This document shows positions 1-64,000 of a stretch of DNA of 64,000 bases, piece after piece (the first letter of the stretch is position 1; every line of letters begins with the position of its first letter). The stretch covers positions 806,001 through 870,000 of the forward strand of contig CAMPDV010000018.1 in NCBI GenBank assembly GCA_946699065.1, read 5' to 3'. The translations under genes and the position numbers were made by a program. Below the pieces are notes generated by a model. The model saw nothing but the letters and a program-made list of their open reading frames with translations. It was not told where the DNA came from and ran no database searches. This DNA is from Loxodes magnus (Eukaryota > Ciliophora > Karyorelictea > Loxodida > Loxodidae).

Positions 1-1166
1 TATAAGTCAAAACTATAGAAGGAATTGCTTGCTGTTTTTAAGCTTTATATGCTTATTATATAACATTGCCTCTCTACTTTTCAAAAATAAACTAGACCAT
101 ATTTTGTAAAGATTGTATTTTATTATCGTAATTTTCTCTTATTTTTTCTAAGTCAATATTTTGTTAGTCACCAGAAATTTAAAATTCTTACTATTTATTG
201 AGTTAGTTATTTTGCATCTAGATAATTTTCTTCTACTCTTAAGATTCTTTTTATAATTTTTAAATTGTTTAATCTAATTTTGATTGATTTTCTTCCAAAA
301 CTCTAATCCTTTCTTAAAATATGCTGCTTGTAATTGAACTTTTAAACTCACTGTTTTCATTATCTTCTTTCTTAGATTTTTCTTTTTTAATACTTTTACT
401 TTATGGCCCCTGTTATTCAAGTAGCTTTAGAATTTGAGTATAATGAGAAGTACTGGTTTAAACACTTTGTTCTAAAATATAGAAGTTTTCTGTAAGTTTG
501 TTAATGTCATTATTTATTTAGGCTATCAAAACTTAATTTTGCTCATCGGACTAGTTTATATTGCTTATTTTATCTTTTAAACTATTTAAATCCTTGCTAA
601 TGAAGCCAAGTTGATTTTTGTTATCTATATCGCTTTGCCAAACCAAAGATTCCATTTTTCTAAAAAGTTCAGACTAGTTTTATGTAGAAATTTATTATAG
701 TTCTTATTATATTTCTTAAATTTTTTAACTAAAAGAATCTACTATTGGCTATTAACTTAACTCCAATTAATCTGACAGATGCTAGACAGATAATGGCGTT
801 TAGTGTGTGTTAGCCTATGCTAATTCTTCTTCCTCCCTATATAAAAACTTACATAAAGGAACTTTCAAACTAGCATATTTTAAAATGCTGCTTGTAATCT
901 TTTAAATGGAACTGCTCATAACATCTTTCGCATTTTATTATCAAGGTTTCTATTACTTTTCTTATTTTGATATCGACATCTTTAGGAGGTTCTTCAGTTT
1001 AGCAAGAATAACATTTAGAAGTGGTTGAATTATACTGAAAGCAAGTAAAGCAAAATACGTTTGAACATTTAGAGCATTCCACAGGATTTTCAACCACCAT
1101 TTAGCATTATTTGCATAAATACTCTTGAGGAATAGGACTTACGAATATTTCACATGGATAACCCAT
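1..1166 (-). CDS. RING/TRAF zinc-finger coiled-coil protein (C-terminus beyond left edge)
   Basis: Starts at ATG 1166 and runs off the left edge. Seen: residues about 18-60 carry a RING-type set of cysteines (CKQCQ, CSKCSNVFCFTC, CYSC), and residues 73-100 a TRAF-type finger (IKCERCYEQFHLKDYKQHF..C). The rest is a long glutamine-rich coiled coil. A 16-nt intron (837-852, GTAAGT..TATAG) joins the finger region to the coiled coil; without its removal the frame is lost, and with it the reading stays protein-like to the edge. Known of the family: RING plus TRAF fingers followed by coiled coil are typical of E3 ubiquitin ligases of the TRAF type, which ciliates have in many copies. Inference: a cytosolic E3-like adaptor. 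Substrate unknown. Glutamine is mostly TAA/TAG here. Confidence 0.82.
837..852 (-). other. 16-nt spliceosomal intron
   Basis: On the minus strand it reads GTAAGTTTTTATATAG. Removing it joins two coding frames of the RING/TRAF protein within the codon ATG. Among the shortest introns seen in any eukaryote; heterotrich ciliates are known for 15-16 nt introns. Confidence 0.85.
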
Positions 1167-2060
1167 TTTTATATTTGATTTATGCCTAGTTAAATATAAA
1201 TAATGGGAGATACCCATTGATTCTATTTATTAAGTTATAAGCAGATTATACTTTAAAAAGACTTATAAAAGAGTTATCTCTTGCTTTTATCAATATTACA
1301 TATTGGCTTTAACTGTTATCTTCCTTAATCATATCCTACTAAATATTTATTTCTAGTTCATTCATAAATAATCAGTTTAAGTCTTTTTATTTAAGTGTCC
1401 TTTAGCCTTGTATAATAACTCTCATTATTTTGCTTTTGGTATGAAATTAAAGGAATTAAAATAAAAAGGGGTAATTTTCATAATTTCTACATGTAATTTT
1501 GTAAATTAAGCTTGATTTAAAAATATTTAAATAAAGTAGCAACTTAAGGACTGAGCACTTAGAAGGAATTTCCATTAAATTATCTATCATAAGATATTTA
1601 ATAATGAAAAACTATAAATGCAAACTAGTTATTTTAAATAATATACAAGACAATCAAAATATATATTTTTCATCTAATAGCCATAGAACTTATTAAGAAT
1701 TAATTAGATAAAGCTAATAAAAGTAATTCAAATACCATTCTTCTATTCAAATCTTTAAGATAAGTATAGTTGCATTTAAGAGTGGATTAAATTAACTTGA
1801 GAGAAATAATGATGGTAAATGTTGAAATTGAAGTTATTACATAAATTTAGAAGATAACTATGTAATTAAATATATCTAACTATTATTTAATATTCATTTG
1901 CATTAAGCTTATCCTTATTATATGTAGCACTTTGATATTTCATTAATTTTCTAATTTTTATTTATTAATATCTTATAAATAATATACAGCTGGAGCTGTC
2001 TGATTGAAATTAATTTAGATAAAGATAGTAGGATGATGGCAAATTAATTAATTAAATAAT
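1167..2060. other. intergenic, AT-rich
   Basis: Lies upstream of the RING gene and downstream of RAD21. Contains short homopolymer and TTAATTAA-like runs. No gene, RNA or repeat could be supported on either strand. Confidence 0.6.
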
Positions 2061-4052
2061 TCATAGACTACTCTGTAAATTTTTATGAAATAATGGACCT
2101 TTAGATATGATGATGTCCGCAAAAATGTTTTCTTGGTCCAACAATATACAATTTTTTCCATTTAAAACTAAAAGTTCAATAAAGCATCCTGCAACGTTCT
2201 TTCTATCTTGTCCAGCTGCTAAATCATCATAATTTATCTTTTCTTATTATCCCATTTTATTTTGTAAAAGTTTTAACATTTTAATTGTCCTAAGTGATCA
2301 TTGATTAGGTTTGTCTAGAGAAATGGGACCTTAAGAAAATTCTATATCTATTTCGATTTCTTCTTCAGCTTGCTATACCTCTGTAATATTTTAATCAACT
2401 GCTTATTAAGAATCCTCGGCATCAAAAAGTTATACTTCGTTAGTATCATTTTAATTTTAGTTAGATTTTTCTTTAGTCAATTGATTTGAAACTTTTATAT
2501 CTTCTCTTTTTTCTTATAATTATTCTACCTTCGCAATGTTATCCTATTCCTACTTGTATAAATTTGAGATTTAAATGGGTATTTCTTCATTTTTTTAAAT
2601 TATATCTATCTTATTAGCATTTACTTCTTTTTACTCTTCAACTTAATTAACTTGCTAATTTTATAAAACCTCAATCTCGCCTTTTATCTAGTTTGTATTC
2701 TCAAGAAATTATAGAACTTCTTTATCTTGCATCACAGGATTTTCTTAATTAAGCTAACTATTTAAAGGCGAAAGTTAGACAATTTAATCCTCTTCTTGAT
2801 AAACCTAATCTTAAATGGAATAGTCATTCTTTTTCTAAGACTAATCTTATGTACCTTCTTATAACTAAGATTTGACTTCTTCTATATTTAACATTTATTT
2901 ATAATTCTTTAGTTTATTTCCGTTTTAGTAGAATTCTTCTAACTCAGGAGCTAAAGTTAATGTTTGCTAGGCTAAAACATCAGTTCCTTCTTCTTCGGTA
3001 AATGGAGAGTAGAATATTGTGCCTTTAACAATGCCGTTGCTATCTTGCTTTTCATAGTTGTTAATAATATTATTATTACTATTTTTATTATTAATCTTTC
3101 TAAACTAAAAACCAACTTTCCTTTATTCTTTTTCCTTAATTTTAACTGTTTCTTCTTACCTACTTTCTTTTTTACTTTTTTTTCCTAAAAGATTTTAATT
3201 TTATTGGGATTAGCATTATTCTATTCCTTAATCAACTTCTTATTAATGGATAGATACTTCTTCTTAGCCTAATTATTGTTTATTTCTTCTTAGCAAATCT
3301 AAATCTTCTTAATCAGCAAATTCATTTTATTCTACTTGCAAATTATGATCAACATCTTAATTCTAAAGATCTTAAACTAACTCATTTTTTATCTTTTCTT
3401 AGTGTTCAGCTTATTCCACTTGCTAATGCTAATTTTATGGATTTGCAGCATTTTAGTTTTCCATTACTTCCATAGGTTCTCTTACTAAGCCTAATTATTA
3501 CTGAGCAATTGCTTCATCTATATCTTCTAAAAATCTATCTTAAATACCGAACTCCAAATTCCTTTATAAACTCTGCTGAGTAACTTAGCTCTGCGTATTT
3601 TTAAGTTCCTATTCGTCCATTGTAATTTCTTCAGGTGCTGCTATATTTCTTGGTATTTCTAATTATTCTCTTACTATTGCTTACGTAAGAGGAATAAAAT
3701 CACTAGCAGGAAAGTTTATACTGCTTAGTTATCTTTTTTAACTCAGATTAAAAAATTTGCTATTAAGACTCTGTAAAATGCTAGTAGGTTCTAATTTGAA
3801 GCCTTCTTTAAGCCTATCCATTATTTCTTCAGCTTCAGATAAGAATAAAACTACTTTTTTATTATAAATCTTTATAACTCCAACAAGAAGATGTCCACTA
3901 ACTCTTAAACTCAAAGTTTGTTCAATACTTTTCATAGATTCTATAGATTCTTTTAGATCATGTTATGTATAATTAGCTCTTGAAAGTTTCTTATCTCAAT
4001 GAGCTGCTAATCAAACTTTTGCTAACGGTCCTTTTTTCTAAGCTGCCAACAT
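2061..4052 (-). CDS. RAD21: cohesin kleisin subunit RAD21/SCC1
   Basis: 663 residues, one exon, ATG 4052 to TGA 2063-2061. The N-terminus carries the kleisin signature KGPLAKVWLAAHWDKK, then SLRVSGHLLVGVIKIYNKK, which bind the SMC3 head in known cohesins. The C-terminal 70-100 residues are the winged helix that binds the SMC1 head (QDRKNVAGCFIELLVLNGK, IFADIIISKGPLF). The middle is long, acidic and Q/N-rich, as usual for the separase-cleaved linker. Both tryptophans of the N-terminal motif (residues 14 and 19) are TGA codons, direct proof that TGA means Trp here; another TGA near residue 600 also reads as Trp. REC8, the meiotic paralogue, is the alternative; the sequence alone does not separate them firmly. 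Role: ring closure in sister-chromatid cohesion in the nucleus. Confidence 0.93.
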
Positions 4053-4568
4053 ATTAATGACTAATTTTTTAATTCTATACTTGAAAACCAAATTCAAAGC
4101 TTATTTATTAGACAATTCAATTTGAATTTTCTTTATTATCTTAAAAAAAATAAAGCAAATTTCAAAATAGTAAGGTTTTTATACTTTAAATAGCAGATCT
4201 TGCTTACTTAAATATGTAGATATCATAATGCTTATTTAACTCTCACTCATTCACTATTATCTTAAGTTACTTATGCTCTTAAATATTTTCATTTTATCTT
4301 CTTTGTTATAGATATTCTTACTTATCTAAGCTTTTAACCACTTAGACGAAAAATTATGTTACCTTTAAATTAATTTTACAAGCTGTTAATTCTAAGTTTC
4401 GAAAGTTAGATATATAAACTAAAGGGTTTCTTACTTTGATAGATTCTAAGATTATGAGTATATTATTAAGGTATAAAGATATTAGAATATAAAATGAAGA
4501 TAGGAAGCGAAATAGAGCTGAATAATGAATAGATAAGGAATAAAAGATAATAAATTGTATTAAATTGT
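4053..4568. other. intergenic, AT-rich
   Basis: Between the RAD21 start and the end of the EF-hand gene, both on the minus strand. It should hold the RAD21 promoter, but no motif is recognisable. Confidence 0.55.
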
Positions 4569-5447
4569 TCATATTTCTTCATACTTTTTAGAGGCAAAGA
4601 AAGGTAAAATATTAGTAGTCGCCAACTGTCTTCTTTGCTAATTTGAAGAAAAGCTCCTAGCTTTAACTATGCTCTTTTGGGATGAACCCATTAATTATTG
4701 TTATAGTTCATTAAATTTAACTCCCATTTTATGAAACTTCTTGCTATTTTATCCAGCAAGCATTGTACAAAACTCTTTAAAGTCTATATATCCATTTCTG
4801 TCTTTATCAAGATACATAAAAACTTTCACAATATCGCTTATTGACATTCTTATATTAAAAACCTGTAGTCCTTTGGTGAACTCCTACAAACTCAATCTCC
4901 CATCTTTGTTATTATCGAATATATAAAAGGCATTGGGGAATTCTATATATTTTTGTCGCATTCATTAGATCACTTAAAAACAGAGTTGCTCGACATCATC
5001 TTTTCCATCCATTTATTTATAGATTTTTCCTAAATAAACATTATTTCCTTATGTGATTTTTCCTAGAACTTAGACTCTTATAGAAGGCCATTTGTTTCAT
5101 CCTATCATTTTTTTCTCAAGGTCTTAAATTCCAACTACCCCAGATCCTTTGTCTATTTACTAGAACTAAGAAATTATAAATTATCAGTCCTATTTAGTCA
5201 AGTTGACCCTAGAGGATTGCATAACTCATGATCCATCATTTCTTCTTGTTAAAGCTTCAATGGCTAATTGATATTTTATAAATCCATTCTATACAAACTA
5301 ATGTATATTTCTTCTCTACGAGGGATTAAAGGTTATTTTTAAAAGAGCAAGCTGGGATAGAAAGAATTTGAAAGGTACCTATCCAGTTTAATCAATATCT
5401 TGTTTCTTAAACAATTCCAAAAGCAACGGTTTTACACTTGGATCCAT
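4569..5447 (-). CDS. EF-hand calcium-binding protein
   Basis: 292 residues from ATG 5447 to TGA 4571-4569, no frame change inside. Two paired EF-hands are clear near residues 175-235: loops DNNKDGRLSLQEF and DKDRNGYIDFKEF, both with the usual acidic and glycine positions. The N-terminal half has a weaker EF-like start (DIDQTGQVPFKFF). The tail is basic and serine-rich. No kinase or phosphatase domain is present, so this is probably a calcium sensor or adaptor; its target is unknown. The true start may be further upstream: the reading FIEQLIVAKQQAYQEANSGR in another frame (about 5514-5600) joins this frame if a 20-nt GT..AG segment (5513-5494) is spliced out. I could not fix a first exon, so the conservative start is given. 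Confidence 0.8.
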
Positions 5448-5955
5448 TTATAATCAATTTTAACTATTATTACTTATTTGAAACTTTATTTGCCTCTTAT
5501 TAAATATCGCTACTATGTCTATTTTATAAGGCCTCTTCTACCACTATTTGCTTCCTGATAAGCCTATTACTTTGCTACAATCAACTGTTCAATAAACTAT
5601 ATATCTATCTGCTTACTGAAATGATAAATAATTCATAAACTTTATTAGTATGATCAAATGATGATTCTTACCTAGCTTATTTAATAAAGCTTTCAATAAT
5701 AAATTTATTTAATAAAATGAGTCTAGAGAAATAAGCTTAAAAAGTTAATTTTTTACGCTAATTGTTTTATTTAACTAAGCTGAAAGGTAAGCACTGAATA
5801 ACTTAATTTAGATTAATTGTTTTATTTAATATTATAGCTTTATTAAATCTTATTGAATCTAATACTTTAACTAAATCTTGATTTAATTATTTAATTTCAG
5901 TTAAATAGTGAGGGAATTAGTGGAAAATGAGTAAAGAGTATATTAATGAATTTAA
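5448..5955. other. mostly non-coding gap, possible 5' exon of the EF-hand gene
   Basis: AT-rich between about 5640 and 5955. The part from 5450 to 5640 is richer in G and reads protein-like on the minus strand, so it may hold 5' coding sequence of the EF-hand gene. The cyclin frame also stays open here until TGA at 5583-5581. Confidence 0.45.
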
Positions 5956-7023
5956 TTAAAATTTAGTTTTTTAACTTCTGCTTTCAGTTTCTGGATTAAT
6001 ATTAATATCTTGGTTTTCTTCAGTTTTTTTATCCTCTTATTTTGGCTAAGGATTTTCAAGGAATTTAATTAGATTACGCTTTCCCGTTAGTTCGAAATTA
6101 TATTTTTTTTAACAAGAAAAAAGTTGAATATATGGAAACTTTCCTATATAATGAAGTAGTACGTCCCCATATTTATATTCGCCACTAACGAAATCATCTA
6201 AGTTTAATTTCAGATGTCTAAAGGCAGATGGAATATCATTTTAGCGTTCAAGTGCAAAAAATGCAGCCATCATTGAAGTTATAGCTAATTAACTTGGACG
6301 TCAGAAAGAGAAAGTATCATCCAATTATGCTAATGTCATAAAGATAGTAGTTAAGCGTCTAAATTTATTTGTAATCCTCTTAAACTAAGCAAAGTATTAG
6401 TTAAGAAACTCTAAGCAAGTAGGAATTCTTAATTTTCATTTAAGTGAGTTTAGAATTTCTTATTCACATTTGAATATTAGTTCCTCTGATATTACTTCAT
6501 TGAATACTCCTCTATTTCGAAAATGTTTTGGCTAAGAACCTGGATCTTCTAATTTGATAGCAAGGAAAAGACTAGTAATTCCAATTAGATCCAATTTTTT
6601 CCTAGAAATTTCTTAATTGCTTGCAAATTAATCAATGTATTGATTAAAAATTTAAACTGCTAGAAAGAAACTTTCATCTGAATGCTTCATATTATTTTGC
6701 ACAAACAGCATATTATCCACTACTACTGCTCTTTCTTTAAGAATAGTTCTTTTATTCCTGGCTTATTCCATTTAGTACAAATTATGCAAAATTTCATTCC
6801 CGTAAACTTATTAAATCCCCTAATTCATGTCATCTAAATTCTTCTTCAGAATAGTTTCTTACACAGTCATAGGTCTCCTCCTAGTGATGATTATATTATT
6901 TCCAGATACTTCTTTATTATGTCTCTTTCTACGAACACAAACAATTTATGATTAGTTGATACGTCTTTCTTGCTAATCAAGAGTGGTTTAATGAAAACTA
7001 GGGTTTTCTTATTAAGATTGCAT
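5956..7023 (-). CDS. cyclin (A/B-like, two cyclin folds)
   Basis: About 355 residues from ATG 7023. The first cyclin fold spans residues about 80-205: the MLFVQNNMKHSDESFFLAV segment and LDLIGITSLFLAIKLED are the characteristic helices, followed by ILNSLKWKLRIPTCLEFL, which resembles the L..L..PT...FL hinge of A/B cyclins. A second helical fold follows to about residue 310, then an acidic Q-rich tail. No destruction box is evident at the N-terminus, which is basic. Two Trp residues (in SLKWKLR and SFWRPSQ) are TGA. The 3' end is uncertain: no in-frame TGA occurs until 5581, while coding-like composition stops at TAA 5958-5956, used here as the end. Role: activating partner of a cyclin-dependent kinase. 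A CDKL-type kinase lies next upstream on the same strand. Confidence 0.85.
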
Positions 7024-7718
7024 ATATTTATTAGATACTTAAGATTTAAGCACTTAAATATCTCATATATACGTTAAAAATCTATTGTATCTTTAAGAAA
7101 GATACTTACCTAATTTATAACTCTACTAATCTAAACTACTAAAATAGGGTTACAGACTATGATATCCTTTAAATTAATGATTGTATAAAGAATGTTCAAA
7201 ATACTAGAGAGATAGTACCTAATGATTAGGATAGATTGTCCTTATGATTATAAAAACTAATATTTATTTATCTTTTATAGATTCTTACTAACTGTCAATA
7301 CTAAATCAAATCAGAATGACTCATTAAATAATTAAGGATTTGACTTTAATTTATTGCTTTTGTTCTATTATCACTATTTTATACATTTTAACTTGCTGAA
7401 TAAAAAGATCTTAATAAGAGCTGAATAAGTAAATTAGAGCCAAGTAAAGATATTTAGGTTAGTAAATAATAAATAAATTATACTTAGTATACAAGTTTAT
7501 CTAAGCTAGGTAATTATCACTTACCTCTCTTTATTTCGACTTTATGATATCCTTTATATATTTATGGGTCATAGCAAGTTAACTTATCTAAATAATGTAA
7601 CGTATCCTAGGCCTATTTGATTTTTAGATTGATATTACTATCTGATAAATAGATAAGATTGTTAAAATTTTAAGTGTTATAGATTTAATTTTACATAGAA
7701 ATAAATAATTATAATGTT
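7024..7718. other. intergenic, AT-rich
   Basis: Upstream of the cyclin and downstream of the kinase. The kinase frame is open to TGA 7571-7569, but composition is non-coding. A single CTAACCCTAAG string near 7746, just outside this gap, is too short to call telomeric. Confidence 0.5.
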
Positions 7719-9275
7719 TTAGTGCTTCTTCCAAAACTGACCTACCTAACCCTAAGCAGCTTAATTATCAGCATATTCATTTTTATTATCTTTTTTCCTT
7801 GCGGCTAATTTTTCTACTTCTTTTTCCTCCTCGAAAGCTGCTTATTTAATAGATTTTTACTAAAATTTGGACTTCTAGTATACATATAGATCTTAAGGAG
7901 TTAAATTGTTACTTTTTACAATGACAGGAAAATTGTGAGTTATAGTTTGTTCCTTAATATTATTTTCCATCTTGTACTATTTGCTTCCTCTACTAGAGAT
8001 TCCTTCCCTTGATTAAGTATCTTTCATTTTATTAAATTTGACTTATTTTTCAATTGATTCATCAAGTTTCTTTTTCTATTGCTGCTAGAATTTTTTTTAT
8101 TATTATTCAAGCATAGCTCCAATATTATTCTCCTTATATTTTTATTTGTCCATTCTCTGCTTTGCTTCTCTCTATGCTTACTCGTATTTTGCTTGAAAAT
8201 TTAATTTGCCAGATGATTTTCTAATCTCTTTACCATCTCAAGGTTCCAATTAGGTAACTTAGCTTCCATTCCTGCTTACTTACTTACTAGATATTTCTTT
8301 AGGAGTCACTTAATTGAATTTTTTAGTACCTTATCTTGAAACAGACTCAGTTCTACTATTGTTATCTTATTGCATTTTTTACATAAACTCTTCATTGAGA
8401 CCTTCAAAATAGGGATGCTACAAAGCTGCTAAAGATGAAATTCTTTCATTTCCATCTAATTTTAATAACGACTTTAAAAAGTTGAGGGCATTCTTAGAAA
8501 GCTTTCCTAAATATCTCTTTTCTAGAGATTCTAATTTTTGCATTTCAGGAAATTTGAGTCCAATAAATCTAGGATTTCTTTGAAAAAGATCATTTTGCTC
8601 AGGAGTTAATTACCCTAAAACCTTTTAAATTACATATAGTTGATCTATGTCACTTGAACCTGGAAACAAAGGCTGTCCATCAGTTAGTTCTCCCATAATG
8701 CATCCTATAGCTCAAATATCAACAGGCCGACCATATGCTCCTCCTAAAAGAAGCTCAGGAGATCTATATCACCTTGTCGCTACATATTCAGTGAGTACAG
8801 TAGGCTTTACTGGCAATGTTCTAGCAAAACCAAAATCGCAAAGTTTTAATTAATGATCAAAAGATACAAGCAAATTTTCAGGTTTGATGTCTCTATGGAT
8901 AATATCTTAATTATGACAATGATCTATTGCTTTACAAAGCTAAAAAATATACTTTCTTACTAATTCAGGTGGCACTCCATTTGGCTTTGACTCAAGAACT
9001 TCTAATAAATTTTAGTCTACAAATTCAAATACTAAATGTATTCGCTTTTTATAGCGATAAAAATCCTTTAAAAGGACTATATTATCATGTTTTAGCATCT
9101 TTAGTACTTTGAGCTCCCTATAAGAGGTCTTTCTCGTCACTTCATCATCCTCTGATTCTTTAAAACGTTTTATAGCTACAAATTCGCCTGTTTCTTTGTC
9201 TCTGCATTTTAGCACTTCTCCATATACTCCTTCGCCTACTATTCCAATTGGTTGATACTTAGAATTCTTCTTCAT
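7719..9275 (-). CDS. CDKL-type (cyclin-dependent kinase-like) Ser/Thr kinase
   Basis: About 518 residues, ATG 9275. Kinase domain at residues about 7-290: glycine loop GEGVYGEV (14-21), VAIKRF with Lys36, HRDIKPEN catalytic loop, DFGFART, and the activation segment TEYVATRWYRSPELLL, which carries the T-E-Y motif typical of CDKL and MAPK-like kinases; then VDIWAIGCIMGEL. The W of ATRWYR and of VDIW are TGA. The C-terminal 200 residues are Q-rich, basic coiled coil (repeated EAKQRMDKQ-like segments). In other eukaryotes and ciliates CDKL kinases act on cilia and flagella length, which would fit a ciliate; that is inference. The end is placed at TAA 7721-7719 where coding composition stops; the next in-frame TGA is at 7571-7569. 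Confidence 0.9.
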
Positions 9276-11507
9276 TTTTAATAGATAAATGATTACTTTT
9301 ATTTTAATTCGAAACCTAAACAAATTGCTCAAATCAATAAACCAGATAAGCAATTTAAGTAAACTAATCAGAGACTCAAAATATAGCAGCTTTAATAATA
9401 GTAAATATGCTTATGCTTAGACGATTATTACAATGTCATCATTCTTACTTAAATCTAACTCACTAGCATTTCCTTATCTAATATTCAATATATTTACCAT
9501 CCTTCTTATTTTATTTATTAAGGTAATCACTTTATAATGTTACTTTGCAAGGAAACTAAAAATTCAAGTTATTAAAGTATTTAAAAAGGACTGGAAAAGT
9601 AAAAATATTGCTAATGATAGATTGAATATACTTGGAAAGCAATAGAAGTATTAATAGAAGGATATTATTAACTAGTATTAAATTTAATACCCTTATCCTT
9701 TAAATACTACTAGCACTTACATTTCACTTTTAAAATTAAATTCTAGATTAAGTTTGTTAGGAGTGCTTCATACCTATTTAAGAAATATAAGTATAACGAA
9801 TAAATAAGTACTAATCAAGCCTAATAATATAATTATAGAGAGCTAAAAGCTTCAATTTATATAGTTAATATATTCAATAATTTGTTGAAATTAACGAAGT
9901 TCAAACTTACAAAAGGTTTATTACCCAATATAGCTAAATCAGTATAAAACGATATTGGTAGGAAGATTATATAACTATACGAAAATAATATCTTTATTTA
10001 AAAAACAAAAAAGATTAAATATATAATTACATTTTTAGTTCTACCTCAAATTTTTATTATTCTTTACCTAAAAATTCCTTTATTTTTTAATATAATTCTA
10101 TCTTTATTTTTAATGGATGACTTATTAAAGCACACTTAAACTCATTATTATTAATTAATTTATAATATTTAATAATAATTTTCTAGCTTCATTTTTATAC
10201 AACTGCGTAGTAAATGAATAAGGAGGCTTAGAAAAGTTTGAATATATGCTTATTAAACATAATTAAAAGATAATTAGCTATTTATAATCAATATTTTGGT
10301 TTAAATGCTTCCTTCTTTTGTTTGCTGGAGGCATAAATTATTCATTCTTTACACATTTTAAATGTTCCTTAAAAATAATTTTATGTATTATATATATCTA
10401 ATAGCTAGGATATACAATTCTTTGACTATATTAAATAAATTATCTTTCTATAAATAATAGTACAATAGAACTAACTTATAAGCCTTCTTTACTATAGCTC
10501 TCCAATATTTGCTATAGCTGTATGCTTATTTAATGGCTAGATATTAAAACTTCAGTTAAGTTGAATATTAAAAGTAAAGAATGATAAAATAATTAAATAT
10601 TAATACTTTAGCATATATATCTTAATGTCCAAATCCTATTAAATCATTACCTTTCATATTTATTCCATAGTTATTATCATTCTTAGATCTTTAATTCAAT
10701 AAAGCTAAATCTTTACCTATTTCTACCTTATATTTTAAGTAAAAAGCAATTCAATTACAGTTTATAATATAAAAGCTTAATATAGCGAATGAAAAATGCA
10801 TAATAAAAATATCTTAAATTAGATATTAAAAGAAGCAAAATAATGATAGAAGCTTGTATAATAACTGCTTTGGTCTAATTAGTAGATTTTAGAATATCCA
10901 AACAGTCTGTTTTTAATTTAAGCTTTGTACTTATGCAAGAATAATAGCTTGTAATTAAAAAATTCTATGAGATAGAAGCATGCATTAATATGGCTAGATT
11001 AATATTCCATAGCACTGCTTTTATTAAGTTTAAACCTTTATTATTTAAAACAAGTTTGCTTTTTTGTAATTTATAAGCTACTTCTTTATGCTAAATGCTT
11101 CTCTTAATTGACTAAATACTAATTTAAAAATTAACAATAAGTATATGACAGAAAAGATATAGGCCATAAGCCTGCTATAGGAATAATTTCTTTAATATTT
11201 AGGCAAATTACACCAATTAGAACCCAAACACAGAAATAAAGCTTATTCATTAGATTTTAAAGGATATGTATTGTTAGTGCTAGAAGTTAGAATGATTATC
11301 TTATTAAGTATTCTAGAGCGATTAACTAAGATGATTATTTTAAGAAATTAATATAGTCATTTAAACTCAGTTATTTGAGTCCTCTTGAATCAGCCTCTTT
11401 TACTTTGATGATTATGAATATAGGTTTAAGAATAGTGTTGTATTGAATTATGTAAAAGATTTTGAAATATGATAATTAAATAATTATTCTAGATAATATT
11501 TAGTAAA
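9276..11507. other. long AT-rich gap with one doubtful ORF
   Basis: Apart from the doubtful ORF at 9433-9888 nothing can be supported. Both strands are open in the ciliate code over long distances simply because only TGA could stop them. Confidence 0.5.
9433..9888 (+). CDS. doubtful small membrane protein
   Basis: 151 codons from ATG 9433 to TGA 9886-9888. The first 35 residues hold a hydrophobic stretch (LIFNIFTILLILFIKVI) followed by a basic segment (KVFKKDWKSKNIANDRL), a plausible single-pass membrane protein. It lies divergent to the kinase gene, 157 nt away. Against it: the second half is AT-driven and unremarkable, there is no family resemblance, and random AT-rich DNA stays open in this code. 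Confidence 0.3.
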
Positions 11508-12116
11508 ATGAAGTATAGAGTAGAATTAAAAGTAAGGACTATTTAAAAAGATTCTAAGAATGTAACCTTTACGCAGCAGTTATTAAGGTTATCTTTTAAA
11601 GCAAACTAACTCTAATCCAATAAATCCCTATTTAAGAAAAAACTCCTAGGAACCGGATAAAGTTTTAGTGAATGTTGTATAAAGGAAGATAAACCTTAAG
11701 ACTCATCTGCTTCAGGCTAAAATTATTCGAATTTAAAATAAAGTAATAAAAGTCCTAATTAGTAAATAAAGAATGAGTATAACTTATAAGAAAGAACTAC
11801 TAACAAAAATGATATTAATAAAAGCAATGGCTAAGAAGTTTAAAACTAAGAAGGAACAAGTTATAATCCAAGTGAATAGTTTTACACTGTTAATGAGAAT
11901 GATATTTTTGAATAATAAAAAAAATAATCATCTAACAACCTGAATTTCGAAGATGATAGCTTTAAGAGTGTAATTTCAGAAACAAATTAATAGAATAATA
12001 ATTTTCTTTAATTAGCTTTCTTAATACTAAGCTTATTCTTTTAGCTACCTTTTTAATAATAATACTTAAGTAATAAAGAGGATCTACTACTAATTTGGTT
12101 TTTCATGATAGAGTGA
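11508..12116 (+). CDS. hypothetical Q/N/S-rich protein
   Basis: 202 residues from ATG 11508 to TGA 12114-12116. Basic N-terminus (MKYRVELKVRTIQKDSKN), a middle rich in Ser, Asn, Gln and acidic residues, and a hydrophobic C-terminal segment (FLQLAFLILSLFFQLPF) that could be a tail anchor. Glutamine is nearly all TAA/TAG. Codon make-up clearly differs from the flanking AT-rich DNA, which supports a gene, but I recognise no family. The hydrophobic tail could be read-through of a TAA stop, in which case the protein ends near 12000. Stands alone in a gene-poor stretch. Confidence 0.6.
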
Positions 12117-13689
12117 AGGATTAATCTTAATAATTACTCTGTAAATCACTCTACTTTGTATACATTTTCTTTAAGCCAAACTAAAGAATTTAAATAACTA
12201 TTCCGTTAAGACTGATTATAGAATTCTATTTATATTATCTATTAAAAATTTAACTATTATATTCATTGAGCCAAACAAAGGATTTTTTATTTATTTTTTA
12301 ATCCAAAAGTAATCTAATTTTAGAAACAAGCAAAAGCTAAAATTTAAGTATCTATTTTGTTAACTTAGAAGTTAACTTCTTTAGAATATCTAAATCTGCT
12401 GATAACAAAGGAATATTCTTGATGGTAAAGATGCTAATAACTTAGTCTAAGCAACTTTTTACTTATGATTAACTTTCTCTATTAAAATACTTTAACTTAC
12501 TTAATTATGAATCTAAAATTTAAAAATAAGTAAAGCTTAAGCTATTATTAGAAGAGCAATTATATTTATTGTATATTTTACTATAAAACAGATTAAATAA
12601 TCTATTAGAAACAAACTTTCCACTGTAATAAGGAAGCTTTTTGAATAAATTAGAAACTACTTAATTAATGGATGGATATTCTTATCCATAAAATTAAAGT
12701 TAGCTTTTAAATTAATACCTATAAGCACAAATAATATAAAATCTAAGTTTAGCTAGATTTTATAAAGAACCAAGTAATAGAATACTACAAGTTAGCGTAC
12801 TTTAATTTAAAATTTGCTTAGCTAGTTATATTAATCTTTAGAATAAGCAGAATAAAGCTATATCAATCAATTAATTAATTATTTATTATATTAAAGGACT
12901 TATTATTTTTAAATACTTACATTTATTACTTTTCACATTTTTATCACTTACTTTATGCATTATTTGCTTAATTCTATTTTACCTAAAAAATTATATAGAA
13001 AAAGTAAACTTAAATAGTTTAACTAAATAGTACTAGCAACTTTTAATTGATAAATATTAAACTATGATTAAATTTTAAAAGCTAGAGGTTGGATATGAAT
13101 AATAATAAATATATTGAATAACTACAAAATTAGTTATGACTATTATAATAAAGCTAAATATATCTATTTAAGTTCTTAAATTTGTTATTTAGGAATACTT
13201 TTCTCTTTTATATAATGAGATTATATGCTTCAGAAGCTTATTTTTATTATAATTTGTTTTAAATTTTAGAAATTAATATAACAGCTAATATTTTAACCTA
13301 GCTTTAGATATATGAGTTTAATCAGTCTTAAATGATTATTACTTTTAAGTATTTTTATTTTTATTAAGAAATTAGCATAAAAACTTATATTTACTTTTAT
13401 TAGTCATTTGCATCTTATTTAGTAAGCATAATAGCTTTTATTGCTAACAATACAGTAATGGTATTAATAAAATATTAAAGATACTATGAAAAGTATATTA
13501 GTTTGTATGACATCAGAAACTAAGATTCTTTAAGTAAAATGGATTCTTTAATTACCGCATGAAGTCGTAAAAATTAATTCTAAGCATTTGGTAATTTACT
13601 TAATAGATGAAATTTAAGTTCTTAATATTTACTCTTTGATAAAATAAAGCATCATATCAATATTTACTAGTTAAATAATTACATAAATG
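12117..13689. other. AT-rich gap
   Basis: No supported gene. A short ORF starting ATGACATCAGAAACTAAG at about 13509 reads protein-like for some 55 codons but converges into the end of the next gene and has no other support. Confidence 0.5.
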
Positions 13690-15159
13690 TCACATTATCA
13701 GGCATTTTGACTTACAACATCCATCACTATTTACAAGAATTTCTTTCCTATCTGAATCACGAGCAGAAGATCCAAATGAAGAAGTCACTGGTAAAAGACT
13801 TAGTTTTTAATAAGGCTTTTTGTATCACTATTTTTCAGAGGTACTAGAAATTTCGGAAAAATTGGAATTTTGCCTTTTAACGTACTATATTTAGTCGTAA
13901 TCTTCTGTCGATTATTCAAGATACCTCTTATTACTTTCTTCTTCTCTTGAACTACTATTTTACTAAGGTGAAGATTAATCTTAATTTTTATATTTCTACA
14001 AATATTCATTACGCCTTGCTGAAGATTGCAGTATTTAAAAATAGTCAAAAATAACTTCTTCATTTTTTTATTCATTCTTTTAATTCTCTATCAAATTAGA
14101 ATTTACTGCTTAAATATCTAAATCTAACTTAATAACTTTATTTTAAACTAATTCCTCTTAAAAATCTTCTTATCTTGCAGATAAAAATGTATCTTAATCT
14201 TCATTTTACAACTTTTCTAGTAATAAGTCTTAGTTAAAGTTGCTGAGTTACATCAAATTAAGATTATTTCTCTTTAGAATTTCGTTTTTTTAATTCGTAA
14301 TTTGTTATTTTTAAGGAGATACTTCGTTATTAGCTCCTTAATAATTTTTGTAGTCTTTTATTACAGGAGTTTAATTTCTAGATTATTATGGTGTATATCA
14401 TTCATAAGGAGTTTCAGATCTTTATTCAATAATATTATTTTCTTGCGATTAGGGAAGATTATTTATATTCTGGCTATTAATTTTTTCATTTTATAGCTGC
14501 ATTTATTCTAGATTTACAGTTTTTTAATTTTTTAATTCAAAAAAAATTTCTTTATGAGGTTAATTTTATGAATTTTGTGAATTTTGTGAATTTTCCTTTT
14601 AATCTATTTACTCTTCATTTCAGAAATTTTGTCCTTATTATAAGATTTAATTCGGAGAATCCTATTAGAAGCAGTAATCAATTAAATCTTCATTTGCTTC
14701 TTATAATAGTTCATTTCAATGTTCTTTTAAACTACTATTACTTTCTTACCTTTCTTCGCGTTTTAATTTTTTCTCTTACTTGGATACTTCTTAAAGAATT
14801 ATTTATTTCTCTTCTTTAATAGCCAAATAGATATTATCTTCTTCCTACACTTAATTTAAAGTTTAATCACTATTCTTTTTATCATTTTGCTAATCTTATT
14901 TCTAGCTGCAATTTTAATAAACTATCTGCTAAGAAAGTTGCTATTCTTAAAGCTCTTACTATTTTTACTCTTCAATAGTGTTCTAGATGTTATAAATTAT
15001 TTCTTAATTGATTATTTCGTTTTATTTAATCATTCCATTTTCCTCAATTTCTTGATTACTTAGATTTTAAGGAGATACTGAAGTAGGGGTAGCTTACTTA
15101 GGCTCTTTACTTTATTTTTTACCTTTTTTACGACTTTTATTGATTTTCTTTACTCCCAT
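13690..15159 (-). CDS. Q-rich protein with C-terminal CaaX prenylation box
   Basis: 489 residues in one exon, ATG 15159 to TGA 13692-13690. The N-terminus is very basic (MGVKKINKSRKKGKKQSK). The body is glutamine-, asparagine- and glutamate-rich with heptad-like stretches, and a small repeat of Q-N-S triplets near residue 195. The last ten residues are GCCKSKCLIM. CLIM is a good CaaX box (Cys, two aliphatics, Met, the farnesyltransferase-preferred X), and the cysteine pair just before it could be palmitoylated, as in H/N-Ras. Because a CaaX box works only at the very end, it also confirms that this TGA is a stop, although four earlier TGA codons in the same ORF (for instance in KEHWNELL and YEWYTP) are Trp. 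Function unknown; membrane attachment is inferred. Confidence 0.85.
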
Positions 15160-15407
15160 TTTTACTTTAATAATAATCCTTATAATTAACCAGTTTATTA
15201 TTTTCTTAGCATGCAAACCGTTTTAATATCCTTTTATCCCTAGAATCAGTATATTAATATAAGTCTATTTACTATTTTACTAATTATTACTTTGCTAAAG
15301 CAAAAAGCTTTTAAAGGGCTAAGTATTTACGACTTTTAAGGTTTAAATTGATAATTCTATTGATTTATTTTCCTAAGCATATTCAAGGCTATATTATTCA
15401 AATAATA
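15160..15407. promoter_or_regulatory. shared divergent promoter region
   Basis: Only 248 nt separate the starts of the CaaX protein (minus) and the C2/zinc-finger protein (plus), so this stretch must hold both promoters. No motif is recognisable. Confidence 0.4.
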
Positions 15408-16886
15408 ATGCTGGAAGTTCCGACTTTATATCAATTTGAAATCATTGTACATTCTATCAAAACTCAAAAGATGCCTAAAAAAGCCGCTGTAGGGTTTCGA
15501 TTGTTTGATTACCCTCTGATTTTAATATATCCTAAGGAAGATTTATCATGAAATGTAGGAAAAGCTTGCTGTATTGCTCTAACATGGACTTAGTTACTAG
15601 AATTAATTAAAACCAATTTCTTATACTTGATGTTTATGGAAATTTCTGCTCCTCACTCTAATATGATTGCATGTGCAAGACTAGATCTAAATAGCTTGAA
15701 AAACTATGTTACTAGAAATGTTTTTAAGAGGGGAAACGTTGAACTCTATGATCCTGTTGCTAATCCAATTGCTACGATCGATTTGAGTATGAAAATATGC
15801 GTTAAACAATCTGCAGTGTAATAAATTCAAACTTAAGCAGACAACTAAAAATAAATGGAGCATAGTTAAGAAGAAAACAAAGTAAGCTTAGAGTAAAATT
15901 CTATCACTCACTAGTAAATTTAATAAATCACTCCATAATAGCAGCCCTTAATTATAAAGAAAGAATAATAAGTATCCCACTAGCTCATTGATAAAGTAAT
16001 TCAAGTAGATCAGCAGCACCAGGAAATATCAATGAAAGAAAACAAAATAAAAGAATTAGAGAACTAAATAAAAATTTAGAAAGAGTAATATGATTAACTT
16101 TTAAGGAAACAGCGCAGTAATGTTTAGCAATAAAAACCTTCATTTTATAAATTTGACTACCAGCCTCCTCCACTATTCTTTAAAAATGAGTAGGAACATT
16201 ATGATTAACCAAAGCAAGTTTAGAAGTAAAAATAGTAAAAGTAGTAAAAGTAGACAACTTAAGTATAGAGTCCTATAGTTGTCGAGTAATAGGAAGTAAA
16301 TAATTTATAACCCTTATAGTTTACTGAAAATAACATACTGGATAAACTTATTTAGGAGTTATTGGAGATAAAGGTTAAATAAGAGAAAAATATTTAGTAA
16401 AGTATTTATTAAAAGCCTTCTGAGCAAAAAATAAGCAAGCATGGAAGAATTCATCATGTAAAAGACTAAAAAGTTATCAAAAGATAATAAGAATCAGAAG
16501 TTTTATACAGTCAAGATTTTGAGAAGGATAGTGTAGAGTTTAGAAGGTCAAATGAAGTAGCAACCCCTTAACCTCCTAGTTAATATTCATCAGACTTTGA
16601 GTCTGTTACTTTATCTAGAGAAAAATTAAAATGTCCTTTATGTAATGAAGTATTAACTTCTAGTTAAATTTAGAAACATTTATGCAGTAAAATGTAAGAA
16701 GCTCCATAAGCATTCAGTCAATACTCTTCAGATTTCGAATCAATGACATTATCTAGGGATAAACTTAAATGTCCTTTATGCAACGAAGCAATTACTCAAA
16801 GCTAAATATAATAGCATGTTTGCAGCAAGATTTAGGAAGAAGAAGAGATTGAAAGTGTATCTGAAAGCATATATTCTTCTGTTTGA
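15408..16886 (+). CDS. C2-like domain, coiled coil and duplicated C2HC zinc finger protein
   Basis: 492 residues, ATG 15408 to TGA 16884-16886. Residues 1-135 form a beta-rich domain that looks like a C2 fold (YQFEIIVHSIKTQKMP, VGFRLFDYPLILI, IACARLDL, NPIATIDLSMKI). A Q-rich coiled coil follows. The C-terminus holds two near-identical modules of about 40 residues: YSSDFESVTLSREKLKCPLC.....QKHLCSK and YSSDFESMTLSRDKLKCPLC.....QQHVCSK, each a C2HC finger. This is a recent internal duplication. C2 plus coiled coil is common in centriolar and ciliary proteins, so a cytoskeletal role is possible, but the family is not certain. An in-frame ATG at 15348 would add 20 hydrophobic residues; the later start fits the C2-like domain better. 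Confidence 0.8.
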
Positions 16887-17258
16887 TATCTCTAAATATT
16901 TGATTATTCCTTAAAAATTTGAAGCTTATAAATTAAAACACATTATTTTCTATTCATTCTAATGATTGACTAATTAATACTCCCTCTAAACCATACCTTA
17001 TACGACTTATTCTACTAATATTATCAAATAAATCTATTAATTCTATTCAGCTAATAGTCACTATTTCATATACCAGATGATAATTAAAAGCATAAGGAAT
17101 CATAAATTCCTTAGCTAATTATTATAGCAATTAATTTAAATAGGCAGTTTTGCATAGAAGGTTTCAACATAATTAAGAAAGGATCTATTGAAATATTAAA
17201 GTTTACTAAATATTGAACTAATAGAGTTTTAAGGTATTATATTAAATAGAACTAAGAA
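16887..17258. other. intergenic, AT-rich
   Basis: Between two plus-strand genes. Nothing recognisable besides AT-rich sequence. Confidence 0.55.
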
Positions 17259-20200
17259 ATGAAGAGAATTAAGTGAAACACTTTCATTATTATTGTTATT
17301 GTATTCTATTGCTTCTAAGTTACATTACAGAAGATTTAAACTCCTAAAGGAATTACTTGGAGTTCTTATGACTACAATTTGAAAAAAATTAATGTAGTAT
17401 GAACAACTTATGCTGGAGCAACTAATTATGAGGTTAATTATTAGTATTAAACTAAGTCTGAAAGTAACTCTGTTAATGTAACAATAAATAGCTATGGAAT
17501 ATAATGTGATGATAACAACGGAGCTCAAATTAATGCAAAATTTAGAATTTGAAAAAGTACTGAAAGTTCTTCTTGAAGTCCTATTGTTTCTTTTTTATGT
17601 GCAAATGTACCTTCTTAACCTAGTTCACTTTAATTGGTCAAGCCTGATTAAATTTCTTGAAAATCTATAGCCGAAAATTTATATGATGGCGGGTCACCAG
17701 TTCTATCTTATGAACTTTACGTAAACGATTCTTATTATTAAGAATTTCCTTAAAATTAAATTTAGACTACTGGAGTATATGGCAATTACTATAAACTGAG
17801 GGCTAAAAATTGAGTAGGAGCAGGTGCTTTTTCATAAATCTATTAAATGTCTTAAGATTCTAAGATTGATGTAAGTAGAACTACCTACAATTAAGTAACT
17901 GAAATACCCGTAAATTAAGCCGTATAAATTACCTTGATCCCTAAAAGTAGTAGTGGAAGTACTGTTAACTAAGAAGGCCTTTTATTTTTCTTAGTTGTAT
18001 AAGATGCATGTGAAAGATAATACAATTCTTATTACTGCAAAAGAGTTCAAACAGGAAATTAGTATTATAATAACGATTTACTATCCAATTCTTAGCTTAT
18101 ATAATTCAGTTACCAATCTGGAAATTACATCGCTAGCTATACTCCTTAAAAGAAAGGATATTTAAGTTTAGCAGTAATTTATCTAGAATCTTATGGATGA
18201 AGAGCCGAATACTGGAATAATATAAATGAGAGTGGAGACTATGAAACTTTATAATATTTAAATTATATAGATTTGTATTGAAAAGAAGATGCTTTTATTA
18301 CTACTTCTGCTGCTACTTACGTTTCTGCTATGTATATTTCATTTATTAAAAGTCCCACTTCAGAAATATTTATATTTTACTTGACTAGTGATGATGGAGG
18401 TAGAGTTTATATTAACAATGTTTTGAAAATAGATACTTGGAACTTATGTTGCTAAACAGTTAGTTTTGAATATAAGCTGGAGAAGGATAAGTTTTATATG
18501 ATAAAAATTGATTTTAAATAATTAAAAGGATCTGCTTCAATTAAATTTGAGTGGCAATCTCTTTCTATACCTAGATAAGTTGTTCCAGCCTTTAATTCTT
18601 ATTAACCAAATTATTTAACATCCTAGAGCCAAAGTACTACAAATCCTTGAATTCTAAGTGTGACTCATGGAGAAAGCTATCCTTCAAACTGTTATGCTAA
18701 AGAAATCACAAATATTACGGCTGGAAATACAAACTATTTTAACATATAATCAGTAGATTTTACAGGAGATATAGTAGATAATCAGAATGACGCATACGAA
18801 GTTACTTTTCAATTAGTTGACAGCATATCATCTGAATAATAGAATAAATAATATAATGGACAATATACTAGTTTGGGATCTTATAGATTAGAATATTCAT
18901 TAAATTAAGCAGGTAAATATAGTATTACAGTTATCTTATCAAACACATAAATAAAAAACTCTCCTTATTATACTTACTGTATATCTGGAACTCCATAATC
19001 ATTAAATTCAACCCATAATTTTAAAAGCTTATGGATGAATAACTGTTGTATTTAGAGTGGCTTAACTTATTCAATAAGCTTTTAGAGCAAAGATTAATAT
19101 AGTAATCCAACTTATGATGGCAGAATAAGTATTTAAGTATAATTTGTCGATTATAATGAGTGCACTATCAGTTAAAGTTATTTCCCTTAATCAAGCGACT
19201 GAAAATCTAGTTATAATATAGAACCTTATTTTGTATACAATTCTTCCACAAAAAATTATCATTTAACCATATATTAGGCAGGAAATTGGAGTCTAACCTT
19301 CCTTATAGATAACGTAGAAATGAATTCAACTTATTCTCCTATATTAGTAAATGTGGAGCCATCATAAATATATGGTCTTAACTGTGTTTTATCGTTTCCT
19401 TCATCCATTGAAGCAGGAGTAACGACATAGTTTCTTGTATAAGGAAGAGACCAATTTCATAATAATGTATTAGATTCGATATAAGATTTCGACGATGAAA
19501 TTATAATAAGACCAGTAAATGATAATTTGATTGTTTAAATACTAGACCATGAAATTTGTTAAGGAGTTTATAAGATAATTCTATAAGGGGAATTAGAACT
19601 GCAATATTAAATCCAAATCTACTTCAATTCCATTAAGTTAAATGGAAGTCCTTTTACACTAACAGTAGAAAGCAATGGCGCCATTTCAGCAGATTAAAGC
19701 AAAATAGTAGAATAAAGCACAACTATAGAAGCAGGAAATTATTTTAATATAAAGGTAGAATCAAAAGATTAATTTGGAAATTAAGTTATTAGTACTCAAG
19801 AAGTATTTTCAATTGAACTTATTGATCCTGATAACCAGATCTTTAGATCTGAAAATATGATCAATTTGAACAATGGATTTTATTCCTATTCATTTTAAAT
19901 TTAGAAAAGTGGAACTTGATAAGTTAATATTTCTTTAGGATAAAGTGACAAGCAATTTGTCGCTCATACAAGTTTCTAAGTTACAGTTAGTGAACCACAT
20001 GCATTTTATAGCTATCTATAAGCGAATTCTGAATATAGAATTGGTAATTAAGATTTTATCGTAGATATAATTCCGAAAGATATTTATTAAAATTCTATAA
20101 GTAGCTTTGACTTTGATTTATAGTACTTCAATGTTTTAGTAGTTAGACCCTAAAAAGATTCAAATGACTAATTTATAGTTGATAGCTATATTGTTTCAAA

Positions 20201-22205
20201 TAGCAACAATTAACGAGCTTATGTTGATTTGAGTAACTATAAAGTTGCTGGAAACTATGAATTATTACTATAAATGTACTAAAAAAAAGCTCTAATAGCA
20301 ACTTATTTTGATTAAAATGATTTCCTAAATCCTTATTAAAAGCATCTTCGAAATTAATCATCTATTGACTAAGGACTTTATGGCTACAGCGACTTTATTA
20401 CTCCCATTAATTTTGCATGATAAACAAAACCTGCAGGACTAACTGATAATAACTATTGAAGTGCAACATGATAAGGCTACCTTTTAACCCCTGAAAATGG
20501 CAGCTAAACAATAGAAATAGAATTTACACTGGCAAGTTAATATGAAGCATTATTAAAAATTAATAATCAGATTTTGATTGATTGAACTTAGAATTAATGC
20601 AATACAATTGAGCTAAAAAGTCATTCATTCTTCAATATTTTAGTTTAATTTAATTAGACAAACGTTTCTCCAAGCCTATAGCTCTACTGAAAGACTTGCT
20701 TCCTTAATTAGGAAATAATTCCTTCTTCTCAATTTTACGCTTTCTTAAATAGTACTTTTACTCCTATAAATATTATTTTAAATCCAGGAGTTACTATACC
20801 GGAAAAAGTTACAATAACAGATTTTCCATAATAAATAGAAAAAAACATTAGTTATAGTTTTAAAGTAGAATCGTATGATAATTGGTAAAACAAGTAAAAT
20901 AATCATAATGATGTCTGAAACGGATTGTTTGAAAGTAGTTAGTATTAATATTCTATAAGGTTCGAAGCAACTTAAGTGTTAGGGTAATGAAGCGGCACTT
21001 TTAATATATCTAAAGGAGGATAATATAATCTAACAATTGAAATTTAACCAGATGGAACTGGAAATTTTTTCCTTGTTAATAAGGCTCAATATCTTATATA
21101 TGGAGATATTGATCCTTATATTTCAACACTGCAAGGAATAACTAATGGAATTGCTGGATAATCCTACAAAATAACTTTAACTGCAATAGATGAAAATGGG
21201 AATCATCTATTGAAAGGAGGAGATGACGTTAAAAACGTAACTAACCTAGAAAGTATAAAATTTACAGACCATAATAATGGTACATATACTTTTGAATACA
21301 CATGTTATACAGCTGGAACCTACTAATTAGAAATTTGAATTAGGTAATAACTAGATACCAATAAAAAGCTGACAATCTAAATATCTCATGCTACGATAAA
21401 TTTGTATGAATCTAAAGTTGAATATTAAGATAAATTATAAATAGATCATACTAATTAGATTACAATTCTTCCTCTAGATTCTTATGAAAATTTAATAACT
21501 GAGTTTTAAGAGTTTTATGGATATGTAGAGAAGTAAAAAGATAATCAAATATTCCAATGAAAAATTTATGATATAAACTAGCAATAATCAGGCTCTTATC
21601 TAGGATATGTGGATCTCTTCATTGATGAAACAAGTAGAGCAGACTACTGCTCAAATTAAAACAATTCATAGCTTGAAGCATGCGATTTTGCAGGTTCGGC
21701 TTAAATTTTTGTATATTAAATTCAACTTGGCATAAAAGCAAATTACTATTCTTCTGCATCAAATCTAGATTAACTTGTAAAGTAAGAAATTTTAAACAAT
21801 TAAAATATTGACTACAACTGAAATGATGGCGTTGTTTTTTAATATACAGACCCAAATAGTTTAAATATAGAAATGAACGATGATCTATAAATTATTTATT
21901 AAGGATATATAAAAACGTTATTAGATGATATTTTTGAATTTAAAGCAATAGCTGATGATTATGCTTTAATTAATATGAATTATTCAGCTAGCTCATATAA
22001 AGATTCTTACACCTTGAAGACAAAGCAAAATGCGTTTTATTGATATTAACTTCTTTATGTGGAAACTACTAATTCAGCTTCTCTATCCTTTTTATGAAGT
22101 AATTCCATAACTACGGATTAAGTTATTCCAAAAGAAAACTATTATTACCTAAAAGATGATGCTGTTCCATTTTCGGGTTAGGGAATTAATGTTAATTTAA
22201 CTTGA
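17259..22205 (+). CDS. large secreted or surface protein with FN3-like, filamin-like and three PA14 domains
   Basis: At least 1,648 residues, ATG 17259, no intron in this span. A signal peptide is clear (KRIKWNTFIIIVIVFYCF). Then come two fibronectin-III-like domains (to about residue 200), a PA14 domain at about 309-440 (YGWRAEYWN ... FIFYLTSDDGGRVYINNVL ... IKFEWQS), several filamin-type Ig repeats with the usual AGxY/SPF spacing, a second PA14 at about 1037-1150 and a third at about 1487-1620. Families of this PA14/filamin make-up are abundant in ciliates as extracellular or surface proteins, where PA14 is thought to bind carbohydrates. Many Trp codons are TGA (for example VVWTTYAG, IWKSTESSSW). 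The end is given at the first TGA after the last PA14 domain; the same frame stays open to 23277 and would add hydrophobic segments, so a C-terminal anchor may be missing here. Confidence 0.85.
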
Positions 22206-23166
22206 AAAAAGAATAAAACTGAGACTTAATTTTATTTTATATTTCTTTGAATTTATTATTATCTTTATATCTTCAAATAATAAAAGAGTGACCATACTAA
22301 ATATCTTTTATAACTATGGACTTAAACCTTAGAATTATACTTATCATTTATGATAGCTTGCTTCTTTTAACATTTTTATCTTAAAGTCTTTATTAAACCA
22401 ATTTTAAAGTTAAAATTTTAAAATAAAAGAAATGTTTATTAAATGATTTTCAAGCCTACTAACTGTATCTAAAAATGTTAAGATTGCGTACTATTAGCAA
22501 TCAGTTTAAATGTTAAAGGCAAATAGATTTAAAATTAATTTGTTTTAAACTCTTTATGCAATATATTCACTGATACATATCTATCAAGAAGCTAATATTT
22601 AATTCTACTAAGTTTAAAAATTACTAGCTTTAGCATTGATTGATATTTAAAAATAATTTCAGCTTCTTTAGAGATAGCTATATTTCATCTTTCTTAAACT
22701 TGATTAATAATATATTTTGGAAGTTTAATCGAAAATTGAAATTTTAGAAGTTATTTCAAAAGATTTATTAGCAAGAAGATTTCTCTAAAAGCTAATATTG
22801 GATTAATTCTTGCAAGTTAACAGGTTTTGAATTAAAATAAAGCAAAAGAGTTGCATTTATAATATAAGAAGATCTAAGTTTGATATGGCAATAAAACGTT
22901 TTTAAATGAATATTAAATATTCTATTTATAAATTAAGGAAAGTTTTGCTATATTTGTTTAAGATTTCAACAGCATAAAGGTTAAGATATTGATTGCTATT
23001 ATTTATTTATAGCTTTATGTCTTTTATTTGTCAAGTTAAGGAAAGTTATTTTTATTAATATATCCTGTTAATTCTAATGGGATAATAATAGATTTAATCA
23101 TATTGAAGTTTATTGAGTAGTTTAAGGGATAATTATTAATATTCATTTAAATCCAAAAATATAAAA
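22206..23166 (+). other. unresolved 3' extension of the PA14 gene or spacer
   Basis: All three plus frames look protein-like and hydrophobic in places (in the PA14 frame FYFIFLWIYYYLYIF directly follows the last domain). A membrane anchor and cytosolic tail are likely here, perhaps with short introns, but I cannot choose a frame. Confidence 0.4.
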
Positions 23167-25354
23167 ATGCGACTTAAGCTCAGCACTAGATCTTTAGGCT
23201 TAAACTTGAATTTAGCATATTTCGCAATAACAATAATTTGTTTGGCACTTATTTTGATTACTATTATTGTAGCATCTGAGATTTTGCATAACTATGTAGA
23301 GTCAGAAGGTGAAGATATAATATTGACTTAATAAAAGTAGAGCATATACTCTTATTTAAATGTAACCCAACTGATTATTTATTAATTGCTGCAGTCAGGT
23401 ATTTAGAAAGCTAATTTTCTGAAGACTATAACTGAAGACATTTTCTGATTAAATGGTAGAAAAAGATATATTTTGCTTCCCACCAATTAAAAAACAATAT
23501 GAGATAATTAAATACCTAGTGATTGTAAAACATATAATAGTAAGACAGCCTTTCATTACGGAACAAACATAGAAATTTGCTTTGACCATGGAACTTTCTA
23601 TGCTCCTTTTGGTACTGATGAAATGAAGAATATGCAAATATATGACAACTGCTCTATATATGATTATTATTTAAAATAAGTCCTAACTTAACCTTTTATG
23701 CTAATTAGAATAGGATTCCAAGTAGATGACACTATGTATATTTACCCTGGTTAGTAAATTGAAAAATTGTATAGTCCAACTTCAAACGAGTGGTATTACA
23801 GTGCTCTGTATTACGATGGTAAACCCCATTTAACAAATCCTTATTTAAGAGATTCAACCTATAATGTATTAGTCGCATAAGTAAGCATACCTGTTTATAA
23901 CAAAACTGAATTGTTTGGGGTTATTTCTTTAGAATTTGAGTTAAATAGATTAGTTAAAGTTATTGATGATATGGAAATAGGAAATGGAAGTTTTGTTATT
24001 TTTGTTTCTTCTCGAGGAACTATTTTAAATGACTGTCCATTATGGAAAACAAGATTTGGAATAGATAGAATTTATGATAAAGAACTCACTCAACTTTCTC
24101 TTTTTGATTGGACAACTTAGATCTTCAATGAATCGATTGCTGAAAATAAAATATATGAATATGAGCATATAAATGGTTCTATATACTGATATGTAAGGAA
24201 ATTTATCTATATGGATCGTTACATGCATACTTAAGTAATTATTTATATATAGAAAAATAAAGTTGGAGTGCTGCTTGCATTTAAATAGAAGGATATTATA
24301 TACTAATAAATCACCGATTTAAAATCCAAGTATGAAGTTGAATAAGGAGATTTGCTTATCGCTATCTTTATAATAGCTTTCATTTCATAGATATTTATCT
24401 TCTTGATAGTCATAATAATTACTAGAAAGATTACTTAATGCTTCGATAAAATCCTCTTAGTGGGGAATTCAATTATAACAAATGCCTTACAAAAAAATAT
24501 ATTGCAAGGATTAGATATCGATAAATAACTAAGAGGAGGGAATTATGAAATTCTATAAATTATGAAGCTATTCAAAGAAAATCTTAATAAAATCCATCAA
24601 AATTACGAAGAATATAATGTTATTGGCTTCTCTGATGATTATGTCTATGAACAAATAAAAGATCTCGAATTTCCCAAAAACTTACTCAAGGGCAAAAATA
24701 TGGAATGGGTTAAAAAGCTAGGCTTTATAGAAAATGCTAAACATTTTTGATAAAAGTTATTCGTAATTTATTCTCTTTCCCATATTCTAAGCTTCTACTA
24801 TATAAATTTAATGATTTAATAAAACTTAGCAGTTTAAAAAGAAAGAAGCACACTAATTATTTAAATGTTCTATTTATGATTATTAAGAAGATGTAGAGCT
24901 TCTATTGGCTTTAATTAATTAGGATAAATTAATTACCTATTCCTTTCTATTTTAACTCTATTAATTAAATAGAACTTATATAAATTAACCTCTAATTATA
25001 AGAGGTAATGCTAGCTATCTTTTAGAAAAAAGACTTTAGTATAATCTAAATTTATTACAGGCTTTAGCTTATCTTGAAATATAGAAAGGCTGTTAATAAG
25101 AAGAATGAAGCACTTTAGTATGGAGGAAACTTAATTATTAGATTATAATTTATATATGTAATAAGTTATATAATTCTTGCTATAGCCTAATTTAAATATA
25201 GGAAAACAGTATATTGTATGGCTCATTTTCAAGAGAATATTATTGATAAGAAAATTGATTACAAGAATAAATAAAAGAAGAGGGAATTAAAATAATAAGA
25301 TAAAGGTGGTAATAGGAGATTGAATATATACTAGAAGTTTAATACTTTATATGA
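23167..25354 (+). CDS. Cache-domain membrane receptor with TPR-like cytosolic region
   Basis: About 721 residues. ATG 23167; first membrane segment at residues about 15-40 (YFAITIICLALILITIIV), then an extracellular double-Cache region of about 370 residues, whose second lobe reads WYYSALYYDGKPHLTNPYL ... VAQVSIPVYNKTELFGVIS ... NGSFVIFVSSRGTIL, a typical dCache_1 pattern. Second membrane segment IAIFIIAFISQIFIFLIVIII near 405-425, then cytosolic sequence. A 22-nt intron (24709-24730) is needed to enter the helical, TPR-like region (NASYLLEKRLQYNLNLLQAL, AYLEIQKG). A 13-nt intron (24709-24721) would also fit. Cache domains bind small ligands such as amino acids. Without splicing the ORF would stop at TGA 24748. 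The end is TGA 25352-25354; the VSR gene begins 47 nt later. Confidence 0.85.
24709..24730 (+). other. 22-nt intron (13-nt alternative)
   Basis: GTTAAAAAG..CTTTATAG. Removal shifts the Cache receptor into the TPR-like frame. A shorter AG at 24721 gives the same phase, so the 3' splice site is not fixed. Confidence 0.65.
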
Positions 25355-25401
25355 GAATAATTAATTAAAGGCTCTAAATTATTATTTTGCATCATCGCAT
25401 A

Positions 25402-26844
25402 ATGAAAATGGTTTTGCTTTTAGTGCTTTTTAACTTTATTATATGTGTATTTTCCTCTATAACTATTTTTAGTCCTAAATAACTTCGCGATTAGTTTAAC
25501 TTATTATATGGTACTGGCGGTTCAATTCCATGTTCTCTAGCAAACTTTGGAAATCCGCCTTATGGAACTTAAATGGTTGGGAAATTGATTTTTGCTCCTT
25601 CTAAAGACTAAAATGAATTAGCTTGCAATGAGTTATAGCCAATTAATTAAAACTAGGCGGAAGAACAAACAAGTACAGTAATAATTTTGGTAGATAGAGG
25701 ATAGTGTTCCTTCGTTGAGAAGGTAAAGCATGCGCAAAAAATAGGTGCTAAGGCAGTAATAGTTGTAGATAATAAAGATGAAGATATTTCTCATATTGTA
25801 ATGATAAACGAAGAAAATACAAATGATGTTTTCATTCCTTCTTTTCTAATATCAAAGAGTGATGGAAATATTATTAAAAACTACTTAACAGGTAATCAAG
25901 ATAGCGAGAGTATAATGATATAACTAAAGTTTGAAATGAAAAGTGTTGATTCTAAAGTAAACTGATAGATTTGAATGAGTAGTGATGATATTTAAACTAG
26001 AAAATTCTTGCACGATTTTGCTGACATCATGAAAGAATTCTCTGAAGATGATATTTTATTTATTCCTCATTATGTATTTTGATTTTGTCCAAATTGTAAA
26101 GCCCAAGGATATAGTCAGAGTTATGAAAACTGTCTCTCTGGAGGAAGATATTGTGCACCAGACCCTGATGAAAATGGTCCAAGAAATGGAAAAGAGATTT
26201 TAATGGAAGATTTGCATCAACTGTGCATTTATTAATTTTCAATAGAATAAAAGAACTAAAAAATCTGATGAAGCTACATTAAAAATTTATACGAAACATG
26301 TGGTGATGTAATTACTGAAGAATGTTGTGCATAATCAGCCTCTAAAGTAGGAGTAAATCAGAATGAAATAAACACTTGTGTAAATAGTAGCTTTTAAGGA
26401 ACTAAGCCAGATATTGATGACAACACTATATTAAATAATGAGTAAAAAGCTTGATAAAAAGCTTCTGTAAGTTTTTTCCCTAGTATTCTTATTAATGATC
26501 AAATCTATAGAGGAGATATTGAAACTGATGCAGTTATCAAAGGTATTTGTGCAGGATTTAAGTAAACTCCAAAAGCTTGCAAAAAAACATTAGATCCTAA
26601 CTTCAAAAATAAAGGATAGCATATGTTTACTACAAATGAGCTAATAATAATGATTTGCTCTATAGTTGTTACTGCTATAATAATTTTTATTATTGTAAGA
26701 AAACTAATGAAAAAACAAATGAAGAAAGAAATCAAGGATTAGGTTACCAAAGCAGTTAAGCAATATTTAGCTCTTGTAAATAACCCTCAAAGCAATAGTA
26801 GCATTGAAGTTGTTGCATCTTACGTACCTTAAGAAACTTTATAA
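25402..26844 (+). CDS. vacuolar (lysosomal) sorting receptor, VSR type
   Basis: 480 residues. Signal peptide MKMVLLLVLFNFIICVFS, then a protease-associated domain (GAKAVIVVDNKDEDISHIVM, NDVFIPSFLISKSDG), then the cysteine-rich thioredoxin-like region of plant-type VSRs (WFCPNCKAQGYSQSYENCLS, GGRYCAPDPDENG, YETCGDVITEECC), SFFPSILINDQIYRGDIE and KGICAGF. A single membrane span ELIIMICSIVVTAIIIFIIV is followed by a short cytosolic tail ending SYVPQETL, with a tyrosine-based YVPQ-type sorting signal. VSRs carry hydrolases from Golgi to vacuole or lysosome. No in-frame TGA occurs for over 400 nt after the tail, so TAA 26842-26844 is taken as the stop. ATG 25402 is 47 nt after the Cache receptor stop; ATG 25408 is an alternative start. 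Confidence 0.92.
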
Positions 26845-28938
26845 TTTATATTCTTAAAATCCCTCTTTTAATATATACACTTTTAACCTAATCAAATAAA
26901 TATCTTAAATCTCAACTATAATTTAACATACGCATTTATAAGGATGATTTGGTAATCATTTAGGATAAATTAACTCCAAAAAATAAATAACTTCTAATCT
27001 ATTTAGACAATAAAAAGTAATTTAATGCAAGTAAACTCTATTAAATACTTGCTACCTAAATTAAAGCATGCTATTAACTTTTAAAAAAGAAAAGGATAAA
27101 GAAATTTTGAATAAAAAAGGAAAACGCTAGGTTATTCTAATTTAAAAGTATATAACTAAAGATTTATAGGAATTATAATACTAGTTTTGAAGTTAAAATT
27201 TAACTAGAGAAAATTATAAAGTTTATTTAACTTTTAGTAGCCATATGATTCTGAGCAAATATTAAGACGTAGAGTACAATATAATTAGTGTTAGTTATAT
27301 TGAATTAGTAAATAGTTATTATTAAATTTAAATCTTTTTGAGTTATAATTAAAATCACTTTTTATTATGAAATTTTCTTCTAAAATTATCAAGATTAAAT
27401 ATCAACTAAAGGCATTTCATTTTATAATTTTATAATGAAATTAGGACTAAATTCACAAATATTTAAGAAATATAAGGCTAATCACTTACAGATGAAAAGG
27501 ATATTATTATATGATTTTAAATAAATAAAGATAGTAGAAATTAAATTTAACACTAAAAGAAAATTGTAAACTAAACTAATTAAATTTCTTAAATAGGATA
27601 TGTTTAATAAGCCAACTGAATTAAATACTTATAAAAATTGAAGAAATAATACTTGAAATAAATACAATTATTAGATTTAAAAAATAATGGAAACTATAAA
27701 TAATAATTCTCTAGTGTTTCATTTCAATAAAATTCATTAATAATTATAAACTTGTTCTCAAAAATTATCAATTATCACTTAAAATTTATTAAGAAATCAT
27801 TCAAATTCATTCTAAATGAAAGAATGAGACTATATATTTTAATCGTATTATTTATAATTAAAATGTACTCAAAAACTAAGATAAACTTTTGTTTGAGCTG
27901 AGCTTTTTTAAAATTTAATTTTCACTGTAGGCAAAGGAATGAAAGCTGTATGTTAAAAAGTGAAAGGTTATGTCGAAAAGTATAAATAGTGAAATTGCTT
28001 TTATCTAGAATTTATTTGATAAAATATAAAAAATAGCTATATTTACTTTATAAGAACATATTATAAGAGTCTTTATGTTCTTATTTTAAATAGATTTTAT
28101 AAATCTAAATCTCCTTTATTTAAGCTTATTAAGTGTCTAATACCTATTTCTTAGCCTTAGCTTATTAATATATCTTAAGCAAGCTACTTTTGCAATTATT
28201 TTGACTTATTTATTTAGTTAATTTGGTTATATTAATTTATCTATAATCCCTTTCAACTAAAATGATAATTTAAGTTCTGTTAAATTAAGCTTCTAACTTA
28301 TTAATATTCAAGTATAATTGTCTATAGTATTTGCTTAGTTTAATTAATTAAATTAACTATATAAATGTAGTAGCTATAGTGCTATAGTGCTATAGTGCAA
28401 TATCCTATTTTATATTTGCTATTAAGTTGAGAAAATTCATTTAATAGCCCTCATTAGTTATAAACTATGGAAATATATCAGTCAAAAGCTATTAATGAAG
28501 AATTATTCAAGATACAGTAATCATAACATCTTACTGATAATAAATTTACAGCTTTTAATGCTTTAAAGCCTTTCTTTTAAATTATTAATGTAGTAGTCTC
28601 TAATAGCTAGTATATAAAGGTATAACTTTAAGATTGGCTAAGAACTTTTAAAAATTTTATCTTTTAACTTCCTTTAATTTTGAATTGTTTACTTTTATAG
28701 ATTTATATATAATATTGCTCCTTTATAAGTATAACTAAACTATAATACAATAGTAAGCAAATAATTGATTGAAGAATATGATAATAAGCATTTTAAGCAT
28801 TAGTATTATAACTTAGAAATTTAAAGGGATAGCTTGTAATTACTTGCAGTTATAACTTTATAGATTAGAAATAAAAACTTTAAAATATCGGAAGTAAGAC
28901 TCATATGTAATTTTATGAACTTAAGTAAATAAGGTTCT
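26845..28938. other. long AT-rich intergenic region
   Basis: Convergent spacer between the VSR and PI4K genes. Holds a short tandem repeat at 28373-28398. Hydrophobic open frames near 27970-28560 are not distinguishable from chance. Confidence 0.55.
28373..28398. repeat. 8-bp tandem repeat GCTATAGT, 3.25 copies
   Basis: Three perfect copies of GCTATAGT and two further bases in an intergenic region; each unit contains the palindrome CTATAG. Confidence 0.9.
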
Positions 28939-30934
<1,996 letters not shown>

Positions 30935-31310
30935 TTTATAGTTTTCAGTATAACATGGAGATTAAACAATTAAACAAAATTAATTTAGTAAACAATAAAA
31001 ATAGCAAAGCTATAACTATTAATTTAGAATCATAACCTTTTATGTTTAAAACTAGCTCTTCATTTTCAATCTATTTTACTCAATCTTTATAGATTGATTA
31101 TTTTATTCAATTTAAGATTTTTATATATGCAAGTTTTGCTTAATCATGCTATGCTTTTGATACCAGTACAGTAATTGTTAAAATTAGTTTAGGTATTTAA
31201 ACATAATAAAAGATATAAGTAGTAGGTAAAGGCATACTAAGTAATAAAAGAGAAGAAATCTATTTAATATGTGTAATAAAATTGAAAAAGGTTTATTATA
31301 GTTTTATCGA
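30935..31310. other. intergenic with a short hairpin
   Basis: Between two minus-strand genes. CAATCT-TTAT-AGATTG at 31081-31096 is a perfect 6-bp stem with a 4-nt loop, but there is no U-rich context to call a terminator. Confidence 0.45.
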
Positions 31311-32651
31311 TCATTGGTTGTTGAAGCTACCCAATTTTTTTATTCCTGCTCTCAAAGTAAATAAAGCAATCAATACTATTATTATTCCCATAAGGAAAAC
31401 AAGCTTATTTGCAGTCATAGCTGAAGTATCTTTAATGATTTTGGGTTTTTCGCATTCTTTAAAAATTGGGAAATCAACATAGCCTCCTTGTTCTAAAGGA
31501 ATAGTTAATGTTAGTTTCATGCTTCCCTTAGCTATACAATTGAATTTGACAGACACTCTTTAAGCAATATTTGAAGCAATATGAGTGGATCCTTGCTATT
31601 CTATAACAATATCTGGTCTCATAATATGATTATCATAAGATATAATTGGCTCATCGAAAATTAATCTGATATCACTTCATAAAAAGAAGTGTGCTTAGGC
31701 TTGCTTGGACGTATATTTTACATTTTAATTTATTAATTAGCCCTTGTCATATATATTAGCAGTACCTATCGTATTTCCTACGTAAAGTCCCTTATAGCTT
31801 GAGCCACATTTTTTTAACCAAGAGAAGGAAACAGGATCGAAAGGAGGAATTTATACTTCAAGAGATACTTTAGTAGTTCCCTCGAATTATCCGCAATCGT
31901 AAAATACATTAATTGATAATTCATCTTCTTAATCTATTACTCCTTTTGTTTCACCTTTAATTTCTACTTCAACATCAGAATTTGTCCATGCTTTGATTTT
32001 TTTTATAATTTGAACACCATTTTCAACCGTAAATTCAATAGTACTGTATGAATCCTCCAAACTTGAAATTTCGTAAGTAGGGTGTTCAAAATCAAATTCA
32101 TTTTCGAGTTCACCATCATTCATAACTTCAGCTTCACCCTCATCTGTATCTATTATTATGCACATATCATTTCTATTTCCATTAATGCATTACTTTTAAA
32201 AGTGAAAGTTCAAATCTTCGTTGATAGAAATTTAAATTTAGAAAGGTCCTTATTCAGTAGGAGGACAGTCAAAATAAACATTAAAACTGTTTATTTCATT
32301 GGTTTCTAGATCTAATTCTAGACTTGATTGCTTTCCTTATTTAACATGACTATCCGAAATTAAAACTGAAAATTCAGATTCCTCAGTTTATACTAATACA
32401 TCAATTTTTACTTTAGTATCATCATCTTCTGTCCAAATGTAAAAAGTAATGAAACTAGACCAATTTATGAGTTCTTAATCTCCGCCTAAAAATTAATTCT
32501 TACCTGAAGCCTCTTACTCAGTTCAGTCGTCTTTAACAGTACTATCATCAATTACATCTGCATCATCAGGATTAGTTCCCACATAAATTTAACTCTCGAT
32601 GGTTACAAATAAAGTTAGAATTAGTCCACTGATCATAAGAAGCTTTTTCAT
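31311..32651 (-). CDS. type I membrane protein, beta-rich extracellular part
   Basis: 446 residues, one exon, ATG 32651 to TGA 31313-31311. Signal peptide KKLLMISGLILTLFVTIES, then about 370 residues of acidic, beta-strand-like sequence with paired cysteines (NVYFDCPPTEQG, FYDCGQFEG, KFNCIAKGS) that recurs about three times (FDC/YDC/FNC after hydrophobic strands), suggesting repeated Ig-like or similar domains. Membrane span near residues 415-435 (KLVFLMGIIIVLIALFTL) and a short basic tail. I do not recognise a named family. Likely a ciliate-specific surface or endomembrane protein. Confidence 0.82.
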
Positions 32652-33112
32652 TTTTATTGTTAATAAATATGAAGATTGATTTTATGCTTAATTAAATAGC
32701 CCTTTGCTACCTTTCTATATTTATAAAATCCTTTCTATTTTCCTCTATTATCAAATTCTTTCTCTACTCCTCAGTTCAATTACTAAAATGAAAAGCTTCT
32801 TATCGTGTGATTCATCTTTAAGATAATTGTATCTACTTGTCACAATTTAAAGCCAAAATGCTTAGATTTATATATCATTTAAATTAGAAATGATAAAACC
32901 CTTTAGTAAAGTCTCTTTAATCTAATATTCCTCATGTTCTTTGTTTTAATGAAAACAGATAAGTACTGAGCTAAAGTTTATATAGTAACAAATAGTAAAT
33001 ATTAAGTATACTAATAAGGCTAGTAATTGATAGACAAATTAGCTTCCATTAAATTTCAGTTATGAAATGCTTAGTTTATAAGGGAACATATTTCAACTAA
33101 TAATTTATTAAA
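32652..33112. promoter_or_regulatory. divergent promoter region
   Basis: 461 nt between two divergent gene starts (type I membrane protein and ferredoxin). AT-rich; no motif recognised. Confidence 0.35.
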
Positions 33113-33589
33113 ATGAAAAATAGGCTTGCTGGTCTAGCCTAAAGATGCTTCTATAAAATTTTCAAATCCAACAAGGACTAGCAAATGGAATTAGCAAAAC
33201 AGCTTATTCTACAAAAAAGCAAAGAAGATTTAGGTTTGAAGATATAAAAATAAAATGAAAGTGACTTAGAAAGTAAAGAAAAAATAGTGATTTATGTTAA
33301 TAATGAAAAAAATAATATGATTAAAGTAAAAGTAAATGAAAATGACTAGCTAGTTAATGTCATTTAAAGATTTACTAGCCAAAAAGATTTTGCAGAATGT
33401 GAAAATTAGTTAGAATGTGGTAAATGTGCTGTTTCGCTGAGTAAAAACCTATATAATTTGCTTGGAACTCCCGATTGAAGAGAATGAGAAGCATTAGCAG
33501 GCTTACCTAAATATTCTAGATGCTCGTGCCAATTAACAATTAGTAAGCAGTTTGAAGGTGAAGTTTTTAATCTAATTAAAGAAAGATGA
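33113..33589 (+). CDS. adrenodoxin-type [2Fe-2S] ferredoxin-like protein, mitochondrial
   Basis: 158 residues, ATG 33113 to TGA 33587-33589. The N-terminus MKNRLAGLAQRCFYKIFK is basic and amphipathic, a likely mitochondrial presequence. The C-terminal 100 residues follow the adrenodoxin pattern: cysteines 96, 102 and 105 in ECENQLECGKC (C-x5-C-x2-C), then SRCSCQLTISKQFEG with Cys137 or Cys139 as fourth ligand. The spacing to the fourth cysteine is a little shorter than usual. Known roles are electron transfer for iron-sulfur cluster assembly, or, in ciliates and plants, a complex-I-bound ferredoxin. Which applies cannot be told; the complete cysteine set suggests that a cluster can be bound. 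Two Trp (WREWEA) are TGA. Confidence 0.82.
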
Positions 33590-34742
33590 ATAAGAGAAAT
33601 AATATAACTTCTTATATAAATAAGCTATAATTACATCATCTCTTTCATATCTACCTTTCTTCATTAATTTTAATACCCATATGGTAATTAGAAATAATAA
33701 AGCCTTTCATTAATTCAAATCTTATACTATAGCATCCTTAAAAATAACTAATAAAAAATTATTAATTTGCTGTCACTTTATAAATGTTTATTAAATTCCA
33801 ATATTTAATAAATGATTTAATGAGCTAATGCATTCAGTGAGTAGTATATTATAAACGTAAAATAAGTATATAGTGAATATAAGAGCTAACTAATTATTTG
33901 CTTATTTTAAATTTTAGTCTTTAGAATGTAATTAAATATATTACTCTAATTCCTTACTGTTTTCTTTCCTATTTTTACATAATAATAGGATTAGACTATT
34001 ATTATGTTATTGATGATAGATGAATGAGCACTTAATAATAGAATCATAGGATAGCTTCCTATAGAAAATTTAAGTAGCTAATATTGTATTTTTCTATTTT
34101 AAAAAGCATATTTATTTAAATTAAAATAGTAAGCTTCTTTCCATATAATTATTAACATTATAAACTAAAAGACTAAGAATCAGCTACTTTACTTGCAAAT
34201 ATATTAAAATTAGCAATATATAGCACAAGTTTATACAATTGCTTTATAAATATACAATCAAGAACTAAGCCAAATGCTAGCAGATAACTATAATACTTGA
34301 CTGCATCTATTTATAGCATAATATTCTAAACTGTTTCCTTATTTCTTTTATTTTAACTACATTTCATAAAATCAGGATAGACAATAAAAGCTAAGCAAGC
34401 ACATTGTTTTCTAAAATAAATAGTGAGAACATAAAATAATTGAAAGACTGCTAAAATGATGCTGAAAGTAATGATTGTAAAGAATCTTAAAGACTTACTT
34501 TAAAGGGAATAGAGTAATATAAAGTGATAGTAGTGTAATTAGAGTAATTTTATTATATAGCATAAATAATGATTATGATTACTATCTGAAACTTATTTAT
34601 CTTATACTAAGAAGTATTAAAATATATTGCTATAGTGTTCTAATTAAACTAACCATTTGTCTTTCTTTAATTTGCTTTAAGCAGTAATGTTTTGAACTGT
34701 TTGAATAGTGTTTTAACTAAAAGATTTAAAGTAATATAAGGT
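33590..34742. other. intergenic, AT-rich
   Basis: No supported gene between the ferredoxin and the SNARE. A short ORF near 34458 (MLKVMIVKNLKDLLQ) is too weak to call. Confidence 0.5.
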
Positions 34743-35616
34743 ATGGAAGAAATTAAGCTGGAAATATAAGGGATGATTAATTAGGTATCTAAGATAAGTA
34801 ATGAATTTGGAATATCTAAAACATAAGTATAAACTCCTTCTTCTAAAGATACTTTTACTTCTTTACAGTCAGAAATTGCTCATTTTTATTATTCTACTAC
34901 CACTAAGATTGATGAATTAACTAGCATGAAGTTGGATACAAATGGAAGTTCGCAAGACGTGATAAATATAGCAAAGAAAGAAAATGAAATAAATCAGGAA
35001 ATTAAAAAGATAAACGAAATGGTACTAAAACTGGAAAAAGAAATGAGTAAGAGAAACAAAAAATTGTCTGAGGAAGAACGATTAAAACGATAAGCAATTG
35101 TGCAAGATTTTATTTTTAAATATAGGAGATTAGAGAAATGACAAAGAGGAGATCCAAATTGAAAAGATTAAAAACCTTAAAAATAGATAGATTAGCTTAA
35201 AATTGAACTTTTTGAATCTATGCAAAAAGATAGTGTTAAATTTACTGAACCTGACGAAGAGGAAAAATAAATGGTGAAGGATTTAAAACAGAGAGAAGCA
35301 GAGGTAGATAAAATACTAGATCCTTTAGGAGATAAAGTTGAAGGAATAAAAAATTTAGCACTTTAAATAGGAGAAAATGAAACTGAATTAGATGCATATA
35401 CTTTAAAATTAACTAATAAAATAGATGAAGTAAAACCATAAATAGATGCTATGACTAAGAAGGTTAAAGACATTATTTAAAGCGTAAGTTTTCCGTTATG
35501 AATAGATAAGAGGTCCTGATAAGTTTTGTACTACTATTATTCTACTTTTAGTTTTGCTAGGATTAGTAGCTGTAGGATTTAACTTAATAAAAGACACAAT
35601 TTAACCTTATATGTAA
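34743..35616 (+). CDS. Qc-SNARE, SYP7-like
   Basis: 283 residues in two exons (34743-35483, 35506-35616). Residues 1-110 are helical; the SNARE helix spans roughly residues 185-245 (EVDKILDPLGDKVEGIKN, LALQIGENETELDAYTLK, with the central layer glutamine in LQIGEN), followed by a C-terminal membrane anchor KFCTTIILLLVLLGLVAVGF. The sequence between (TEPDEEEKQMVKDLKQREAE) and the anchor opening S-I-R-G-P-D-K-F-C resemble plant and protist SYP7 proteins, which act at ER, Golgi and endosomes. The 22-nt intron sits just before the anchor; without its removal the anchor is in another frame. The tail ends KDTIQPYM at TAA 35614-35616; no in-frame TGA follows for more than 200 nt, so TAA must be the stop if the protein is tail-anchored. 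Confidence 0.87.
35484..35505 (+). other. 22-nt intron
   Basis: GTAAGT..GAATAG in the Qc-SNARE gene, between SNARE helix and membrane anchor; removal restores the transmembrane frame. Confidence 0.85.
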
Positions 35617-35837
35617 ATCATTTATTATATCTAAATTTAATTATCATTTAAACTTCAGTCCTTTTTATCTCTGTTCTCATAATATAAATAATAAATTAAT
35701 CAAAGCTAGAAAGGAAGTTTGAATGAAGGGCTGCTTTAGAGATAATTAGAATAATACTTTTTAGATTTGAAATAAGATGGTCTTTAATTAATTGAATATA
35801 CTAGCATTTTCCTATTAAATTATTAACTAAAATTAAA

Positions 35838-36323
35838 ATGTTTAGACAGCAAAACCTTATATATAGACAATATAAAGCATGAAGGAATAGTAGAGAAATG
35901 TTCCATCCTCATATATTTAAAGGGTATAATTGCTCTCCTGAATGGAATAATCCTATAAATAGAGATCCATTCGATTATCCTCTGAGAACTAGAGCTGAAG
36001 TTTCAGAAGAACTTAAGAAAAATCCTATAAAAATAAACGCTGTGATGGAATTCCGTCATTACTACGGGGGAAATAAATTACCATATGATGCTAGAAATTA
36101 CAAAGTAAAGGCTGATCTAGACATGAAAGAATGGAACTTAACTGAAAAATAAAGAGAAAGACTTATATTTTTACTAGGTCCAAGATATAACTCACATTTG
36201 TTCAAAGGAGATCAAGATAAATTTCGTATTATAGTAAATCAATATGGAGACTTCGCACTAAACGCTCAGAAATTGAAGGATATAGTCTATGAACTCTTTT
36301 ACGAGTGCAAAAGAGCACCTTGA
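35838..36323 (+). CDS. mitochondrial small-subunit ribosomal protein mS35
   Basis: 161 residues, ATG 35838 to TGA 36321-36323. The start gives a mitochondrial-type presequence (MFRQQNLIYRQYKAWRNSR, Trp by TGA); a later ATG at 35898 would remove it. The C-terminal half matches the mS35 domain: KADLDMKEWNLTEKQRERLI, FLLGPRYNSHLFKGDQDKFR, then YGDFALNAQKLKDIVYELFY, the helix that ends mS35. The animal protein is longer at the N-terminus; the conserved region is complete here. mS35 lies in the head of the mitochondrial small subunit. It follows the SNARE gene by 221 nt and converges on the next gene. Confidence 0.85.
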
Positions 36324-36546
36324 ATTACAAAAATAAAATTTTTAATTTCTAATCTTATTTAAAGTTAAACCAAACTCAAAGATATTAAATAAATACTGCT
36401 TACGTTATTTCCTTTTAAGTGCTAAAATTTTTTGCTTTTGTTTTAATTAAAAAGCTATTTTTGAAGAGAAATAATAAAAAATAGTAATTTGAGATAGAAT
36501 TAAATTTAATTATTGATATAAATAAAATTTATTATTTTAGTCTAAA

Positions 36547-39294
36547 TCACTTCCTATCTGTATAAAAAGCAGGGATTAGAAAATTATGTTTTTATGAATC
36601 TTCATTTAGTTTTTCTTGTATTATCTTATAATTTAAAAATTTAAGCTGCTCAATTTAGTTTCTTAAGTTTGCTTCTTTATTCTTAAGTTCTTTTTCTTTA
36701 AGTGAATAAGAAGAATTCTTATTCATATTCTTTTATTTACTTTTCAAAGGACTTTCACTTGCATGATCTATTTTGTATTTCCGTAAAATCTGATTTTACA
36801 TACATTTTGTTTCTTCTTATACCTCCTAAAACACATCAACAAGTTATTAACTTTAGAAGAGAGAATTTTCGCAAGTAAGTATGATTATTTAATTTTTTGG
36901 AATTAAATCAGGGTTTAGAATGATATTCTTCGAATAAGTGTTCTAAGAAATTTGTTGCAAATATCTTTAGTTACTTTTATTAGACTATCTATTATTTATT
37001 TCATTTGCACCTAGCAAATTATAAATCTATGGATATTTCCTTAGAGTAAGACAATTTTCTTCGCCAGGACATTTTCTTTTAATTTCTGTAATGCAATAGC
37101 ATTTATTAAATTACTGGAATTAATAAAATCGCTCTGAGTATCTTCTGTTTCTTATATTTTTATTTAATATTCCATTTCTATTTGTTTCTTATGGACATTG
37201 AGCTTCTCTTATCTATTTTTCGCTTTCTTTCATTGCTTTAACTTTACTCTCTAGATTTTAGTAAGACCCAATATCAATAGGCTAAAATTGCTAATATAGC
37301 AGCTGCTATTGAAGGTATTAAGTTTCTATTACTTTAAATTTGGTATTTGAGTGCTTGAAAATATCTTGGTCTTTTTCTATATAAAGATATTAGAAAATCT
37401 AATAAAAGTCAATATTAGTATAAGATTACTAGATAGTATTGAAGCTAGATTTGATAGTGGATATTAATTATTCTATCACTTTAAGAATGAAGTTCATTGG
37501 AATCGCTTTTTCTTTCGCATCTGAACTTGGATTCTGAATTAATAAAGTAACGGGAAGAAGTTTGTCTAGATATCAACTATGATCTAATAAGGTATCTTTG
37601 GAATCTTGTTCATCCAAATCAACTATAGGTATTCCAAGTCCGTAAAATTAAGTTTGATATAGCTTAACATCTAAGAGTAGATCTATTCCATTCAGCTAGT
37701 TTATTAGCTTCTAATCTAGTGAGATTGAACTAAGTACAAGAACTTTATTAGGTGGAAGCTAAAAATCAGCTATAACTTAGGAATAATCCTAGAAATACGA
37801 GCTATACTTGATCCTATCTCTTTACTTAAGAAAATATTTTTATTCTTTCTCCATTTTCTCCTACAAGTTCGTAAAGTTCTAATAGTTATAACTAGTATAA
37901 ATAGCATCAAATCTAATGCTTTACTTCTAAAATCAGTTTAAGATTCTAAAGCATCATTTTTGCTTATAATTAATAACTAAAGCTATTTAGAATTTGCTAG
38001 CAAGAAATTAAAGGCTAGTATTGAAGCTAGGTCTTTGGATTAAAATAACAGATTGATTCCAACTCTTTTAAAAATCTCCACAAATACCCTAGAAATTAAT
38101 AATAACTAAAGGAAACTTTTCTTTAAACTGGAAACTTCTTGGATTTCACTCAATTCTTCTAGTATTTCTACTTTCGTCTTTGGTACTTGGAAATATAACG
38201 TACTTAGCTTGAGTTTTTTCATTCAACTTGGCTAATTTGACAGGCAATTTCTATGATTATGAAGGGGATTTGGATCTATATGTATTAGGGTTTTTTAAAA
38301 GTTGACTGATTTAATTGGTTGATTATAAGAGCTGATAATTATTGCATTGCCTTCTTACTTAAGAATATCTAGTATTCTGCTTTTTATTTGATAATTTAAC
38401 TTTTATATCTTAACTTTTCACTTTATCTTTCCTTATACTTCTAAATAATAAGCTTTTATCATCTTTTTTACAATCAAAAGCCTATTTCTAAGCTAAAATT
38501 TATGAACGCAGGAGTTACTTTTACATAGAAAAATGAGTATCCATTCTATATTGAGTAGCTAGTTAGTTATTTTTGGTTTTTATATTGCTGCTTTGTATTT
38601 AGTACAATCTTCCTGGAGACATTAAAGGAGGAGAGCCTCATTTAATTTGGAAAGGTCTTTAATCTTAGTGAGATTAAAAACCATTATCTGAAAATGGCTT
38701 TTCCCTTTACTAAAGTAAAAAAGTATTTTAGCCTTAGATTTGCCTTTAATCAACGTTAGAACTTAGATTTCTTTCAGTTTAGCATTGATAATCTTATTAA
38801 TTAAGTTGATTTTAATAAATGGTTTGGCTTGAATGTTCTGTGGTATTTTATAAGTCTTATTAGTTTTCTTCTACATTAATTTATTCAAAGCTAGATTTGA
38901 AATCTTATTAGTGGCTAATCTTTTATTGGCTTTCATTTAATTGTTTCTCTTTTTTCTCATTCTCTTGTATTATGTTTTATGGCAAATGCTCATGAATGGA
39001 GTTTGCATTTTCCTTTATATCAGGAAGCTTTAATTGTTGCAAATCTTCAACAGTTTGTTAATTATCAATTCGCTTTATTTTGAAGTGGTCAAGTGCTAAA
39101 AAATTAAAATTTGGCTAAAGATGATATGTTTATCTATATTCCTGCATAAAGTTAGACAAGTCATACTATTAATTTTCTGAGAACTAGGAGCAAATATCCT
39201 CACTGGATACTTTATTAAGCTCTTATTCTGATTTAAGTTCGTTTTAAGAAAGAATGCTGTAAATAACTTATCTATTAGTTTCCCTTTCTTCCAT
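36547..39294 (-). CDS. long Q/S-rich protein with degenerate FCP1/NIF-like HAD domain
   Basis: 915 residues in a single exon, ATG 39294 to TGA 36549-36547. The N-terminal 350 residues are Q-, E-, S- and N-rich with no fold visible. Around residues 385-590 lies a region laid out like an FCP1-homology domain: FPLVIINFQGICGDF where the phosphatase has a DLDxT loop, then RPSFNTSLQFLASKFQIALV (the RPG..eFL..l...fei.i helix), WCFRILNWF, and FQLPPNKVLVLSS before GIPIVDLDEQD. The two catalytic aspartates of the first loop are gone, so it should lack phosphatase activity. A basic tail with CYCITEIKRKCPGEENC and a coiled coil follows. Family assignment is from pattern only; it may be a regulatory pseudophosphatase. 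Confidence 0.75.
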
Positions 39295-39725
39295 AATAAT
39301 TTTAGACTTGTTAAATTTAAAACTTACTTGCTTTAATTACTAACTTCATTCTTAAAGCAAGCAGCACTCCTCTAATATCATTAATATTCTCACTATCTAT
39401 GATGAATATTGTTTCAAAGCAGAACTGTTTATTAGAAAGAAAGTTTGATTAATTATTAGTAAACTATAGGAGAGTAAAATGTAAAGAGATAAGAGATCAC
39501 TAATCTCTTTAGTCTCCTTCAGAAGCATTTTCTTATTTTATATCTATTTTTGTATTATAAGCAAGTACTCTTAACTATCAAGTAATTTCATACTAAGTTC
39601 ATCAAAGTTGCTAAATATAATAGTTCCTAGTGATTGGTAAATGTAAGGGTTTTAAAAGAAAGTGAATAGAAAGACTTTAAAATATAAATTAGGCTAATTA
39701 TTTATTAGGTTACACTAACTATAAA
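39295..39725. promoter_or_regulatory. divergent promoter region
   Basis: 431 nt between the starts of the FCP1-like gene (minus) and the TPR gene (plus). No motif recognised. Confidence 0.35.
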
Positions 39726-41503
39726 ATGAACTATTCAGACCAAGCAAAAGCAATCTAACGAATAGACTTAGATCTCAAATTTTCTTCAAGAAACTTTATT
39801 CCAGAGTAACAGAATAACTACACCAATCTTTATCCTTTCTAAATTAAAGAAAACTTAAATAGTCATCTTTACACTCATGTTATTCCATATGCTGCAAGCA
39901 TAAAAGATAGTGCTAGAGCTTAAGTAAAGGAAATTGATGTAGATAAATAGATAAGATAAGAACCTTTTTCCTAGCAAAGTTCTTAGAAAAACTAGAAAGA
40001 TTTCCATTTACATCAGAAGATATAGTAAATAATTGAAAACTCTGATCTTGATGTTTAAGACAAGATGGAAAAAATAAGATAAACATAAAGAAATTTATAA
40101 TATTCTTATCCTGAGTATGAGTATGTTAATAAAGCAAACTTAAATGATAATTAAAACTAAGGAATTGAAAGGTATGCTTATATTAACTAGAGATAAATGT
40201 AGCAGCAGCAGGAATACTAATAGCAAATTTACGAGTTGAATTAGCAATAGAGCCTTAAACCTATGAATAGATAAACAGGCTCTTTAAGCTAATAATATCC
40301 TTTCTAAAACTAAGAATCGTATGATTAGTACTTTTCATAAATTCCAATACAACCTATTTACAAAAATGTACAAACTACTTACAAACCTAGCTCTACTAAT
40401 AAAATATCTAAACGGTAGGCTTCTCCTCAAAGGAAAACTTCTACAGCTTCTCAAACAATTGAAGCAAATTAAGGAATTAATTAAGAAAATACTTTCTAAA
40501 GACAATCTAAGAAACTTACTTACCAATAAAATCTTTTAGATAGCTAAAAGTTTTATGAGCCAACACCTCCATCACAGACTGTAGAACTAGCTCTTAAGCT
40601 AAAAGCCAATTAAAAAGAACTTAATAGAATTCAAGAATAGTAATAAGTCAGAATTCTAAGGAAGTAAGACAAAACAAATTACCAATTAAATCCTAGAAAT
40701 AGTATTGTTTCTAAGTTTTGAAACTTAGCAAGATAACCAGGACGGTAAACAATGAATAGCAATTATAAAGCCTATGATTAAAAATTTGAAGTTCAAAGCT
40801 TTAATTATCCAGTTAGAGAGCAAAACGTCAATTAAAACGAGTAATTGCAGCATTTGCTAATGAATGCTAAAAGACTAATGTATGAGTAGAAATATTAGCA
40901 AGCAGAAAAAATTCTTTCTTCTGAGATAGATAAAGGAATCTTCCATTCAGATCTGTTTTACTTATATGCTGAACTTAAAAGATTGCAAGGAGAATGGTAA
41001 GAAGCGGAGTTCTATTTTACAAATTGCATAAGTGCAAAATAGCATAGTCCATTTGCTTATTTTGGATTAGGACTGATATATTCCTAGAAATAAGAGCTAA
41101 ATTTAGCAATATAGATGTTTAGAACATTCTTAGAACAAGTTGTAAGCTTTTTAATAAATAGGATACAGTAGATGGGCGTTTTCAACTTGCTAAATGTCTT
41201 ATAGAAGTGAATGAGAGCTTAGAAGCTGCTATTCATCTAACGAAAGCAGTTGAACTGTTTAACTAGCAGCAAATGTAAGGTCCTGAAAAAATACAACAAT
41301 TAATTTTGCTTCTTTTATAAAGAGCTGATGTATATGAGTAGATAGGTTTTGATGAATTAGCAATTGAAGATTACAGAAAAATTAGAGAAATTGATCCAAA
41401 GTTCTACAAAGAATATCTAATTGAGGCTTAGAAGCTAGAAGAATAAGGAAACTTTGCTGAAAGTGAGAAAATAAGAAACTTTGTAAGAAAACTATTTATG
41501 TGA
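39726..41503 (+). CDS. TPR-repeat protein with long disordered N-terminus
   Basis: 585 residues, two exons (39726-41141, 41162-41503), TGA 41501-41503. The first 370 residues are Q/N/Y-rich and disordered. From about residue 375 come tetratricopeptide repeats: NAKRLMYEQKYQQAEKILSS, DLFYLYAELKRLQGEWQEAE, SPFAYFGLGLIYSQKQELNL, RFQLAKCLIEVNESLEAAIH and RADVYEQIGFDELAIEDYRK with the canonical small/large residue spacing. A 20-nt intron falls inside the repeat array. TPRs are protein-binding scaffolds; the array resembles those of ciliary transport and BBS proteins, but that link is weak. One in-frame TGA (SKFWNLARQ) is Trp. Confidence 0.83.
41142..41161 (+). other. 20-nt intron
   Basis: GTAAGC..AAATAG in the TPR gene; removal restores the repeat frame (DTVDGRFQLAKC). 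A 23-nt version beginning three bases earlier would keep the same phase. Confidence 0.8.
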
Positions 41504-41771
41504 CACTTTCTCTTTTATTATACTTTACCAACTACTTTCCTTTTTTACCTTAAACAAAAAATAAAAATCAATCTCAATTAAGCCATAATTCGATTACTTG
41601 TTAATATCATGAATCTCTCTAATAACACTTAAGAAAAATCTTGAGTTAATAAATCTTTATATTAACTATTAAGGTAAAATGACTGAGATTCATTCTAGCA
41701 TACAGTAAAAGATATGAATTTAAAATTATATTTAAGACAAGTAATTTTGCTTCATTTAATTATAAAATAAA

Positions 41772-43547
41772 ATGGAACAACATGAAAGGAATCTTTATGA
41801 TAGGCTCTATGTAGATTCTATTTCTAAGTACAAATATTGATCAAAATTTCCCTGAAAATTGGTTTTAGGAACGTTTTTAATAATTTTTACAACTTTACAA
41901 GTGCTTATTATAAGTTTATGGAACACTTCCTATATCAGAAGCCAGTAAAAAGTTTGAGATTATTAGTTTTTCTAAACTAACCCATTTTATGAAACTTCTT
42001 ATTTGATGAAATTCGTGAAAGATACAGTTTATAATTATAATCACATTACTGATACTAGTATTGAACCATATGAACTACCTGTGGAAAATGGTAAAGTAAC
42101 ACCAGTAATTATGAGAGTTCTTCCTAAAGGCGATATTTAAAACTATTAATATGAACAAAACCTAACAGATGAGGGCTTGGGTCCCTTTACAAGTGAAACT
42201 TCTTTAATAGAATTTTTAGATTAAACTCAGTCATATTCACTAGAGTTTAGCATTTTACATAAGCTATCTTAAGTTTCAGGAGTATGAGAGAGCTGCTATA
42301 AGTGAACAATATATTAATAATACAAAATATAGAAATGAAGTATAATTAAAATTGATAACATTTATCATATGAACTATTGTCACTGAACCCATAGAATTAT
42401 GAACAAAAATATAAGTTTCATACATCTCATTGTTCTCATTCTTTCATTACTTTCCTCTTTTCTCTATTTGAGGAGTGTTGCAAAGAGTTATGAAATAGTA
42501 GCAATAGAACTGGTTTAGTATAAGGAATTGAACTTTAGACAAAAGTTAAAATTTTTTAATTTATGAGACTTTTTTAATTTGTTAGGAAATGTATTCTAAT
42601 TAAGTGGAGCTTTCATTAATCTCTTCGACACCAATATTTACTCTTAATACTAATCTAAAGAATCTCTTGTTGGCTTTGGATGCCTTTTTGCTTGGTTTTC
42701 AATTTTAAGATTTATAACACATCATCAAGAATACTATTAAATGATTGGAACTTTAGAAAAATCAATCCTCCCCGTTATTAAGTTTTTAATAGGTATGAGT
42801 CCTGTAATTTGTGGATATACGTTTGCTGGACCTGTTCTTTTTTGGGAAGCTTAGCACTTTGTAGATTTGAAAACAACTTTCTAAACATTATATGCTCTTT
42901 GGCTAGGTGACTCAATGTATCCAATAGGAAATGAAATGGTTAATGCTAGTTAATGGGCGTATCTATACTTCTATACCTACAAAATAATTTTCTTTTTCTT
43001 ATTCACTTTCATCATTTTGAGTATTATAGAGTCCAACTATTTAATGCTTATGGAATAATACGATAAAAATAAAGGATTTATTTAAAAGAACCTGGTTGAG
43101 ACAGGTAAAGAGAATAAGCAAAATAGAATGAGCGAACTATTGCAAAACAAAAAATTAATTAAGTAGGAAACTATGAAGCCTTAGATGAATATATAGAAGC
43201 AGAGTTCTCTACATACATTCAAAAAACTTGTATTTTCAACTGAAAACCCTATAAAGGCTAGCGTAGCGGGAACTGGAATCTCTATGTCTGCTGAAGAAAG
43301 AGTATAGAAAAGGAGATAAAGATTCAAAAAATATCTTAAAAAAATAAAAATCAAATGCCATAAAGCAGATACTCTTGCAAAAGCAAATGAAGATTTATGG
43401 AATTACTGGCAATAATTTGTAATGAAGCATTTGCAAAACGCCCCAGCACTTTATGATAACTCCAATTAACTTTTCACGAATACAATGTCTTATAACTTTG
43501 CAAACGAAATTTGATTCTTTCCCCAGTTCTTTAACTTGATATTTTGA
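41772..43547 (+). CDS. mucolipin-type TRP channel (TRPML)
   Basis: 591 residues, ATG 41772. Order: short basic N-terminus, membrane helix 1 (KLVLGTFLIIFTTLQVLIIS, residues 29-48), a luminal domain of about 170 residues, then helices 2-6, including FFNLWDFFNLLGNVFQLSGA and SILRFITHHQEYYQMIGTLE, which match the mucolipin S3-S5 pattern, and a pore region FQTLYALWLGDSMYPIGNEM near residue 370. Animal TRPML channels have NGDDM at the filter; here it is LGDSM, keeping G-D but losing one acid. A basic coiled tail follows. TRPML channels release calcium from lysosomes and are gated by PI(3,5)P2. End taken at TGA 43545-43547; the frame is open to TGA 44010 and could extend. Intronless. Confidence 0.88.
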
Positions 43548-44282
43548 TATACTAATTATATTAATTTATATCTTATAATTATATTTTACTTTATTATCTA
43601 ACTATTATAATTACTTCAAATATCTAAAGCTACACTTATGCTTTTCTATTTTGCTTCTTTATTCATATTCTTTGTATTTTTTGGAATTTCCATTTATAAT
43701 GTAAGGGGCTCTTAAGTTGCCTTATGTTCTCTTTTATAATAAAATTATATTTAAAAAGTTAAAATAGTGTTTGATAGAAAGAACAAGCATCAATCCTTTA
43801 ATTTTAGTAAAAGTATTAAATTAAAGAGTAAGAAAAGATATAAATCAATAGAGCATGAAAAGGATTGTTTAAAAGTATCTGCTTAAATAAAATATTAGCC
43901 TATTTGTATTTCACTGTCCCTTATTAAAATAATGCTAAATTCTTATCTTCTTTTAAGCTTTATTCTTCTCTACATTTCATATCTACTGCTAGTTTAGTAT
44001 ATATTCTAATGACTATTATTCCATAGTATAATGCTAGAACTTAAAACAATAAACATTTATTAGAAGCAGTAATCAAACTATATTGCATAAAATAAAACTT
44101 TAAGTTATATAAAAAGAGCATTAATATAAGGTAAAGTGAATTAGGCTAAAAGAGTTAAACTCTAATTTTAAATTACCTCAAATGAATACTCTATTCAAAA
44201 TTAAACTTTCTAATATATCTATTTATTTTACCTTTCATTACCTACAACTTTATTGTAGATCTAATAATATTTTCTACTTAAA
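43548..44282. other. spacer, possible TRPML extension
   Basis: The TRPML frame continues to 44012 with hydrophobic and basic stretches (LMLFYFASLFIFFVFFGISI), but composition is closer to non-coding. Confidence 0.45.
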
Positions 44283-44764
44283 ATGCAAAGCAGAAGAAGT
44301 TTTGAATAAGTTTTGCAAAAGTATGAAAGGAATATAAAATCAAAAAGAGAAAATAGTTAATTAGATAACTTATTTTTAAGAGCTTTGAATGAAAGAGATT
44401 ATGAGCCTTCGTAGATAAAATAGCTTAAATTAAATAAATAATGTAAGCAATTTTGATAAATTATTAAATATAAGATTGAAAGCTTACAAATCAATTGCCA
44501 AAACAGCTTATCAAAGAGTAAATAAACAAAAACTAAATAATCTATTTATTTATTAAATTCCACAAGCTCTTCCTTAATCTTTAAAAACATCGCCAAAAGA
44601 AACTAGACAAAGAACTAGACAAGCTAGAATAGTAAAAATTAGTTGAGATTTAAAAAATATATCAACTTTGCTTAATCTATAAAGAAAATAGAAACTTGTT
44701 TAATGAAATATATTTTATAATTATAATATTAGCAAAATCCTATTAAAAAGTTTTTCTTGATTGA
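44283..44764 (+). CDS. small coiled-coil protein, function unknown
   Basis: 149 residues in two exons (44283-44442, 44475-44764), TGA 44762-44764. Exon 1 reads MQSRRSFEQVLQKYERN ... LDNLFLRALNERDYEPSQIK and exon 2 LTNQLPKQLIKEQINK ... KKLDKELDKLEQQKLVEIQK, both charged and helical, then a short hydrophobic patch. The joining 32-nt intron (GTAAGC..ATATAAG) is inferred from the frame change. No family recognised. The reading is much less AT-biased than its surroundings, which is the main support. Confidence 0.6.
44443..44474 (+). other. 32-nt intron (inferred)
   Basis: GTAAGC..TATAAG; the longest intron inferred in the window. Supported only by the frame change in a small coiled-coil gene. Confidence 0.55.
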
Positions 44765-47290
44765 ATAAGCCTTAATTTTTGGATAATAGATATTCAAGAT
44801 AAGCAAAAATAATCAAATTTGAATAAATAATGGTGTTAATGTTTGATGCTAAATATACTAATAATCTGATATAGATTATTGATTAACTAGTTTAGAACAT
44901 TTATATCCTTACATAACACTCTAAATCAAAAATACTTGTTCCCTACTATATAATTTATTTTCCTTTAATCATTAAACACTTTTATTTTATATCAGCTTTC
45001 AAATGCTTTATACCAAGTTTAAGATATTTATTTTTGTTTACTTAATGAAATAAATATCTTAATAACATGAAATTCATTAATTAAAAGTTAGGAAATACAA
45101 TAATAAAATGCTATAGTAATTTATAATAAGAGTATATAAATCTATTTCAAAGGAAAAATATATAATAAGTAGGATTTAAATACGAATGAGTATAAAGGAA
45201 TAGCTAATAGAACTAAAATTTATTTTACATTTCCATGATTCAAATAAAGTCAAAACTATTTATATAAATGCTTTCTACTAATATATCCCTTTCAATAGTT
45301 ATGATATTATCTATTTTGCTTCTTTAAAATTTTAATATGAATCTAAAAGTTATTTGTTAAGGATGGAATATCTTAAATCATAAGAATCAGCATATTACTT
45401 AAAATATATAATATAAAAACATAAGAAAGGATTTTAGAATCTTAATGACTAAAGGTTAAATTTTAATTTATTTGAAAAGCAGAACTTTAGAGGTGCTGTT
45501 TTTCAGAGAAACCTCAAAAGATTAAACAAAATTATCTGTTATTATTTTTTATAATCAATATTCGCTATTTATAATTAATTCATAAATGATACTTGTAGAT
45601 TTAAAGTCCTTAAATGCCTCAAAATCTCAGATGTATTACATTTAAGGCTTGGATCTATCTTATAACCTTTCTAAGGTTTAAAGTTACTGATATTACTGAT
45701 AAGTTAAAATTTAGCTTGCACAATAATTAGATTTGTTTCCTAATATTTAAGTCTTTAATATAAAATTAGATATTTTTAATTATTGCTCAAAAAGAAAAAT
45801 ATAAAGAGCTATATAATTTCCTTTAATATATAAATAAAAAATAAGCTTAGAAAATGTCTATATTTCTTACATTTTCACATTTAATTAATATATTCTGATA
45901 TACTCATTAATCAGTTCTTTTATTCAGCTAAACTATAAACGATTTTATAAAGATAATAGCTTATATAATATATCTAATTGATTAGACTTAAGAGATTATA
46001 ACATTAATAATAATAAATATATCTTATCTATATAGTGCTTAGCATAATAATTTTATAATTTGTTTATGAAACCATTTTTACTTAATTTCTAACTACTAAT
46101 TCTTATTACGAATCTAGTAGTGCAAGCAGTCTCATAACTAGCTTAAATTTATAAAGAATGCTATATATTTGCTTAATAATAGAATATATGGAATAGCTAT
46201 TACATATATGCTCTTATTTTATTAGTTAAAAAGATATTCCATTAGATCTTTCACTTCCCTAATTTTACTTATTACTATTTTTTGCTACAATTAATAAAAC
46301 GAAAAATAAGAAGAAAATAGAGTAAATTTTAACAGTTATAGACACAAAGCCATTATTATGTAGTCAACAAACAGACTAAAAACATGTTACTTGTATTTAA
46401 TAGGCATAAAGCCCAATTATCTATTTGATCTATTATACTTGCTTATAATATTTACCTTTATGGGCTATTGTTTAAAACCTATTTGTACTATTTAATAAAA
46501 CCTATATTTATTTTAGAATAAGATGGTTTGAAATTAAGATCATAGTAGTTTATTTAATAAATAAGTTTATTTATATTTAAGGAAGTAATATAAAAGTTAG
46601 GTATATGATTATAAATAGTAATATTAAAGATAACTTGCATAAGACCACTAAACTACTAGCTATATAAAGAAATAATCATTCCTTATTTCCTTTATATTCA
46701 ATAATCAACTTCATCATTTTCCTATCTCCTATTAATTCTATAATATATAGAGTTTGCTACAAATTCAATTAAGAGTCATTAACTTATGGAAAACTTCATA
46801 TTAAGCAATATAATGAACAAGCTTTGAATATAAGATATTGCTTAAAAGGTAGAAAGATTGTATATAGTAAAGAATAATATGTGACTTAATAACTTAATGA
46901 TGGCTACTATTAATAAATGTACCTTACTAGCCTTCATTACTATAAGTCTTAATCTGTGTAATTAAACTTATTTATTAGCATTACATTTCATATATTCTAG
47001 TACTGTTAGCTTTAATACCAATACGTCATTATTTAATTAAACAATCAAGCATGAAAATATTAATGGAAAGCTTTACATTTCACAGTCTGCAAGTTTAAAG
47101 TAATGAGAGGACTAAATTGCTAACGTCTCAATAAATATGAAAATGGTATTAGATAAAGAGATAGCTAGAGAGAGTTAGTTGAAGCTAAGATAGTAAGAGG
47201 AGACTAATAATGATACTTATACATTTCTATTTAATTATTATTAAATTAAACTCTTTAAATCTAATCTGGTTGGTTTCGAAATTTCTAAAA
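44765..47290. other. longest gene-free stretch
   Basis: About 2.5 kb of very AT-rich DNA upstream of the calpain gene. A 37-codon ORF at about 47103 (MRGLNCQRLNKYENGIRQRD) is the only part with coding-like composition; it may be an upstream ORF of the calpain mRNA. Nothing else supported. Confidence 0.5.
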
Positions 47291-50200
47291 ATGTCTTAAG
47301 AGAAACTTAATGAAAATATATGAAACATTGATTTCACTAACACTGAAGAATGCTGCAAAGTCGTAAAGACTATAGCATAAGAACGTATGAAGTATAAAGA
47401 AGTTATCAGCAAATATGCTAACAAAAATTGGGAAGAAATAGATCCTGATGAGCAAAAGAGAACATTAAGAAAGCTGCATAAACTCCATCTAGAACTAGAG
47501 AATTAACTTATTAATTCTTACAATACTTAAGATTAGGAAAAAGAAGAACTATAAAATAAAAATATGGACTTTGAAAAAAACGTGCAAAGACTAGAGTAAG
47601 AGATAGAAGAAGCAAAAAAATCTTAACCTGAAAGCAATGGAGTTTCCCAGGAAGATTATGATAAATTAGAGAATTAGAATTAAAATCTTTTACAGCAAAT
47701 ATAAGAACTGCAAGCTTCAATGGAAGATTAAGATAAACTAAAGAACCAAAATAATATGCTTTTATAATAAATATAAGATCTTGAAGCTTCGCAGGAAGAT
47801 TACGATAAATAAGTGAATTAGAATAAAAAGCTTTTGTAATAAATATAATAACTTAGTAAAAAGCCTAAAGCAGATGATTAACTGAAAGAAGCAGCTTAAA
47901 AGATTCAGGAACTTGAAAATTAGTTAAATGAGGTACAATCTCAAAAAGCTCATTTTCAAAAAAAATTGTACGAGTTAAATAAATCTTTTGGATAAAAAGT
48001 TTGGCAAGAAACTCTTAACAATATAAGTTCACTAACTCCAAAAATAACTAAAATATAAGCTTTATTTAGAGGTTCTCTAGCTAGAAAAAGGTTTCACTAA
48101 AAATTAGTTGATATGGCAAATGATATGCCATAAAGAACAAAGGAAAAATCAACTTAATAAGCTATAAGGGATCTTGCAGCAGCTTTAAGGCGAAAAAGTT
48201 TAACGTTGGAACAAGCATTTCGAGCAGCAGATAGTGATTCAGATGGTATTGTTAACGCTCAAGAATTTATCGATTTCTTGAATGGATTAAAGCTAGGATT
48301 GTAAAAGGGAACTATATCAAGAGTTTTATTGATTATTGATGAAGATTGCTCTGGAAATGTTAACTTAGAAGAGTTTAATAATGCTTTGGAGGCATTTGAA
48401 GTCAGTACAGAGAGACATAGACAAAGTGCTAGAACTTATGAATAAGAATGCTTAGTTCACTTCTATTAGTTATTAGAAAGCAAATAAATAGACGTCTAAT
48501 AAGTATATAGTCTGTGTGATACTGATAACAGTGGATAAATCTCAATTAAAGAAATTGAAAGATACTTAAATTCTTTGGAAGATCTCCAATAGAAAGAAAT
48601 ATACTGCCTTTGTAATTATCTTGATTTCAATCGTTCAGGCGAAATCGACAGAGAAGAATTTATAAGAGCAATGAATTAAGCTAAGCAAGCTTCTAAGCTA
48701 GCGTTAAACACTTCCAAAAACTTTAATCAATCTAAATAAGGATTTTCAGCAAAATCAAATAGCACCTATAGCTAAGGGAATAATCTTAGATAAAGCTAGG
48801 GAAAATTCTAAAATATGTCTACTAAAAGTTATCAAACTAGCTTATAGGTAAAAAATATAGGAGAGATAAGTTGTGAGAGTTTCGTTATTGAAATAGAGCA
48901 AGAAGGAGATATTGCTTAATTTTTTGATTAACTGAAAGAATCAATTATGCCTTCCTCTACCTTTTTAAGATTATTAGAAAATGCATTCCCCAGAAGCAAG
49001 AAAAATACTTTAAAAGATCTGATTGATATTTTATCTAAAGGAGGTAAAATAAATGTAGGCGAAGCAATGAATCAGTGTCTTCCTTTTAGTAGATATATAA
49101 GCATTAAATTTACTTTTACAAAAGTAGCAAATTGTGCAACTGTTTCTAATCAAAACACTCCTAAATGACTTCAAAAGGAACTAGGTTAAGATAATTCAAT
49201 CAAATAAGAATAATTTACAGTAGCAATGAAAAAATTGGCAAATTTAAGTAAAGAAGAGTCAGGCGCTATTTTCAAGTCCCTTGAAATTTAATAAGAAAGC
49301 ATAATATAGCTTTCTGATTTAGTAACTGTTATTAATTCCTATCGGGTTGATTATTTAGGTACTACACCAAGAGAAGGAAGTGAAGGAGCTGCTAAATTTA
49401 TTTAGAAGGAACTATAAAAAAAAGGATTAAACAGCGATGATTTATTTAGATTTACAGATGTTCTTAAACGTCAAGTCATATCAAAAGATGATCTAAATAG
49501 ATCCTTATAAAAATTACTACCTTAAATGCGTCTTGAAATTATCAATATCTTTTTGAATGCTTTCAATCATGATCAAATAACTGAAGAAGAGCTTTATTCT
49601 GTCCTCTAACCTATAACTATATCTTAAAGACCAAAAAATACTGTTAGGCAATCGTAAGACGAAAATTAGCTTGATCAATATGGATTAACAGCTTCTTAAG
49701 TTTACTGAATAAGATATTTCGATAGTGTAACTTTAAGAAACTCAATGTCTCCAGCTCTAGCTTTTAGAGCAGCAGATTTAAATAAATCAAAAACTGTGAC
49801 TTTTTAAGAGCTAAAAACTGTTCTTTAGAGAAAAATTTCAAACAGTGAATTAAGTTTAGGGGAAATAATGAGCATAATGCAGGCATTTGATATAAACAAT
49901 AATGGTATCATTACATATGATGAATTTATATAAAGACTTGAAGATGCCAGGAATAGCCCACATGATGTAAGCAACTTTAAATCTTTGAGAGAAGAAGCAA
50001 TAACAAGTCAAACACCTGAAAATTTGAAATAAAAAGAAGTTTTAAAGCAGCCAGATTAAAGCAAAGAGATTTAGAATTCTAAGAAAAGAGAAAATCCTCA
50101 AATTATTGAAAATTAGTTTAACTGGCCTAAGGAGTTTAATAACTTAATTATTAAGCTATCTCAGTAGCTGCATCCAAAACAAACATCTTATGACTTTTAT

Positions 50201-53200
50201 TTACGTTAACTAAAAATAACAGAATAGTAAGGATAAGATTATTATGATAAAGAGAAATTTAACATTGAAGTCTAAAAAATGTTTTAGCTAACTTCAGCAT
50301 AACGAGAGCTTATATTCAATACATTGATCGATCCATCAAAAGAATTTATCTTGTTTAATCAGTTCTTAACTCTTTTAGATCTGCAAAAAAGCACCTTATT
50401 ATAAGGAAAGCAAGTTTATCCTATGGCACAATTTCCTTTTAAATAAATGAAATATGCAAATGAATAAGCGAAGTAATATTCATTTCAAATCGCCCAGTCT
50501 TTGGATGACCTTTAAGAATCTTTGTACGATTTATTTCCACCTAATTTTCAAAAAAATTCTAAGATTTCATAAAAATAATTCAAAGAAATATTTTGCTCAT
50601 AGTCCACTTGACTAAATACTAACGAAGCAGAGATTCTATTTTAAAGTTTACTAATGAAAGGTTAGTCTGAAATTTGATTGTATCATTTAGTGAGTGTTGT
50701 TGATAGTTTCCGTTCTAAAATAATAGTTGCACAACTATGAAATACTCCTCAAGCAAATTTCATGTAAGGAAAGGAAAAGATTATATTAAGTGAAGAATTT
50801 AAATAGGTTATGCTAAAAGCAGCTGAGTAAGTAACACCTAATAGCTCCGCTCTGGATTATTATTTATAGATGAATAGTCTAAAAATTTCTGATGCATAAT
50901 AATTTTATGAAATTAAGGCCTTTGAGATGACCATCGACACTATGTTTTAAGATTTTGATTAGACAGATAAAAAACTAATTTTTTCAGCTCTTAGTAAAGA
51001 AAATTACATAATTTGAATTCTCTTTTTGACATTGCTTGATATAGCACTTTAGTATAAGGATACATAAAGTTGGGTAGGATTTAAATTAATTGATTTTTTC
51101 CCCCTGAGTTTTAACTAGAATTCTAATTAGTAATCCAATCAATTTCTAAAGGCACTTTCAGAAGTATAAGACGAAAAAAATGAAAACTCATTTTAAGATC
51201 TTTCTAATTAGCTTTAAGTTAATCTTAACTAAAAGTTTAACAAATAGTAGTTTATCAAAAAATTTAGCATCGACTGAGAAATGGAAAATGAAGAAGCATA
51301 AATTATATTTGACGACTTAGTGCTAAATAATTAAGATTATATTCTATTCTATCACTTCTTAGGATGCTTAGAGTCATACAGACAAATGTTATCCCTGCCT
51401 AAAGAAGTAAGTAAAAAAGAGATAAAAACTGAGGAAGATTAAAAAAAGCTAGAGAAAAACAATATTTTAAATAAGAATGCAAGCGAACTACTTTTTAAAC
51501 TGTCTCAGTCAATACCTCCAAACCAAACAGCATTGAATTATTACATTGAAATGAATAGTTTGGATATTTAGAGTATCAACATGTATTATGATAAATAATC
51601 CTTCAACTAGCTCATAAGTGCTATGTTTGCAATCAATCAAAGCGAAAAATAAACCGTCTTCAGTTTGTTCGAACGAGACAAGCAAATTTGTTGGCTCTAG
51701 TTTTTGGCATCACTTGACTTAGCCAAATTTTACTCAAGCAAAGTATAAAAATGGCAAGGATTTTAAGCCATAGAGAAATTTCCCATTTCTTGGAATTAAA
51801 ACAAAAGTAATGAATGCAAAAACCATTTTGAAAAGTATGCAAGAATTCTAGATTAGAGCTAAACGAATCCGTATCAGTAAATAGAGCAAGATTTGGACAT
51901 AAAATTGGATGAGTAATTAAACGAATAACAGTTTACTAGTAAGTTCCAAACTATTAACTTATTGAATAAAACTTGCTAGGCTTTGTTTAATGATTTACTG
52001 ATTCCCAAATAGTAGGTCGTACATAGTTATCACTATCTAGCCTGTTTAGACTCTTATATGAAGTCATCATATTAATATGAATATTAATAATAATAATAAG
52101 AAGAAGAAGACTTAATAGACGAACAACCAGAGGAACAAAAAGTAGAATAAGAAGTGAAAAAGAAAGCAGAACAAAAAATTGATTAAAAAGTAAAATAAAG
52201 GATAGATTAAAAGGTGGAAAATAAAGAAGAGAATAAAGTAGAGTCCTAAATTGAAGCAAAATCAGCTAAATTAGCGGTAGATGTGAATGGAATATGCATT
52301 AGATTAGCTAAGAATATTCCTAAAGAATAAAACTCATATGAATATATATTTGGTGAAAAAGGCGGACCAGATCTGGAAGAAGTGGTTACGGCGTAAGATT
52401 TAAATTAGTCTTTTAGCCAAATATTCAAATTAGATGAAAACTAATATAACATCATAATACAAAAATTAGGAAAAAATAAAAGGCTTATTGCTTTCACTCT
52501 TTACACTTATCTAGATCTTTATTAAGTTATTTCTGGCACTAACTAAACAAGATTACCTCCTCTACCCCTTGAGGAAAATAAAAATTTAAAACCTCCAGAA
52601 ATAAGAGTAGCTCTTTAGTAATTTGGGAAATGATTAGAGAATAAATAAATTAGTACAATTGAATATTTCTAATAGTTTGACATATAAAAAGACTCAAAAC
52701 TCACACTCGAAGTACTATAAGACTTGCTAATTAAAATCGATCAATTAGACTTGGAATAACCTTAGAAAAAAACGCTGTCTAAAATGATTTGTATTAACAG
52801 AGAAAAGTAAATTATTCCTTCTTATCATTTGTACTGCATAGTTGAAAGCTACAGAAGTGACTTTACTAATCAATAAAATTAAAATTAAAGAAAACAATCA
52901 TAGTCTCAAGAAAAAGAAGAAGTATAGGAGTAAGTTTAAAAAGCAGCTCAGAGTATGAAATTTAAGCCAGATGTAGGAACAAGTAAAAATAATTAACCCA
53001 AAACTTATAATTCAGCAATGGATAGAAAAGATGTCCTTAATAAATAAATCTTTTCATCAGAAACTTCTCTTGATAACGAACCAAGATTTTATTAGCCTAA
53101 AAGCTAGCAGAGGTAATAAATAGTAGGTTACAACAGCGCTAATAAATAATAGAGTCTAACTAATAAAATAGTTATTAGCTAAAGTAATTAGAAAAAATAG

Positions 53201-55804
53201 ATTCCTCGTCAAGAATCTTAGTAGCTTAATCAATAAAATTAAGATCCTTTAGTATAAGCTTTAAACTAAATCCTGGATTACATGGAAGGACAAAATCCTT
53301 AAAATAAGAAATTAAATCCAAGTGATTTATTTAAAAAAGTGGAATAGGCAGGATAAGGATTTTTAAACAGAAATTAATTTTTGACTTGTCTTGACAAGCT
53401 TGATTTGCAAATATCAGAGTAATAAAAAATGCTAGTTCTTAATTTTTGTGACCCCAACAGAAATAATAATATTAATTACAATGATTTCATTATTTCAGCA
53501 GCAGAGTATGTTGGTAGAGGAAAACCATCTATAAAATAATAAAATCAGCAAGTATCTCAAAAACCTAAGGAAATAAAAAAATAACGAGAAGTGAAAGATA
53601 TAAATGAATTTAATCTAAACAGCTTTGAACCCAATTCTTTGCCTTAGGCTATTTATAAACTTAAAAATATACTTCATCATAATTAAGAGCATACTGAGAA
53701 TGTTTATGCTAAGCTTGATAGTGACAAAGATGGAATTATTGATGAAAAGGAATTTAAAATAGCTTTAGAATGGCTAAAACTTAAATTAACTCCATAGTAA
53801 TAGAAACAGCTAATGAAGTTAGCTGATTTAAATAGCGATGGAATTCTCAAATATAAGGAGTTTTTGGATTTTATTTATGATTATAGATTCTAGTCTGATT
53901 AGACACAAATTTCTCAAAAAAAACAATATGAAGATATATAGGAAGAACCAACAGAGAAGTGACTTAATGAAATATTCCAAATAGTGGATAAAATGAAACT
54001 TCAAAAATCCGATTTTTTTGAAATCCATAGAATGCACAGCACCATTCTTAATTCTGACAAAGCGGCTTTCAAAAGATGCAGAGAACTTGCTCTTTAGTTA
54101 AATGAAAGACAAAATTTTAAAGATCCAGATTTTGGACCTACAAAGGAAGATAGTCATGGAGCTTAATCTATATATTGATATGGTGAAAGCCCTGACGAAA
54201 ATTATCCTGATTTTGAAAGCATTTATTGAATGCACTTAGAAAATTTCATTGAGTAACCTTAATTTAAAATTGAAGGAACTGGCGCTAATGAAATCGTCTA
54301 AGGAAATTTAGCAGACTGCTGATTTATAGGAAGTTTAAGCATTATATCCACAAGAAATAAGCTACTTTAAGGAGTTATTCCAAATAATTGAGAAGACAAA
54401 GAAATTAATTAATTCACTAATAGTGAAATCAGAGGATTCTATGAAGGTATTTATCCTCCTCTATTTCACTGGTTTGCAAAATATGGTATTTATGTGTTTA
54501 GATTTTACAAGCATTGTAATTGAAGATATGTAATTGTTGATACGCAAGTTCCTGTTTTTGGATCTCCAGAAGAGGAAGATCATTAAATAATCTTCGGAAG
54601 ATGTAGTAACCAGAAAGAAATGTGAATTTCTTTAATAGAAAAAGCCTACGCTAAGCTTCATGGATGCTATCAATCATTAATAGGTGGATACATAAATGAA
54701 GGTATAACTGACTGTACTGGTTTAATTTCTGAAGATATAAAGCTTCATGATAATAATAATAAATTTCCTCATTAAAGTCTTAAAAATGAAGATTCATTTT
54801 GGAAATTGCTTAAATAGTACAAATAAGAAGGTACATTAATGGGGGCAAGCATCTAAGGATAATCAGAAAATAAAGAAATGATAGAAGAGTAGGGGTATGG
54901 AATATTAAGTGGACATGCTTATAGCGTTTTAGGTGTTTTTGAAGTATAAAATGAAAACACAAGAAAAGGATTTCATAGACTTTTGAGAATGAGAAATCCA
55001 TGGGGAAAAATGGAATGAAATGGACCATGATCTTCAGATGATTTGAAATTATAATAGAACTAAGATGCAATACTTTAATATGTTTAAATGCTTGATCAAG
55101 ATGAATATTTTGATCCTTACAAAAGAGAAGATGGAACTTTTCTCATGTGCTATAAAAATTTTAGAGAAATATTTAATAGAATATATTGCTCTGTTGACTT
55201 TCCTGATCATTGATCTGGAAGAAGATTTTAAGGTAAATGGACTGCAGAAAACTCTGGTGGTACTCCTTGGAAAAAAGATTAAAAGATGTATTAAAGCTGG
55301 TCTTAAAATCCATAATTTATTTTAGAATGCAAAAAGAAAATAAAAATATTCGTAAGTCTAAGCTAAAAAGATGGAAGGCTTTAACCAGATTTAAAGTTTC
55401 CTTTTGAGTAACAAACTCACTGAATTGTCATAAGTGTTATGAAAATTGATAAAAATGCTGAAAAATGCTAGCTATTTGACCAATCTAAAGTGGTTGTTTT
55501 ATCAACAATTGCATAAAACCGAGAAGTTACTATAAGATAAAGTTTAAATCCAGGAAGATATGCCATAGTTCCTTCAACTAAGTTTCAAGGAGACTGTGGC
55601 GACTTCTTTATTTAAATTTATTTTGACTGCAATATAAGTTAAATAGAGTTATTTAATGCTGACTAAAAAAATAACAAAGGAGAAATCATTTGGGAAGAGG
55701 AGAAAAAAGAAAGTTGGAATGAAAAAGAATGGGGAAATCCACAGTAGAAAGCAAAACTTATGAAAGCATTATTAAAGCAAATGAGTTTAAGTAATTAGTA
55801 GTGA
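47291..55804 (+). CDS. giant calpain with coiled coil, IQ motif and multiple EF-hands
   Basis: 2,837 residues in one uninterrupted exon, ATG 47291 to TGA 55802-55804. Residues 1-235: coiled coil with a 25-residue motif repeated three times. About 247-265: IQ motif (KIQALFRGSLARKRF), a calmodulin site. EF-hands near 313 (DSDSDGIVNAQEF), 352 (DEDCSGNVNLEEF), 410 (DTDNSGQISIKEI), 445 (DFNRSGEIDREEF), 867 (DINNNGIITYDEF), 2054, 2143 (DSDKDGIIDEKEF) and 2179. The cysteine-protease core is at about 2320-2590: QGNLADCWFIGS with Cys2343, GHAYSVL with His2542, RNPWGKMEW with Asn2569, so the catalytic triad is intact; the Trp after the active-site Cys is TGA. A C2-like domain follows (WTAENSGGTPW). Family knowledge: calcium-activated intracellular protease. 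Such a long EF-hand/IQ scaffold ahead of the protease core is unusual. A strongly acidic, Q-rich linker lies near residue 1600. Confidence 0.93.
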
Positions 55805-57281
55805 AATCTGAAATGACTGATAAAACTTATTTTAACTTATATTTTGAACATAAATTAGAGTAACTTATATCTCATATTCTTAGTCTTCTTTATGACGCTT
55901 TAGTGGCTAAAAGAGTTATTTTATATCTTAAAATTTATTTAAAATCATACACATAAATGATTAGACGCTTATAATTTAGCTGGTAAGATAAATGTAAATG
56001 ACAATGAAGAAGCAATAATTTCTAGGATACATATATTTTAATTATGATATCAATTTATATTTGTAAAGATTGTAGTATAAAATTAATTTCATTTAATAGG
56101 GAATTAAGGATAAAATGTGATTAACCATTTAAGCTTAAATGTTAATATATATTTGGATTATTAATAAATAAACTTATTGAATTTTTAATAAATCTTTATT
56201 CAGGTATATTGAATAAAGAAGCTATCAAGATAAATGATGCATACCTTTTAGACTTAATAATATAAGTTTCAAAGATAAGTTACTTAATTAATTCCTTTTA
56301 TTCATAAAAAGGTGAATAAAATTTTAGAAGCAAAGTTATGCAATAACTATAAGATTATTATCAACTTATACAGTAAATTTATCAATCTTTATTTTAATCA
56401 TTTTAGATTAATAAAATGCATTTATTTAAACTTTTCATTTTAAAAGTTAAATAAATTAAGAAATTAATTATTATACTTTATGATTAAAATAGTACAACAT
56501 GGTAACCTTAAGCATTTTTCCATTTATTAATATCTCTTTTGGAACTTTGTAAATTAGAATATACAAATTTAATTTCTTTTTTGCTTCAATATATGCTAAT
56601 CTATTCAAAGTAACTTACTCTTGTTTTATTTTGTATGATATTTTACTAGAAAGTTCCATAAGCTCTCCATTTTCTTTTAATTTGATATATTAACCTTAAG
56701 AAAATAAAAGCTAGTTTTAAATTGTTAAGACATTATATCTTTAAATAAAAATTGAGGGACTTAGCAAAAAACTCCGCTAAATAATCTCATGATTATCAAT
56801 TATTTAAATTATATAAACTTTAGTAAGTTAAGCACATAATTAATTTTGCATTTAATATGGAAGTAAATAGCTTGCATTAATAGTTTATGAGGTGATGATT
56901 TGTATAAGTTGCTTTTAAAGAAATTAAATGTTTGTTCATTTATTAATATGAGCAAACTTAATTGTTTTGAATGATGTAATGAGTACGATACATTTGGAAG
57001 TTAGTTAAAGATTGTCTATGAAAAGAATATTTTGAGCGTTAATTGTAAGTATTTATTAGTAATTAATATTGTATATCTAATCTATTTTAATGAAGTTTAA
57101 ATTATTTAATTACTTTATCTGGTTAATAGGCTATCAAAGTAGTTGCAAATAGATTTATAGATAGCTGTCTATTAATAACCTCTAACTATGGACTTAATTC
57201 ATTTTAATTAAGCTCATTTGCTATAAGAATATAGCTTTTAAAGAATCGTTTAGGATGACAAAATAGCATATTAAGTATAAA
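55805..57281. other. intergenic, AT-rich
   Basis: Convergent spacer between calpain and the small prenylated protein. An ORF from ATG 55813 reads partly protein-like but has no other support. Confidence 0.5.
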
Positions 57282-57671
57282 TCAAAAGATAGAGCATTTG
57301 TAGCAGCATCCAGTACTTATTTCAACATATTCCATGTTGTATTCTTTATAGCTTTCAACTTCGTAAACTAAGCAAAGGTCATTTTTTTCTTCATCAGCAA
57401 ACCTCACTTTTTTTTTCTTGGGTTAATCAGATTTTATATTCTTCTTACTTTTTAAATTGCCTTGGACAGTTTAGGTGCTATTTAAAAAAACCGAGCTTTA
57501 CGTTACACTTGTATTTTTGCTATTATCCTCGATACTCATAGCTTGGACATGAATTTTGCTTGAGCTATCATTCATCTAATTTTTGGTTAATTCTTTTTTT
57601 TATTTTTTTGGAGATTCATTATTTAATGTTACTTTTTCCTAGTTTCTGCTCATTTAATTTAGATCCTTCAT
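57282..57671 (-). CDS. small basic protein with KVRF motif and C-terminal CaaX box
   Basis: 129 residues, ATG 57671 to TGA 57284-57282. Low-complexity Ser/Asn/Lys-rich body, then KKKKVRFADEEKNDLCL: basic residues, K-V-R-F and an acidic follow-on form a good RVxF docking motif for protein phosphatase 1. The C-terminus is GCCYKCSIF, a cysteine pair followed by a CSIF CaaX box. It closely parallels the GCCKSKCLIM end of the protein at 13690-15159. Known: RVxF motifs recruit PP1 to a site; CaaX boxes anchor proteins to membranes. Inference: a membrane-bound PP1-targeting subunit. It starts 40 nt after the end of the MGC-motif gene on the same strand. Confidence 0.8.
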
Positions 57672-57711
57672 ATAATTATATAAAATAATTAATAAAATAC
57701 TTTATTTATTT

Positions 57712-58527
57712 TCATTGTCTGAAAGATGATTTAAAAAGCTTTTCTTCGTTCCAGCATTACTTTATTATTTCTGCAGCAGAACTCAACTTTTTTTATTTTG
57801 CTTTCTTTACTGCTTTGCTTATAACTTTTTATCCTGCTTAAGAGTTGTTTCACTCATAAAACTTAAGGATTATTTTAGTGAATTAATTCGTTTGATGTAA
57901 TAGGTCTTTGCCAATGTTCATTGCTATACCGAATTTAGTGATTGTATCTATCACACTTAGATTGAAATTAAGGTCTTCTTTCATTTCGTTTGCATTTTAC
58001 TTTTCCAGCATATATTCATACTTATTGAGTGCAGCTTATTAAAATGCCTCACTAAATTTGTCTATTTAAGGCCCTAAAAGTCTAGGAGCTGATATAAGAA
58101 CGCCAACTAATTTCTTGAAGCTTTAAATTGCTTCCAAGCTCTGTTTGCTTAGTCCACTCTCTTCAACTTTAGCAAATGGAGGAAGTTGCTATCAATTTAT
58201 ATTTTAGTTTTCTGTTTGAACTAGTATAGTAATAATCTTAAGTCCATCTTCTAAGTAAGGTTATTCAAAGCAATCTTTAATGCCAGTATGTATTTGAAAA
58301 TCATCCCATTACTATCAAAACAAATTGTATTATTACTGAACAACATTCATAGGTTCTGTACACTGCTCTATTGTTTAATCTATTGAAGTTAATCCTATTT
58401 TCTATATTTTGAAATCGAAACTTTCTCTTCTTTCATCCTTCATCTCAAACGTCAACTGTTTTATGTATTCAGTCTCTTAAGTTTCTATTATTGTAGAATT
58501 TCTTATTTTAGAATGCTTACAGCCCAT
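57712..58527 (-). CDS. helical protein with N-terminal myristoylation/palmitoylation motif
   Basis: 271 residues, ATG 58527 to TGA 57714-57712. Begins MGCKHSKIRNSTI: Gly2 with Ser6 fits the N-myristoyltransferase site and Cys3 a palmitoylation site, as in Src-family kinases. The rest is mostly helical and soluble (LEDGLKIITILVQTE, KKLVGVLISAPRLLGPQIDK, LSVIDTITKFGIAMNIGKDL) with a lysine-rich end. No family recognised. Two of its four Trp codons near the end illustrate the code: TGA (FYEWNNSQ) about 46 codons before the stop, TGG (QCWNEEK) about 12 codons before. Neighbour of the CaaX/KVRF protein; both would sit on membranes. Confidence 0.82.
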
Positions 58528-59382
58528 TTTAAGTAATAAGAATGTACTTATTAAAAATAAGCAAATGCATCCAAAAAGTACTAACTTAAAATATGTTTCT
58601 TTAGCAATTTAAAGGAATTAGATATGCATTAAATATTTAGTAAGTAGCTTTAGTTTAAGCTACTTACTCTAAATATCATAGTAGCTTATTAATACCTCTT
58701 GCTAACTATAACCAAATCATTATAAGAAGTTATAATAGCAGTCTCTGTCTAAATAGCCAAACTTATTAAGTTAAGATAGTAATCTGTATCTTATGTAAAA
58801 GCATTCTATTATAGTATTTAAATATGCTACTATATATTTATTCTTTATAGCTATAAGTTAATTATATAATACAAACTTACACTAAATCATTGTTTAAATA
58901 CCAATTATTTCATTAACACAACTCACTTCTATTCCTTCACATCTACATTCTTCTAAATAATATTAAAGCTAAACTAATGCTAAGCTTAAAGTTTAATAGT
59001 TAGATACTTTCTTTTAAAGCAAAAATAAAGAGAAGAATGAAAGTTAATAGGTTAATACTAAATTAATAGGAAAGGTAATAGTAATAAGTGGTAGATTAGT
59101 TCAATTTAATCTTTTGAATCATTTCTAGTATCCTACTTATCATCATTAGTAGTACTATTCCTCCATTATAACTACTATTTAGACATTAGTCTGTCATAAA
59201 ACTATCGTTTTCACTAATAAATCTAAGTTTTTAATGAAGCCTTAATATTTAAGCTTTGGATGGCTATTTATAGTTTCTAATATAGGTAGCTAGCTGCATA
59301 TGAATAAATTGGTTATAAATAGCAATTTTATCAAAAATAATCAAGAAAGAGTATAAATAGCAGATAAGTAAAGAATAATTAA
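58528..59382. promoter_or_regulatory. divergent intergenic region
   Basis: 855 nt between the MGC gene (minus) and the AP endonuclease (plus). AT-rich, no motif recognised. Confidence 0.35.
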
Positions 59383-60537
59383 ATGAAGCAAAACAAAATA
59401 TTTTACTAATAATAGGAAACTCCTGTCTGCAATGGAACTGGAGCTTTCTCAAGCTAAAATGTTAGAGTTGCTTGTTGGAATGTAGATGGGATCTAGAATG
59501 TTCTGAAAACTGGAGACTTAATTAAATGTATTGAAGCTTACAATCCTGATGTTTTGTTTTTAAATGAAACACATGTATACACTTATGAAGCCTAAGAACT
59601 AATCTAAAGTTAAACAATACCTAAATCTTATTACTAATACTAATATTTCAATTGCTGTGTGGTAAAGCAATTTTAGTATTCTGGGGTATGCATGTTCTCT
59701 AAAGTAGAACCTATAAGCATTTAATACGAGATGGGCTAAAATTATGCTAAGCACAATGGAGAAGGAAGAATAATAGCTGCAGAATTCTAAAACTTTTGGG
59801 CTATCACAGCTTATGTCCCTAACTCAGGAAGAGGACTTGCCAGGTTAAATTACAGAACTTAAGAATGGGATCCAGATTTTAGATAATGGCTTATAAATTT
59901 GGAAAGCAAAGGAAAGCCTATAATTTGAATGGGTGATTTAAATGTAGTTTCTCAGCCAATTGATATAATAAATGGAGTAATGCTAGAAAAAATAGCTGGC
60001 TGTGTACCGGCAGAAAGATAATAATTTGCAATAAGTCTCAATTATTTTACCGACATTTATCGACATTTATATCCTAAACAGATAGGCTTTTCATTCTGAT
60101 CATATAGAGCTGGACCAAGAACAAGGGAAGATAACAAAGGATGGAGGCTTGATTACGCTCTTTGTACGAAATCTTTTATTAGTAAGATAAAAAACATAAG
60201 AATGCTTAGTGATATACTTGGAAGCGATCATTGTCCTATTGAAGTTGAAATTATAAATGAACAAAAGTAAGTACAAAGGAATGTATCAAAGCAAACATAG
60301 TTACTATAAACTAATAAAACACAAGTTTAAGCATAAAACGCTCCTAAAGAAGAGACCAAACAATAAGTTTAGATAACTCCTCAAAAACCGTAAGAACAAC
60401 CATAGCCTCAGTAGCAATAATAACAATAATAATTACAATAATAGTCAGATTTTGACTTGCAAATAAAGAACTTAATAAAGTAGTAAAGTGAAGAATCAAG
60501 CAAGGGTATTGACTTCAAGTAGTATTACAAGTTCTGA
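59383..60537 (+). CDS. APEX1: AP endonuclease, APE1/exonuclease III family
   Basis: 384 residues, ATG 59383 to TGA 60535-60537, one exon. Residues 25-290 are the endonuclease/exonuclease/phosphatase fold in APE1 form: VACWNVDGIQ (Asn33), metal-binding Glu62 in FLNETHVY, EGRIIAAEFQNFWAITAYVP, PNSGRGLARLNYRTQEWDP, MGDLNV (Asp185, Asn187), WRLDYAL, LGSDHCPIEVE (Asp282, His283). All catalytic residues are present. The last 95 residues are a Q-rich disordered tail with a run of about ten glutamines. Function: cutting abasic sites in base-excision repair. Two conserved Trp are TGA (PIIWMGDL, FSFWSYRAGP). Confidence 0.93.
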
Positions 60538-62189
60538 CAGCTTAATTAAAACCTTAATTTAAATCAAACTAAATTATTACTGAATTACATTATACCTTAT
60601 TGAAATAAATCTCAATATTAATATATAAAGCAAAAGTACAACTTAATACTTATTTTTAGTATTTTACAGAAAAAATTAGAGTAAATAAAAATAATTAAAG
60701 CATATTCATATAAATTAATATCAAAGATAATTTAATTTACTGCTCATAAATATTCTTAACTGCATTTATAACTTAAGAAGGAAATAAATAAAATTAAAAT
60801 GTTTATTTAATAAATCCTTTTTATTTCAAAAACCAAATTAAAGAAACAAATTATAGTTATAAATAAAAAGAGTCTACATGTTTAGTTAGAAGTAAAAGCT
60901 GTAATTTATAGATAGATGATAATAAAGATAATAGCTATTAATAAAAAATTTAGTAAGTTAATCAAATTAGAATAACTAATTAATCTAATATTACGCTATC
61001 TAATTTTAATCCTTATTTATCTTTTAATTAATTGGTTGAATAGATCATATAATGAAAAAAAGGAAAAATTAAAGATATAAGCAGTTTTTAGAGAAAAATG
61101 AATACCATATAGTAGTGCTAAGATAAAAAGATAGAATAATTACAACAACTTAGAAGCAAAAATATGAAACATTTAATTGAATAAAATAATTATTAAAAAT
61201 AGGTATTTAATTAATAAAGGCTAATGAGTGTTATAATCTAGTATTAGATATTTTATTATAATTATTCATTTGTAATTATTTATCAACTAATTACAAGATA
61301 CTATATCTTCAACACTAATCAAATACGGAAAATAAAAAAGCTAAATGGAATTAGAGAATCGAAAATTTAACTAAGCAATATAAAATAAATACCTTTACAA
61401 TATGGAAGATAATAATTTATCAGATGAAAGGGAATAAATATGAATAAAACCATAAAACTGAAGTTTAAAAGTACAATATAAATAATAATAATAATACTCA
61501 ATCTCTTATTTATAGATTCATCTAATCATTTTAAGTCCTTTCATTAAGTGAAATACAACTTAATAGGGAAAATAGAATTTAAAGCTAGAAAAATTAAATG
61601 AATATAGTAATAAAATTAAAAATTAAACGTTAAGAAGCTTTTATTAATTAAAGCATAATAATTATAAGTTAAAATATTAATTCATCTGTTGGTAAATATA
61701 TTGCTTTATAAAAATAAATTACATTTTAAATCTTCGTTCTTTGGTGAAGTTTAAGCATTAAAGGATTATAGAAATTAATTAAATGATAGAGAATAAAATA
61801 TTTACTAATCAAGTATAATTAAATTAAAGCTTAATCTTAACTACTGTGGGACAAGTCTAAAGGAAAATGCTTATAATTTACTCTTTTTTATCTTTTTATT
61901 AGAGAAAATTTCATAATAAGGAATAATCCTACTGTTACTTAATCAATATAGTGTCCTTATGATAATTATATTTTTTAACTTTACTTTAAGATTTTACTCT
62001 TTAGTCTATAAGATAAAATAAAGCAATGAAAACATGGATGGAAGAATTTCTATTTATAAATAGATAATTATTAATAATTAAGAAGATTTATTGAAAAAAG
62101 ACTAATAGAAAGGGAGTTTTTCTATCTAAATTCTAATTTTATTAATTTGTTTGTTTTATACTACAGTAATATAAATAAAACTATCTAAA
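60538..62189. other. AT-rich intergenic region
   Basis: No supported gene. An ORF starting MEDNNLSDEREQIW at 61402 is possible but has no family and passes several TGA codons. Confidence 0.5.
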
Positions 62190-64000
62190 ATGTCAAGAGT
62201 CTAGCAACTTAAAAAGCAATTTGAAATGAAAAATAAGGAGAAACACACTTCTCAGATATCAAGCCAAGAAAGATTAGAAGAATTATAGAAAGTAAATAGA
62301 AGAAATTCAGTGTCTGAACTTGTCAAACAACATTCGCAATTAATTGATGAAGCTGAAAAAGAAAGAACGTCATACATAAAAGAAGAAGAACATTTGAATC
62401 AATTAAGAACGAAAAAGGAATCTAATGCTTCAAAGGAATCTTTCTCTCCTTCATCCAAGTTTTAGAGAAGTTAATCTATCTCTGATAATAATTAAAAATG
62501 AGCAATGTATGAAAGTCCATCAGTATAAGTATAGGAAGAGATTAAGAAATATGAAGAACTTACTTATAAACTATTATAAAAAACAGAATTAAAATAAGTG
62601 CCTCAATTAAAAGAAGAGAATTAAGAAAAGAATGAAATAACTGATAATTAAGAATTGTCTTCTAATCATAAAGAACAAATATTTGAGTAAGATTAGCAAC
62701 TTGACCATAAAAGCTTGTTATTTGAGACTGAATAAAGTAACTCTGAAGATTTATAGCCTGAATGATCTGATGAAAAGCAGCAAATTGAGCATTTATATTA
62801 GCTAACTTAAAACAATCCTTTGTCTTGTGAAAAAATATTAGAAGTAGTTCCAAAATAAGAGCAAGAAGCTCCAAAATTGACAGAGTAGTTCTTAAAACTT
62901 TAGTAAGAAATAGTTGATTAAGCTTTGCTTTAATAGGATTATATAAGTGAAATAAATTCAGAAGCTTATCAAATACTTCAAAATATGAATCAGAATGAAG
63001 AAAACATTATTAGCAAAGCTGTTTAAAATTAAGAAGCAGAGTAGCTAGATATTTTATGCTTGATGTGTGAAGAGTATATCAAATATGAAAATGTTTTCAT
63101 TCATTCATAAACTTGCAATTTTTCCGCAGAAGTAAAGACAATTTACGACTTTGAAAGCAAAATGTGGAAATTATAATTTGCAATAGAAAACGCAATCTAG
63201 GAATCTTCACACTTATTTGAATAAGAAAATCTAGAAGAATTAAAGGAAATTTAATCCTAAATAATTTAGTGCACTAAGGATGATGAAATATTGAGCTTGT
63301 TTTAAACTTTACTTTTGTTTAAGCCAAACAATCTATAGTCCCTCATTTTTTCTAAGCGCTGTCTATCTTTGTGCAAGGAAAAAATATATGATTTCTCATA
63401 GAATAATTAAACAGAATAGCTAAAGGACAAGATAGCTGAAATAGAATAGCAAACTTTATGCAAAAAAGTAGAGCTAGAGCTTTTAAAGGTTCAATGTAAG
63501 TTTATTAATCTAAAATCATAGAAATTAGCAAAAACTTTTAAAATCTTTACCAGTAAGTCAATTCTGAAATTGACAGTTAGAGTGAAGTTTTAAGTGAGGC
63601 TTCTGACTTTTCAGAATTTGGAAATTTTTAGTTTGGAGAAGGAATAAGAAGAGTTGAGTAGCAATTATAGGATACATTATCATTAAATTAAAACGAATAG
63701 CAGGAAAATCATTTTTATGATTAAACTGATATGTAAAGGGACTTCTATTCTCAAGCTTTGGCAATTAAGATGCATTAATCTAGAGATCATCCATCTCAAA
63801 CTGCCAACATAATGGATTTATACTAAAAATGCATAGTAAGTTTTAATAAAATAGGATCAAGAAATTCCTCCTTAGTAATGGTAGAACTTTCTGGAACAAG
63901 AAATGGGGATTAAGTAATCTTAATACAACACTAATAATTAATTTATGGGCCTTTTAAGGTTTTATTTATTATTCATAGCATATTAAATTATTTTGAAGCA
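62190..64000 (+). CDS. coiled-coil protein with zinc-knuckle motif (right edge)
   Basis: More than 580 residues in three exons (62190-63495, 63522-63835, 63855 onward). The N-terminal 280 residues are charged coiled coil. A C2HC-like motif ILCLMCEEYIKYENVFIHSQ followed by TCNFSAE lies near residue 295-320, resembling the fingers common in ciliate cytoskeletal proteins. More coiled coil follows, then EIDSQSEVLSEASDFSEFGN and CIDQEIPPQQWQNFLEQE. Introns of 26 and 19 nt were found by frame changes. No in-frame TGA occurs before the edge, so the true end may be a TAA near 63920 or lie outside. Family not recognised. Confidence 0.72.
63496..63521 (+). other. 26-nt intron
   Basis: GTAAGT..ATCATAG; joins two coiled-coil frames of the right-edge gene, splitting a TAA (Gln) codon. 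Confidence 0.75.
63836..63854 (+). other. 19-nt intron
   Basis: GTAAGTTTTAATAAAATAG in the right-edge gene; removal continues the reading as DQEIPPQQWQNF. Confidence 0.75.

Follow-up and report, generated by a model that had tools for sequence, protein, structure and literature searches.

The 64,000-nucleotide stretch of Loxodes magnus DNA analysed here (C18:806001-870000, hereafter the window) very probably follows a nuclear code of the karyorelict ciliate type, with codons of ambiguous stop/sense meaning, in which UGA is read as Trp and UAA and UAG as Gln inside genes and UGA ends translation near their 3' end. Working from sequence, we show these codon assignments together with the terminal use of TGA. 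As for the set of stops, we hold it reasonably likely that the code corresponds to neither table 27 nor table 28, UGA (major) and UAA (minor) serving both as sense codons and, depending on context, as stops, and UAG being a pure Gln codon. Published work already describes the code, how it depends on context and the tRNA with a 4-bp anticodon stem, and the gene-level evidence for UAA termination, with no sign of UAG termination, is at most a refinement of it. Wider searches covered a genome of 705,730,643 bases in 7,843 contigs.

Sense meanings of TGA, TAA and TAG

Codon-usage segmentation of both strands of the window called 21 coding segments amounting to 12,000 codons, with 88 TGA (terminal ones included), 50 TGG, 761 TAA, 268 TAG, 271 CAA and 77 CAG codons. 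TAA and TAG together represent 1,029 of the 1,377 Gln codons, about three quarters, the rest being CAA or CAG; the claim of an earlier sequence-only reading of this DNA that TAA and TAG stand for Gln in every gene is therefore right in a loose sense. Pfam searches, run on 20 of the 21 segments, identified RAD21, a CDKL-type kinase, filamin/PA14, a PDC/Cache sensor domain, PA plus VSR thioredoxin-like domains, a PI4-kinase, EF-hands with a calpain and an AP endonuclease (Table 1), the remaining scanned segments giving weak matches or none. The highest TGA count among the window segments (23 TGA vs 7 TGG) is that of a large protein with filamin repeats and a PA14 domain, encoded at 17337-22229 (+). 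The EF-hand protein with the calpain is encoded by one open frame, some 2,800 codons long, that comprises many EF-hand repeats, a weak IQ motif and, at the C terminus, the calpain protease with its domain III.

Table 1. Positions of genes and codons in the window
Feature	Position	Strand	Basis and remarks
RAD21/Rec8-like cohesin gene	2061..4052	-	663 codons plus stop; Met at 4052, TGA stop at 2063-2061
TGA as Trp14 of RAD21	4011..4013	-	alignment to solved homologues
TGA as Trp19 of RAD21	3996..3998	-	alignment to solved homologues
CDKL-type protein kinase gene	7719..9254, 5' end approximate	-	Pfam, alignment; sense TGAs in ATRWYRSPE and VDIWAIGC
TAA, apparent stop of the kinase	7719..7721	-	...GQFWKKH-TAA; all frames free of TGA over the next 147 nt
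TGA as Trp of ATRWYRSPE, kinase	8769..8771	-	alignment
PA-domain/vacuolar-sorting-receptor thioredoxin-like membrane protein	25510..26832	+	Pfam; ...VASYVP-TAA (26830-26832, apparent); all frames free of TGA over the next 112 nt
PI4-kinase catalytic region	28951..30450	-	Pfam; ends in TGA
EF-hand repeat protein with C-terminal calpain protease	47288..55768	+	Pfam, alignment
AP endonuclease (ExoIII/APE1 type)	59293..60513	+	Pfam, alignment

The RAD21 gene gives the clearest instance of TGA as a Trp codon. Its minus-strand frame matches Rad21_Rec8_N (7e-24) and Rad21_Rec8 (2.3e-9), and no RAD21 protein is found when the plus strand of 2061-4052 is read. All three of its sense TGAs, at residues 14 and 19 and in the C-terminal domain, face Trp in solved homologues, so that what the sequence-only reading had said of the first two residues holds, on the minus strand, which it had left unnamed. 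Across five window families, with the facing residue read by eye in printed alignments and taken from the best homologue at each position, 15 of 18 sense TGAs face Trp in solved homologues, the other three facing Leu or Thr. Both aligned TGAs of the kinase face Trp, its third TGA lying outside the domain, and the same is true of both aligned TGAs of the PI4-kinase, a family that the sequence-only reading had not listed. In the calpain the count is seven of nine, the other two facing Leu and Thr of m-calpain; one of the seven, in NNWEDK, is Trp in calpain-5 and Gln in m-calpain. The AP endonuclease has one of two: the TGA of FSFWSY corresponds to a conserved Trp, and that of PIIWMGDL (59926-59928) to Leu in all three printed homologues. 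Of the four families in which an invariant Trp had been claimed, RAD21, the calpain and the CDKL kinase are thus confirmed at the positions quoted, and the AP endonuclease is not.

The same codon usage extends over the genome. Among 80 Ras/Rab loci outside the window, 73 carry the WDTAGQE motif under the rule used, and its Trp is encoded by TGG in 35, by TGA in 33 and by another codon in five. When each alignment column is assigned its majority residue (at least 50%), 69 of 76 TGAs and 75 of 80 TGGs of these 80 loci fall in Trp-majority columns, and no TGA falls in a Cys-majority column. TGA behaves like TGG, and the reading of UGA as Trp and of UAA and UAG as Gln inside genes is solid. In the 73 loci, the Gln codon of DTAGQ is TAA in 46, TAG in 16, CAA in six, CAG in three and something else in two, i.e. 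TAA or TAG in 62; for TAA and TAG, the Gln columns of the majority table hold too few CAA and CAG codons to inform. The idea that the TGAs are nonsense mutations of pseudogenes, or encode another residue such as Cys, has a negligible probability, given that conserved frames continue for thousands of codons, that the families named reach high domain scores, and that TGA is as specific to Trp columns as TGG and absent from Cys-majority ones. The sequence-only reading was consequently right to assign the three codons as it did and to call the code 27- or 28-like, L. magnus being published under table 27 (PMC11441545).

Gene ends at TGA and candidate ends at TAA

TGA is the main stop. Among 30 histone-fold loci read, the core histones end at TGA in 16 of 16 cases (H3 5/5, H2B 6/6, H2A 5/5), which favours UGA as the only stop. 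A pattern for H4-type C termini gave ten matches against none in the control, nine followed by TGA and one by TAA (C24:778889-778909), which may be due to chance and was left out of the UAA count. In addition to canonical H3, there are six divergent H3 variants (L042-L052) with variable N-terminal tails and GEK-type C termini; four of the six end at TGA, and in two (L047 and L050) the corresponding codon is TAA. A CC or CxC motif occurs within the first 62 codons of 41 out of 100 Ras/Rab tails read, and a TGA follows it within four codons in 35 of these.

The codons that precede these stops are also instructive. In 84 genes that end at TGA, none of the 1,680 codons making up the last 20 before the terminal TGA is an in-frame TGA. 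TAA and TAG occur 7 and 30 times, respectively, in the last 12 codons, as against 267 and 131 times upstream (Fisher p=1.3e-8), and TAA depletion gives p=3e-4 for the Rab/Ran set, p=1e-5 for the general genes and p=0.2 for the histones, all of these p-values being optimistic because many of the genes are paralogues. A depletion of UGA and UAA, and not of UAG, before stops was published for L. magnus (PMC11441545). Swart et al. 2016 (PMC4967479) found that codons with a stop function become scarce immediately ahead of stops, this being true of all three in Condylostoma and of UGA in Parduczia, and by this logic the depletion of TAA before terminal TGA suggests that UAA acts as a stop as well. 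If true, UAA termination would account for the published finding that UAA is depleted and UAG is not.

Twelve candidate genes that end at TAA were collected: seven Rab genes, the H3 variants L047 and L050, the window kinase, the PA/thioredoxin-like gene of the window and a Pelota-like gene (L009, identity read from its sequence). It is rather unlikely, in our view, that table 27 holds as written and that UGA is the sole stop, the TAA ends then being short introns, pseudogenes or assembly errors; one paper does state that UGA is the only stop of karyorelicts (PMC11441545). The Rab tails count against it. Indeed, of the six motif-bearing tails that have no TGA within four codons, five (L111, L150, L153, L158, L160) have a TAA within three codons of the prenylation cysteines, a place usually taken by TGA, with p about 7e-4 at the rate of TAA in UTRs; the sixth, L180, has a CKC-TGA end further downstream. 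The two other Rab candidates were added by eye, L107 for its CaaX box (CLIF-TAA) and L124 for CCN-TAA, where the motif lies further down. L161 (CC-TAA-TGA) is ambiguous and was left out of the TAA count. A looser motif rule yielded ten TAA ends in 48 tails, from which L100, L119 and L170 were dropped by eye as not being true C termini.

Comparison with paralogues also speaks against UGA as the only stop, TAA in one gene aligning with TGA in another. L111 ends in CNC-TAA and its 65%-identical paralogue L097 in CNC-TGA; both H3 variants that have TAA read GEKHLTDM-TAA where L048 reads GEKQLTDV-TGA. Likewise, L153 (CCY-TAA) and L158 (CCF-TAA) compare with L105 (CCKL-TGA). Furthermore, in seven of the 12 candidates all frames are free of TGA over at least 85 nt after the TAA, a distance greater than the published mean 3'-UTR of L. 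magnus, 53 nt (PMC11441545), and a short intron could hardly mend such ends; in L047, a TGA occurs after 12 nt. On the other hand, seven of 32 control stretches located after true TGA stops are also devoid of TGA for 85 nt or more. G+C content over 90 nt drops at the TAA in all 12 candidates, and AT-rich sequence directly follows the TAA of the kinase, the PA/thioredoxin-like gene and the Pelota-like gene.

Two further analyses gave no support to TAA as a stop. The first was a composition scan in which any codon was eligible as terminator; applied to 50 general and 100 Ras/Rab gene ends (150 in all), it did not favour TAA; TGA was clearly chosen, along with Cys codons in Rab tails. The scan placed the end of the kinase at a GGT seven codons upstream of the TAA and that of the PA/thioredoxin-like gene at an ACT two codons past it. 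This counts weakly against a UAA stop, the power of the scan for TAA being probably low because this codon is common in both coding sequence and UTRs. The second analysis relied on the MEEVD pattern, which gave 41 matches (13 in the reversed control), 26 followed by TGA, 15 by TAA and none by TAG or TGG. Fourteen of the 26 TGA matches come from one array on C140, and one further match, on C49, resembles HSP90 and has TGA as its stop. Of the 15 MEEVD-TAA matches, the two that were read (C67 and C219) are not ends of heat-shock proteins; the pattern was set aside as uninformative, and its matches give TAA no support.

Weighing the tails, paralogues and depletion against these results, we consider it probable that UAA ends a minority of the genes, which would make it a minor second stop. 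Its share would be about one in eight among Rab genes, as judged from the five TAA and 35 TGA ends obtained under one rule.

UAG at gene ends and comparison with tables 27 and 28

No gene end with TAG as the only possible stop was seen among the 41 motif-bearing Rab tails, the 16 core histones and the ten H4-type matches. Three Rab tails (L084, L085, L106) do have a TAG after the cysteines, followed by a TGA within the next four codons, and a TAG stop backed by TGA is conceivable there, as table 28 would allow. A code of this Condylostoma type, in which each of the three codons doubles as a sense codon and a stop, is nevertheless very improbable. It would agree with the apparent use of TAA as a stop, and two papers lump karyorelicts with Condylostoma as having three codons of dual meaning (PMC11687900, PMC12153298); yet TAG-only ends are missing from the sets above, TAG undergoes no depletion before terminal TGA, and TAGs near gene ends align with sense codons, the one directly before TGA with CAA in a Ran paralogue (L125/L132) and that of L106 with TGG in L115.

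The code favoured here, with UGA and UAA as stops and UAG as Gln, shares with table 27 (Parduczia sp., Loxodes spp.) the reading of UAA and UAG as Gln and of UGA as Trp inside genes, UGA as the main 3' stop and the depletion of UGA before the true stop. It departs from table 27 as given in PMC11441545, where UGA is the only stop, in that a minority of genes apparently end at UAA. With table 28 of Condylostoma magnum (PMC4967479), it shares codons whose stop or sense meaning is resolved by position, and UAA that is also able to terminate, and it differs from it by the lack of TAG-only ends, by TAG being undepleted before stops and by the dominance of UGA as stop. Another paper gives UGA alone as dual (PMC10553269), and in the literature searched, as far as its available parts go, UAA was nowhere found to be named as a stop of Loxodes.

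What is usefully added here is gene-level genomic evidence for UAA termination in some Loxodes genes, none being seen to end at UAG alone. Seah et al. 2022 (Peer Community Journal) reportedly noted that UAA may serve as a stop in a small minority of the transcripts of karyorelicts. If the code is as favoured here, UAA and UAG, which both mean Gln inside genes, would differ in their recognition by the release factor.

tRNA-Trp and eRF1

How UGA is decoded was approached with a pattern combining the Trp anticodon loop and the T-arm, which has 171 matches in the genome and 55 in a reversed control. The tRNA-Trp with a UCA anticodon that the sequence-only reading had suggested looking for did not turn up in this genome-wide search: UCA-loop matches number 25 of the 171, compared with 37 in the reversed control, and none of the 19 scanned by ARAGORN was called a tRNA. 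Likewise, no UCA match in the genome was obtained with a D-arm pattern to which the CCA genes conform except at the anticodon base, both patterns being of a kind that may miss divergent tRNA genes. Decoding by a cognate tRNA-Trp(UCA), whether nuclear or imported from the mitochondrion, is in the light of these counts improbable, despite the statement that all sequenced ciliate mitochondrial genomes have a mitochondrial tRNA-Trp(UCA) (PMC4967479). Among the UCA-loop matches, a recurrent CTTCAGACTCTT element is apparently a degenerate copy of tRNA-Lys. An element repeated on five contigs (L072-L076, on C444, C558, C594, C921 and C1144) has a T-arm and a tRNA-Lys(CUU)-like core, gave no tRNA call and is apparently a tRNA-derived repeat. 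No tRNA-Gln(UUA/CUA) was identified with a pattern that gave 53 matches against 107 in its control, and whose spacing probably excludes tRNA-Gln, being unsuited to the structure of that tRNA.

What was found in place of a UCA tRNA is tRNA-Trp(CCA) with a 4-bp anticodon stem. Of the remaining 146 matches, which have the CCA anticodon, 21 lack C43, and the tRNA-Trp(CCA) genes among the matches listed lie mainly in tandem arrays on C67 (L028-L041, 482323-491201) and C148 (L080-L081, 155464-164556), whose repeat units measure about 187 and 241 bp. In the array copies read, the 27/43 pair is broken, as A27.C43 on C67 and as T27.C43 in two copies on C148, which leaves an anticodon stem of 4 bp. A full 5-bp stem, with T27-A43, was found in only two copies, both of them single genes on C110. 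According to PMC13092985 and PMC12005148, Blastocrithidia and Condylostoma read UGA by means of a tRNA-Trp(CCA) with a 4-bp stem, and such a tRNA was also reported in Loxodes, both papers citing Swart et al. for its presence there. The systems of Blastocrithidia, Condylostoma, Blepharisma, Loxodes and Amoebophrya have in common the CCA anticodon, the broken 27-43 pair and the fact that no UCA tRNA is found, and the present genome is distinguished from them by two types of mismatch (A.C and T.C) in tandem arrays and by the two 5-bp copies elsewhere. Trp at UGA would most likely be delivered by these tRNA-Trp(CCA) arrays, which have lost the top pair (27-43) of the anticodon stem, and not by a UCA tRNA.

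Two eRF1 copies (L010 and L011) lie about 35 kb apart on C196, L010 being a clear orthologue (9e-159). Relative to human eRF1, with residue numbers counted by hand, L010 has E55 replaced by Ala, T58 by Arg, S60 by Gln, S70 by Ala and Y125 by Phe, and keeps NIKS and C127. L010 and L011 share Ala at human positions 55 and 70 (Ala70 of L011 being read by eye) and RAQNIKS for TASNIKS. With changes at E55, T58, S60, S70 and Y125, eRF1 would be restricted to termination in the context of the 3' end, and near the end of the mRNA the release factor would win over the reading of UGA as Trp, so that UGA ends translation there. We infer from sequence anatomy and published work that the tRNA and eRF1 would act in this way in Loxodes. 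If UAA is indeed a second stop, this would fit an eRF1 that has lost UAG and kept UAA near the poly(A) tail, and how one release factor drops the former and keeps the latter would become a question testable with a single eRF1. A change of Ser70 to Gly in Blastocrithidia eRF1 was linked to UGA readthrough (PMC12153298); Ser70 is thus changed in both organisms, to Gly there and to Ala here.
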